A DNA stretch of 33,137 nucleotides from a virus: the IMG/VR virus record IMGVR_UViG_3300031576_001095, positions 1-33,137 of that record; one strand, given 5' to 3'. Made by a program: the position numbers and the translations under genes. The notes below the pieces were generated by a model. That model searched no databases, was not told the origin of the DNA, and worked only from the letters and a program-made list of their open reading frames with translations. This document shows positions 1 through 33,137 of the stretch, piece after piece. The first letter of the stretch is position 1. Each line of letters starts with the position of its first letter.

Positions 1-524
1 AACGTCGGTGCGGTCGCGGTGATGCGCGTCATGGACTTCGAAATGCCCGTGGCCACGGCGACGAGGACCTTCTCGTCGACGCCCTGCGTCAGCTGCAACT
101 GGTTGACGACCCCGCCGGCATACTGGAACGCTTGGCCGAGGTCGCGGTGAATCTCCCAGGTGAGCGGCTGGAGCCAGCAGGCATCGGCAAACTCGACCAC
201 CCGTGGAGCGAAGGTATGCGTCCAACGGATGCCGACCTGATCTTCCACCGTGGCGACGGTCCCCAGGGCCGAGAGCAAGTAGAATCCGAAGATGTTCGGG
301 TGAACGTCGAAGGGAATGGGGCCGGTGTGATCGCGTTGCCCCTGATAGGTCGGGCCACGCCAGGGGACGCCCAAGATGTTCGGCGGGATGACCTCCTCGA
401 TCTCAGTCTTGAGCCCCTCGCCACCTCGGAAGCGGTGGTAATCGGTCGCCGCGACGGGCGTCCCGAACACGGACTCCTTAGCCAAGCCGACATGAGCCTT
501 ACGTCCGGAAGGAATCGGAATCAC
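1..524 (-). CDS. Phage tail tube (major tail) protein, 3' end cut by window edge
   Basis: An open frame runs from a GTG at 524 to the left edge (174 codons). The codon in frame two positions upstream is TAG, so GTG is the only reasonable start. The protein begins IPIPSGRKAHVGLAKES and continues with FGTPVAATDYHRF, the N-terminal pattern of siphovirus tail tube proteins. Further on are segments such as GPIPFDVHPNIFGFYL and a region rich in beta-prone residues. Tail tube subunits polymerise into the hollow tube through which DNA passes. The place in the gene order, after an HK97 gp10-like and a tail-terminator-like gene, fits. A homing endonuclease gene on the other strand starts 53 bases upstream. 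An overlapping Ser/Arg-rich frame at 89-493 is a shadow. The family call is a pattern match, not a search result. Confidence 0.82.
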   Translation of the reverse strand, partial: MIPIPSGRKAHVGLAKESVFGTPVAATDYHRFRGGEGLKTEIEEVIPPNILGVPWRGPTYQGQRDHTGPIPFDVHPNIFGFYLLSALGTVATVEDQVGIRWTHTFAPRVVEFADACWLQPLTWEIHRDLGQAFQYAGGVVNQLQLTQGVDEKVLVAVATGISKSMTRITATAPT

Positions 525-577
525 CCCCTATGCTTGCCTCTTGCGTGAGGCTCACTTGTTTGAGATACTTACTGCAA

Positions 578-1432
578 ATGGCGACGATCAAAACCGAAGT
601 GCGGAAATGCCCCTTCTGCGATACTGAGTTCACTATCTACAAAACCAGGCCGCGCGTGTCATGCGGCAAACCTGAATGCTCCCGGCAAGCTCGCGCGGCG
701 GCGGCAAGTCGAGCTCTGAAACGCGCCTACGCGACGGGACGCCGCACCGCGACATCGGGGCGATTGGATGTCCGCGCAAGAATTGCTGATGGCATGCGGC
801 GAGCTCACGCAGAAGGACGTGCCACAGTCCCGGGCAAACGACCTGATGTCGCCGCGAAGATCGCTGCCGCAAAACGCAAGGATAATCCGATGGCGCGACC
901 TGAAGTACGTGTCAAAATGGCCATGACATTGCGTATGAAGTATCGCCTTGGTCTTCTGAAGATTGTCCAAAACCCCGCTGCCATCAAACGGCGCGCCGAC
1001 GCGATGCGCGGTAGATCCCTTTCTGAAGAAACCAGACGACGGATTAGCGCATCTCTCAAACGGGCTTGGAAGGACGGACGACTGACACTTGGCCCCCCGA
1101 AGGGGGTTCCCGAAGCTGAAATGCGGTTGCGTGAAGTGATTGAGCCTCTGGGGTTCATCCATCAAATGAAGATCAAGATCCCGACACCACAAGGCCATGG
1201 CGGTCTTCGTTACTACACGCCAGACTTTACGCATCCGCAATTGCGCCTTTGCATCGAAGTCGACGGACGGGTTCATTGGGACACCGTTCGTGTACGTGAG
1301 AAGGACAAGCGTGCCGAATCCTTCCTCGCATCCGCGAGGTTCAGGATTCTGCGCGTGACGAATGAAGATGTCATGGGGAACTTGGAAGTCGTCCTCCAAC
1401 GCATCATGGCAGCAATCCCGCAGCCTCCCTAG
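578..1432 (+). CDS. Free-standing homing endonuclease, NUMOD3-type repeats plus Vsr-like nuclease
   Basis: This 284-residue protein (ATG at 578) is the only plus-strand gene in the structural region. The N-terminus has a zinc-finger-like CPFCDTEF...CGKPEC. The middle holds several short basic repeats, for example SEETRRRISASLKRAWKDGR, typical of NUMOD3 DNA-binding modules. The C-terminus has YYTPDF followed by IEVDGRVHWD and RILRVTNEDV, the layout of Vsr/DUF559-type nucleases and of EDxHD homing enzymes. It lies exactly between two tail genes and its stop shares a CTAG with the stop of the convergent gene, as expected of an intron-less homing insertion. Its base composition is visibly less GC-rich than its neighbours. 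It probably cuts a phage allele lacking the insertion; the target is unknown. Confidence 0.8.
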   Translation: MATIKTEVRKCPFCDTEFTIYKTRPRVSCGKPECSRQARAAAASRALKRAYATGRRTATSGRLDVRARIADGMRRAHAEGRATVPGKRPDVAAKIAAAKRKDNPMARPEVRVKMAMTLRMKYRLGLLKIVQNPAAIKRRADAMRGRSLSEETRRRISASLKRAWKDGRLTLGPPKGVPEAEMRLREVIEPLGFIHQMKIKIPTPQGHGGLRYYTPDFTHPQLRLCIEVDGRVHWDTVRVREKDKRAESFLASARFRILRVTNEDVMGNLEVVLQRIMAAIPQPP

Positions 1433-1584
1433 TCGTCGCGCGCGTCCTCACGCTCAAACACTGTCGAACGTCGGAGCAGGTCGGCGGTCACCTCGGGGTC
1501 GTCGACCTCCAAGATGTCGCCGTAGGAGCGCACTTGCCCCAGGACTTCGAGCGGTTGCTGGCTGATGAACCGGATCCTGATCAT
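1429..1584 (-). CDS. Small conserved-position phage protein, 51 aa, unknown function
   Basis: The ATG at 1584 overlaps the stop of the upstream gene in an ATGA junction, which supports translation. The sequence (MIRIRFISQQPLEVLGQV... ending in DDARDD) is short, beta-rich at first and acidic at the end, with no motif I recognise. It sits between the tail-terminator-like gene and the tail tube gene, where siphoviruses often carry a small accessory gene. Its stop codon overlaps the stop of the oppositely oriented homing endonuclease. Confidence 0.6.
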   Translation of the reverse strand: MIRIRFISQQPLEVLGQVRSYGDILEVDDPEVTADLLRRSTVFEREDARDD

Positions 1585-2033
1585 GTTGGTCGGATCTCCA
1601 CGTCGAGCAGGCTTGTCAGGTGCGCGTGCGGTGGCATGGCTTCCGGGAGGAGCCGCAGCGCGTGGCTCAGGCGGACCGGGTAGGCGTAGTCCAACCCGAT
1701 GTCCCACGCGGACCCCAGGCGGGAGGTATTGATCAGCACGTCGGAGATCGCGTCCACCGCCACTGTCACGTCGGCCTCCGTCGCCTCTTGCCCCTCATGG
1801 TTGGCGAAGAACGTCTCCACGACCACGCGCAGGATGCCCAAATCGCCCCCTGGCATCGTCTCAGGGGTCACCGTCGGGCCCGGGCCTTCCCAGTAGACGT
1901 TCCCCGCCGGAAACACCTGGCTGAGCCCGATCAGCCGTCGGTGCTTCACCCAGTCGATCTGGAGCGTCCGCACATCCTGGCGGAGCAGGTCGTAGACCTT
2001 TGTGATGATGTCGGCAATCCGCAGGAACGCCAT
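1581..2033 (-). CDS. Tail terminator / tail completion-like protein
   Basis: A 150-residue protein beginning MAFLRIADIITKVYDLL. The N-terminal helix followed by mixed alpha/beta sequence, the length and the position between an HK97 gp10-like gene and the tail tube gene match the tail terminator (lambda gpU-like) or tail completion slot, whose product caps the tube and joins it to the head. No residue motif proves it, so this is mainly inference from gene order. It has 3 bases of spacing from the previous gene and an ATGA overlap with the next. Confidence 0.55.
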   Translation of the reverse strand: MAFLRIADIITKVYDLLRQDVRTLQIDWVKHRRLIGLSQVFPAGNVYWEGPGPTVTPETMPGGDLGILRVVVETFFANHEGQEATEADVTVAVDAISDVLINTSRLGSAWDIGLDYAYPVRLSHALRLLPEAMPPHAHLTSLLDVEIRPT

Positions 2034-2036
2034 CGC

Positions 2037-2564
2037 TCAGGCGGCCCGATACCTCGCCAGCACCCGCTCCACGACAGCGCGCACCTTGGTCTCGAACGAC
2101 GCCTCGGCCCGTGCAATCGGGGCGTCCATGAACGGCTTCCCGACCGTCCCGCGCTTCCCGATCGCACGCGCGAGGATGAACGGGTCGATCCCTTTCGCGA
2201 TGGCCCAATCCCGGAGCCGTCGGGCACTCTCCGGGCTCTTGGCGCGCGCCGGATCGACGGACGGCATCTTGCCCGAGCGCCGGCCGTGAATGACCAGCCA
2301 ACTATGGGGGGCACGGGGGCGCACGAACGAGGACTTCGCGGCCGTCTCGCCCGCGAGGGCCACCCGTGATTGCAACGTGACGCCTGACGAGATGCGCGAA
2401 GCCAGGGAGCCCGTGAAAGTCGGCGCCGCCGCGCGCGCCTCGTCACGGGTTTCAAGGGACTGGTCGCGCAGAAGCTGGAGGAGTTCCACATCCAGGTCGG
2501 CCAGCAGCGCCTCATTCGCCGCCCGCAGCCGATCCAACCCAGTGACCTGGACGGTGATCTCCAT
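2037..2564 (-). CDS. HK97 gp10-like head-tail joining / minor tail protein
   Basis: A 175-residue protein. It begins MEITVQVTGLDRLRAANEAL and continues with LETRDEARAAAPTFTGSL, the classic HK97 gp10 pattern (helix, then AAPxxTGxL). It also has HSWLVIHG, and near the C-terminus GKPFMDAPIARAE, corresponding to the family's xPFxxPA region. Members of the family act at the head-tail interface or in tail completion of siphoviruses. It sits one base pair group after the stop of the 102-residue gene upstream and is followed closely by the terminator-like gene. Confidence 0.75.
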   Translation of the reverse strand: MEITVQVTGLDRLRAANEALLADLDVELLQLLRDQSLETRDEARAAAPTFTGSLASRISSGVTLQSRVALAGETAAKSSFVRPRAPHSWLVIHGRRSGKMPSVDPARAKSPESARRLRDWAIAKGIDPFILARAIGKRGTVGKPFMDAPIARAEASFETKVRAVVERVLARYRAA

Positions 2565-2566
2565 CG

Positions 2567-2875
2567 TCAGATCTGCTTCACGCGGACGTGGATGTCCGCC
2601 TCAAAATGCTGGCCGGTGTTGGTGTCAACCCTCACCGTGACTTTGTAAGTGATTCCGTCCGTGCCATCTTTGATAGTAAATTTCACCTGCGTTCCGACGA
2701 CCACGGGCGGATTGTTTAGGAAGGCCGCCGTGACGTCCGCCCCGGTATCCTCGCGGATAGCGGTGGCCGAGGGATTGGTCAGCGTCTCCCCAGTCGCCAG
2801 CCGATTCTGGTATTCTACCGCCAGGGTCCAGACCTCGCTTGGCTGCTTGGTGGACGCCCAGAATTCGTCAGCCAC
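2567..2875 (-). CDS. Small Ig-like structural protein (fibre-tail adaptor-like)
   Basis: A 102-residue protein with a GTG start at 2875, overlapping the previous gene by 8 bases. The body (ATGETLTNPSATAIREDTG, then GTQVKFTIKDGTDGITYKV and a C-terminal DIHVRVKQI) reads as a beta-sandwich with the G-x-x-G-x-x-Y-x-V-x-V pattern I associate with small phage neck or fibre-tail adaptor proteins. That identification is only a resemblance. Position between head and tail genes supports a structural role. Confidence 0.6.
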   Translation of the reverse strand: MADEFWASTKQPSEVWTLAVEYQNRLATGETLTNPSATAIREDTGADVTAAFLNNPPVVVGTQVKFTIKDGTDGITYKVTVRVDTNTGQHFEADIHVRVKQI

Positions 2876-3359
2876 GGTCAGCTACGAAGATGAGACTCCT
2901 CGTGGAGATGAGGGGCGACCTGAACGTCCCCGTCACCCCGCAGCGCGGGCACTCGTAACTGCGCTCCTGACCGTCGAACGGGACTGCGAGCACGATCCCA
3001 TTGAAATCGAAACCACATGGACGACCGACATCGCATTGGTGTGCGCGCAGCGCGTCAATCAACGCGTCGCGGTGGCTCCCACCCCGCGTGACTAGTCTCG
3101 CGAGAGCAAAAGCGCGCAGTGGGGCGCCCAGTTCGCCAAGATCCGGCGTGCTCCCCACAGCGCCGATATACTCCTCGAAGAGCTCCTGGGGGGCGATGCC
3201 CGCCACGATCTTCCCGAAGTAGAGGGTTTGGATGCTTACGGGCACTACGGGCTGCCCGCGACAGGTACGCGCCTGACTTCTGACCAGCGCCTCGGCCTCT
3301 TCACAGGAGATGGCCTCGCCAGCGTCGACGGCCCTGGCCACGACAGTGAGCGGTCTCAT
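2868..3359 (-). CDS. Hypothetical phage protein with C-terminal CxxC
   Basis: 163 residues, ATG at 3359 overlapping the preceding stop (ATGA). The N-terminal two thirds look helical; the C-terminal part has YECPRCGVTGTFRSP, a CxxC zinc-knuckle-like pair that lacks an obvious second CxxC except a distant CDVGRPC. I do not recognise the family. Its place inside the neck/tail gene run suggests a structural or assembly function, but nothing in the sequence proves it. Confidence 0.55.
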   Translation of the reverse strand: MRPLTVVARAVDAGEAISCEEAEALVRSQARTCRGQPVVPVSIQTLYFGKIVAGIAPQELFEEYIGAVGSTPDLGELGAPLRAFALARLVTRGGSHRDALIDALRAHQCDVGRPCGFDFNGIVLAVPFDGQERSYECPRCGVTGTFRSPLISTRSLIFVADRG

Positions 3360-4093
3360 ACGGTCTGCCCATTGAGCTGGCTCGTATACGTCGTCCGGTG
3401 CGCCGGGTCGTTGGCGGGCAGGTTCTGCTCGTACCAGACCCCGATATTTTCGCCAGCCGCCAGCGGACTCGACGGGACTGCCTGATCGATGTTGTCGTCC
3501 ACGAACGTGATGCCCCCGGGGGCCGTCACCCGATTAGCGATTGTTGCGGTATCACCCTTCGAGGTGTGAATCCCTTGGCGGATCCGCGCGTCGGGATCGG
3601 CCGACAGCCGCACCTGGGCACTTTGCAGACCCAGCGTCGCGTGGGTATTCTTCCAATGCAACTTGTCGTACCGGATCACGATGCCTGCTTGTGAAGCACT
3701 CCGCTGGAGATGTGAGTGACGGAAGCGTTCGTTTGGTGTGATCGTTGCTCGTGTGGCCCCACCTGCTCCCTGCCTGACAGTCACGGTCCGCGCAACATCA
3801 GCGACTGCCATCGTCACCTTTAGGATCCGCTCGAAGGTCGTGGTCCCCACAACCTCAACCGCTCCGTTTAGCGTCAGCGCCTCCGTTACCACTGTCCCAG
3901 CCGCGTTGCGTCCCTCAATAGTCACCACACGAGTGTCAGCACCATCGGAGACGACCGCGATGACGCTGTTTGCAGTGAGCTGTGTAAAGGTCGGACGCCC
4001 GAGAGTGTCGATAGCTCCACCACCCGTCGTGGTGTCGTCCGTCGGGTTGTTCGCGGCGATATACGCAATCAGGTCAGCAGCTACGATGGGCAC
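3356..4093 (-). CDS. Putative phage structural protein, beta-rich, 245 aa
   Basis: A GTG start at 4093 is preceded by GGAGG at good spacing. The sequence is rich in Thr, Val and Ala with beta-strand repeats (VVTIEGRNAAGTVVTEAL, then VEVVGTTTFERILKVTM), like phage surface or decoration proteins. The C-terminal half includes HLQRSASQAGIVIRYDKLHW and ends with QLNGQTV. No catalytic motif is present. It follows the WEALQ-repeat protein in a cluster of unusual structural genes between the connector and the tail genes. I do not recognise the family; a head, neck or fibre protein is the likeliest role. Confidence 0.6.
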   Translation of the reverse strand: MPIVAADLIAYIAANNPTDDTTTGGGAIDTLGRPTFTQLTANSVIAVVSDGADTRVVTIEGRNAAGTVVTEALTLNGAVEVVGTTTFERILKVTMAVADVARTVTVRQGAGGATRATITPNERFRHSHLQRSASQAGIVIRYDKLHWKNTHATLGLQSAQVRLSADPDARIRQGIHTSKGDTATIANRVTAPGGITFVDDNIDQAVPSSPLAAGENIGVWYEQNLPANDPAHRTTYTSQLNGQTV

Positions 4094-4109
4094 AGGTCAA
4101 TCCCTCCCG

Positions 4110-5141
4110 CTAATGAACGTCCAGCTTTCGCGCCTTCTGAGCAATGAAGACGGCGATGGCTCTCGAACCGAACGGCTCGCGCTTCACGACCACAAAGGCC
4201 CGGATGGGAGCGCCGTGCCCGGGGGCTTCCCACGGCACGACCACCACGGCCGCTACGGCGCCCAATGCTTCCCACGGCACCGAGACGTCCTGTTGCACGG
4301 GGCCGCCCGGTACGGTCAAGGCTTCCCAGGGCACAGCGTTCTGCGAGAGGATGTGCTGGAGCGCTGTCCAGGGAACGTCAGCGACCTGCACGACGCGTCC
4401 GAGATTCTCCCAGACCACAACCACCGTCGGAGCGATCGCCTGCAACGACTCCCAGTGTGGCACCACGATCGCTTGAATCCCCTGGAGCGCTTCCCAGGGC
4501 ACGCTCTGGCTCTGCAACAAATCCTGGAGCGCCTCCCAGGGCACCACCACGGTGCCTATCGCGGTGCCTCCAGCTTCCCAGAAGACCACCCCAGTCGGGA
4601 ACAAACCCTGCAGGGCTTCCCATTCGGTTTGCACCGTCTGCAGGATGTGTTGGAGGGATTCCCAGACTACGGTGTTGGAGGGAGCCAGCAGTTGGAGCGC
4701 CTCCCAATTTACCGATTCTGCGCCAAGCACAGCCCCTGCGGCTTCCCACGGCACGGCGCTGGTGGGGACGAGGAATTGCAATGCTTCCCAAGACACATCG
4801 ACGGTGTTGCTCACCGGCGTCGTGGCTTCCGACTCGTCGTACCACACTTGCGTCTGCCGCCAGGTCGCTGGCAGCACCGCAATGCGTTGATCCAGTGGTC
4901 GGAGGGAGGCTTCCGTCTTGGCTTCTTGCGGATCGTCGTACAGCGCCAGCAGCGGGCTGTGGTACTCTCGCCACCAGCGATCGACCCAGCCTCGCCAATA
5001 TCCGTCGGGGTCAAAGAAGATGTCCGGGGCCGTCCAGCCCGAAACGATATTGGCGACACCCGCAATGCCCGCACAGGCATTCATCTCGCCAGGGAAGACC
5101 TGGAAGGCTCGGTTGGAAGCCGAGGGACGCCAAGCGGGCAT
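4110..5141 (-). CDS. Phage protein with fourteen 14-residue WEALQ-type repeats
   Basis: A 343-residue protein whose ATG directly follows the previous stop. The N-terminal ~110 residues are unique and Trp/Tyr-rich (GYWRGWVDRWWREY). From Trp118 to about residue 317 there are fourteen units with a near-invariant Trp every 14 residues: consensus WEALQxLxxxxxVP, with variants WESLQ, WENLG, WTALQ and WEAAG. One unit is 18 residues long (WEALTVPGGPVQQDVSVP). The alternation of Trp, hydrophobic and Val-Pro positions suggests a regular solenoid or beta-helical stack. The C-terminal ~26 residues are unique and basic. A structural spike, fibre or head-surface role is likely from position, but the function is unknown. 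Confidence 0.7.
   Translation of the reverse strand: MPAWRPSASNRAFQVFPGEMNACAGIAGVANIVSGWTAPDIFFDPDGYWRGWVDRWWREYHSPLLALYDDPQEAKTEASLRPLDQRIAVLPATWRQTQVWYDESEATTPVSNTVDVSWEALQFLVPTSAVPWEAAGAVLGAESVNWEALQLLAPSNTVVWESLQHILQTVQTEWEALQGLFPTGVVFWEAGGTAIGTVVVPWEALQDLLQSQSVPWEALQGIQAIVVPHWESLQAIAPTVVVVWENLGRVVQVADVPWTALQHILSQNAVPWEALTVPGGPVQQDVSVPWEALGAVAAVVVVPWEAPGHGAPIRAFVVVKREPFGSRAIAVFIAQKARKLDVH
4191..4790 (-). repeat. Tandem coding repeat, 14 units of about 42 bp (WEALQ motif)
   Basis: DNA encoding the WEALQ-type units. Spacing between successive Trp codons is 42 bases in twelve of thirteen intervals and 54 bases in one. The DNA units are diverged, so the period is conserved at protein level more than at base level, which argues for old duplication kept by selection. 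Confidence 0.75.
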
Positions 5142-5600
5142 CTAGTCTTCCCCCACGGTCACGACGACTTCCGCAGTGGGTACCAAAAGACCAGTCGAAT
5201 CGGCCATCACCAGCCCCGTTCCTGGCGGAATAGCGATCCCCCGTCGTGGCAGATCATACATGTAGGCAGCCCCAGTACCACCCGCGGGTTCGATGCTCGG
5301 CCCCAAGAACGCGGCGGCAAATGTCGGCTGCACAGTGAACTCCGCGAGGTCCAAGAGCATCCCGGACGGTGGGGCGATGGCTCGCTCGCTGTGATTATCG
5401 ATGTCGGGGGTCACGGTTGACCCTGGCGTCCCACGGGCCGTGGATCGGCGCAGCAGTAGGGTCCGCCCAGCAGTAGGAGTGGAGGCAAACGTGACGCAGG
5501 CTTGAAACAGGCGAATCCGTATAGACGAGTGAGGATTCCAGACTTGAGCAATGGCATTTCCAGTGCTGGCATTCACGCTCCGCCCCCGCACGATCACCAT
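5142..5600 (-). CDS. Putative phage structural protein, paralogue B
   Basis: 152 residues, starting MVIVRGRSVNAST. It is a paralogue of the gene just upstream: both share WNPH near residue 20-25, a basic R-rich stretch, then ARGTPGSTVTPDIDNHSE and RAIAPPSG, and a C-terminal part with IPPGTGL (here) or VPPGTGL (there). Outside the shared block the two differ strongly. The fold seems beta-rich with no catalytic motif. It lies directly before the WEALQ-repeat gene and is probably a virion or host-contact protein; function unknown. Confidence 0.6.
   Translation of the reverse strand: MVIVRGRSVNASTGNAIAQVWNPHSSIRIRLFQACVTFASTPTAGRTLLLRRSTARGTPGSTVTPDIDNHSERAIAPPSGMLLDLAEFTVQPTFAAAFLGPSIEPAGGTGAAYMYDLPRRGIAIPPGTGLVMADSTGLLVPTAEVVVTVGED
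5361..5438. repeat. 78-bp perfect direct repeat, copy in paralogue B
   Basis: Identical base for base to 5826-5903. It starts cccggacggtggggcgatgg and ends at ccacgggc. It encodes the shared TPGSTVTPDIDNHSE and RAIAPPSG segment. The flanking DNA of the two paralogues is clearly diverged, so this segment is far more conserved than its surroundings. Confidence 0.9.
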
Positions 5601-5606
5601 CGCGCA

Positions 5607-6071
5607 TTACCAGTCTTCCAGCCAATCAAAGGAAATCTCTGAAGCGGGCCACGCGGTCGCCGCGACTTGGATGCAGGCTAGCCCCGTGCCTGGGGGCACG
5701 ACGAACCCCCCAGGATAGTGCCACCGCAATCCTGACGCCGCAAACGCCGAGGCCACCCACCCAGGCGCAATGTCAGACGCGTCCAAGGTCGGCTGCGTGG
5801 TGAAGGCCGCAAGGTCCAGTAGCACCCCGGACGGTGGGGCGATGGCTCGCTCGCTGTGATTATCGATGTCGGGGGTCACGGTTGACCCTGGCGTCCCACG
5901 GGCGGTCGCCCGTCGGCATCGGATGCTGTCCGCGGCGGCCCCGGCTCCTGTCTTGAAGATCGCAAAACTGAGGAGTTTGATCCGATGCGTCGCGTGCGGG
6001 TTCCAGAAATCGAAGAGGCAGTGATCGGCCGTCGCGGCTGTGGCGGCGTTACGCGCTCGACCAAGATACAT
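5607..6071 (-). CDS. Putative phage structural protein, paralogue A
   Basis: 154 residues, starting MYLGRARNAATAATADHC. It is the upstream member of a tandem pair with the gene at 5142-5600. Shared elements in order: WNPHATHRIKL versus WNPHSSIRIRL, the identical block TARGTPGSTVTPDIDNHSE and RAIAPPSG, LLDLAxFTxQPT, and a PPGTGL motif near the C-terminus. The spacing of 6 bases to its partner suggests a tandem duplication. Function is unknown; a beta-rich surface protein is likely. Confidence 0.6.
   Translation of the reverse strand: MYLGRARNAATAATADHCLFDFWNPHATHRIKLLSFAIFKTGAGAAADSIRCRRATARGTPGSTVTPDIDNHSERAIAPPSGVLLDLAAFTTQPTLDASDIAPGWVASAFAASGLRWHYPGGFVVPPGTGLACIQVAATAWPASEISFDWLEDW
5826..5903. 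repeat. 78-bp perfect direct repeat, copy in paralogue A
   Basis: Second copy of the 78-bp identical segment, 465 bp from the first in the same orientation and same reading frame. Synonymous positions are identical too, which points to recent gene conversion or recombination rather than protein-level selection alone. Confidence 0.9.
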
Positions 6072-6072
6072 G

Positions 6073-6387
6073 TCAGCCCAGCCACCTTTCCAGGGTGACT
6101 TTGACTTTCCCCTCCGGGACGACCACGACGAAGGTGCAGCGGTGACTATCCTTCATGTCGAAGGTCGCCTCGTCGATAGCCTCGGCAACGACGCCACTCT
6201 GGTCGATGTCTCCTGCCCGCAACCAGTCTGGGTCGTTGGTCCGCTCTCGCTCGGGGCGAGCAGCATCCTGCTCTATCTTGCGACGCGCGGCCGTGAGTTC
6301 GTCCGGGGTCGCTGCCCGCTCATGGAACCTGCGCCGCCGCTCTTTGGGCAACGACTCCAACGCAAGAAGCACCTGGTCAAAGATCAT
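6073..6387 (-). CDS. Hypothetical phage protein, 104 aa
   Basis: I chose the ATG at 6387 because it has a strong GGAGG eight bases upstream; an in-frame GTG at 6483 would add 32 low-complexity residues. The protein is helical and charged (ALESLPKERRRRFHERAATP, then PDELTAARRKIEQDAARPER) and ends with strands (CTFVVVVPEGKVKVTLERWLG). No known motif. It stands between the connector and the paralogue pair, where small head-completion genes are common. Confidence 0.55.
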   Translation of the reverse strand: MIFDQVLLALESLPKERRRRFHERAATPDELTAARRKIEQDAARPERERTNDPDWLRAGDIDQSGVVAEAIDEATFDMKDSHRCTFVVVVPEGKVKVTLERWLG

Positions 6388-6494
6388 CAGGACACCCTCC
6401 CATTCACCATGCTCGGCACAGCCTGCGCGATCTCCACGACATGCTCCGTGTCCCAAAAGAGTGGTTGACTTCAACCCGGGCACAGCAGCGGCAT
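6387..6494 (-). pseudogene. Possible micro-gene interrupted by an in-frame TGA
   Basis: Both junctions look like real translational coupling: an ATG at 6494 overlaps the connector stop (TGATG) and the frame ends in a TGA that overlaps the ATG at 6387 (TGATG). But the frame reads MPLLCPG, then TGA, then SQPLFWDTEHVVEIAQ and AVPSMVNGRVS. With one base changed (TGG for TGA) it would be a 35-residue protein. It may be a decayed gene, a sequencing error, or a stop that is read through. Weakly supported. Confidence 0.25.
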
Positions 6495-7084
6495 CAGATT
6501 CTCGGTCTCTGGTACTTACTTAGTGCCTGCACGATGTGCGACGGCCAGCGGTCGAAGTCCAGACTCAGCCCCTCGAACGACTCCCGCGCGAGCCCGGCCT
6601 TTCCGCGCTGGAGGTACGCACTCGCCGAGAGCTCCCGGACGGCGCCCTCCAGGTCGTCGGGGATCAGAATGTCCGTCCCGGTGGGAGTCGTCAGCACATA
6701 GCCCGAGATATAGGTGATCAGCAACTTGTGGGGGTCCGACTTCCACCCATCCTCGCGGTAGAGCGCCCAGGTTTCGCCATCCGTGTTCTTCAACAGCACG
6801 TAGTTACTAGCGGCTGTCCCCTCAACAACCGCCGTCCCGTCAATCGACACGGATGTCACGGCGTTGATCGGCCAGTGGTCGGGCGAGAACTCGGTCTGCC
6901 CAAGCTCGCCCGTGTGCCGCTCGCTCGTCCACGTCAGCTTCGTCAGGCGACGCCGACAGAATTGCTCAGCCGCCCGACTCTGTCGCTTGATCAGATGCGT
7001 GATGATGTCGTCGTGTGCCGGAGGGATCGGTTCCGCCGCGACACCGATCAGATACGCTTTCACCTGTTCGAGCGTCGTCAGCAT
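6494..7084 (-). CDS. Head-tail connector (gp6-like adaptor) protein
   Basis: 196 residues from an ATG at 7084; a longer frame to 7138 runs back through a terminator hairpin and is unlikely. It starts MLTTLEQVKAYLIGVAAEP, followed by DDIITHLIKRQSRAAEQFCRR, the pattern of HK97/SPP1-type connector proteins (short N-terminal helix, then a long helix ending in an aromatic/Arg cluster). The middle has a strand-rich loop (WPINAVTSVSIDGTAV) and a Tyr-Gly-Tyr turn (ITYISGYVL), and the C-terminus is helical. Such proteins form the ring that closes the portal and binds the tail. Confidence 0.75.
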   Translation of the reverse strand: MLTTLEQVKAYLIGVAAEPIPPAHDDIITHLIKRQSRAAEQFCRRRLTKLTWTSERHTGELGQTEFSPDHWPINAVTSVSIDGTAVVEGTAASNYVLLKNTDGETWALYREDGWKSDPHKLLITYISGYVLTTPTGTDILIPDDLEGAVRELSASAYLQRGKAGLARESFEGLSLDFDRWPSHIVQALSKYQRPRI

Positions 7085-7103
7085 CTCGACATCCTGCCCT
7101 CCG

Positions 7104-7133
7104 AAAAAGACGCAGGCCGCCACAAGGGCGGCC
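7104..7133 (-). terminator. Intrinsic terminator downstream of the capsid genes
   Basis: On the minus strand GGCCGCC, a 5-base loop (CTTGT) and GGCGGCC form a perfect 7-bp GC-rich stem, followed after TGCG by TCTTTTT. It lies between the zinc-ribbon gene and the connector gene, so it would reduce read-through from the highly expressed capsid genes into the connector and tail genes. Confidence 0.7.
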
Positions 7134-7189
7134 CGCAAGCAGTCGGACGAACCGATCTCTTATCTCTTGAGCGTTACGACCACAGGCAT

Positions 7190-7399
7190 CTACCGAGTTC
7201 CCCTGCGCCCGGAGAGCCGTTTGGACTCGGACGGCCAGAACCGGCCCTTATTCTCCGTGGTGTCTTGCTCCACGGCCTTGGCACCATACACATTCTGGGG
7301 CCATCTGGGCGAGGGGGAGGCATCCCCGCAGCTGGTGCAGACGAGGACCCCCTCCACAAGCGAGTAGGCCGGGTGAGTACAGTCCGCTGCTGGTCCCAT
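7190..7399 (-). CDS. Small zinc-ribbon-like phage protein, 69 aa
   Basis: The ATG overlaps the TAA of the putative decoration gene (TAATG). Residues C7-x-H and a CTSCG at about 22-26 within VEGVLVCTSCGDASPSPRW look like a single zinc knuckle (CxH...CxxC). The rest is polar and probably disordered. It is the last gene before an intrinsic terminator and so belongs to the capsid transcript. Function unknown. Confidence 0.55.
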   Translation of the reverse strand: MGPAADCTHPAYSLVEGVLVCTSCGDASPSPRWPQNVYGAKAVEQDTTENKGRFWPSESKRLSGRRGTR

Positions 7400-7827
7400 T
7401 ATGCGAGCTCCACGTAGGAGACAAGAGCGCGGAACTTTCCGCTAGTCAGTGCCGTGGCGTTGATGACGAATCGGATCGAGCGCTCTGCGGTCAGCACGGC
7501 TGGGGCTGAGGTCGCCGTCAGCGATACGCGCTTCGAACCCGTGGTGCTCCACGGCGCACCGTTCCGAGCAGCGGCAGCCTGGAGATCAGTCGTTGATTCG
7601 GCTCCGAGGGAGAGCGTATCCGTGGCCGTGCCGCCAGCCAGGGCCGTATCCACCACCAAGAGGCAGTCGATGACTCGCGCACCGTTGGGGAGCTTGTCGC
7701 CCCGCAGGTTGATCGTGCTGACGGCCCCACCGTCCACGGCGAAATCGTACTCGCCGACCGCGATTTTCACGAAGCCGAAGCCGAGTTCCGCCGCCCCGAC
7801 CTTGCCAGCCCCTTCGATCTTCGCCAT
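7399..7827 (-). CDS. Putative capsid decoration / head-associated protein
   Basis: 142 residues from the ATG at 7827, with GGAGG six bases upstream. The protein is Ala/Gly/Thr-rich and appears all beta: FVKIAVGEYDFAVDGGAVST, then LPNGARVIDCLLVVDTALAG and a final SGKFRALVSYVEL. The position directly after the major capsid gene is the standard slot for decoration proteins, which bind and stabilise the mature capsid. No signature residues prove the call. A strong hairpin separates it from the capsid gene. Confidence 0.55.
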   Translation of the reverse strand: MAKIEGAGKVGAAELGFGFVKIAVGEYDFAVDGGAVSTINLRGDKLPNGARVIDCLLVVDTALAGGTATDTLSLGAESTTDLQAAAARNGAPWSTTGSKRVSLTATSAPAVLTAERSIRFVINATALTSGKFRALVSYVELA

Positions 7828-7843
7828 GTGATCCTCCACAAGA

Positions 7844-7872
7844 AGGGGCCCAGGGTATACCCCTGAGCCCCT
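7844..7872 (-). terminator. Strong hairpin between capsid and decoration genes
   Basis: On the minus strand AGGGGCTCAGGG pairs with CCCTGGGCCCCT across a five-base loop (GTATA), with a single mismatch. It is followed by TCTTGT, a weak U tract. It may be a partial terminator or a stabilising 3' end for the capsid mRNA, tuning capsid against decoration protein. Confidence 0.55.
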
Positions 7873-7891
7873 GACTCAATCGAGATTCGCT

Positions 7892-9202
7892 TTACAGTCC
7901 GGTGACCTTCGTGAAGGCAGCCGGCCGGAAGAAGACCAGCGCCATTCGCATGTCGGCACGGATGGTCCGCTTGCCCTCCACGAACTGCGTACCCGTGAAA
8001 CCGACCTGCACATCCACGCCGCGCCTCTCGAACAGCGAGACCCACTGCGGCTGGAAGGATCCGACATAGCCCGTGCCGGCGGCGATGATGTCCTGCTGGA
8101 TGACCGGCAGGCCCCACAACCGCTCTGGACCGGCCTCGGACGGGTTCCCCCAAATATAGAGACCATCGGCCGTCCGCAGGAGGCGCACACTCTCCCAGTT
8201 GGTCGGATGGATGAGCACGTGTGTCGGCACGGCACGACCCGTCACTCGGATCAATCGCATGGCCTTGTAGAAGGCATCGGGGATCGGGTCGGCCCCCTTC
8301 GCCTGTGTGTTGATGCCGGTGAGCGTATCCAGCCCCTGCAGGTTCGGCGCAGTCCCATTCCCAGCCAGAATCTGTCCATCGAGCCGCTGGCGGAGACCGA
8401 AGACGAGCCGGCTGTTCAGGTAACTCTCAGCCTGTGCCACATCCTCGAGCTGCTCATCAGTCACCGGGACCGAGTCCGTGATCTTCCGCACGTTCGAGGA
8501 TTTTTCCGTGAGCGCGAAAGTGGATTCCGCAAACGCGGTGCCCTCGGCCTTCTCCGCCGCCGCATGGGTGCGGGTCGTCTCTTCCATGTAGACGATCGCT
8601 TCCTGATCGGTGCGGCCCAGCGGCACGATGTCCAGAACCTGGATGGGGCGAGTGACGGCCTCGACGAATCCCGGCAGCCGGATGGACTCGGGTGCCCAGC
8701 CCGCCGTCGTCTGGAAGAGCGTCTTGAGCTCGACGTTGCCGAGCGTGTCGAAGCCGTGGAACTTGCCCAGAATGCCACTCGGCAAGAGATCATCAAACGC
8801 GAAGGCCACGCCGCCCTTGAAGCGCTGGGCCACAAAGTGCTGCTTGTACTCCGGCCGGGACGTGACCAAGGTCCCGAGCCGTTTCGTCTCACCCGCGGGT
8901 GACCCGTCGCCATCGCCCGGAACCGGGCGGCCAGCTGCCGGGTGAGTCCGGCGGTCCTGGATCTTCTGGTAATCACCCTCGGCGGCGGCCTGCTTCTCGG
9001 CCTCGTCATAGAGGGCGTTCAGTTCGGCCTCCAGCTGGTGGATTTTCTCCAGCCTGGCGGCAGTGGACTTGAGCTCCTTGAACTCGGGGTGATCGACCTT
9101 CGAGAAGTCGTACTCGCCCGAAGAGGTCTTGGCCGCGTCGAAGATCGCGGCTAGGACCGCCTGCTTGACCTTGAAGGTGTCGCGAAGCTCCTTGAGCGTC
9201 AT
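7892..9202 (-). CDS. Major capsid protein, HK97 fold
   Basis: 436 residues, ATG with a strong GAGGAGG seven bases upstream. The first ~110 residues are helical and charged (LKELRDTFKVKQAVLAAIFD, ARLEKIHQLEAELNALYDE), as in the HK97 delta/scaffold domain that the prohead protease removes. The body has the family's landmarks: PIQVLDIVPLGRT, YMEETTR, AFAESTFALTEKSSNVRKIT with PVTDEQLEDV, LVFGLRQRLDGQILAGNG, PTHVLIHPTNWESVRLLRTA, GLPVIQQDIIAAGTGYVGSF and a final FVEGKRTIRADMRMALVFFR. It assembles the icosahedral head. Protease and portal genes lie upstream in canonical order. Confidence 0.95.
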   Translation of the reverse strand: MTLKELRDTFKVKQAVLAAIFDAAKTSSGEYDFSKVDHPEFKELKSTAARLEKIHQLEAELNALYDEAEKQAAAEGDYQKIQDRRTHPAAGRPVPGDGDGSPAGETKRLGTLVTSRPEYKQHFVAQRFKGGVAFAFDDLLPSGILGKFHGFDTLGNVELKTLFQTTAGWAPESIRLPGFVEAVTRPIQVLDIVPLGRTDQEAIVYMEETTRTHAAAEKAEGTAFAESTFALTEKSSNVRKITDSVPVTDEQLEDVAQAESYLNSRLVFGLRQRLDGQILAGNGTAPNLQGLDTLTGINTQAKGADPIPDAFYKAMRLIRVTGRAVPTHVLIHPTNWESVRLLRTADGLYIWGNPSEAGPERLWGLPVIQQDIIAAGTGYVGSFQPQWVSLFERRGVDVQVGFTGTQFVEGKRTIRADMRMALVFFRPAAFTKVTGL

Positions 9203-9292
9203 GCGCGTGCCTCCTCTTGAGTGGTGGTCACCCCAAGCAGGCGCACGCGCCCGGTAGGTGCCTTCTATTTTCGGACAAGAGCTCGAGCAGTG

Positions 9293-10486
9293 TCAAGGGT
9301 TCAATCCCCTGATGCGCTTCTGCTTCAGGTCAAAATACCGCCGGACGGCTTCCTTCGTCGCCTCGGGGGCAGTGAGCAACCCCTCCAGCAGCTGCAGCAA
9401 CTCCTTCACTTTGCTGATCTCCGCCTTGCGCGCATCAGAGAAGTCACGGCCATCCTTCACCCGCAGTGCGTGTATCTCGGTCAGCCGCTTTGTCATGGCC
9501 TCGATGTCCGCCAGCGCGGCAGCGAGCTGTTCGGCCATCGTCTTTCGCCCATCTCCTCGCCGCAGAAACCGGCTTTTGCCAGTCGATGCCTCTCCTTCGA
9601 CCTGGGCCTGGATGGCGGCACAGTAGGCCTGGGGGTCTTCCTTGTCCTGGTTCTGTGCGACGCAATCGTCGAAGCTATCGTAGCCCGCGAACGATTTTTC
9701 CTCTTCGCCCTCCCCGTCGGGGTCGATCACCGCGGCGGCATGCTCCCTCGCCCGCTCCAGGTGGGCGATCGCGTTGCTCACCGTTTCCTGACGCATTTCC
9801 GGATCGTCCTGCCACGCGGCGTTGGACAGATCCATCGCGGCCTCATTCACATGCGCGACGGCCTCGACCAGTTCCATTTCACCTTCGTCGTGGAGGGACT
9901 TGGCGAGCTCGGCCAGCGCGATCTTTCTGACCCCTTCAGATCGCATCTTCTCCGCGCATGGAGGGCACAGCCGCTTCACCTGGTCAATGGTCAGCCATAA
10001 CCCCTTCATCGCCGCAGTCCTCCCCTTCATCGTCACGGTCCTCGTCGCGACGCCCGCCCCAAGGAGCACAGGGCTGATCTCGTGGATGTTGAGCTTCTTC
10101 AGGAAACGGACGGGCTGGTTCTCAAACACGCCGTCTTTGGCCCCGCCATCAGGGATCGAGAACCCATAGCTCCACTGCTGCTTGGCAGGAGCATGCTCCA
10201 AATCGAACCGGAGTGCCTCGTACCACTCCCGGCCAAGGGCGGTTTTGAGATTCAGCTTGACCTCCGCGACCACCTCATTCCCCTGCTCCCGAATGTGGGC
10301 CTTCCCCAGGGGGGCCTTTCGCCAATCATGTGCGGGGACGACTGGCACGGTTTGGTCTCCGAACGCACCCGCCACGGCGACATCGTTGTCCTTGTCCACA
10401 ACGCCGAGGGTGGCGATGATGGCGACTCCTTCGCCCTTCTCACTGAGTTCCTTGACCTGCCCGTTCTGCACCTTGACCAACTTCAT
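9293..10486 (-). CDS. HK97-type prohead protease with long C-terminal scaffold-like extension
   Basis: 397 residues, roughly twice a bare protease. The N-terminal ~180 residues match the U35 prohead protease family: IIATLGVVDKDNDVAVAGAF, the catalytic-His region VPVVPAHDWRKAPLGKA, the catalytic-Ser region WSYGFSIPDGG, and KLNIHEISPVLLGAG. The extension carries FAGYDSFDDCVAQNQDKED with PQAYCAAIQ, often seen in phage head proteins, then an acidic linker and C-terminal helices (LAAALADIEAMTKRLTEIHA, KVKELLQLLEGLL) that look like scaffold. It processes capsid subunits during head maturation. The ATG overlaps the portal stop (ATGA). Confidence 0.9.
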   Translation of the reverse strand: MKLVKVQNGQVKELSEKGEGVAIIATLGVVDKDNDVAVAGAFGDQTVPVVPAHDWRKAPLGKAHIREQGNEVVAEVKLNLKTALGREWYEALRFDLEHAPAKQQWSYGFSIPDGGAKDGVFENQPVRFLKKLNIHEISPVLLGAGVATRTVTMKGRTAAMKGLWLTIDQVKRLCPPCAEKMRSEGVRKIALAELAKSLHDEGEMELVEAVAHVNEAAMDLSNAAWQDDPEMRQETVSNAIAHLERAREHAAAVIDPDGEGEEEKSFAGYDSFDDCVAQNQDKEDPQAYCAAIQAQVEGEASTGKSRFLRRGDGRKTMAEQLAAALADIEAMTKRLTEIHALRVKDGRDFSDARKAEISKVKELLQLLEGLLTAPEATKEAVRRYFDLKQKRIRGLNP

Positions 10487-11850
10487 CGCCGACCTCCGTC
10501 GCCGTTGTCAGTCACGGCCAGGGCCAGGGCATCGGCCCGCCGGCGCACGGTGAGTCGGCGCCGCGGCCGTCCATCCGCATCCAGACCTTCGTCCTGCTCC
10601 ATCTCCAAACCGGGATTGTCCTGCACCATGCGGAGCGCTTGTTCTGCCGAGATCATGTTCATCGGCGACAGATAGATATCGCCTTCGGGGCCGATGGTGT
10701 TGCGATCCTCGATCTCGAGGATATCGTTGACGGATTGCCAGCCCCATTGCCGGGCCACGCCGTGGGCTTGATAGCGCTCCAGCGTCTTGCCGCGGAGGCG
10801 TCCCTCGAACTTGAACGCCGCGAACACCTCCCGCCGTTCACCGGGGTCCAGCAGATCGCGGGCGATGGCCTGTTGCCATCGCATCGCCCACGGCATCAAG
10901 CTGTCCGTGACATGATCAATATTCTGCTCTTCAATATTGCTGTAAGTTGATCTTTCGAGATCGCCCAGCTTGTGCGGCGCAAGGCGATAGATGCGTGCGA
11001 CTTCGTTCACTTGGAACTTCCGCGTCTGCAACCACTGCGCGTCGTCGGGCGGAATGGTGAGCTTGTTGAATTTCATGCCCTCCTCAAGAATCAGGAGCCG
11101 ATGGGCGTGGCGGAGCCCCTCATGTGCTTGCTGCGTGTCCATCTTGAGCCGCTGGTAGGCTTGGTCACTCAATGCGTGCGGGTGTTCGAGCACGCCTCCA
11201 GCATTCAGCCCCTGTGCAAAGAACCGGGCCCCGAATTCCGCCGTAGCCAGCCCCAGAGCAATGGCCTCTCGGTGTAGCCGGATCGGAGAGAGACCCTGCA
11301 CACCGTCAAGCGCCAACGCCCGCACATGGAACACCTTGGACTTTGGCAGCACCACCTGCCCGGCGCCCAGCGGGAGTGTGATGCGGTATTCCAGCGGGGC
11401 GTCCACTCGTGGTCGGCGGATTTGCACCCGGAAGGGGTGGATCGGCCAGAGCGCGGTGATCTCTCCGAGCGCGTTCCGCTCGATCTCCGCGTACGCGTTT
11501 CCCCAGAGCGTGAGCGCGGCCATCTGGATCTCTCGAAACTCGCAGGAGGTGATCTCGGGATTGGGGAGATCATGCAACAGCGAGAAGAGAGGATGATCCC
11601 GGGCGGGTTCCTTTCCCCGATCCAATCGGCGATAGAGGAACAATGGCAGTGAGGCGAGGTCTTCGGCGAGGATTTTCACCGCGCCGAAGACGGCCGAAAA
11701 CGTCAACGCCGCTTCCTCGGTGACCCGGATGCCAGGGAGGGTCGTGACGCCCAATTCCAGCGGCGCAGTGCTGGAGCTGACAAAGAAATCCTTTTGCGCA
11801 GGCTCCGTCATCCAGCGCTTCAATCGAGACAGGTCTTCACGCCAGGGCAA
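10483..11850 (-). CDS. Portal protein, HK97 family
   Basis: 455 residues. The start is a TTG at 11850 inside the end of the terminase gene, with AGGGGG upstream; an ATG at 11811 is an alternative. Diagnostic stretches include VTEEAALTFSAVFGAVKILA, EDLASLPLFLYRR, HPLFSLLHDLPNPEITSCEF, LTLWGNAYAEIERN, the LWPIHPFRVQIRR loop, SKVFHVRALALDGVQGLSPI and FQVNEVARIYRLAPHKLGDL with STYSNIEEQN. The C-terminal tail is acidic then basic and probably flexible. The dodecameric portal sits at one capsid vertex, docks the terminase and conducts DNA. Confidence 0.95.
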   Translation of the reverse strand: MPWREDLSRLKRWMTEPAQKDFFVSSSTAPLELGVTTLPGIRVTEEAALTFSAVFGAVKILAEDLASLPLFLYRRLDRGKEPARDHPLFSLLHDLPNPEITSCEFREIQMAALTLWGNAYAEIERNALGEITALWPIHPFRVQIRRPRVDAPLEYRITLPLGAGQVVLPKSKVFHVRALALDGVQGLSPIRLHREAIALGLATAEFGARFFAQGLNAGGVLEHPHALSDQAYQRLKMDTQQAHEGLRHAHRLLILEEGMKFNKLTIPPDDAQWLQTRKFQVNEVARIYRLAPHKLGDLERSTYSNIEEQNIDHVTDSLMPWAMRWQQAIARDLLDPGERREVFAAFKFEGRLRGKTLERYQAHGVARQWGWQSVNDILEIEDRNTIGPEGDIYLSPMNMISAEQALRMVQDNPGLEMEQDEGLDADGRPRRRLTVRRRADALALAVTDNGDGGRR

Positions 11851-13468
11851 TGGATTTCAACCCCCTGCTGTCATACACGCTCACGCCTGTCGCGCCCGAT
11901 GCGATCGCATCAATGCGCGCCCGCCACGAAAGGACGGCGGCCATGGCGGCGTCGATCTTGTGCGGACTGTCGCTGCGCTCTTTCGAGATCACCCACAAGG
12001 GCCGTCCCTGCTCGTCCACCATGTGTAGCGGCCGGCGGTGGGCGTTGCCAATGTGGCGCATGAGCACCTCGCTGCCATCATGGCTGATCGCCCCCGACTG
12101 CATGGCCTCCACGAAGGCCTGCAGCGAGAACGCCATCTGCTTGTACCGATTGGTCCACCAGCCGATCACGACCTCATCGCCATACCGGCCAGTCCAGGTA
12201 CTCACCCATGTCTGCCAGTAGGGCGGATCCGCATACATCCGCCAGACACGCCAGCGCTCAAAAGCACTCGCCACTGCGGCGTCAACCTCATCCTCCGGGA
12301 CCACCCAGGCGTCCTCCGACCGCAACGCTGGCGGCCGCTCCCAGCATCCCAGCAGTTGTTGAAAGCCCGTCGTGACCTCGGTGGCGACCAGCGCCGTCGC
12401 ATCAAAGATTCGAGCACCGTCAAATCCCAGGGTGATGAGGGCCCCCTGCGGAATCTCGTGGCCCTCGCGAACCAACTCCCGCCAGTGGGTGGCGTCGAAG
12501 GCGCGTTCGCTGGAGCGCACCATCCGGTTCAGCCAGACACGCTGAAAGTAGCTGGCGTCTGTCGTCGGATCCCGCGAGAGCTCGAGGATGGCATCGATGT
12601 CGGACCACGCCGCCGCCGCGCCGGACGCCTCGATGATCGCCGCGCGCATCCCCTGCTCTGTGCCGATCTCATGCTTGTCGCTGGCCTGACGGTGAAAGAA
12701 AAAGAGCCGCGAATCCTTCGCGCGTCCCTCGGCCACAGCCGTGGCATATTGATATGTGTCCTCGGCGATCGAGCCGGCGCCGGGCTCAAAGGCCGTCGTG
12801 ATCTCGAGGCTCCATGCATCCGCCTCTTTCCGCTTGGGGACGTTCGCCAGCATCACCTGATGCGCGCGCCGGAGAGTCGGGAGTGTCAAACGATGTGTTT
12901 CGTCGAAGCAATTGAAGGTCGTGCGTGCACCGTCGCGGGCGTTGGGAGCGCTGGCCAGTGCGATAGCCTTTCCGTCGCCACCTTTGCGGAGTATGCGCTC
13001 CATCCCGATATCGAAATCGTGCCGTAACGGGCCTTCCGAGAGCACCACCCGTAGGGTGCCGAACGCGAGTTCGTCCGATTGCTCCTGTGTCACCGCGATC
13101 ATCGGAATATACGGGTCGGTGACCGGCTTTCCGAGTGGCTGGCCCTTCCGATCCCATCCCGCGAATCGAACTGGTGCCCCCGCATGGAGCTCGCAGGCCG
13201 CAAGCCAGGCCATCAGCTCTGTTTTGGCCACGCCCTTCCGCATGCTGAGTGCCACGCGTTTGAATCGGCGCCGACCTTCTTCAGCGTGCCCCTTCGGGAA
13301 GATCTCATAGATGCGCCAGATGAGCGCACGCTTTTCGTCATCCAATTGCGCTGGATGCCCTCGGAGATCGCCCGGACCGTGAATGAGGTTCTCTTCGATG
13401 AACTCGCAGACAAGCGGCCCGAGGGTCGGATAGGGCCGTTCATCCTGCGGGACCATGAAGACCGTCAT
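11837..13468 (-). CDS. Terminase large subunit
   Basis: 543 residues. The ATPase has a Walker-A-like SMRKGVAKTE (residues 75-84) after an EIFPKGH...RRRFKRVAL lead-in, and a Walker B FDETH (188-192) preceded by RTTFNC, as in YmfN/HK97-type terminases. The nuclease half shows acidic residues in LGFDGARIFDATALVA, WRMYADPPYWQTWV and SDSPHKIDAAMAAVLSW. The enzyme drives DNA into the prohead and cuts the concatemer. It sits 6 bases after the small subunit gene and overlaps the portal start. Confidence 0.93.
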   Translation of the reverse strand: MTVFMVPQDERPYPTLGPLVCEFIEENLIHGPGDLRGHPAQLDDEKRALIWRIYEIFPKGHAEEGRRRFKRVALSMRKGVAKTELMAWLAACELHAGAPVRFAGWDRKGQPLGKPVTDPYIPMIAVTQEQSDELAFGTLRVVLSEGPLRHDFDIGMERILRKGGDGKAIALASAPNARDGARTTFNCFDETHRLTLPTLRRAHQVMLANVPKRKEADAWSLEITTAFEPGAGSIAEDTYQYATAVAEGRAKDSRLFFFHRQASDKHEIGTEQGMRAAIIEASGAAAAWSDIDAILELSRDPTTDASYFQRVWLNRMVRSSERAFDATHWRELVREGHEIPQGALITLGFDGARIFDATALVATEVTTGFQQLLGCWERPPALRSEDAWVVPEDEVDAAVASAFERWRVWRMYADPPYWQTWVSTWTGRYGDEVVIGWWTNRYKQMAFSLQAFVEAMQSGAISHDGSEVLMRHIGNAHRRPLHMVDEQGRPLWVISKERSDSPHKIDAAMAAVLSWRARIDAIASGATGVSVYDSRGLKSIALA

Positions 13469-13474
13469 ATGCGA

Positions 13475-13927
13475 TTAGGAGGATGCGCCCCCCTTGACGA
13501 CCCGCAGGATGCCCCTCGGATCCTTCGCAACCGTGCGCGGACGCTGAGGTTTCTCATCCGGCTGTTGCGGTAGGACGCGCCGTACTTCCCACTGGAGGCG
13601 CCAGCGGTCCAGCGGGCTCAGTCCGAACCGCTGCTCCTGCAACCGAATCTCCGCAGCGAGGTTCGGGCGCGGATCTTCCAGGAAGTTGTCCGCGAGGATC
13701 GCGAGCCTGATGAGTGCCGGCACATCGCTCGGTAGCCATTCTTTTGCCATTGGTGAGGCCCAGATTTCACGCCACCACTCAGATGTGAATCGGTGCCATC
13801 TCTTTCTGTCTGGACGCGCTGGCAGTTTCGGTGTCTCAACGGTCTTTGTTTCCGTGAATGCAGCCGCGGTGCTCGCGCGATTACGCCGCTGTCTCGTCCT
13901 CGGATCCTTCGGCGGTGGTCCTGGCAT
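13475..13927 (-). CDS. Terminase small subunit, P27-like
   Basis: 150 residues beginning MPGPPPKDPRTRQRRNRAST, the usual basic lead of P27-family small terminases, followed by KLPARPDRKRWHRFTSEWWR and EIWASPMAKEW, a strong family match (W-H-x-x-T-x-x-WW-x-x-xW-x-SPM). The remainder is helical with RFGLSPLDRWRLQWEV. It recognises the packaging site and recruits the large subunit. An HNH gene lies immediately upstream, the common HNH-TerS-TerL arrangement. Confidence 0.9.
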   Translation of the reverse strand: MPGPPPKDPRTRQRRNRASTAAAFTETKTVETPKLPARPDRKRWHRFTSEWWREIWASPMAKEWLPSDVPALIRLAILADNFLEDPRPNLAAEIRLQEQRFGLSPLDRWRLQWEVRRVLPQQPDEKPQRPRTVAKDPRGILRVVKGGASS

Positions 13928-13934
13928 CTTTCTT

Positions 13935-14390
13935 TCATGCCGGTCTGTACGGGTTGGACCGCACAGGCCCCAACGTCCTCAACCCGTACAGCACTTTTCC
14001 CTCCTGGGCACACGGTTCATACTGGCAACCGTAGAGATTTGATGCCCCCCTCCCCCGTCGCGCGTTCGTGTCGCGTCGCGTGCGGCTCGAGTGATGCGGC
14101 TTGCAGGCACCGCGCAGGTTCGCCTCGTCGTGCCTCCCGCCCTGACTCAGAGGCACCACATGGTCTACTTCTGTCGCACGCGCCGTACATCCAGCCCAGC
14201 TGCACCACGGGTGGCGGAGGAGGAAGGCCGCACGAATCCGACGCCAAGCATACCCATACCCTCGGCGCGTGCTGGAGGGACGGTGCTGGTCCTCACGCTG
14301 GCGAGCCAAGCGGGCGTGGGTGGGGCAGTATCGTGTGCGGACGATCGCCGGACAACCTGGATGACTGCAGGGGGTGGGGAGGATGGTCAT
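13935..14390 (-). CDS. HNH endonuclease next to terminase (packaging-associated type)
   Basis: 151 residues. The core ARATEVDHVVPLSQGGRHDE with ANLRGACKPHHSSRT is the HNH (DH...N...H) signature, flanked by zinc-binding Cys (CSWAGC). The N-terminus has a second small Cys cluster (CSHPGC...CPTHARL). The STRRGYGYAWRRIRAAFLLR motif is typical of phage HNH proteins beside terminase genes, which in HK97-like phages assist terminase cleavage at cos sites. The C-terminal ~35 residues are poorly conserved-looking. Confidence 0.88.
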   Translation of the reverse strand: MTILPTPCSHPGCPAIVRTRYCPTHARLARQREDQHRPSSTRRGYGYAWRRIRAAFLLRHPWCSWAGCTARATEVDHVVPLSQGGRHDEANLRGACKPHHSSRTRRDTNARRGRGASNLYGCQYEPCAQEGKVLYGLRTLGPVRSNPYRPA

Positions 14391-14450
14391 GGCGACACAA
14401 ACAGCAACGCCGCCCCCGAAGGAACGGCATTTGGTTCGGTCTTTGTATCT

Positions 14451-14810
14451 CTATCGGGCCTGTGACTTGATGGACCCTTCAGCCGTTAGGTGTTGATAGT
14501 ACTTCTCGCGAAGTGTTTGTCGGAACCCGCCAGCATCTCGGTCTTCTACGTTCTCCGCATTTGTGCCGAGACGCAGATGGCGTGGGTTGCAGCAAGCTCG
14601 TGTTCCACACGAATGAAGCACATGTGTTCCTGGCGGAATCTGGCCTTGGGAAAGTTCATAGGCAACCCGGGACGCTTTCAGCGGACTGCCGTTCACCTTG
14701 AAGCGTCCGTAACCGTAGCGATCCATCGTGCCAGTCCAGAGCCAGCATCTGTCCGGCTCCATCATGGCGACATGTTTCCAAAATCGGGGGGCGTGGTCTG
14801 CAAGAAGCAT
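14451..14810 (-). CDS. HNH homing-type endonuclease
   Basis: 119 residues: RFWKHVAMMEPDRCWLWTGT, YGYGRFKVNGSPLKASRVAY, then the HNH core HVLHSCGTRACCNPRHLRLG with TNAENVEDRDAGG. This is the compact HNH_3-like family, the same as the proteins at 28017-28466 and 29076-29522, so these are three paralogous copies. It is the first gene of the late transcript, 34 bases after a predicted -10 box. It may be a free-standing homing gene rather than part of packaging. Confidence 0.85.
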   Translation of the reverse strand: MLLADHAPRFWKHVAMMEPDRCWLWTGTMDRYGYGRFKVNGSPLKASRVAYELSQGQIPPGTHVLHSCGTRACCNPRHLRLGTNAENVEDRDAGGFRQTLREKYYQHLTAEGSIKSQAR

Positions 14811-14843
14811 CGTCGTCTGGAGACACCTTTGCCAGTCGCGCTA

Positions 14844-14873
14844 ACTGTACAGAGTTCGCTCAGGCGTTGTCAA
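14844..14873 (-). promoter_or_regulatory. Late operon promoter
   Basis: A perfect -35 TTGACA (14873-14868), an 18-base spacer and -10 TACAGT (14849-14844, four of six consensus bases) face the HNH-terminase-head-tail genes. The 8-bp target duplication of the IS1-like transposon begins only 8 bases upstream of the -35 box, so the element sits just behind this promoter without breaking it. Confidence 0.6.
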
Positions 14874-14880
14874 GCGGCGC

Positions 14881-14888
14881 CCACGTAA
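14881..14888. repeat. Target site duplication, left copy (CCACGTAA)
   Basis: CCACGTAA directly precedes the left inverted repeat and is repeated at 17733-17740 directly after the right one. Eight bases is within the normal range for IS1-family insertion. Confidence 0.88.
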
Positions 14889-14904
14889 GGTAGTGTCCTA
14901 ATTT
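14889..14904. repeat. Left terminal inverted repeat of the IS1-like transposon
   Basis: GGTAGTGTCCTAATTT, a perfect 16-bp inverted match to 17717-17732. The stop codon of the leftmost cargo gene lies inside it. Confidence 0.9.
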
Positions 14905-15410
14905 GCTTTGAGAATCTGGTCCTGGACCTGTCCGACGGTGGCTCCAGCGGGCAGCGATCGCAGTATGGTGATAAGGTCTTCGTAGACCTCGATCCTGATT
15001 TCCTCGCCACGCATGCGCTTACGACGCTGCACGATGCACAATTGTAGTTCGTCCGCCGTCATGGCCCCAATGGGCTGCCAGCGGTGCCTTCCCGCGGCGT
15101 CCTCGTAATGCTCGAAGATCCGAACTTCTACCCTGTCGTTTTTGAATTTGAACGACTTTGTTTGGCGCAGGTAGTCTCGGCCGCGTGTGGCAACGTACTC
15201 CAGAACCAATTTTTCGATCTCCCAATCCTTCGCATCGCGCTTGATTACCTGAAGGACGCCAGCCAGACCCCGGAGGCGTGTTCCGGGAATGCCCGTCCTG
15301 ACCAGGCTGACGATCTCTTTGACTTCAAAGTAGGGTTGTCTGCTGGAGAGATATTCTGCGGCGGCTTGCACATGGGCGTCTATCCGGCCATAGGCCGTCC
15401 ATTTCGCCAT
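14898..15410 (-). CDS. Transposon cargo protein of unknown function, 170 aa
   Basis: Third gene of the cargo operon. I favour the ATG at 15410 (MAKWTAYGRIDAHVQAAAEY), with GGTGG at good distance; a GTG at 15422 would add four residues. The protein looks alpha/beta, with FEVKEIVSLVRTGIPGTRL, a basic middle (RQTKSFKFKNDRVEVRIFEH) and a helical end (EDLITILRSLPAGATVGQV). I see no catalytic motif and do not recognise the family. Its stop (AAT-TAG) is inside the terminal inverted repeat, so the transposon end encodes its last residues. It follows the ParB-like gene by 34 bases and is presumably co-transcribed with it. A nucleic-acid-binding role is a guess from its charge. Confidence 0.7.
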   Translation of the reverse strand: MAKWTAYGRIDAHVQAAAEYLSSRQPYFEVKEIVSLVRTGIPGTRLRGLAGVLQVIKRDAKDWEIEKLVLEYVATRGRDYLRQTKSFKFKNDRVEVRIFEHYEDAAGRHRWQPIGAMTADELQLCIVQRRKRMRGEEIRIEVYEDLITILRSLPAGATVGQVQDQILKAN

Positions 15411-15444
15411 TTCGTGACCCACCCGGCTGTGAGTGTCATGACGT

Positions 15445-16344
15445 TCATTTTACCACGTGCGGCTTGCGGAGCGTCTTCTCAATTTCATGCAGCACGTCCT
15501 GGAGATACCGGATGACCTGAGGCAGTTCTCGGTTGAGATGATCTAGGCGCTTGCGATCTAACCCGGCTATCATCGTCGGCGCTGCCCATCGGACCCGGAC
15601 GCGGCTGAACTCCTCAAGCATACGCCAGAGGGCAATCTCCTTGTCCGACTCCTTCGCCTCCGCGACCTTACGGGCAATCGTTTCGTGGAGAATCGCAGGT
15701 TCCTTCTCCTTCGTCGTGATTGGCTCCGCGCGGCCTTTGAGTAGCGCGCTCCTGAACGACGCTGGCAAGGACTCGTCCCTGATGTTTTGGACCGCTGCCT
15801 TCGTTTCTTTGGCCGTCCACCCTTTCTCTTTGACCACATCCACAAGCACCGAGCGTTGGGCCGCTGGAGCCGCCGCGATGGCGGCCAGGTGCTCATCGGG
15901 CAACGGGGCGGCGTTCGGGACCGACCTGCGGACTTGGTCGGCACGAAGGGTCGTACCAACCGTGTCTTCGCTCAGGTTCAACACTTCGGCAATCTTCACT
16001 GCAGGCCAGTTGGGATGGAGCTGGTGAATCCGGCGGATAGCCTGCCGCTTGTCGTCACCAGTGAGGCGCTTGCCATGCTGCATATTGGCAATGGCAGCAT
16101 ACTCCAGGGCCTCGTTCCTCGTGCCCGTTCTGACCTCGGCGGCAATCTCTTTACGCCCGAGTCGCTCAGCGGCTGCGACGCGATGGAATCCGTCTGCGAG
16201 TAGTAACCCTTCTTTGTTTTTGAAGATCACAACGGGAGGCAGTTTATCGAAGGAGGCCATATACTCCTGGATAAGTTCTTCGTCGTTCCTCTCGCGGACA
16301 CTGATCGTAGGGTCCACGATGATTTCTTGCAATTTCAGCCTCAT
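15445..16344 (-). CDS. ParB/Srx-like nuclease-domain protein with HTH, transposon cargo
   Basis: 299 residues. The N-terminal ~100 residues match the ParB N-terminal domain: VDPTISVRERNDEELIQEYM, LPPVVIFKNKEGLLLADGFH and HRVAAAERLGRKEIAAEV (the G-F-H-R box that binds nucleotide in ParB-like proteins), then ALEYAAIANMQHGKRLTGDD. Residues ~100-140 (RQAIRRIHQLHPNWPAVKIA, EVLNLSEDTVGTTL) are the helix-turn-helix. The C-terminal half is long-helical and may dimerise. ParB-like proteins bind specific DNA and some act in plasmid or transposon maintenance; the role here is unknown. The ATG overlaps the XRE stop (ATGA), so the two are translationally coupled. Confidence 0.85.
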   Translation of the reverse strand: MRLKLQEIIVDPTISVRERNDEELIQEYMASFDKLPPVVIFKNKEGLLLADGFHRVAAAERLGRKEIAAEVRTGTRNEALEYAAIANMQHGKRLTGDDKRQAIRRIHQLHPNWPAVKIAEVLNLSEDTVGTTLRADQVRRSVPNAAPLPDEHLAAIAAAPAAQRSVLVDVVKEKGWTAKETKAAVQNIRDESLPASFRSALLKGRAEPITTKEKEPAILHETIARKVAEAKESDKEIALWRMLEEFSRVRVRWAAPTMIAGLDRKRLDHLNRELPQVIRYLQDVLHEIEKTLRKPHVVK

Positions 16345-16688
16345 TCAGTTCCTCCTCCAAGCAGTGTCTTTTCGTCTACGTTCAAAGCCTTGGCGAGCCG
16401 TACAACCGTGAACCAACGGGGCCGTGTCTTGCCGGTTTCCAAACGATGGATTTCACTTTCGCTGATGCCTGCCATTCCCGACAAGCGTTTCTGTGACAGC
16501 CCACGCATCATACGAATCCGCGACAGGGGCGATCCGGCGCCCAGGTGATCCCTGCGAGGTTTGGCCCACCGGGTTTGGATTGCATGTTGGGAGATCTGCT
16601 TGCGCCGCTCAGGCGTAAGTTTCGCCGTTCGCGCTAGCCCGCCCCTTCTCCCTAGCGCCACCGCCTGCGGATTCTTGTGGCTCTTCAC
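16341..16688 (-). CDS. XRE-family regulator with N-terminal basic GRxGG module, transposon cargo
   Basis: 115 residues, GTG start at 16688. Residues ~5-46 carry a distinctive basic module, KNPQAVALGRRGGLARTAKL, followed by PERRKQISQHAIQTRWAK. Residues ~52-110 are an XRE/Cro-type helix-turn-helix: LSRIRMMRGLSQKRLSGMAG, ISESEIHRLETGKTRPRW, TVVRLAKALNVDEKTLLGG. It is the first gene of the cargo operon. Its own promoter holds an 18-bp palindrome between -35 and -10, and the divergent transposase promoter holds a matching one, so the natural inference is that this protein represses both. The predicted transcription start is at or within a base or two of the GTG, which suggests a leaderless mRNA. 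Confidence 0.88.
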   Translation of the reverse strand: MKSHKNPQAVALGRRGGLARTAKLTPERRKQISQHAIQTRWAKPRRDHLGAGSPLSRIRMMRGLSQKRLSGMAGISESEIHRLETGKTRPRWFTVVRLAKALNVDEKTLLGGGTE

Positions 16689-16694
16689 GCACCT

Positions 16695-16723
16695 ACGATA
16701 CTATCGGCTTAGTATGCTGTCAA
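16695..16723 (-). promoter_or_regulatory. Promoter of the cargo operon (XRE-ParB-unknown)
   Basis: -35 TTGACA (16723-16718, perfect), 17-base spacer, -10 TATCGT (16700-16695, four of six). It points leftwards to the XRE gene, whose GTG is about where transcription should start. Operator O1 overlaps the spacer and the -10 box. Confidence 0.7.
16698..16715. promoter_or_regulatory. Operator O1, palindrome within the cargo promoter
   Basis: ATACTA, six bases (TCGGCT), TAGTAT: a perfect 6-6-6 palindrome located between the -35 and -10 boxes of the leftward promoter. Its centre is exactly 40 bp from that of O2. The site would be blocked when a regulator dimer binds. Confidence 0.72.
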
Positions 16724-16729
16724 GGACCA

Positions 16730-16758
16730 TTGACATTATACTAACCGCTTAGTATAAT
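16730..16758 (+). promoter_or_regulatory. Promoter of the transposase gene, full consensus
   Basis: -35 TTGACA (16730-16735), 17-base spacer, -10 TATAAT (16753-16758): every position matches the sigma-70 consensus. It is back to back with the cargo promoter, the two -35 boxes being six bases apart. Such a strong promoter in front of a transposase is unusual and would normally be tightly repressed. Confidence 0.82.
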
Positions 16759-16759
16759 G
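16734..16759. promoter_or_regulatory. Operator O2, palindrome within the transposase promoter
   Basis: CATTATACTA, six bases (ACCGCT), TAGTATAATG: perfect 10-bp arms. The inner 18 bases (16738-16755) match O1 in both arms, giving a shared core ATACTA-N6-TAGTAT. The site spans the spacer and -10 box of the transposase promoter, so bound protein would exclude RNA polymerase. Confidence 0.78.
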
Positions 16760-16773
16760 CTGACTAGAAGGTA

Positions 16774-16803
16774 CCTCCGACACCGCGCTAACGGTGCCGG
16801 AGG
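16774..16803 (+). promoter_or_regulatory. Strong hairpin in the transposase mRNA leader
   Basis: CCTCCG-A-CACCG, a six-base loop (CGCTAA), CGGTG-C-CGGAGG: an 11-bp GC-rich stem with one A/C mismatch. There is no U tract, so it is not a classic terminator. It lies in a leader of about 130 bases before the transposase ATG and may limit translation, especially from outside transcripts, as in other IS elements. The rest of the leader (16804-16892) holds only short weaker stems. Confidence 0.6.
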
Positions 16804-16892
16804 GGCAAGACCACACTCTAGCGGGTTAGGCCAGAGCGCGGTTGGCTGCCGCCTCCAGTATATGGCCCCCGCTGCAAAACGGGAAGGCCACC

Positions 16893-17717
16893 ATGAACAC
16901 CTTGAAGCGAGAGAAACAGCTTGCAGTCTTATCGGCCCTTCTGGAAGGCTCCAGCGTCCGAAGCATCGAGCGCATGACCGGCGTTCACCGGGATACCATC
17001 CTGCGGCTCATGAACCGCGTCGGCGAGGGATGCCAGCGGCTCATGGATACCCGTATGAAGGGCTTGCCCTGTCAGTTCGTGCAGGTCGATGAAATTTGGA
17101 CCTACGTTGGGAAGAAGCAGAAGCGGGTCAGACCGTGGGATCGCCCCGATATCGGCGATCAGTTTGTTTTCGTGGCGTTAGATGCGGATACGAAGTTGGT
17201 GCCGTGCTTTCTAGTCGGTAGGCGCGATGCGCCCAATGCTGAAACCTTCATGCTGGACCTTGCTCGCCGTATGAAAGGGAGAATCCAACTCACTACAGAC
17301 GGTTTCCGGCCCTATGTCTTGGCCGTCGAGGATGCTTTCGGAGCGAACATAGATTTCGCCCAATTGGTCAAGCTCTATCAAGCCGAAACTCCGAATGAGG
17401 CCCGTTACGCCCCGCCGCGGATCAAGTCCATCACGCCAGCGTTCATCAGTGGCGATCCTTGGCCGGAGCGTATCTCCACATCGTACGTCGAGCGCCAGAA
17501 CCTCACGATCAGGATGCAGGTTCGCAGACTCACCCGCTTGACCAATGCATTCTCCAAGAAACTTCCGAACCTGTGGAATGCTCTGGCTTTGCACTTTGCC
17601 CACTACAACTTCGTGCGGGTTCACTCGACGCTTCGCGTCGCTCCGGCCGTTGCGACGGGTCTAGAAACCTACACTTGGAACCTGGGGCAACTAATCGAGG
17701 CCGCCCTTGCCGCCTGA
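16893..17717 (+). CDS. IS1-family DDE transposase
   Basis: 274 residues in a single frame (no frameshift needed). I chose the ATG at 16893, preceded by GGAAGG. The N-terminal helix-turn-helix reads LLEGSSVRSIERMTGVHRDT with ILRLMNRVG. The catalytic triad is D66 in VQVDEIWTYVGKK, D136 in LTTDGFRPY and E200 in TSYVERQNLTIR, with the usual IS1 C-terminal motif LHFAHYNFVRVHSTLRVAPA. The protein appears complete and functional. Its TGA overlaps the first base of the right inverted repeat. Expression would come from a consensus promoter that carries an operator, so transposition is probably regulated. Confidence 0.92.
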   Translation: MNTLKREKQLAVLSALLEGSSVRSIERMTGVHRDTILRLMNRVGEGCQRLMDTRMKGLPCQFVQVDEIWTYVGKKQKRVRPWDRPDIGDQFVFVALDADTKLVPCFLVGRRDAPNAETFMLDLARRMKGRIQLTTDGFRPYVLAVEDAFGANIDFAQLVKLYQAETPNEARYAPPRIKSITPAFISGDPWPERISTSYVERQNLTIRMQVRRLTRLTNAFSKKLPNLWNALALHFAHYNFVRVHSTLRVAPAVATGLETYTWNLGQLIEAALAA

Positions 17718-17732
17718 AATTAGGACACTACC
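17717..17732. repeat. Right terminal inverted repeat of the IS1-like transposon
   Basis: AAATTAGGACACTACC, exact reverse complement of the left end at 14889-14904. Confidence 0.9.
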
Positions 17733-17740
17733 CCACGTAA
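17733..17740. repeat. Target site duplication, right copy (CCACGTAA)
   Basis: Matches 14881-14888. The next base is the first base of the inverted repeat of the older element at 17741, so insertion occurred precisely at the outer edge of a related element. Confidence 0.88.
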
Positions 17741-17759
17741 GGTAGTGGGTCAATTTGCC
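17741..17759. repeat. Inverted repeat, left end of decayed element
   Basis: GGTAGTGGGTCAATTTGCC. Its reverse complement matches 19426-19444 at 16 of 19 positions, and it begins with the same GGTAGTG as the intact transposon's ends. The remnant transposase stop codon lies inside it. Confidence 0.75.
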
Positions 17760-17884
17760 TTAGCGAGGGCTGCTGACTCCAGTAAAGCTGCGATCTCATC
17801 TACCGACCAGATGTGATCGGCAATCCCTGCGGCCATCGCCGGGGTTATTTTGATCGTTTGGTGGACTCGGCAAAAATTGTACTG
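17750..17884 (-). pseudogene. IS1-family transposase, C-terminal remnant
   Basis: Reading leftwards, an open stretch encodes QYNFCRVHQTIKITPAMAAG followed by IADHIWSVDEIAALLESAAL and AKAN-stop. This is the conserved C-terminus of IS1-family transposases (YNFxRxHxTxxxTPAMxAG...W). It aligns with YNFVRVHSTLRVAPAVATG of the intact transposase but is a different subfamily. Homology ends abruptly near 17885, only a dozen bases before the -35 box of the XRE-ImmA promoter, so the rest of the gene, including the DDE residues, has been lost. Confidence 0.85.
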
Positions 17885-17896
17885 GCTCTCCGGCCA

Positions 17897-17926
17897 TTGA
17901 CAGCAACGGACAATGGCGCTTATATT
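17897..17926 (+). promoter_or_regulatory. Promoter of the XRE-ImmA operon
   Basis: Perfect -35 TTGACA (17897-17902), 18-base spacer, -10 TATATT (17921-17926, five of six). The expected start of transcription is at about 17933-17936, where the ATG of the small leader gene lies, so the mRNA would have almost no leader. The -10 region is a small palindrome, TTATATTATAA. Confidence 0.72.
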
Positions 17927-17935
17927 ATAACCACC

Positions 17936-18013
17936 ATGAGTACAAACTCGCCAGACCCAGATACTATTGATGTTGAGGAGCGCCGCAAGGCCGACACCAA
18001 AGGCGTCGAATGA
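17936..18013 (+). CDS. Short peptide (25 aa) coupled to the XRE-ImmA gene
   Basis: MSTNSPDPDTIDVEERRKAD followed by TKGVE, an acidic peptide with no motif. Its stop overlaps the next ATG (ATGA) and it begins directly at the predicted transcription start. It may be a leader that couples translation of the regulator rather than a functional protein. A longer frame from 17813 would run back through the promoter and is rejected. Confidence 0.45.
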   Translation: MSTNSPDPDTIDVEERRKADTKGVE

Positions 18014-19131
18014 TCAGCGGGGAGCGGGTAAGGTTCGCGCGGGAATTCCGCGGCCTGACCCAAACGGACTTGGCCAGGCAGATCGGGGTTACACAGCCAG
18101 CCATCGCCCAGATTGAAGGGGGATTCAAGCAGCCATCTGGCACAGTCCTTGAAGCATTGGCCCTGAAGACAGGTTTCCCGCTGGCGTTCTTTCGACAGGC
18201 CGATCCTCCAGACTTTCCGTTGGGTTCACTGCTCTTTCGTTCTCAAGCGGCGTTTACTAGCCGCGAACGATCAAGGGTGTTTCGTTATGGGCAACTCGCC
18301 TATGAGTTGGTGGAGCGTCTATTGGCTCCGCGCGTGAAGCGACCAGCCGTTCGATTGCCCAAACTGGAAAGAGTGCCTATCAAAGACGCAGCGACCCTGA
18401 CGCGCGATGCGTTGGGTCTTCCACCGCACCAGCCTATCGCCAACCTCACAGATGCCGCCGAAAGAGCCGGCGTCCTGGTTGTCATGCTCCCGACACCCAT
18501 AGAGAAAGGCGATGCCTTTTCTGCGTGGACGGCGCTGCAAGAGCCGACACCAATGATTGCGATAGGATCGGGCACGCCTGGAGACCGCGCCCGCATGAGT
18601 ATGGCCCACGAATTGGCAGAACTGGTCTTACACCATTCCATTCGGGGGCGGCTTGACGAGATGGAGCGGGATGCCAATCGGTTTGCCGCTGAACTTCTCA
18701 TGCCAGAGGAAGCAATCCGTCAGGAAATCACACCTCCGGTCACGCTGACGCAGATCGCACGGCTCAAACCTCGCTGGAGAGTTTCAATTCAGGCTTTGGT
18801 CAGGCGCGCATACGATTTGGAGATTGTCACGCGGCGTCAGTATACCTACCTGTTCGAGCAGATCGGCGGCATGGGCTGGAGACTCAAGGAGCCGGAGAAT
18901 CTCAACATTCCAGCGGAAAGAGCGCGGGGATTGCGAAAGATGATCGAAGTCCTATATGGCAACCCTCCCAACTACACGCGCCTAGCCACCGATGCGCGAC
19001 TCACAGTCCATGTCGTGCGGAAATTCATCGAAGCGCAAGCGGAATGGCCGACCGATCGGTCAACGGACCTCGATCAAACAGATGCGGCACCAACCGTCAT
19101 TTCCATCGAATCCAGGCGCAAGATTCACTGA
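18010..19131 (+). CDS. XRE regulator fused to ImmA/IrrE-like peptidase domain, HExxH motif degenerate
   Basis: 373 residues. Residues ~5-60 are an XRE helix-turn-helix (VRFAREFRGLTQTDLARQIG, VTQPAIAQIEGGFKQPS). A middle region follows, then the ImmA/IrrE (DUF955) domain with MSMAHELAELVLHHSIRG at ~196-213 and DEMERDANRFAAELLMPEEA. In active relatives the motif is HExxH; here it reads HELAE, so the second zinc His is Glu, with HH four residues on. The typical C-terminal helical region (RWRVSIQALVRRAYDLEIVT) follows. Such proteins cleave or antagonise repressors of mobile elements and stress or toxin systems. This copy may be inactive or bind DNA only. It could also have been adopted as the phage's regulator. 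Confidence 0.88.
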   Translation: MISGERVRFAREFRGLTQTDLARQIGVTQPAIAQIEGGFKQPSGTVLEALALKTGFPLAFFRQADPPDFPLGSLLFRSQAAFTSRERSRVFRYGQLAYELVERLLAPRVKRPAVRLPKLERVPIKDAATLTRDALGLPPHQPIANLTDAAERAGVLVVMLPTPIEKGDAFSAWTALQEPTPMIAIGSGTPGDRARMSMAHELAELVLHHSIRGRLDEMERDANRFAAELLMPEEAIRQEITPPVTLTQIARLKPRWRVSIQALVRRAYDLEIVTRRQYTYLFEQIGGMGWRLKEPENLNIPAERARGLRKMIEVLYGNPPNYTRLATDARLTVHVVRKFIEAQAEWPTDRSTDLDQTDAAPTVISIESRRKIH

Positions 19132-19367
19132 ACCTGCTTCCAGCGAGCACGGGCGGCGAGTTTGGCTATCTCCCTCCGGCGTCGCGCACTCAGTTTCTTC
19201 GCCCGCGCAGGACCGCCTTTCTTGCCGCCCAACCGTCCCAGTTCGACAGCAGCCGGGTTCTTTGGCGAGGCCGGAGTTGGCTCCTCGTCGCCGGTAGCCT
19301 TTGCCACAATAGACGCAGCCAGCCGATTGATGTCTTCGGGACCACGCTTGCTTGACCGCTTTGGCAT
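19125..19367 (-). CDS. Small basic protein with GRxGG module, 80 aa
   Basis: MPKRSSKRGPEDINRLAASI starts a short helical N-terminus, then KNPAAVELGRLGGKKGGPAR and AKKLSARRRREIAKLAARAR ending WKQVQ. The C-terminal two thirds share the pattern N-P-x-A-V-x-L-G-R-x-G-G...K-L-x-x-x-R-R-x-x-I-x-x-x-A-x-x-x-RW with the N-terminus of the XRE regulator of the adjacent transposon. It is convergent with the XRE-ImmA gene and overlaps its end by 7 bases. A perfect palindrome covers its start codon. Likely a DNA- or RNA-binding partner of XRE-type regulators; function unknown. Confidence 0.78.
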   Translation of the reverse strand: MPKRSSKRGPEDINRLAASIVAKATGDEEPTPASPKNPAAVELGRLGGKKGGPARAKKLSARRRREIAKLAARARWKQVQ

Positions 19368-19382
19368 ACCTTGAGTATGCCA
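19362..19382. promoter_or_regulatory. Palindromic operator-like site over the start of the 80-aa gene
   Basis: TGGCATAC, five bases (CTTGA), GTATGCCA: perfect 8-bp arms. It covers the ATG at 19367, so a bound protein would block transcription or translation initiation of the 80-residue gene. It may be the target of the XRE-ImmA protein or of the small protein itself. It does not share sequence with O1/O2. Confidence 0.6.
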
Positions 19383-19425
19383 CGCCCGTCTATGCTTGCC
19401 TAGTCATTCCCTCCTCTTGGCCGAG

Positions 19426-19444
19426 TGGAAAATGACCCACTACC
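19426..19444. repeat. Inverted repeat, right end of decayed element
   Basis: Ends in TGACCCACTACC, matching the left end at 17741-17759 in inverted orientation with three mismatches over 19 bases. Phage early-operon DNA resumes after it. Confidence 0.68.
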
Positions 19445-19497
19445 CGTCTGGTTTCGATGAGCATGCATACCGTCCGACCGCATCACCCTTACCAGGG

Positions 19498-19581
19498 TTA
19501 GCAGGAGTCGGGTTGTGGCCCGTGATGGAATACCAGCACCCTTCCAGGCCCTTGCTCATCTACGATCGGCCCCGACTTCAT
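19498..19581 (-). CDS. Possible micro-gene (27 aa) at the end of the early operon
   Basis: An ATG overlaps the stop of the previous gene (ATGA), as with most neighbours. It reads MKSGPIVDEQGPGRVLVFHH and GPQPDSC. No motif. It is the last coupled frame before the decayed mobile element and may be a truncated gene. The junction is the main support. Confidence 0.35.
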   Translation of the reverse strand: MKSGPIVDEQGPGRVLVFHHGPQPDSC

Positions 19582-19772
19582 CCTATCTCCTCCCGAATCA
19601 CCCCTTCAACCCATGTCGCCAGCACCTGCCGCGTCCCGATGTCGCCCTCTTCGACCTCCGCCTCTGGGTACTCTGCCCTGACCTGTGCCTGTAACTGCTG
19701 AAAGTACCGCCAGGCGTCGTCTGACAATCGAATGCGGACAACCTCAGATCTCCCGGAGGCGGGGGGAGGCAT
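19578..19772 (-). CDS. Hypothetical small early protein, 64 aa
   Basis: Start at the ATG 19772 (MPPPASGRSEVVRIRLSDDA), 28 bases inside the end of the previous gene. The sequence VVRIRLSDDAWRYFQQLQAQ with a C-terminal TRQVLATWVEGVIREEIG resembles a strand followed by two helices, as in ribbon-helix-helix proteins, but the match is weak. An upstream ATG at 19808 is possible. It lies at the distal end of the early operon. Confidence 0.55.
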   Translation of the reverse strand: MPPPASGRSEVVRIRLSDDAWRYFQQLQAQVRAEYPEAEVEEGDIGTRQVLATWVEGVIREEIG

Positions 19773-20100
19773 AGGTGCGTCGCTGCAGCGGAAGGGTGTC
19801 GTCGCCATAATGGGGCTGGACCGTTTCCACGCACCGGCCAGCGTCGAGAATGCCCAGGGCTTTCGTCGCCTGCGCCAAGGGCTTCGGCATCTCGCGCGGG
19901 GGATCGTCCATCGCACGGCGCACTGCGGCGAGCGGGCCTGCGCTGACGGCCTGATCGACCAACACCGGACTCCAGCCGGCCCGCTTGCGGGATTCAGCGA
20001 ACTCGTCACGGGTCTGGCGGTCGCGCTGGCCGGCGATGTGCGGCTCGGCCTCACGCACGGCCTGCTGCCGATGGAGTCGGCGTGATTCGTAGCGGGTCAT
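19744..20100 (-). CDS. Hypothetical early protein, 118 aa
   Basis: ATG at 20100 overlaps the previous stop (ATGA). The N-terminus is very basic and helical (MTRYESRRLHRQQAVREAEP, GQRDRQTRDEFAESRKRAGW), the rest polar and poorly structured. No recognised domain. The charge suggests nucleic-acid binding; nothing more can be said. Confidence 0.55.
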   Translation of the reverse strand: MTRYESRRLHRQQAVREAEPHIAGQRDRQTRDEFAESRKRAGWSPVLVDQAVSAGPLAAVRRAMDDPPREMPKPLAQATKALGILDAGRCVETVQPHYGDDTLPLQRRTYASPRLREI

Positions 20101-20297
20101 GGGCCGTCGTGCATCTTCGGTTTTATTAGTCGGTACGTCGGGACATGGAAGATCGCTGCGATCTCTGCGACGGAATACGCCCGGCGAGATACTCCGTAGA
20201 TGGAGGACCACATATCGACGTATTGCCGTTCACGCCAAGAAAGCGGACGCCCCGCGAACATCTTCAGAATCGCTTTCTTGTGCTGACGTACTCTCAT
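20097..20297 (-). CDS. Small HTH protein, 66 aa
   Basis: ATG overlaps the previous stop (ATGA). The C-terminal half, RRAYSVAEIAAIFHVPTYRL, has a helix-turn-helix with the spacing of sigma region 4 or MerR/resolvase HTHs, after a basic helical N-terminus (RQHKKAILKMFAGRPLSWRE). Probably a small transcription factor or DNA-binding accessory protein made late in the early transcript, perhaps a late-gene activator, but that is inference. Confidence 0.62.
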   Translation of the reverse strand: MRVRQHKKAILKMFAGRPLSWRERQYVDMWSSIYGVSRRAYSVAEIAAIFHVPTYRLIKPKMHDGP

Positions 20298-20890
20298 CGC
20301 TTCACCCTCGCCCGCCCCTTGGGAATCAGCCCCCGGCGGACTTTGCGTGCTTTCACCGCCTTGGCGACTTTAGGAGGCAGCCCGGCCATCGCATTCGCGA
20401 CGACGTCTGCCACCCGAACGATAGTCCCGTCAGCATACTCGATCTCGCCTGCATCATCCCCGTGCTCTTCTTCGCCCCTCCGCAACCCGCAATCCCGGCA
20501 GACGTCATCCTTGAAACGGTGAACGTGCGCCGGCAGCCCGCCATCTACTGGCTCCGTCACGTTCAACCGCACATCCCCCGAGATCGCGGTGACTCGCCCC
20601 GCCTGCGTCTCCAGCGGATCCTGGAAGAGCGGGTGCTGCGGAAAGGCGGCGGCCTCACCGTCCGGTGCCGCCGGCACCAGTGGGAGCGCCGCCTGCTGGG
20701 CGGCGATCGTGACCAGCAGCACGCGGCCGCGGAGCATCGTGAGGCGAAGAAGCGCTGCGAGTTCCGTGCCAGCCACATCCAACCGCAGACGGCCTCCGCC
20801 GTTCGATTCTCCGTCAATCGCGATCGCTCCGGCGCTCGGTGGGAGCGAAGCGAGGAAACACACGTCAGCTTCAGCGGGATCAGTCCTCAT
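20294..20890 (-). CDS. Hypothetical early protein with C-terminal zinc knuckle, ~198 aa
   Basis: I prefer the ATG at 20890 (MRTDPAEADVCFL) because AGGAG lies four bases upstream; the ATG at 20902 is an alternative. The first half has RLRLDVAGTELAALLRLTML and RGRVLLVTIAAQQ, a pattern I have seen in phage early proteins of unknown function. The middle has HVHRFKDDVCRDCGLRR, a likely zinc site (HxH...CxxC). The C-terminus is very basic (KVAKAVKARKVRRGLIPKGR). A DNA-replication or recombination role is plausible but unproven. Confidence 0.58.
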   Translation of the reverse strand: MRTDPAEADVCFLASLPPSAGAIAIDGESNGGGRLRLDVAGTELAALLRLTMLRGRVLLVTIAAQQAALPLVPAAPDGEAAAFPQHPLFQDPLETQAGRVTAISGDVRLNVTEPVDGGLPAHVHRFKDDVCRDCGLRRGEEEHGDDAGEIEYADGTIVRVADVVANAMAGLPPKVAKAVKARKVRRGLIPKGRARVKR

Positions 20891-20905
20891 ATGACTCCTC
20901 ATGGG

Positions 20906-21190
20906 TCACGCCGGAGGCGCACCCGGTTCTCGAAGGAATGTCCTTGCCGTTTGTAACACGCGCTGTTCGACCGCCGCAAAGTCGTGCGCCACTTGTGAGA
21001 ATCGCTCTGGCGTGAGCAGGATAATGCCTTCGGGTCCGGCCCCCACCAGATGCACATGGACGACCACCACGGGATCAAAGGCCGGATGACCGTTGCCACT
21101 CGGGCGCTGCTGCCAGACGCGTTCGATCACCACGCGGCAGGTGTTGCCGATGAATTCACGGACGCTGGGTGGTGGCACGACTTCACGCAT
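20906..21190 (-). CDS. Hypothetical early protein, 94 aa
   Basis: Starts at the ATG 21190 (MREVVPPPSVREFIGNTCRV), overlapping the previous gene by 8 bases. Strand-rich: VVIERVWQQRPSGNG, FDPVVVVHVHLVGAGPEGII, then helices (ERFSQVAHDFAAVEQRVLQT). The shape suggests a small alpha/beta protein. I do not recognise it. It belongs to the coupled early operon. Confidence 0.52.
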   Translation of the reverse strand: MREVVPPPSVREFIGNTCRVVIERVWQQRPSGNGHPAFDPVVVVHVHLVGAGPEGIILLTPERFSQVAHDFAAVEQRVLQTARTFLREPGAPPA

Positions 21191-21410
21191 GAGCAGTCTC
21201 CTTGGTGGATTCGGGCAACGCCCGCAGATCACTCAATGCGTACGCCCTCTCGGTCGCATCGCTCTCCAGGTATACCGCAAGATGACCCTCGATTCCGATG
21301 ATCCCGATCTCTTCTTCTGCCCACGCTTTTGCCATCGTGTAACTGTCGAACGGCCCGAATCGCGTAGACCGTATGACGACCCACCAACGTGCGGGCGGGA
21401 GGGGCGTCAT
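21183..21410 (-). CDS. Hypothetical early protein, 75 aa
   Basis: ATG overlaps the previous stop (ATGA). It reads MTPLPPARWWVVIRSTRFGP, then FDSYTMAKAWAEEEIGIIGI and HLAVYLESDATERAYAL. The pattern W-x-V-x-x-S...FGPF-x-S-xxxA-x-xWA resembles other small phage proteins with a beta-alpha layout. A similar W-x-x-x-x-F-T-x-R-x-x-A layout occurs in the 61-residue protein at 23689-23874, so the two may be distant paralogues. Function unknown. Confidence 0.52.
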   Translation of the reverse strand: MTPLPPARWWVVIRSTRFGPFDSYTMAKAWAEEEIGIIGIEGHLAVYLESDATERAYALSDLRALPESTKETAHA

Positions 21411-21913
21411 GACCTGAGGCTCTCGGATGTCGGGTACCCACGGAGCAACCGCCACAGATCGGCGTATGGACCTCGGCCACAGATCGCGGCCATCACCGGC
21501 TGGTACAACTCGCGCCCGTGGATGCCTGGGTGCGTCCCTCGGATCTTCTCCGCGATGATCTCGACGGCCATATCGATCGCCACCGCCTCTATCGGGACGG
21601 CCTCCATGTGCGTCCCAAGTTGGGCGGCCAGCATCCGGACCTCGGGCAGACTCGGGATGGGCGGCGCCGGCAAGCTGGGTACTGGCGCGGGTGGCGTCGC
21701 CCGCACATACTCCTGCGCCCGCTGGTAGAGCAGCCCCAGAGACGGGCGCACCACCGATTCCCGGCAGACCGACACCGCCGCCTTGAGCCCGGCCTCATCC
21801 GGGATCGGCACCAGGAGTCCGTACCACGACGCCGCCTCCCGCACGGTGAGGGGCTTCCCGGGGTAGGCGTCGGCGATCAGGTGGGCGGCCTTCTCGAATC
21901 CGGCCTTGGTCAC
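21407..21913 (-). CDS. Probable helicase-loader/inhibitor-type replication protein
   Basis: 168 residues. The GTG at 21913 overlaps the replication-initiator stop (GTGA). The N-terminus, FEKAAHLIADAYPGKPLTVR, EAASWYGLLVPIPDEAGLKA and AVSVCRESVVRPSLGLLYQRA, follows the pattern of the G39P-like loader and inhibitor of replicative helicase (iaxxYPxxpLtxxxvxxWyxxL...xxPtxxei). A Pro-rich linker follows and a helical C-terminus ends in CGRGPYADLWRLLRGYP. The gene directly follows the replication initiator, as expected for a helicase loader. The assignment is by pattern and position only. Confidence 0.55.
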   Translation of the reverse strand: MTKAGFEKAAHLIADAYPGKPLTVREAASWYGLLVPIPDEAGLKAAVSVCRESVVRPSLGLLYQRAQEYVRATPPAPVPSLPAPPIPSLPEVRMLAAQLGTHMEAVPIEAVAIDMAVEIIAEKIRGTHPGIHGRELYQPVMAAICGRGPYADLWRLLRGYPTSESLRS

Positions 21914-22656
21914 GCCCGCCCCTCCGGCAGGCCCGCCAATGCGTCCCGGACGGTCAGCTCGTCGTACTTGCCCTCCAGGACGCGGATGGGGTTCTCGTCG
22001 TTGCGGGTCAACCAGTCGAAGTCGGCCATCCACCCGCGCGGCCCACCGCCTCGCAGGAAGGGCGTGGCCATGAGGCGCTCAAGGACCTGTCGCCACCAGT
22101 CCAGGTCCGCGTACGTCTCCATCCGGGCTCGTAGGTGAACCTCGCGTTGTCCAGACACCCGAAGCACGAGTGGGCGTTTGACAATCGTGTTCCACAACCC
22201 CGCCACTGCCGGGAGCGACGATGATGTCCTTTCTTTTGATGGTTCATTGATGGTTCTACTGATGGTTAGGGTGTCAGGGCGCGTATGCACGTGACCATTT
22301 TCGTGCATGCCGTTGACCGCTTTTGGCACCGGTGCCAAGATGGCACTGGTGCCAGCGCTGACACCCTGCCCCTTGTAGGGCGGCTTGGATTTTCCCCTCT
22401 CAAGACACAACCTGTAGACATTCGGATAGTCGCCTCCGCCTTGTCGCTCGATGGTGATGAGATTCGCCTTCCGGAGGGATGCCATGAGCCGCTTGACACT
22501 GCGAAGGGAGTACCCAGTCTTCCATGCCACCAGGGCGACAGCAGGCCGGACGCCACCGCCGTCATCGTGGGCGTGGTCGGCAAGCGCGAGGAGGACGAGA
22601 CGTTGGGCGTGATCCAGGTCAAGGTCCCAGACGCGACTCATCTGCTTGACGCTCAT
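21910..22656 (-). CDS. Phage replication initiator / replisome organiser (winged helix)
   Basis: 248 residues, ATG with GGAGG seven bases upstream. The N-terminal ~70 residues are a winged helix typical of phage O-like initiators: MSRVWDLDLDHAQRLVLLAL, ADHAHDDGGGVRPAVALVAW, KTGYSLRSVKRLMASLRKAN, LITIERQ. A linker of low complexity follows. The C-terminus has WRQVLERLMATPFLRGGG and WMADFDWLTRNDENPIRVLE-GKYD, the conserved tail of replisome organisers that interacts with helicase or loader. It binds the phage origin and starts replication. No origin iterons are obvious inside the gene to me, although the low-complexity linker (22200-22330) is the usual place to look. Confidence 0.85.
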   Translation of the reverse strand: MSVKQMSRVWDLDLDHAQRLVLLALADHAHDDGGGVRPAVALVAWKTGYSLRSVKRLMASLRKANLITIERQGGGDYPNVYRLCLERGKSKPPYKGQGVSAGTSAILAPVPKAVNGMHENGHVHTRPDTLTISRTINEPSKERTSSSLPAVAGLWNTIVKRPLVLRVSGQREVHLRARMETYADLDWWRQVLERLMATPFLRGGGPRGWMADFDWLTRNDENPIRVLEGKYDELTVRDALAGLPEGRA

Positions 22657-22692
22657 CCGGGCGCCTCCGGGTCCTGGGGGTGGGGCCTGACG

Positions 22693-23139
22693 TCATACCT
22701 GTTCACAAGAGACCTCGACGCCCGGCTCCGCGCCGTAGCTCTTCCGCTTCGTGACCACAACGATCTGCGCGTCGTCGTGGAAGAGGACGCCGGTGAGACT
22801 GTCCAGCACCGCGCGCTCGAGCTTATCGAGGTCTGGTCGGCGCCACGGGACGAGCCACTGCCAGCGCTGCTTCGGGGTCCGCAGAACGTCGGGACGGCTG
22901 GTGGGCATCGGGAGGTGAAAGACCATCGTCATGCCCAACGGGCCATCCAGCATCCCCCGATGTGCCTGGCGAGCGGCATCGGCGACGAGCGTGCGCCACG
23001 AGCGCAGCTCTGGGCCCTGGTCATGCACCGCGATCGCGCGACCTGTCCCCCGTGCGATGATCGCTCGCATGGAGCCCTGCGTCTTGGGGACGCCGAACGC
23101 TCGGAAGTGGATCACGCGCGCTGCGGTGGCGACGGTCAT
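22693..23139 (-). CDS. rusA: RusA-type Holliday junction resolvase
   Basis: 148 residues; the ATG at 23139 overlaps the preceding HNH stop (ATGA). Family hallmarks: RVIHFRAFGVPKTQGSMRAI at the N-terminus, GMTMVFHLPMPTSRPDVL, then RRPDLDKLERAVLDSLTGVL and FHDDAQIVVVTKRKSYG, in which the conserved acidic residues D103, D105, D113 and the DD at 122-123 coordinate metal. RusA resolves branched intermediates made during phage recombination and replication. It cooperates with the annealing protein encoded upstream in the same operon. Confidence 0.93.
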   Translation of the reverse strand: MTVATAARVIHFRAFGVPKTQGSMRAIIARGTGRAIAVHDQGPELRSWRTLVADAARQAHRGMLDGPLGMTMVFHLPMPTSRPDVLRTPKQRWQWLVPWRRPDLDKLERAVLDSLTGVLFHDDAQIVVVTKRKSYGAEPGVEVSCEQV

Positions 23140-23510
23140 GCCATGCTCCGCTCGAGCGACTGCAGGCGCGCAGCACGATCGGGCCATAGGCGCGCGAACC
23201 AGGCGTGGAATCGTTGCTCGTGGAGATGCGCGCGCCGGTGACAGCTCCGGCCGAGTTGCAGCCCATTGTCCACCTCGTATTTGAGCGCCGGGTGCGCTCC
23301 CCGAGAATACACATGGGCCGCCTCGAGCGCATGGTCAAAGTCCGGTCCGCCGCCACACAGTTGACACCGGTCGCCATCCCGCGCACGAACCATTCGTCCC
23401 CACCTGTGCATACGTGGATCAGCACGGCGATGGATCGCGCCGTACCTCCTGAACCCTTGGGCGCTCTGGCGAATCGGATGCCGACGGGACATCGGTGTGG
23501 CATGGATCAC
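23136..23510 (-). CDS. HNH endonuclease, early region
   Basis: 124 residues; the GTG at 23510 overlaps the previous stop (GTGA). The core is CQLCGGGPDFDHALEAAHVY, then KYEVDNGLQLGRSCHRRAHL, with zinc Cys (CxxC), A-H-V, and N...C-H-x-x-xH as in McrA/NinG-like HNH enzymes. It differs from the three HNH_3-like copies in this window. Placed between early genes and RusA, it may take part in recombination, restriction-like defence or packaging, or be a homing enzyme that became coupled to the operon. Confidence 0.8.
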   Translation of the reverse strand: MIHATPMSRRHPIRQSAQGFRRYGAIHRRADPRMHRWGRMVRARDGDRCQLCGGGPDFDHALEAAHVYSRGAHPALKYEVDNGLQLGRSCHRRAHLHEQRFHAWFARLWPDRAARLQSLERSMA

Positions 23511-23692
23511 GGCCAGCCCTCGGGGAAGCAGTAACGACACAACCGATCCCCGTACTGGGAGGGAACCCAATCGTCCAACGGCTCGCGAAACTTCCTCGGC
23601 ACTTGATCGACGTTGCAACCCTCACGTGTCGGCTGCTTGTGAATAACGCCAGTGCGCCGATTGCGGATATAGGGCTTCCGTGTCCGTTTCAC
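23507..23692 (-). CDS. Small Cys-containing early protein, 61 aa
   Basis: The GTG at 23692 overlaps the preceding stop (GTGA). It is basic at first (KRTRKPYIRNRRTGVIHKQP), has EGCNVDQVP, and ends GDRLCRYCFPEGWP with a CxxC. Probably a zinc-stabilised mini-domain. Similar CxxCFP endings occur on small phage proteins of unknown function. No role can be assigned. Confidence 0.55.
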   Translation of the reverse strand: MKRTRKPYIRNRRTGVIHKQPTREGCNVDQVPRKFREPLDDWVPSQYGDRLCRYCFPEGWP

Positions 23693-23874
23693 CGCAACCC
23701 CTCCCGCACCGTCGCCACCGCGACGTCCGCTTCGTCCCTCGTCGTGAACCTCTCTGGACAAATGAACATCCGGCCGCCCACGGTGAGCCAGAGGCCGTAG
23801 GAGCACGTCCCCTCCTCGGTGAACGGCTGGAGCAGCCAGACGGTCGCGCGGGCGGGCTTCGCAATGGTGGTCAT
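23689..23874 (-). CDS. Hypothetical early protein, 61 aa
   Basis: ATG overlaps the ATPase stop (ATGA). The sequence ATVWLLQPFTEEGTCSYGLW, LTVGGRMFICPERFTTRDEA, then a helix (DVAVATVREGLR) suggests a beta-beta-alpha mini-domain. No known motif; function unknown. Confidence 0.55.
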   Translation of the reverse strand: MTTIAKPARATVWLLQPFTEEGTCSYGLWLTVGGRMFICPERFTTRDEADVAVATVREGLR

Positions 23875-25643
23875 GCGGGCACCCGTTCGATGAGGATGTT
23901 GCTGATGCGGACTTCCCCACGTCCTTCGACGAGCTCCAGCGTCCGGAGACGACTCATCGAGTTCCGGAATGCGCCGCCTTCAGGCTCGTAGGCTTCACCT
24001 TTGCTACTCTGCGTCTGACTCGCCACGTCTTGCACTGACAGGCTCTGCGGGTACGCATCCGCCAGCACGCGGAGAATCTCTCGTTCGGCGTGACCGAGAC
24101 GGCGCATCCAGTAGTCGAGCAACGCGGAGCCAGGCTCAGGGAGCGGTTCCCAGTTTCCGAGGGCCGCTTCTCCTTGAGGCGTGAGGCGTATCTGTCCAGA
24201 GCCTGCGATGTATTGCAGGGTGCGTAGCGCACTCATGGGGTTGCGGAAGGCCCCGCCGCCCACGGCGTACCCGGTGAGGAGTGCCAGTTGTGTGACGGTG
24301 CGGCCTTCGGGGTACTGCGCCAGCACCGTGAGGATCTTGCGCTGGGCGAGGCCAAGTTTCACGTCGCCAGTCGGGTGCGCAGGTCGAGATGCGAGCACCG
24401 GGTGCGGGGCGGGCACCGCAGCGTGGATGGGACTCCTCGCCGGAGGAGACGCGGGTGCGACCGCCCCATTCGCCCGGACCTTGGCCAGCGTTACCTGCAA
24501 CTCACGGACCATCCCGCCGACGGTGGTCGTGATGCCTTCCAGGTGACCAACGCCTTTGACCCACACCCCGACAGCCCGTTCGAATCGCTGGAGGTGGCCA
24601 TCCTTGAGCACGGGGACCTCCACGCGTCGTTCCCTCAGCGTCGGCAGTGTCACGGCTGCGGGCTTGCGCGCGAGCTCAGCACGGAGGCGTACAACTTCCT
24701 GCTGCAATGCCTTCGGATCGGTCTGTTTCGCGCGCTCAATGGTCGCGGCCATGCGCTCCTTGAGAATCTCTAGGTCTACTGGCGCCAAGACCTTCGGTTC
24801 TTTTGGCTTCTCGCCAAACTTGGGCGTGGCCGAAGAGTTGAACGTCTGGCGCTCTCGGACATGCACCTGCTGGAACACGTCCATCGGCGGACACCAAAAC
24901 CACGCCGTGCCATTGGGGAGTTTTGCCCACGTATCCAGCAAAGTCTCCTTGCGCTCTTGCTGCGCGCGCGGCAGATGTTGAAACCAACTCTTGAGCGCAT
25001 CCTGATCCCGCGGACTCATTGTGCGGAGCGCCACGAGCATCTCTGTTTCATCTAGCACATTCTTGTTCAAATTGCTGGAGCGTTGTGTGATCAGGAGCGG
25101 AAAGATGCCAGGAGTCCGACCGCGCTTGGTGATGTCTTCCATCACGCCCAGACAGCGAAGCTCATCATCCCCTGGGCGTTGATTGGCGAAGATGTCCGCT
25201 TCATCGACCACCAGGAACACCAGTTGGCCTGCATTGCGCTGGTAGAGCCGGGCACCAAAGTCCGCCACGAATCTGACGGCCTCCTTACGTGCCCAACGGT
25301 CCCGGCCGTGCGCAGGTACCAGAATGAAGCTTTGCCGGTGTTCGATGAAGAAGTCGGCGACCAGTGCCCCTCCTGTCGGCTGAAGGGGCACGTCAGCATG
25401 TGTGCCGCCCATGACGATAATGGGGTACCCTTCGCGTTTGCCATCTGCCGAGGCTTTCAAACCCCACCACACGTCCATCGGGTCGATGACGATCACGGGC
25501 ATCATCTTGTGGTCAAGGATCTCCTCGACCAACACGGAAGCCGTGTACGTTTTGCCGGCACCGCGCACGGCGAGGATGCTCCAAACGTGCAGTAGTGCCT
25601 CACGGGGGAGGCTGAAATCTTTGGAGAGGTGCAACTGCTTCAC
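23871..25643 (-). CDS. HerA/FtsK-like ATPase with two C-terminal winged-helix units
   Basis: 590 residues. The GTG at 25643 overlaps the previous stop (GTGA) and is preferred over a longer frame that overlaps the upstream gene. Walker A is LAVRGAGKTYTASVLVEEI, Walker B QLVFLVVDEADIFANQ, and a sensor-like FPLLITQRSSNLNKNVLDE follows, with residues EVEMLVALR-like. This is the DUF87/HerA type, associated with DNA translocation. After a coiled linker (DLEILKERMAATIERAKQTD) and a Pro/Ala-rich region are two homologous winged-helix units, each with GGAFRNxMSxLRTL. It may pump or remodel DNA during phage replication or recombination. No NurA-like nuclease partner is seen. Confidence 0.82.
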   Translation of the reverse strand: MKQLHLSKDFSLPREALLHVWSILAVRGAGKTYTASVLVEEILDHKMMPVIVIDPMDVWWGLKASADGKREGYPIIVMGGTHADVPLQPTGGALVADFFIEHRQSFILVPAHGRDRWARKEAVRFVADFGARLYQRNAGQLVFLVVDEADIFANQRPGDDELRCLGVMEDITKRGRTPGIFPLLITQRSSNLNKNVLDETEMLVALRTMSPRDQDALKSWFQHLPRAQQERKETLLDTWAKLPNGTAWFWCPPMDVFQQVHVRERQTFNSSATPKFGEKPKEPKVLAPVDLEILKERMAATIERAKQTDPKALQQEVVRLRAELARKPAAVTLPTLRERRVEVPVLKDGHLQRFERAVGVWVKGVGHLEGITTTVGGMVRELQVTLAKVRANGAVAPASPPARSPIHAAVPAPHPVLASRPAHPTGDVKLGLAQRKILTVLAQYPEGRTVTQLALLTGYAVGGGAFRNPMSALRTLQYIAGSGQIRLTPQGEAALGNWEPLPEPGSALLDYWMRRLGHAEREILRVLADAYPQSLSVQDVASQTQSSKGEAYEPEGGAFRNSMSRLRTLELVEGRGEVRISNILIERVPA

Positions 25644-25987
25644 AGCAACGCCTCTTGGTACCCGACCGGCGGCCGCGCCACCGTTGGCAACGTGCGCTGG
25701 CACTGCGGGCACTGGAACCATTGGTACGTACGGTGGGCACTGAGTTCGCTGCCTGCCCACCCGCAGGCACAGGAGAACCGCGCATACCCAGGGTCCGGCG
25801 GGCCGTCGTAGCGATAGCGGCTGCGCTCCCCCTGGCCCTCTTGGGAGATGCGGTGGCGGGCCTCACGCAGCTCGAAGATTCTCCCGCCATATCGGTGACC
25901 ACCGACAATGGCAAGGTCGGCATGCGAGACCCACAGCCCTTGGTGGCGTTGGAGGAGCGAGAGAATCTGCCGGGTGGTGGGTTTCAT
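25640..25987 (-). CDS. Winged-helix plus zinc-ribbon protein, 115 aa
   Basis: ATG overlaps the preceding micro-gene stop (ATGA). The N-terminus, TRQILSLLQRHQGLWVSHAD with GGHRYGGRIFELREARHRIS, is a small winged helix found in phage early proteins. The C-terminus has FSCACGWAGSELS and FQCPQCQRTLPT, a zinc ribbon (CxC...CxxC). Likely a DNA-binding regulator or accessory of the ATPase encoded next. It is coupled to that gene by a GTGA overlap. Confidence 0.72.
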   Translation of the reverse strand: MKPTTRQILSLLQRHQGLWVSHADLAIVGGHRYGGRIFELREARHRISQEGQGERSRYRYDGPPDPGYARFSCACGWAGSELSAHRTYQWFQCPQCQRTLPTVARPPVGYQEALL

Positions 25988-26085
25988 CCGTCGTGAATGA
26001 GCACTTCTTGCCGCAACATGCTCGCCTCCACCGCCTGTGCCACATTCCGTACAGCTTGCCTATAATATGATTCCTTGAGTTCCAC
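25984..26085 (-). CDS. Micro-gene, 33 aa helical protein
   Basis: A GTG at 26085 with GCGGGG upstream gives MELKESYYRQAVRNVAQAVE and ASMLRQEVLIHDG. The stop overlaps the next ATG (ATGA), which supports expression. It would form an amphipathic helix. No family recognised. Confidence 0.55.
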   Translation of the reverse strand: MELKESYYRQAVRNVAQAVEASMLRQEVLIHDG

Positions 26086-26108
26086 GCCGACCCCGCGACG
26101 GTGCGTCC

Positions 26109-26201
26109 TCACGGCCGCTCCAGCAGCACCGCGAGCACCCAGAGGAGCCCGATGAGGGTGACCTTGAGGGAGATGAACGCGCGGTCAGACCAGAAGATCA
26201 T
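26109..26201 (-). CDS. Micro-gene, 30 aa single-pass membrane peptide
   Basis: ATG overlaps the previous stop (ATGA). MIFWSDRAFISLKVTLIGLL and WVLAVLLERP encode one hydrophobic segment flanked by charged residues. One of several tiny membrane frames in this part of the operon; role unknown. Confidence 0.55.
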   Translation of the reverse strand: MIFWSDRAFISLKVTLIGLLWVLAVLLERP

Positions 26202-26389
26202 ATCGGCAGCACGACTTTCGTTTTGCCCGTGCGCGTTCCGATGATGTCGATACATTCCCGGGAACAGGCATCCTGAACCCCGTCCTCGTCAGATCGCTCG
26301 TACCAACTGCCCGGTTTGAACCAGTCGCGCCCATTGTAAAAACCCGGCGATCGTTTCCCGCACCCATCACAAATGAACTCGCAGGCCAT
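26198..26389 (-). CDS. Small zinc-finger-like protein, 63 aa
   Basis: The ATG at 26389 overlaps the stop of the preceding gene (TAATG). MACEFICDGCGKRSPGFYNG has a CxxC, and DGVQDACSRECIDIIGTRTG a CxxxC, giving a four-Cys zinc site across a FKPGSWYERSDED loop. Proteins with this C2...CSxxC layout are common in phages and may bind DNA or protein. Function unknown. Confidence 0.68.
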   Translation of the reverse strand: MACEFICDGCGKRSPGFYNGRDWFKPGSWYERSDEDGVQDACSRECIDIIGTRTGKTKVVLPI

Positions 26390-26484
26390 TACACATCCTC
26401 CTCCGAGTTGAACCGCGCCGCGATCGCGCCGAACAGATACCCCACCAAGAGCATGGCGACGATGATGGCCACGGCGATCCACAC
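26389..26484 (-). CDS. Micro-gene, 31 aa single-pass membrane protein
   Basis: A GTG at 26484 has an excellent ribosome site (GGAGG, seven-base gap). It reads MWIAVAIIVAMLLVGYLFGA and IAARFNSEEDV: one transmembrane helix with a short polar C-tail. The stop overlaps the next ATG. Could be a small inner-membrane or lysis-modulating peptide, but nothing proves it. Confidence 0.6.
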   Translation of the reverse strand: MWIAVAIIVAMLLVGYLFGAIAARFNSEEDV

Positions 26485-26485
26485 C

Positions 26486-26722
26486 TTACGCCCTCCGGGT
26501 GAGGCCGGTTGGCGCAAGCTCGTCCGCTCCGAGGTGCCGCATCTCGCGGTCCGCTGCGAGCCGTGCTTGGCGCAATCGCTTACTGGTCTCTCGAAGTCCA
26601 CGGCGGGCGGCGTGATGCCGGAGCGCCTCCAGCAGTCCCAGGAACTCGCTCGCCTCGGCCGGGACACGCACGCGGTCGCCGTCATGGAGGAACTCGTGCA
26701 GGGCGGCGCGGGCGTCGTCCAT
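26486..26722 (-). CDS. Small helical protein, 78 aa
   Basis: The ATG at 26722 overlaps the lipoprotein stop (TGATG). The sequence MDDARAALHEFLHDGDRVRV continues with long basic helices (EFLGLLEALRHHAARRGLRE, SKRLRQARLAADREMRHLGA), a likely coiled coil. No known domain. It ends two bases before the GTG of the next membrane micro-gene. Confidence 0.58.
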   Translation of the reverse strand: MDDARAALHEFLHDGDRVRVPAEASEFLGLLEALRHHAARRGLRETSKRLRQARLAADREMRHLGADELAPTGLTRRA

Positions 26723-26865
26723 CAGCGGCTCGCACAGGCGTGGTCCGCCGGCAAGTCCTTGGGACACTGGCGCGGACCGGAAACGGGGAGTCCAGGCGAG
26801 GGCACCTGGACGATCTGACAACCCGCCAGCAGGACCGTGAGCGCCACCAGAAGCAGCAGGCGCAT
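26722..26865 (-). CDS. Small lipoprotein, 47 aa
   Basis: MRLLLLVALTVLLAGCQIVQ is a complete lipoprotein signal peptide with lipobox LAGC (Cys16), followed by a short Pro-containing mature part and two further Cys (GPRQCPKDLPADHACASR). The start is set by the signal peptide; a longer frame exists but is unlikely. Mature length is only ~32 residues. Outer-membrane spanin subunits (Rz1-like) are small lipoproteins of this size, but a partner inner-membrane spanin is not clearly present, so that role is only possible. Confidence 0.68.
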   Translation of the reverse strand: MRLLLLVALTVLLAGCQIVQVPSPGLPVSGPRQCPKDLPADHACASR

Positions 26866-26873
26866 CACCCGGG

Positions 26874-26939
26874 TCAGCCCCTTGCGGCACGGACTGCGGA
26901 TCGTTTGATTGGGCGCAAACCACAAATCGGGCAGAGCAT
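26874..26939 (-). CDS. Possible micro-gene, 21 aa with CxxC
   Basis: The ATG overlaps the stop of the annealing-protein gene (TGATG). MLCPICGLRPIKRSAVRAAR-G has a CPIC knuckle and a basic tail. Too short to be sure; included for the coupled start. Confidence 0.35.
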   Translation of the reverse strand: MLCPICGLRPIKRSAVRAARG

Positions 26940-27658
26940 CAGGGTTGTCTCGTTGTGCCTTCGATTTCTTCAATGAGTTCAAGCAGTTGAGGATCTCGCA
27001 GATCCGGAATCTGGCGGACGGCTTCGCCGAATCGCTTCCGGGCCGTGAGCAGCATCTGGCCCTCGGTGATCCCGCGGGCTGTCATCAACTGCTCAAGACG
27101 CTTCAGCGCGGTGGCAGCAGCGGTCGGGGTCTGGGGATCGTCGTGAATCTCCCCGGTCTCGGCGTCCACATTGGCCGGTGCCGCATCAGGAATGGCGCTC
27201 GCCTCGGACTCGTCCAACCACCCCAGGCCAGCGATGGAGAGCGTCACGCGGCGCTTGCCCTTGGTCTCGGCCTTCATCATGGCGTTGGCCAGGGCTTCGC
27301 CTTTCAATCCCGCGACGTTGACCGCCCCGATGCTCTCGTCCGTGCGCCCGTCCTTCCCCGTGGCGCGCGCCGTGACGACGAAGAGATCGCCGATGTTCTC
27401 GCGACTGGTGATCTGCACACTGATCGCATGCAGGCGCCGCAACTGGTCGGTCGCGTCGCGCTTGACGTAGAGAGTCAACTTCCCGTTGAGCACGATGTAG
27501 TCGAAGGGCTTGGTCAACGGGTTGAGTCCCAGACTGTCACACACGCGGCGGTAGTACGTCACGCGCTGGGCTGGACTCAGGTCTTTGAGATCGCCTTTCA
27601 GCAATACGGCTTCCAGCAGCACCGCGTCAGCGGTGGCCGGAATGATGGTGGTGCTCAT
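26939..27658 (-). CDS. RecT/Bet-like single-strand annealing recombinase
   Basis: 239 residues; the ATG overlaps the previous stop (ATGA). The region LSPAQRVTYYRRVCDSLGLN, PLTKPFDYIVLNGKLTLYVK and RDATDQLRRLHAISVQI resembles the core of Bet/RecT proteins (GLNPLTKPFxYI...LY.xxxxTDQLRxxxxI). It continues with FVVTARATGKDGRTDESIGA and ALANAMMKAETKGKRRVTLS, the second conserved block, then LGWLDESE. The C-terminal ~90 residues are a linker and helices. It would anneal single-stranded DNA during phage recombination. No obvious exonuclease partner is encoded beside it; RusA is in the same operon. Confidence 0.75.
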   Translation of the reverse strand: MSTTIIPATADAVLLEAVLLKGDLKDLSPAQRVTYYRRVCDSLGLNPLTKPFDYIVLNGKLTLYVKRDATDQLRRLHAISVQITSRENIGDLFVVTARATGKDGRTDESIGAVNVAGLKGEALANAMMKAETKGKRRVTLSIAGLGWLDESEASAIPDAAPANVDAETGEIHDDPQTPTAAATALKRLEQLMTARGITEGQMLLTARKRFGEAVRQIPDLRDPQLLELIEEIEGTTRQP

Positions 27659-28020
27659 GAGATTTGCGGGCCTCCTTCACCGAGCAGACGGGTCAGGTTG
27701 GCAATTTCCCACCCGGCCGGACTCGCATCGCCCAACTGCCGGACGAGCAACCGAGTCGCTTCCGCGCGTGTGGACACGTCGAACTGCAGCCCGTTGAGGC
27801 TCGTGAGCAGGGCGCGCGCGGCCATCTGCTCATGAGTCACGTCTGCGGTGAGCGCGGCGAGCTGTTCGTAGAGGGCGGTCATCTGGTCGAGGTCGCGAAA
27901 TTGCCAGGGGCCTTGCAGAAGCGCGTCCAACCGCGCCCGCAACTCCACGGCGAGGGTGCTGGGGCTCCCGGCTCCGGCAAGCCCGGAAGCCCCGCTGGCA
28001 TCGGCCTCGTTGACAGTCAT
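27655..28020 (-). CDS. Hypothetical early protein, 121 aa
   Basis: The ATG overlaps the HNH stop (ATGA) and its stop overlaps the annealing-protein ATG (ATGA). Mostly helical: LRARLDALLQGPWQFRDLDQ, MTALYEQLAALTADVTHEQM, then EATRLLVRQLGDASPAGWEI. No motif recognised. Its place directly before the annealing protein suggests a recombination or replication accessory. Confidence 0.55.
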   Translation of the reverse strand: MTVNEADASGASGLAGAGSPSTLAVELRARLDALLQGPWQFRDLDQMTALYEQLAALTADVTHEQMAARALLTSLNGLQFDVSTRAEATRLLVRQLGDASPAGWEIANLTRLLGEGGPQIS

Positions 28021-28466
28021 GCTTGTTGTCTCCGCCGCCCAGTTGCAATCAGGGAGATCGTGGACGCTGAAACACCATAGGCGTCAGCGATCTGCTGCTG
28101 AGATGTATGCTGCAGATCAACTCTGATTTGCTTGACTTGCTCGAAAGAGAGCTTACATACCCGTCCGGGATGTTTCACGCCCTTGCGGCGACCTTTCACC
28201 ATCGAGTCGTGAATATTGTCCTTGTTCGTCCCCAAAAACATATGGTCGGGTCTTACACAACCAGGATTGTCACAACGGTGCAGAATATGTAGACGATTTG
28301 GGATAGACCCATTCACAAGAATCCAAGCGACACGGTGGGCATATTGCGACTTGCCTTGGTACCGAAACGTCCCGTAGCCCTGTTGATGTTTTGCTCCAAG
28401 CCAAGGGAAGCACTCGTTGTTAGGAGCTAGTTGTGCTTTAGACCAGAATCGTTCTGCGGTTGTCAT
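28017..28466 (-). CDS. HNH homing endonuclease with C-terminal HTH
   Basis: 149 residues. TAERFWSKAQLAPNNECFPW, QGYGTFRYQGKSQYAHRVAW, then the HNH core LHILHRCDNPGCVRPDHMFL with GTNKDNIHDSMVKGRR. The C-terminus, LSFEQVKQIRVDLQHTSQQQ with IADAYGVSASTISLIATGRR, is a DNA-binding helix-turn-helix as in other homing HNH enzymes. Local DNA is visibly less GC-rich than the phage genes. Both ends join neighbours by ATGA overlaps, so the insertion kept operon coupling intact. Confidence 0.87.
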   Translation of the reverse strand: MTTAERFWSKAQLAPNNECFPWLGAKHQQGYGTFRYQGKSQYAHRVAWILVNGSIPNRLHILHRCDNPGCVRPDHMFLGTNKDNIHDSMVKGRRKGVKHPGRVCKLSFEQVKQIRVDLQHTSQQQIADAYGVSASTISLIATGRRRQQA

Positions 28467-28798
28467 CGACGTAACTGCGCCCCACGCCCGGCGTCGATGA
28501 GCGCGCTCCGTTCGTTCATGTCGGGGCCGGGGACCGTCGAGGTCCCAACGAATAACGGTCCTGGACTCTCCGCCGTCGCCAGGATGTCGAGTCCCGTCCC
28601 CTCACAGTGCTCGCAGGGTTCGCTCACGATGGCATCCTCGGGCTCGAATCCTGTCCGCCGAAGCCTGGTGCCGTGCCCGCCGCAGGCACTACACTTGACG
28701 GGCGAGCCTGACCGTTGATACGATGGGCTTGCCTGATTCTGCTTACCGCCGCGGTCGCCACCAGCGATTGCGGCGGGTTCGTTTTCGGTGGTGCTCAT
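28463..28798 (-). CDS. DnaJ-type zinc-finger (CxxCxGxG) protein, 111 aa
   Basis: The middle, VKCSACGGHGTRLRR and SEPCEHCEGTGLDIL, contains two CxxCxGxG units, as in the DnaJ cysteine-rich domain. The flanks are polar, low in complexity and probably disordered. No J domain is present, so it is not a DnaJ co-chaperone. It probably binds zinc and a protein or nucleic acid partner. The ATG overlaps nothing upstream; there is a 74-base gap to the RHH gene. Confidence 0.68.
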   Translation of the reverse strand: MSTTENEPAAIAGGDRGGKQNQASPSYQRSGSPVKCSACGGHGTRLRRTGFEPEDAIVSEPCEHCEGTGLDILATAESPGPLFVGTSTVPGPDMNERSALIDAGRGAQLRR

Positions 28799-28872
28799 TG
28801 TCGGGCTCCTCTCGATGACTTGTTTCGTGCACCGCTCACCGAACCCACCATCACCTCCCTGGGTCGCTATAA

Positions 28873-29064
28873 TCAGGAACGTCCGGTTCGGACAGGGGCC
28901 TTTCGGCGTCGCTGGATGATTTCCTTGAGCGCTTCCTCAACCAAATCCGCAACCGTCATTCCATCAATGGTCGCTGTAGCACGAGCCTCTCTCCACAGGT
29001 TTCTATCTATCCCGCGGATTGTCACGGGCACTCGGTTTGTTTTCGCGCCTACGGCAGTAGTCAT
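28873..29064 (-). CDS. Ribbon-helix-helix (Arc/CopG-like) protein, 63 aa
   Basis: NRVPVTIRGIDRNLWREARA, TATIDGMTVADLVEEALKEI and IQRRRKAPV match the ribbon-helix-helix layout: short strand (VPVTIRGI), helix A, Gly-Met-Thr turn, helix B. Such proteins are transcriptional repressors or antitoxins. No toxin gene is adjacent, so a phage early-gene regulator is more likely. It is the second gene of the early operon. Confidence 0.75.
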   Translation of the reverse strand: MTTAVGAKTNRVPVTIRGIDRNLWREARATATIDGMTVADLVEEALKEIIQRRRKAPVRTGRS

Positions 29065-29075
29065 CGCCTCTCACC

Positions 29076-29522
29076 CTATCGCAACATGTTGGACTTGTCA
29101 AGCCTTCTCTGCTCCCGCCGGCGCCTCATGTCAGCATCGCGAATGTCGAGCGCTTCTGCCAGTGACAAGCCATGTTCCTTGGCGATACGCTTAACTCTAA
29201 TGACCCATCCGGGCGCACCTTTGGGCTTTCTGCCAGGACGAAAAGCCCTGTTGGGGTGCTCGTCTGGACGCACGACAGTCAAATGCTCCGGGTTTACGCA
29301 GGTCTTGTTCTCGCATAGATGGTGAATTTCATGTGCGGATGGGATCTTGCCGACAAAGTTTTCGTAAGCCCAACGATGCGCATTGATTACTCGGTGATGA
29401 GCAACACCGAAAACCCCATAACCGCTATTGTTTTTCGCGGCCGTCCATTCCCAGCATCCGCTAGGAACCTTGATCACTTTGGTGAGGAAACGGTCGAGTG
29501 GAGCGATCGCTGTGGTCGCCAT
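29076..29522 (-). CDS. HNH homing-type endonuclease, first gene of the early operon
   Basis: 148 residues: DRFLTKVIKVPSGCWEWTAA, NSGYGVFGVAHHRVINAHRW, AYENFVGKIPSAHEIHHLCE and NKTCVNPEHLTVVRPDEHPN contain the HNH_3-like core. A basic C-terminus follows (VIRVKRIAKEHGLSLAEALD, MRRRREQRRLDKSN). DNA is less GC-rich than the neighbours. The ATG is only seven bases after a possible -10 box, or eight bases after AAGG, which may instead serve as ribosome site. Confidence 0.87.
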   Translation of the reverse strand: MATTAIAPLDRFLTKVIKVPSGCWEWTAAKNNSGYGVFGVAHHRVINAHRWAYENFVGKIPSAHEIHHLCENKTCVNPEHLTVVRPDEHPNRAFRPGRKPKGAPGWVIRVKRIAKEHGLSLAEALDIRDADMRRRREQRRLDKSNMLR

Positions 29523-29528
29523 ACGGTT

Positions 29529-29557
29529 ACCTTATCAAACAAGTCATAGACTGTCAA
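29529..29557 (-). promoter_or_regulatory. Probable early operon promoter
   Basis: -35 TTGACA (29557-29552, perfect), 17-base spacer, -10-like TAAGGT (29534-29529, three of six). It begins right at the end of the integrase gene and faces the early operon. The -10 match is weak and the same bases include an AAGG that could be a ribosome site, so the call is moderate. Confidence 0.45.
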
Positions 29558-29559
29558 AC

Positions 29560-30423
29560 TCAAGCCCTCCCGCCCATGTGTTTGTCGTAGAGCGCCTGCA
29601 CGTCGTCCAACTGAAGCCGCCCGTAGAGGTTGATCGTCGTTTGGATGGACTGGTGCCGCATGACCTGCTGGATCGCAGCCAGCGGCATCTCCGTCATCTT
29701 GAGTGTCCTTGCCAACCCGTGACGCAGGAGATGCGCCGTGAGCGGATAGGAGAGCCCGATCGCCCGTCCCAGGCGTTTGAGCGTGCCCTCGATCCAATCG
29801 ACCCGGCGCCGCATTCCTCGTGAACTGGTGAACACCCATCCAGAGGAACCATGGGCAGCGAGCAGGTCTCGCACATGGGACGGAATGGGGAGGTCATACG
29901 GCCGTCCGCCTTTCCCGATGACGCGGATCCGCCGGTGCTCAAGATCAATGGCCTCCGCACGCAGGTTCTGGCACTCGCGCACTCGGAGTCCCGTGTGATA
30001 GAGCAGTTCAACGAGCACGATCTCCTCAAGGGTCTGGGCAACCCGGCAGAGCGCGATGATCTCCGCCTCGCTGGGGGCGGGCCGTGGGGCCGCATGCCAC
30101 TTCGGTTTGTGGACACGATCGCACGGATTCTCGCGTAGGAATCGGTAGTCCTCCACCGCCCACCGAAAGAAGGCTTTGAGCCGCATGAGCTCAGTCTGCA
30201 TCGAGCGCCGCGACAACGGCCGCGCGACGAGATAGTGCTCGATGTGCTCCGGCGTCAGGGCCGCGAGGGGAAGATTGAGGTAGGTTTGGAGGAAGATTCG
30301 CGCGACACGAAGGTACTCTCGTCGCGTAGTGAGCGCAACACGTCCGAGAGATTGCTGGAGGTTGAGAAACTCGGTGTACGCCTGGAGCAGGTGCGCATGG
30401 GACGCGCGAACCTGCGTCCTCAT
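29560..30423 (-). CDS. int: Tyrosine recombinase (phage integrase)
   Basis: 287 residues, compact XerC/D-like layout. N-terminal SAM-like core-binding domain: LLQAYTEFLNLQQSLGRVAL, TTRREYLRVARIFLQTYLN. Catalytic domain: R147 in LLYHTGLRVRECQNL, K171 in VIGKGGRPYDL, H231-x-x-R234 in LTAHLLRHGLARTL, H257 in VMRHQSIQTT and Tyr267 in INLYGRLQLD. All six catalytic positions are present, so it should be active. It integrates and excises the phage. No excisionase or att site is evident next to it. Its promoter contains a palindrome between -35 and -10. Confidence 0.93.
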   Translation of the reverse strand: MRTQVRASHAHLLQAYTEFLNLQQSLGRVALTTRREYLRVARIFLQTYLNLPLAALTPEHIEHYLVARPLSRRSMQTELMRLKAFFRWAVEDYRFLRENPCDRVHKPKWHAAPRPAPSEAEIIALCRVAQTLEEIVLVELLYHTGLRVRECQNLRAEAIDLEHRRIRVIGKGGRPYDLPIPSHVRDLLAAHGSSGWVFTSSRGMRRRVDWIEGTLKRLGRAIGLSYPLTAHLLRHGLARTLKMTEMPLAAIQQVMRHQSIQTTINLYGRLQLDDVQALYDKHMGGRA

Positions 30424-30734
30424 CCAAGGCTATGGGGGTGAGCGGTGCCCTCTAGGGTAGACCGCTCCGGCAAGCGGTGTCAATGGAATCTACATTATTC
30501 AGCAGGGCTTGACGGGGTTCCTTCTGTGCGGAACGCGCGTGCGAGGGACGGACGATGAAATGCCGATCACCTCCCCGCCCAGGCCGGGAGCAGACGGCGA
30601 CGGAGGCACAAGGGAGATGCCCGACCTGGGGAGGGGAGTCTCCGATCCCATCTCCCACACACAAGGGCGCGGGTCCCTCTCCGGCCTAGGGGGGGAGGAG
30701 TGCGTGTCTGGGCAGCCATTGCCACCCCATGGCT
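30424..30734. other. Intergenic region upstream of integrase, no convincing gene
   Basis: Holds the integrase promoter (below) and otherwise purine-rich, GC-rich DNA with short repeats (agcggtg at 30441 and 30473). Frames on both strands here are low in complexity, with no recognisable protein features or ribosome sites. No tRNA is visible. An attachment site could lie here but I cannot point to one. Confidence 0.5.
30454..30483 (-). promoter_or_regulatory. Integrase promoter with palindrome in the spacer
   Basis: -35 TTGACA (30483-30478), 18-base spacer, -10-like TACCCT (30459-30454, three of six). Within the spacer is a perfect 6-6-6 palindrome, ACCGCT at 30461-30466 and AGCGGT at 30473-30478, with a further AGCGGT half site at 30441-30446 near the start of transcription. 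The geometry matches the operators in the transposon switch although the sequence does not. Confidence 0.5.
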
Positions 30735-30989
30735 TCAGTCATCGTCGTCTGATGTCTGAAAGTGCTGATAACTAGCTGAGAACTTCTCGCGCAATTCTAT
30801 GGTCCACAATCCTTGCTCTTTCGCCAGTCTACGCATGATCCATGCAGTGTTACGCCGATTGATCGACGTGGGTAAACCATAATGATCCCACCCCGGCATA
30901 TTGAAGAGCGTCCCCATTGACATGGCCATCATAACATTGATGAGGGAATGACTCGCTGGTTCATTCCACTCATCATAGTATGATGCCAT
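30735..30989 (-). CDS. AT-rich orphan gene, 84 aa
   Basis: MASYYDEWNEPASHSLINVM, MAMSMGTLFNMPGWDHYGLP, TSINRRNTAWIMRRLAKEQG, LWTIELREKFSASYQHFQTS, DDDD. The pattern TSINRRNTAWIMRRLAKEQG-LW looks like a helix-turn-helix-like segment, followed by a short helix and an acidic tail. The DNA is clearly poorer in GC than the surroundings, suggesting recent arrival. There is no good ribosome site; a 7-bp palindrome (30971-30985) lies just inside the gene start. I do not recognise the family. Confidence 0.5.
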   Translation of the reverse strand: MASYYDEWNEPASHSLINVMMAMSMGTLFNMPGWDHYGLPTSINRRNTAWIMRRLAKEQGLWTIELREKFSASYQHFQTSDDDD

Positions 30990-31070
30990 ATTTCATCATA
31001 TCACTCATGCCCCATTTCGAGCCCATTGCTCGCATGGTTTAGGATGATGACCCATGTTGAGAGATGCTCT

Positions 31071-31412
31071 TTAGGAGGCGACGGCGTGGCCGCTGGAGAC
31101 CATCGTGGCGTTCGCGTCGAGGGCCGGTCCCTCAGCCGGGTAGACGTAGAGCGTGCCGAGATAGCGCCCGTACTTCTCCCGCCGATCCTTCACCGTGCGC
31201 ACCAGCACTTCCCCCGACGCCAGGAGCGTGTCGAGAAACACCTTGGCGGCCTTGCCCGCGTCCGTCGGGAGTTCCGGGGCGTTGATCCCCGCCAGGCGGA
31301 GGGTCGTGCGCACGCGCACATCCAAGCCTAGGTCAATCTCGACGTGGCAGGTGTCGCCGTCCACCACCCGGAGGATCGTCGCCCGGTAGGTGTAATCCGG
31401 CTCCGGTCGCAT
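31071..31412 (-). CDS. Staphylococcal-nuclease-like (SNase) nuclease
   Basis: 113 residues. The ATG at 31412 overlaps the collagen-like stop (TGATG), which sets the start. TYRATILRVVDGDTCHVEID, RVRTTLRLAGINAPELPTD and KDRREKYGRYLGTLYVYP are the OB-fold nuclease motifs, with R39, E47 and R83 matching the catalytic Arg-Glu-Arg, and D18/D20 in the metal site. A hydrolase of DNA or RNA, without signal peptide or lipobox, so cytoplasmic unless carried by another factor. Shorter than secreted SNases, as in plasmid and phage homologues. Confidence 0.87.
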   Translation of the reverse strand: MRPEPDYTYRATILRVVDGDTCHVEIDLGLDVRVRTTLRLAGINAPELPTDAGKAAKVFLDTLLASGEVLVRTVKDRREKYGRYLGTLYVYPAEGPALDANATMVSSGHAVAS

Positions 31413-32278
31413 CAGAACGCCCGCCAGGTCCCGACCACGCGCCACCACCAAGAACCTGGCGGCGTGAAACTGCGCCCGCCTTCGACTTCAACCCCCCACG
31501 TCCGGTCGAGGTTTCGCGTCAGGCGCGCGCCCGCGATCCACTGCAGTCCCGACTCATAACCAGCCAGCAGACGGCCTTCCCACCGTGGGAACGTGAGGCC
31601 CTGCAGGGGGACGGCCGGAGTCAATTTCACCTGGTCGCGCACACGCCAGACGCAGCGGGCCGTGGACGCCAACCGGCCGGTCGGGTCGCGGAGCAGTTCT
31701 ACCTGGTGTGCCTCAAGCCCCACGGTCTCGCAGTTGAGCAAGCTCCCAGGCACGAAGTCCAGCAGCACCCGCTCGGTTGCGGCCTCACGGGCCGCAGGGG
31801 CCTCGCCAGCGGGGATGAGCGGGCCTACAGGCTGCCCTGGGGTTCCGTGGGCCCCTGGAGCACCCGGAGTACCCACACCGGGCGTCCCTGGGGTGCCTGG
31901 AGGCCCTGCAGGGCCTCTCGGGCCAACGCCGGGGGGCAGAGTTGGTGCGCGGACATCCCGCTCGATGATGATTGGACCGCCAGGCTGCCTCGTGGACTGG
32001 ATCACCCGGAGGGCCTCGCTGAACGCCGCGAACTGCCGCTGGATCACCAGGTTGTTGTCCGCCAACAGGCGCGCCAGGTCTTCCTGCGTGATTGCCTTCG
32101 TGCGCGTGGCCGCCTCCTCTCGCTCCTTCACGATGGTCTCACGCAGACCAGCGAGGTCGCGGGCTTGTCGCAAGACAATCAGGCCCCCGAAGAGCCCGCC
32201 GCCGAGGAGGAACAGGATCAGCAACGCGATGATACTCGCCGCGACGGGGCCGCCGACGGCGTCGATGATCTTCTTCAT
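31412..32278 (-). CDS. Membrane-anchored collagen-like protein, 288 aa
   Basis: Residues 11-36 are a strong transmembrane segment (AASIIALLILFLLGGGLFGG), residues ~38-95 a helical coiled coil (LRQARDLAGLRETIVKEREE, LLADNNLVIQRQFAAFSEAL), and ~118-152 Gly-x-y repeats (GPRGPAGPPGTPGTPGVG, GAPGAHGTPGQPVGP). A globular C-terminal domain follows, with two Cys (LLNCETVGLEAHQVELLRD and STARCVWRVRDQVKLTP) and a Trp-rich end (SWWWRVVGTW). Collagen-like repeats are common in phage tail fibres and surface proteins. The TM anchor argues for a host envelope role instead, so its place is unclear. Confidence 0.7.
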   Translation of the reverse strand: MKKIIDAVGGPVAASIIALLILFLLGGGLFGGLIVLRQARDLAGLRETIVKEREEAATRTKAITQEDLARLLADNNLVIQRQFAAFSEALRVIQSTRQPGGPIIIERDVRAPTLPPGVGPRGPAGPPGTPGTPGVGTPGAPGAHGTPGQPVGPLIPAGEAPAAREAATERVLLDFVPGSLLNCETVGLEAHQVELLRDPTGRLASTARCVWRVRDQVKLTPAVPLQGLTFPRWEGRLLAGYESGLQWIAGARLTRNLDRTWGVEVEGGRSFTPPGSWWWRVVGTWRAF

Positions 32279-32279
32279 G

Positions 32280-32384
32280 CTACCGCCTCCGTTTCTTCTT
32301 CGGCATCGGGCGGGTCAGCAGGTACGCAGCCGCCACCCCCGCCCCCACGGCGACCAGCGCCGCCACGACCACCCAGCACCACAT
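32280..32384 (-). CDS. Micro-gene, 34 aa membrane protein
   Basis: MWCWVVVAALVAVGAGVAAA and YLLTRPMPKKKRRR: one transmembrane helix followed by a strongly basic C-tail (positive inside). The stop lies one base before the ATG of the collagen-like gene. Too short to classify. Confidence 0.6.
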   Translation of the reverse strand: MWCWVVVAALVAVGAGVAAAYLLTRPMPKKKRRR

Positions 32385-32391
32385 CTACGGC

Positions 32392-32589
32392 TTATCTCCC
32401 ACTCGCCGCCTCGACCGCCAACGGCCCGGCGACCTCCCGGAGTTTGTCCACGAAGGCCATCAGCCACACGTCCACCAGCCCATCCTGCGGGACGCCCGGC
32501 ACTCGGAAGGCCACTGATCCGACATAGTTGGGGCCTCGAAAGAGCATGACGCGCACGGAGGCCCGGTAGAGGTCAGGATTGCGCTTCAC
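32392..32589 (-). CDS. Hypothetical protein, 65 aa
   Basis: GTG start at 32589, inside the end of the upstream small gene. MKRNPDLYRASVRVMLFRGP, NYVGSVAFRVPGVPQDGLVD and VWLMAFVDKLREVAGPLAVE look like beta-beta-beta-alpha. No motif. It is part of the overlapping operon. Confidence 0.52.
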   Translation of the reverse strand: MKRNPDLYRASVRVMLFRGPNYVGSVAFRVPGVPQDGLVDVWLMAFVDKLREVAGPLAVEAASGR

Positions 32590-32716
32590 GGCTCCGACTG
32601 AGGCGCCAGATCGCCGCCGCGATGAAGAGGACCGCGACGGCCCCCGCCGCCACCCAGACGGCTGGAGGCGAGGAGGGCAGGCAGAGAGGCACTACGGCCT
32701 GTAGGGTGAGAGCCAT
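32573..32716 (-). CDS. Small membrane protein, 47 aa
   Basis: ATG at 32716, overlapping the prepilin-like gene by 25 bases. MALTLQAVVPLCLPSSPPAV, WVAAGAVAVLFIAAAIWRLS, RSREAQS: one clear transmembrane helix (about 20-38) with a basic C-tail, and a Cys in the N-terminal part. Role unknown. Confidence 0.58.
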   Translation of the reverse strand: MALTLQAVVPLCLPSSPPAVWVAAGAVAVLFIAAAIWRLSRSREAQS

Positions 32717-33111
32717 TGGGGGCAGACGAGCCCGTAGAACGCATGGTGATACACGAGGGCCGTCTCATGCGACCGGGAGAAGGTAACCCACCGCACGCGC
32801 ACATCAATCCGCCAGAGGTCCGTGCCGCGAAGCACCTGGACATCGACATGCCGTTCAAACGGCACCCCCTCATCGCGGATGATCTCGGGGGGAGCGGTGG
32901 GAGTGATCCAGTCGCATGGGTGCGCCAGCACCGACTCCAGCCCTCGCGCGGCCACCCCCTGTGCACGCACGGTCAGGGCCGAGAGGACCTGCGCGCGAAG
33001 CGACAGGGCGTAGACGGCGAACCCGAGCAGCGCCGTCAACGCCAGGACGTTGAGCATCACCAGAATCTCAAGCAGCGTGAAACCCCGCATCAATCCCGCG
33101 CGGGCTGACAC
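32692..33111 (-). CDS. Type IV prepilin-like protein, 139 aa
   Basis: The N-terminus MSARAGLMRG is followed by FTLLEILVMLNVLALTALLG: a class of prepilin signal with cleavage after Gly10, Phe at +1 and Glu at +5, then a hydrophobic helix. The start is a GTG at 33111; an ATG at 33090 would leave a leader of only three residues. The mature part is about 129 residues with Cys in AHPCDWITP and in GLVCPQWLS, which could form a disulfide. Prepilins belong to type IV pili or type II secretion; such a gene in a phage-like operon is unusual. No other pilus genes are visible. Confidence 0.7.
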   Translation of the reverse strand: MSARAGLMRGFTLLEILVMLNVLALTALLGFAVYALSLRAQVLSALTVRAQGVAARGLESVLAHPCDWITPTAPPEIIRDEGVPFERHVDVQVLRGTDLWRIDVRVRWVTFSRSHETALVYHHAFYGLVCPQWLSPYRP

Positions 33112-33137
33112 GCGAGACGCGTTCGCAGGACCGCGCG

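Follow-up and report, generated by a model that had tools for sequence, protein, structure and literature searches.

A cargo-carrying, probably mobile IS1-type transposon in a phage contig, with operator-like palindromes between its divergent genes

The stretch of DNA analysed here (the window; 33,137 nucleotides) spans positions 1–33,137 of IMG/VR record IMGVR_UViG_3300031576_001095, a phage contig. Positions 14889–17732 are occupied by an element of 2844 bp, bounded by terminal inverted repeats (GGTAGTGTCCTAATTT; left repeat, 14889–14904, plus strand; its right partner, 17717–17732, minus strand) that match at 16 of 16 positions. The element is flanked by an 8-bp target duplication (CCACGTAA; 14881–14888 and 17733–17740, no strand), the right copy of which directly adjoins the end of a second element. 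An earlier note on this DNA had described a complete IS1-type transposon with perfect 16-bp inverted repeats, an 8-bp duplication, an intact DDE transposase and three cargo genes on the opposite strand, and all of these were confirmed. Its limits, 14881–17740, hold for the element together with both duplications, but not for the element alone. The flanking duplication supports past insertion as a whole unit, and the element is a complete and probably mobile IS1-type cargo transposon (transporter IS) residing in a phage. No second copy of it was found. In a search for the empty site, the phage with the most similar terminase (L274, 63%) proved to have other genes upstream and to offer no exact empty site. 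The phage origin of the contig, the adjoining decayed element and two operator-like palindromes had been overlooked in the earlier note.

The transposase gene (16893–17717, plus strand) is a single open frame without stops that encodes 274 residues, and was assigned using Pfam, NCBIfam and alignment. Residues D66, D136 and E200 are invariant in all nine aligned transposases, the window's included. The protein scores 25.5 bits against Pfam DDE_Tnp_IS1 (PF03400), above the cut-off of 24.1, and 65.4 bits against the NCBIfam IS1 equivalog NF033558, below the cut-off of 100; no Pfam match to an IS1595/ISXO2-type transposase domain was obtained at E up to 1. Plasmid relatives at ~45% identity are annotated as ‘IS1 family transposase’. 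Members of the IS1 family generate target duplications of 8–9 bp and have GG...TG ends, and the window's element has both an 8-bp duplication and ends that start in this way. The InsA and InsB frames of IS1, joined by a –1 frameshift, are missing in part of the family too, and this two-frame arrangement is absent here, the transposase being one uninterrupted frame.

The three cargo genes all lie on the minus strand. The first (16341–16688) encodes a regulator in which a motif termed C1 (residues ~1–48; 44.6 bits against a profile that excluded window sequences) is fused to an XRE-type helix–turn–helix (HTH) domain (~55–110; 49.2 bits against Pfam HTH_31), the latter resembling HigA/HipB-type antitoxins and C proteins. 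The second (15445–16344), which overlaps the first by 4 bp, encodes a 299-residue protein with a ParB-like N-terminal domain and an HTH, recognized by weak NCBIfam matches below the cut-off and by weak matches to ParB/Spo0J in the PDB (E 3e-4). Its matches in plasmids, phages and genomes cover at most ~60% of the protein, mostly the ParB domain; no viral relative was found, and there was no ParA-type match among the part of the window genes that was run against Pfam or PHROGs. The third (14898–15422) is an open reading frame for a 174-residue protein with no family assigned, whose structure, predicted without relatives, has a mean pLDDT of 46, too low to be of use. Its stop codon lies inside the left inverted repeat; the same arrangement, with the last cargo gene ending in the repeat, is seen at 31 more of the 202 element ends. 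No relatives of this protein were found in plasmids, phages, viral contigs or lineage loci; a candidate among 297 genomes of one phylum proved to be a 36-residue fragment with stops (E 0.008), and was judged a chance match. Neither the 174-residue nor the ParB-like protein matched a toxin family in searches that included Pfam, NCBIfam and PADLOC, and the recognizable toxin beside an HTH antitoxin that marks type II toxin–antitoxin systems is absent from the trio.

The interval between the regulator and the transposase contains two divergent promoter-like sequences. The one directed towards the transposase (16730–16758, plus strand) reads TTGACA-17-TATAAT and matches the consensus at 12 of 12 positions, and the one directed into the cargo operon (16695–16723, minus strand) reads TTGACA-17-TATCGT and matches at 10 of 12, the cargo start codon being located 6 nt beyond its second hexamer. 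Two 18-bp operator-like palindromes (no strand) lie in this interval, where none was expected from 100 shuffles, and both are within 17-nt spacers: ATACTATCGGCTTAGTAT (16698–16715) in the cargo promoter and ATACTAACCGCTTAGTAT (16738–16755; full dyad 16734–16759) in the transposase promoter. The transposase gene is preceded by a leader (16765–16892, plus strand) predicted by folding to be structured (–58.6 kcal/mol and z –2.98 for 16765–16900), and this ~130-nt leader could mean control after transcription.

The adjoining element (17741–19444, no strand) is an older, decayed member of the same lineage, with ends GGTAGTGGGTCAATTT that differ by one mismatch and without a matching duplication at these ends. 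It retains a C-terminal remnant of its transposase (17789–17887, minus strand), an XRE-ImmA (M78 peptidase) regulator as cargo (18010–19131, plus strand) and an intact C1 accessory gene (19128–19403, minus strand; 100.9 bits, E 9e-29, the profile again containing no sequence from the window).

Relatives were surveyed with a set of 176 transposase copies, each with more than 180 aligned residues, in which the genome loci were the best 80 of more than 560 relatives. Matching ends and an 8-bp duplication enclose 111 of these copies, and removal of 10 rows as repeats left 101 distinct elements, the window's included, with lengths of 1.87–8.5 kb (median 3.08 kb). None of the 101 is a plain IS1-sized copy. 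No 8-bp duplication was called for the other 65 copies, and those of them that have paired ends span at least 1.65 kb. The window's element had been taken for an abnormal one among cargo-free IS1 elements; instead, on sequence comparison, it belongs to an IS1-like lineage that has cargo in every copy seen. The lineage was found in Acidobacteria, Verrucomicrobia, Deltaproteobacteria, alphaproteobacterial plasmids and phages. Its cargo differs among relatives, and includes restriction–modification, toxin–antitoxin, ImmA regulator and protease genes, with matches to SocA, PIN and PemK; in one genome there are three elements, each with its own cargo and its own duplication. One call of 6161 bp (L178) is probably a composite or nested arrangement, since its contig also yielded an element of 3028 bp (L026) that has a 9-bp duplication.

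Family searches covered 211 of the 246 cargo ORFs of at least 100 residues, the three window proteins included (35 were excluded by eye as antisense or spurious), and a random draw of 140 of 518 flanking ORFs served as a control, from which one window ORF was excluded by hand; ORFs were chosen by length rather than by a gene finder. In PADLOC, methyltransferases do not separate cargo from flanks, and since they also occur in the flank control (2 of 140), enrichment of restriction–modification cargo is not established. ImmA-type RmrA models were matched in cargo only, among the matches listed for the top 25 models, a scope for which no enrichment is claimed. A RES/Xre toxin–antitoxin pair by the Acidiphilium plasmid copy falls beyond the limits of the element and was not treated as its cargo.

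The window's trio is absent from every other lineage element surveyed and from all phage records searched. The earlier note would have counted against itself other copies that never contain the three genes; with no other element holding them, the trio as such cannot be a fixed component, and what relatives share with it is the regulator's C1 motif alone. The accessory genes are of two types, C1 and C2/C3; C1 alone is present in 38 of the 101 elements, C2 and/or C3 alone in 38, both kinds in 3 and neither in 22, making C1 and C2/C3 nearly mutually exclusive (Fisher p 7e-9, not corrected for kinship). These labels cluster on the transposase tree, with 7 changes for C1 versus 30.7 when shuffled. 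Judged from these patterns, small accessory regulators are kept with the transposase in this lineage. In the clade of the window's transposase, 15 of 18 members have neither C1 nor C2 nor C3, and the window's regulator may therefore be a separate acquisition. The predicted structure of C2, obtained from relatives and not from the window, has a pLDDT of 94 and matched nothing in the PDB within an E value of 0.001.

In 23 of the 101 elements the transposase has a promoter with a palindrome in its upstream region, compared with 9 of 526 upstream regions of other genes and 6 of 303 random windows; the sequences are related by descent, so the p-value of this test is too small. One relative (L224) has the window's arrangement, in which the C1 gene is divergent and 43 bp separate the two operators. 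The same transposase promoter design is present in relatives that lack XRE cargo. An operator upstream of the C1 genes themselves is rare (4 of 41), and the window's palindrome departs from the C1-lineage consensus at its outer bases. This consensus was derived from the same transposase upstreams that were later counted, which leaves two independent comparisons, one with non-C1 elements and one with C1-gene upstreams. The suggestion that the regulator controls movement is probably correct, given the palindromes inside the transposase promoter and the recurrence of this design.

We therefore hypothesize, and consider likely, that the window holds a cargo transposon of this lineage in which the C1-XRE protein represses both its own operon and the transposase, and in which the ParB-like and 174-residue proteins form a persistence module. 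The C1-XRE protein would bind the two palindromes in the divergent promoter spacers and shut off operon and transposase. Upon entry into a repressor-free cell, the near-consensus promoters would fire, giving a zygotic burst of transposition until the repressor accumulates. The ParB-like and 174-residue genes would be expressed together as cargo, and would most likely aid persistence as a module for addiction, defence or DNA binding; this is the weakest step. As a broader and tentative proposal, which we regard as possible, an IS1-type lineage may have turned into a cargo vehicle with phage-like immunity, in which either C1 or C2/C3 is kept and the C1 branch has a dyad operator in the transposase promoter, allowing silencing in cells that hold the element and a burst in naive cells, including those reached via phage. 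The window's C1-XRE variant would then drive a new persistence module, composed of the ParB-like protein and a 174-residue protein of a new family.

It appears unlikely that the trio is an ordinary passenger module, for toxin–antitoxin function or defence, under an autoregulated promoter of its own, serving the host or retention of the element, with the operator in the transposase promoter as a side effect of divergent packing. Such a module would account for the antitoxin-like XRE part, the tight packing of three co-directional genes, and the ImmA regulators and SocA, PIN and PemK matches of lineage relatives, but not for the lack of a toxin family match for either partner protein, nor for a transposase promoter that is the better of the two, with its own perfect palindrome, and that has the same design in relatives without XRE cargo.

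Three of the 101 elements, the window's included, are separated from another related end by precisely 8 bp, whereas 0.27 are expected. This proximity, and the combination of a ParB/Spo0J-type domain with an HTH, are consistent with a ParB-like protein that acts in transposition, either by binding ends or target, with a choice of sites next to the ends of relatives, or by spreading to protect the element; however, no ParB relative was found in the other two abutting elements (L138 and L157), and we consider such a role improbable. The location of the element in a phage genome and the single copy of the trio might also suggest that phage immunity or partition genes were caught by chance between two ends. 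A one-off capture of this kind is very improbable, given that ~40% of delimited elements, from both bacteria and phages, contain the regulator's C1 motif, that the last cargo gene ends in the repeat as at other element ends, and that the trio is found in no phage record.

Returning to the preferred reading, in which the regulator represses the transposase, the arrangement may be compared with the immunity region of lambdoid phages, where divergent promoters share operator sequence, an HTH repressor is encoded and the repressor transcript is leaderless. The window has the same divergent promoters, shared operator-like sequence, HTH regulator and predicted leaderless regulator transcript; the difference is that its regulator would control a transposase instead of lytic genes. 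A palindrome in a perfect promoter opens the question of self-limitation in a tiny transposon to a simple reporter assay.

Insertion sequences are defined as carrying transposition genes only, and this definition is blurred by a widespread IS1-type lineage for which the survey found no copy free of cargo. The lineage is like the IS1 family in its PF03400 match above the cut-off, its 8-bp duplications and its GG...TG ends. Ordinary IS1 is ~0.8 kb and cargo-free, whereas these elements are single-frame, below the equivalog cut-off, and 1.65–8.5 kb long with cargo. The IS1/ISMhu11 subgroup of ISfinder comprises single-frame IS1-type elements of up to ~4.6 kb, and is probably the nearest named group. 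The lineage offers a simple one-transposase vehicle for restriction–modification and toxin–antitoxin genes, with regulators that are directly testable.

Siguier, Gagnevin and Chandler reportedly devoted a paper to transporter IS (tIS) in 2009. The name ‘transporter IS’ is already in use for insertion sequences that carry cargo (PMC3129680), and denotes an IS whose passenger genes have no relation to transposition (PMC3129680; PMC9330008). The window's element shows the intact ends, transposase and internal passenger genes of a tIS and shares with it passenger genes unrelated to transposition; it differs in that cargo is the rule in its lineage, with transposase-linked accessory regulators and operator-like sites in the promoter. 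Cargo-carrying IS as such are thus known, while the obligate-cargo IS1 lineage, its accessory genes and its promoter operators had no description in the literature searched (including PMC9330008, PMC3129680, PMC7986276, PMC8649781 and PMC7157771). Toxin–antitoxin pairs in Tn3-family transposons have a proposed role in transposition control (PMC7157771), and are similar in being passenger regulatory genes; the transposase family and the genes are different, and the window's palindromes are sited within the promoter of the transposase. Tn7-like transposons likewise carry varied cargo that includes defence and toxin–antitoxin genes (PMC8649781), whereas the lineage described here does so with single-gene IS1-type machinery in a few kilobases.

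The window is a phage record; its genes include those for terminase, portal, major head protein and integrase, along with replication genes. The earlier note claimed a complete element within it, and this was borne out: the 2844-bp element at 14889–17732 is bounded by perfect 16-bp inverted repeats (GGTAGTGTCCTAATTT), flanked on either side by the 8-bp duplication CCACGTAA, and carries three cargo genes on the minus strand, opposite a plus-strand transposase gene (274 aa). The first cargo gene encodes an XRE-type regulator (115 aa) and overlaps by 4 bp that of a ParB-like protein (299 aa); the third encodes a 174-aa protein to which no family was assigned, and its stop codon lies inside the left repeat. 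The note also asked whether the same trio travels elsewhere; among the relatives checked, no other element holds a counterpart of the ParB-like or the 174-aa protein.

The match of the transposase to PF03400 (DDE_Tnp_IS1) exceeds the cut-off, and its score with the NCBIfam IS1 equivalog is 65.4 bits, below the cut-off of 100. Residues D66, D136 and E200 are invariant across nine aligned transposases, and plasmid relatives (~45% identity) are annotated as 'IS1 family transposase'. The enzyme is a divergent IS1-type transposase encoded in a single frame. Cysteine-rich stretches, partly in another frame, occur 5′ of the transposase in two related loci (L105, 7772–8005; L224, upstream of the match); we take them to resemble the zinc finger of classical IS1, and this branch may use a frameshift fusion.

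A profile built from the nine sequences retrieved at least 560 relatives from genome contigs, the 80 best-scoring loci being used, and 145 from viral contigs, of which 77 distinct loci were used. Across all loci examined, 176 transposase copies from 170 loci were of usable length. An element was delimited where paired ends matched (at least 12/16 bases), the tip resembled GGTAGTG and the 8-bp duplication was perfect. This was possible for 111 of the 176 copies, giving 101 distinct elements of 1867–8526 bp (median 3083 bp); the other 65, for which the 8-bp duplication was not called, measure at least 1651 bp where the end pair is convincing. No element of plain IS1 size holding such a transposase was seen among the 176 copies at the loci examined. 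Short elements with the same ends (0.5–1.1 kb) do exist, and the six examined (L015, L022, L047, L049, L063 and L078) are without an intact transposase and contain other open frames, some of them judged by eye to be C2- or C3-like (accessory proteins described below); they are non-autonomous mobile cassettes. Copy number is low, at 1–4 per genome in 8 genomes, and in one phylum only 5 of 240 genomes gave a match.

The cargo is varied, with one genome (G006) holding three elements with three duplications and three differing cargoes. Pfam matches among 211 cargo ORFs included M78/ImmA (8), P63C (6), SocA/Panacea (5), ClpP/SDH-type proteases (4), N6/N4 methylases (3), GmrSD, PIN, IGPS and dCTP-deaminase-like proteins (2 each), and PIN_10, PemK, Tsp45I and MmeI (1 each); judged by eye, the cargo of locus L003 includes a Vsr-type nuclease and a cytosine methylase as well as an HNH protein. 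Indole-3-glycerol-phosphate synthase (TrpC) homologues were observed as transposon cargo on viral contigs (L004, 4613–5617; L178, 6563–7420). At 32 of 202 ends (the window's and 31 others), the outermost gene takes its stop codon from the inverted repeat, usually as Asn-stop and in every case 12 nt from the tip (ORFs of at least 75 aa).

Three small accessory proteins recur: C1 (~80 aa, with a GRLGGLKGGKARA...RW motif), C2 (~100 aa) and C3 (~63 aa, weakly ribbon-helix-helix-like). In a Mesorhizobium plasmid copy the gene in C1's place is annotated 'histone H1'. Among the 101 elements, 38 have only C1, 38 only C2 and/or C3, 3 both kinds and 22 none (exclusivity p = 7e-9, kinship not removed). 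C1 lies near the element end (median 59 bp), and 36 of its 42 matches share the strand of the transposase. When the 101 transposases are placed on a tree, these labels form strong clusters: C1 requires 7 changes versus 30.7 in shuffles, and 36 of the 43 rows of one starred clade have C1. The accessories thus stay with the transposase, and the remaining cargo is swapped. The window's transposase falls in a starred clade of 18 rows, 15 of them without C1, C2 or C3. The predicted model of C2 (L103:8813–9124, one of 38 C2 ORFs, 32 of them in alignment A7) is confident (pLDDT 94) and has the order helix–four strands–helix; no PDB entry matched it at E ≤ 0.001, and three members scanned gave no Pfam family above cut-off. 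C2 may thus represent a new fold family associated with these transposons.

A C1 profile from which window sequences were excluded matched residues 6–48 of the XRE-holding open frame (44.6 bits, E = 3e-11): the 'XRE' gene encodes a fusion of C1 with an XRE domain. The region separating the regulator start (16688, minus) from the transposase start (16893, plus) contains two 18-bp palindromes (16698–16715 and 16738–16755), 89% alike, with none expected from shuffles. The promoter-like sequences TTGACA-17-TATAAT (12/12), directed towards the transposase, and TTGACA-17-TATCGT (10/12), directed towards the cargo, each have their 17-nt spacer filled by one of these palindromes. The cargo start codon lies 6 nt past the second hexamer, which would make a leaderless message, and the transposase leader is structured (z = -2.98). 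L224 shares this arrangement: its C1 gene is divergent, and its two palindromes are separated by 43 bp. Across the lineage, 23 of 101 elements have a promoter overlapped by a palindrome 5′ of the transposase, compared with 9 of 526 upstream regions of other genes in the flanks (p = 5e-13, kinship not removed) and 6 of 303 random windows. A palindrome resembling ATGCTTGANCGNTCAAGCAT (at least 13/18) was found in 20 of 41 C1 elements versus 0 of 60 others, the consensus being derived from the same C1-element upstreams in which it was counted; 5′ of the C1 gene itself it occurs in only 4 of 41, versus 0 of 800 shuffles.

Directly right of the window's element, at 17741–19444, is a neighbour with ends GGTAGTGGGTCAATTT and its complement with one mismatch, and no matching duplication. 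It holds a C-terminal transposase remnant (17789–17887), an XRE-ImmA gene (18010–19131) and an intact C1 gene (19128–19403), and is a decayed element of the same lineage; the apparent phage regulator is thus transposon cargo. The duplication of the window's element coincides exactly with the 8 bp that lie beyond this older end. The elements at L138 (2723–10324), L157 (5697) and the window (14889) each lie exactly 8 bp from a related end, with 0.27 expected by chance for 101 elements, and the two at L138 share the duplication AATATTAG. These three cases suggest a preference for sites beside relatives.

The C1-XRE protein would probably bind both palindromes and repress its own operon and the transposase. 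An established element would then be quiet and a newly arrived one briefly active, and phages would be well suited to bringing it into naive cells. For the ParB-like and 174-aa proteins, the least certain part of this proposal, a persistence module (acting by addiction, defence or DNA binding) seems more likely than a catalytic role.

ISfinder's ISMhu11 subgroup includes IS1-type elements of up to ~4.6 kb. Transporter IS is an established name for insertion sequences that carry passenger genes (PMC3129680; PMC9330008), and for Tn3 it has been proposed that toxin-antitoxin passengers act as regulators (PMC7157771). An IS1-type lineage without a cargo-free copy, with lineage-bound accessories and in-promoter operators, was not found in the literature searched. 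Passenger genes are common to transporter IS and the present elements, and this lineage adds its lineage-bound accessories and the operator-like palindromes of the transposase promoter.

Follow-up and report, generated by a model that had tools for sequence, protein, structure and literature searches.

What governs a transposase gene that is preceded by a full consensus promoter is the question raised by a short divergent control region (16695-16759) in a virus-derived stretch of DNA. The stretch, called the window here, comprises all 33,137 nucleotides analyzed from IMG/VR virus record IMGVR_UViG_3300031576_001095, and to the left of the element considered below it encodes portal, terminase and major head proteins. 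The initial annotation proposed that an XRE protein represses both its own operon and the transposase through matched operators, and that this switch lies inside an insertion sequence.

The location within an insertion sequence was borne out. Both promoters and both palindromes are enclosed by a complete IS1-like element of 2844 bp (14889-17732), with 16-bp inverted ends, an 8-bp target duplication and an intact DDE transposase (Table 1). Terminal inverted repeats with an 8-10 bp target duplication are a mark of the IS1 family, and most complete relatives have ends identical to those of the window element. The transposase scored 25.5 bits against PF03400 (cut-off 24.1) and is of the IS1 type, although its NF033558 match (6e-18) reaches only 65 bits, against an equivalog cut-off of 100 bits. 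Its D, D and E residues were invariant across 12 relatives. The classical InsA/InsAB' frameshift organization is absent, the window gene being a single 274-aa ORF with the entire catalytic core, and no resolvase was seen in the element. The ParB/Noc-like protein of the leftward operon matched TIGR04285 (1e-6) and parB_part (7e-5), both under the curated cut-off, and showed 35-38% identity to plasmid ParB N-terminal proteins. No close relatives of it were found in viral contigs.

Table 1. Positions of the features of the IS1-like element and its control region in the window.
Feature	Coordinates	Strand	Basis
Left target-site duplication CCACGTAA	14881..14888		exact 8-bp match to 17733-17740
Left terminal inverted repeat GGTAGTGTCCTAATTT	14889..14904	+	16/16 vs right end
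Third gene of leftward operon, 174 aa	14898..15422	-	no family
Second gene of leftward operon, ParB/Noc-like N-terminal domain protein, 299 aa	15445..16344	-	weak profile matches
Regulator gene (GTG 16688 to 16341), GRxGG...ARW domain (~5-43) and XRE/Cro-CI HTH (~55-110); candidate repressor	16341..16688	-	profile matches, alignment
Leftward promoter TTGACA-17-TATCGT	16695..16723	-	10/12; TTGACA 16718-16723, TATCGT 16695-16700, spacer 17
Candidate operator O1, ATACTA-TCGGCT-TAGTAT (ATACTATCGGCTTAGTAT)	16698..16715		palindrome scan
Transposase promoter TTGACA-17-TATAAT	16730..16758	+	12/12; TTGACA 16730-16735, TATAAT 16753-16758, spacer 17
Candidate operator O2, ATACTA-ACCGCT-TAGTAT (ATACTAACCGCTTAGTAT)	16738..16755		extended palindrome 16734-16759
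GC-rich hairpin in transposase leader	16774..16803	+	fold of 16764-16900: -58.6 kcal/mol, z=-2.7
IS1-like DDE transposase, 274 aa	16893..17717	+	D66/D136/E200 intact; PF03400, NF033558
Right terminal inverted repeat	17717..17732	-	16/16 vs left end
Right target-site duplication CCACGTAA	17733..17740		exact 8-bp copy of left one

A promoter scan recovered the two divergent sigma-70-like promoters originally described, with perfect TTGACA boxes 6 bp apart and a full consensus on the transposase side. The 18-bp palindromes with the same arms, one per promoter, are both exact, and their centers are 40 bp apart as claimed. Their placement exactly between the -35 and -10 boxes has to be corrected: each overlaps 3 bases of its own -10 hexamer, and O2 extends to a palindrome with 11-bp arms that takes in the -10. 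The N6 cores differ, being ACCGCT in O2 and TCGGCT in O1. O1 and O2 were the sole matches to ATACTA-N6-TAGTAT in the 33 kb window, even at 2 mismatches (0.06 expected), and two copies appeared in 0/100 dinucleotide shuffles of the window. Moreover, none of 135 promoter-like sites from the window and related loci outscored O2 as a palindrome, indicating that these palindromes are not due to chance. In the predicted leftward promoter, 6 nt separate the -10 from the GTG of the regulator gene, and the regulator mRNA is thus predicted to be leaderless. The predicted 5' ends of the leftward and rightward transcripts are near 16688 and 16765, respectively. The transposase start lies about 130 nt downstream of its promoter. 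The strong GC hairpin in this leader is possibly a barrier to read-in transcription or to translation. A terminator scan gave no signal above chance.

The first gene of the leftward operon had been called an XRE regulator, which describes one part of its 115-aa product. The Cro/CI HTH domain by which such regulators are recognized is present (Pfam HTH_31, E = 7e-13, residues 57-106; HTH_3, 4e-11; above gathering scores), but residues ~5-43 form a separate domain. The first ~43 residues, KNPQAVALGRRGGLARTAKLTPERRKQISQHAIQTRWAK, make up this GRxGG...ARW domain, which we define here as GRxGGxx..AR..xLTPExRxxI...A..RW and which, as seen from alignment, alone constitutes small proteins in related elements. 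An HMM of the motif, with the window sequence included in its seed, matched the window protein at 1e-15, and no Pfam or NCBIfam family matched the domain at cut-off. The domain is sometimes annotated as 'histone H1'. An AlphaFold (AF2) single-sequence model of the regulator had an overall pLDDT of 70. Structure search with its HTH half returned C.AhdI, C.BclI, DdrO and 434 Cro, with E-values of only 3e-3 or weaker. The GRxGG domain was modeled with helices only (pLDDT 86); the model had no PDB neighbor in a structure search and points to no known DNA-binding fold. No relative of the whole XRE-fusion protein was found in viral contigs, and searches at 1e-10 of ~690 genomes chosen around loci of Acidobacteriota and Nitrospirota, run without a positive control, also returned none. 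No further XRE fusions were found among related loci. The XRE fusion and its operator are therefore a single case among the material searched.

Relatives of the transposase were collected from genomes (80 loci), viral contigs (5 and 79 loci) and plasmids (4 loci, which carry IS1 family annotation), and control regions were compared in 139 loci with a near-complete transposase. Complete elements with exact 8-bp duplications numbered 25. Their cargo was varied and included restriction-modification, GmrSD, Schlafen-AlbA_2, P63C, NYN, AAA and XRE-peptidase genes. Defence-type cargo was frequent in L003, L083, L018, L007, L017, L021, L010 and L022 (L numbers denote related loci), and examples of cargo were a Tsp45I-like restriction enzyme with its methyltransferase, a cytosine methylase with HNH and Vsr, and AAA_14/DUF4143. 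An unnamed protein of ~100 aa also recurred in the cargo. In the transposase tree the window was nearest by path to L009, where the deep branching is weakly supported; the regulator of L009 is a GRxGG protein without an XRE domain.

The initial annotation had looked to conservation of the palindromes in related elements, and counted promoters that persist without conserved palindromes as a refutation. ATACTA-N6-TAGTAT was found in no relative: it had no match in 87 loci and, as a pair, none in viral contigs. With neither the exact palindrome nor the XRE fusion in any relative, conservation of the exact pair could not be assessed. Taken literally, this outcome is the refuting one; because regulator and operator appear to change together in this family (see below), the missing conservation was not counted against the switch.

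The -35/-10 spacers of the transposase promoters were richer in palindromes than other promoter-like sites of the same loci (p = 7e-5), and an independent repeat of this test on the viral-contig loci agreed (p = 0.0026). A canonical operator, ATGCTTGA[CG]CG[CG]TCAAGCAT (counted at a score of at least 14/20), was present near -30 from the transposase gene in 25 loci, most copies lying 29-31 bases before its start. A GRxGG protein was encoded in 24/25 of these loci vs 31/102 others (p = 9e-10); the operator was recognized in the loci where it was counted, so that its enrichment is partly by construction, whereas the association with the regulator is not. A GRxGG protein without a canonical-scoring operator was present in 31 loci. 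The window scored 11/20, below the threshold, with only the O2 core ACCGCT in common, and has a matched pair of different sequence in place of the canonical operator. For canonical GRxGG proteins (e.g., those of L127 and L133), the predicted candidate target is CTTGACCGCTCAAG.

The operator sequence was also found at the regulator gene. The transposase spacer of each element, chosen regardless of palindromes, was sought in the 230 bp before the GRxGG domain of the same element. It recurred there in 20/42 loci (p <= 0.05) vs 2.1 expected, and the own spacer fitted the regulator region better than did the operators of other elements (p = 1e-5). The second copy lies at the GRxGG gene's own, apparently leaderless, promoter or at its start codon. 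In many elements it overlaps the start codon, as ATGCCT...CGCTCAAGC, which encodes M-P-x-R-S-S. The Ser codon in this overlapping repeat was TCA in 13/14 cases vs a 9% background in transposase genes (p = 6e-13), indicating that the constraint acts on DNA. The regulator -10 mostly ends 6 nt before the start codon in relatives, the same geometry as in the window, and a promoter of at least 9/12 was present at that spot in 14/49 regulator genes vs 0.5% of random ATGs; leaderless messages are therefore predicted. L127 is an almost exact architectural twin of the window, with CTTGACCGCTCAAGCA in each of its divergent promoters (at 3915 and 3970), and L037 and L041 have a similar architecture. The p values assume independent loci after removal of near-identical copies and are optimistic given shared descent; the tests were multiple and exploratory, the cleanest being the codon test and the repeat on viral contigs.

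Insertion took place beside one end of another transposon-like element in the window (17741-19444), which has related ends (GGTAGTGGGTCAATTT/AAAATGACCCACTACC). This second element contains an RmrA-like XRE-peptidase (regulator-peptidase) gene (18010-19131) and, on the minus strand, the gene of a canonical GRxGG protein (19367-19125); the sequence at the start of that gene, ATGCCAAAGCGGTCAAGCAAG, is similar to the family operator. Because it has no transposase of its own, this element may be mobilized in trans.

Other elements of the family combine other regulators with other repeats. With another DNA-binding gene divergent from the transposase, the repeats flanking the promoters are TGCATACAA for a KorA-like HTH (L007, L008, L018, L022, L023), CACGAAAAA for ribbon-helix-helix (RHH) proteins (L031, L045), TCTCATATA for a DUF6471 protein (L043) and GCAAGCAT for GRxGG-P63C proteins (L005, L024, L055). 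A significant internal repeat was present in 11/19 control regions with another DNA-binding gene divergent from the transposase vs 5/26 others (p = 0.01). L024 and L028, which have sister transposases, share neither regulator nor repeats, and regulator and operator thus appear to travel together. The leftward XRE-peptidase (XRE-M78) regulators of L090 and L091 had no matched repeats, so the scheme does not fit every divergent regulator. A search of 385 genomes of one class for further KorA-like regulators returned only the known one.

These comparisons bear on the original proposal as follows. In relatives an operator lies in the transposase promoter, a second copy lies at the regulator promoter, and the operator changes with the type of regulator, which supports the core idea of repression through matched operators. 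The anatomy of the window agrees with it; the attribution to an XRE protein specifically did not hold. We consider it likely that transposition is repressor-controlled, with the window regulator binding O1 and O2 and shutting off both its own operon and the transposase. This view is based on the element boundaries, promoters, operators and gene order, and on the way in which operators and regulators occur together and match across the family. The regulator, presumably dimeric and made from a leaderless message, would bind both operators and occlude RNA polymerase at both promoters, thus limiting expression of the transposase and of its own operon (the ParB-like gene and uncharacterized cargo). 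Upon entry into a repressor-free cell, the consensus transposase promoter would fire until repressor accumulates, as in zygotic induction. Either domain of the regulator is a candidate reader of the ATACTA arms. The association across the family and the O2 core ACCGCT, which is the family core, point to the GRxGG domain; arms unlike the family's ATGCTTGA and a site length of 18 bp, typical of Cro/CI proteins, point to the XRE domain. The best reading of the sequence comparison is that the conserved regulator of the family is the small GRxGG...ARW protein and that XRE is a local addition.

Other proteins might read the palindromes. IS1 autoregulates via its own InsA product, and the window transposase, a DDE enzyme with a possible N-terminal HTH, could likewise bind the palindromes and leave the XRE gene to govern the cargo only. 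We regard this as very unlikely: the operators do not resemble the terminal repeats (GGTAGTGTCCTAATTTG), further copies of them lie at the regulator gene, they follow the GRxGG protein and not the transposase (24/25 vs 31/102), and the close transposases of L024 and L028 have unlike operators. The idea that the conserved operator is a mere transposase site was rejected on the same GRxGG association. A host repressor, for example LexA-like, would tie transposition to host stress; sites between -35 and -10 are also typical of host repressors, and DdrO is among the structural neighbors of the HTH. However, the operator varies between elements of the family and shifts with the element's own regulator, and ATACTA-N6-TAGTAT is confined to this control region in the window and was present in no other locus scanned, which makes a host protein a highly improbable reader.

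The regulator could also be an activator, or have a dual role with activation at one promoter and repression at the other, in the manner of restriction-modification controllers. C.AhdI and C.BclI, which are among the nearest structural matches of the HTH, belong to a type that activates at low and represses at high concentration. Both window operators, on the other hand, lie across the -35 to -10 part of the core promoter, where a bound protein would repress, and with two perfect -35 boxes activation would be needless. A dual role is accordingly judged improbable, and repression at both promoters is the reading we retain.

Some relatives have a different leader. In 15 related loci, a tRNA-like cloverleaf precedes the transposase gene (L003:4879-4951, L013:4872-4944, L012:4892-4965, L087:1809-1881, L031:1588-1661(-), L045:4653-4726, L035:1332-1404, and also L010, L011, L014, L019, L083 and others). 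Its acceptor is GGGGCGC/GCGCTCC, its T-arm GGGGTTCGA..CCCC and its loop often CTTTACA, in which the anticodon is of a stop type (TTA or CTA). A covariance model built from 11 of these loci recovered 4 more, always upstream of a transposase copy. Rfam and ARAGORN gave no match on the window element, indicating that this leader is absent there, and a cloverleaf together with a GRxGG regulator match occurred only in L036 among the loci scanned. For these reasons the cloverleaf may be an alternative control module; it may also be a suppressor-like tRNA. Allo-tRNA-like pseudogenes linked to a transposon ORF have been described (PMC7609411). In L005, L015 and L027, an inverted repeat GGCTTGC...GGCAAGCC, at about -31 to -2 before the transposase gene, overlaps its ribosome-binding region, which suggests translational control in these elements.

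The proposed circuit resembles several known ones. In Tn3, tnpR and tnpA are transcribed from divergent promoters, both of which TnpR represses by binding to the intergenic region between them (PMC7157771). The window element would share this arrangement of divergent regulator and transposase promoters under one regulator; however, TnpR is a resolvase acting at res, whereas the window regulator is predicted to be a dedicated DNA-binding protein. The immunity regions of lambdoid phages and 434 (CI/Cro) offer a small Cro/CI-type HTH, operators within back-to-back promoters and a leaderless repressor message, which is known for the lambda cI message from PRM and predicted in the window. They differ in that the window has one operator per promoter, an extra GRxGG domain, a transposase as the proposed target and an element size of 2.8 kb, and in that it has a single regulator gene, where lambdoid regions have CI and Cro acting against each other on tripartite operators. 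With IS1 the element shares the DDE_Tnp_IS1 domain, inverted ends that start with GG and the short 8-bp duplication, but it has a single-ORF transposase below the NF033558 cut-off, long cargo, and an external candidate repressor in place of InsA. Controller (C) proteins such as C.AhdI are small autoregulators with the HTH fold modeled for the XRE half; they govern an endonuclease, and the window regulator is instead proposed to govern a transposase together with ParB-like cargo. Divergent repression of regulator and transposase (Tn3 TnpR) is thus known already, and phage immunity regions work alike. In the open-licence literature, no paper was found that describes such a circuit for IS1-like elements, a repressor role for the GRxGG domain or an operator that overlaps a start codon, and the circuit in this transposon family appears to be recurrent and previously unnamed.

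On balance, we lean toward the view that GRxGG...ARW proteins (50-100 aa, with no Pfam/NCBIfam model) are the dedicated autorepressors of a cross-phylum group of IS1-like transposons with varied, partly defence-type cargo. Their operator would lie in the transposase promoter spacer and at their own leaderless start, sometimes coding for the first residues. Module and operator would have been swapped repeatedly for unrelated repressors, or a tRNA-like leader used instead, and the window would represent an XRE-fused variant. A recurrent unnamed domain would thereby gain a probable function. Self-limitation in most insertion sequences is attributed to weak promoters, frameshifting or antisense RNA; in the present case a dedicated repressor apparently keeps a consensus transposase promoter down, phage-style. 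The transposon family spans many phyla and many phage-like contigs, and among its cargo are restriction-modification genes and others of defence type. Several predictions follow from the operator/regulator pairs: cells with a copy would be immune, transposition would burst on entry into a new cell, and the elements would fall into specificity classes.
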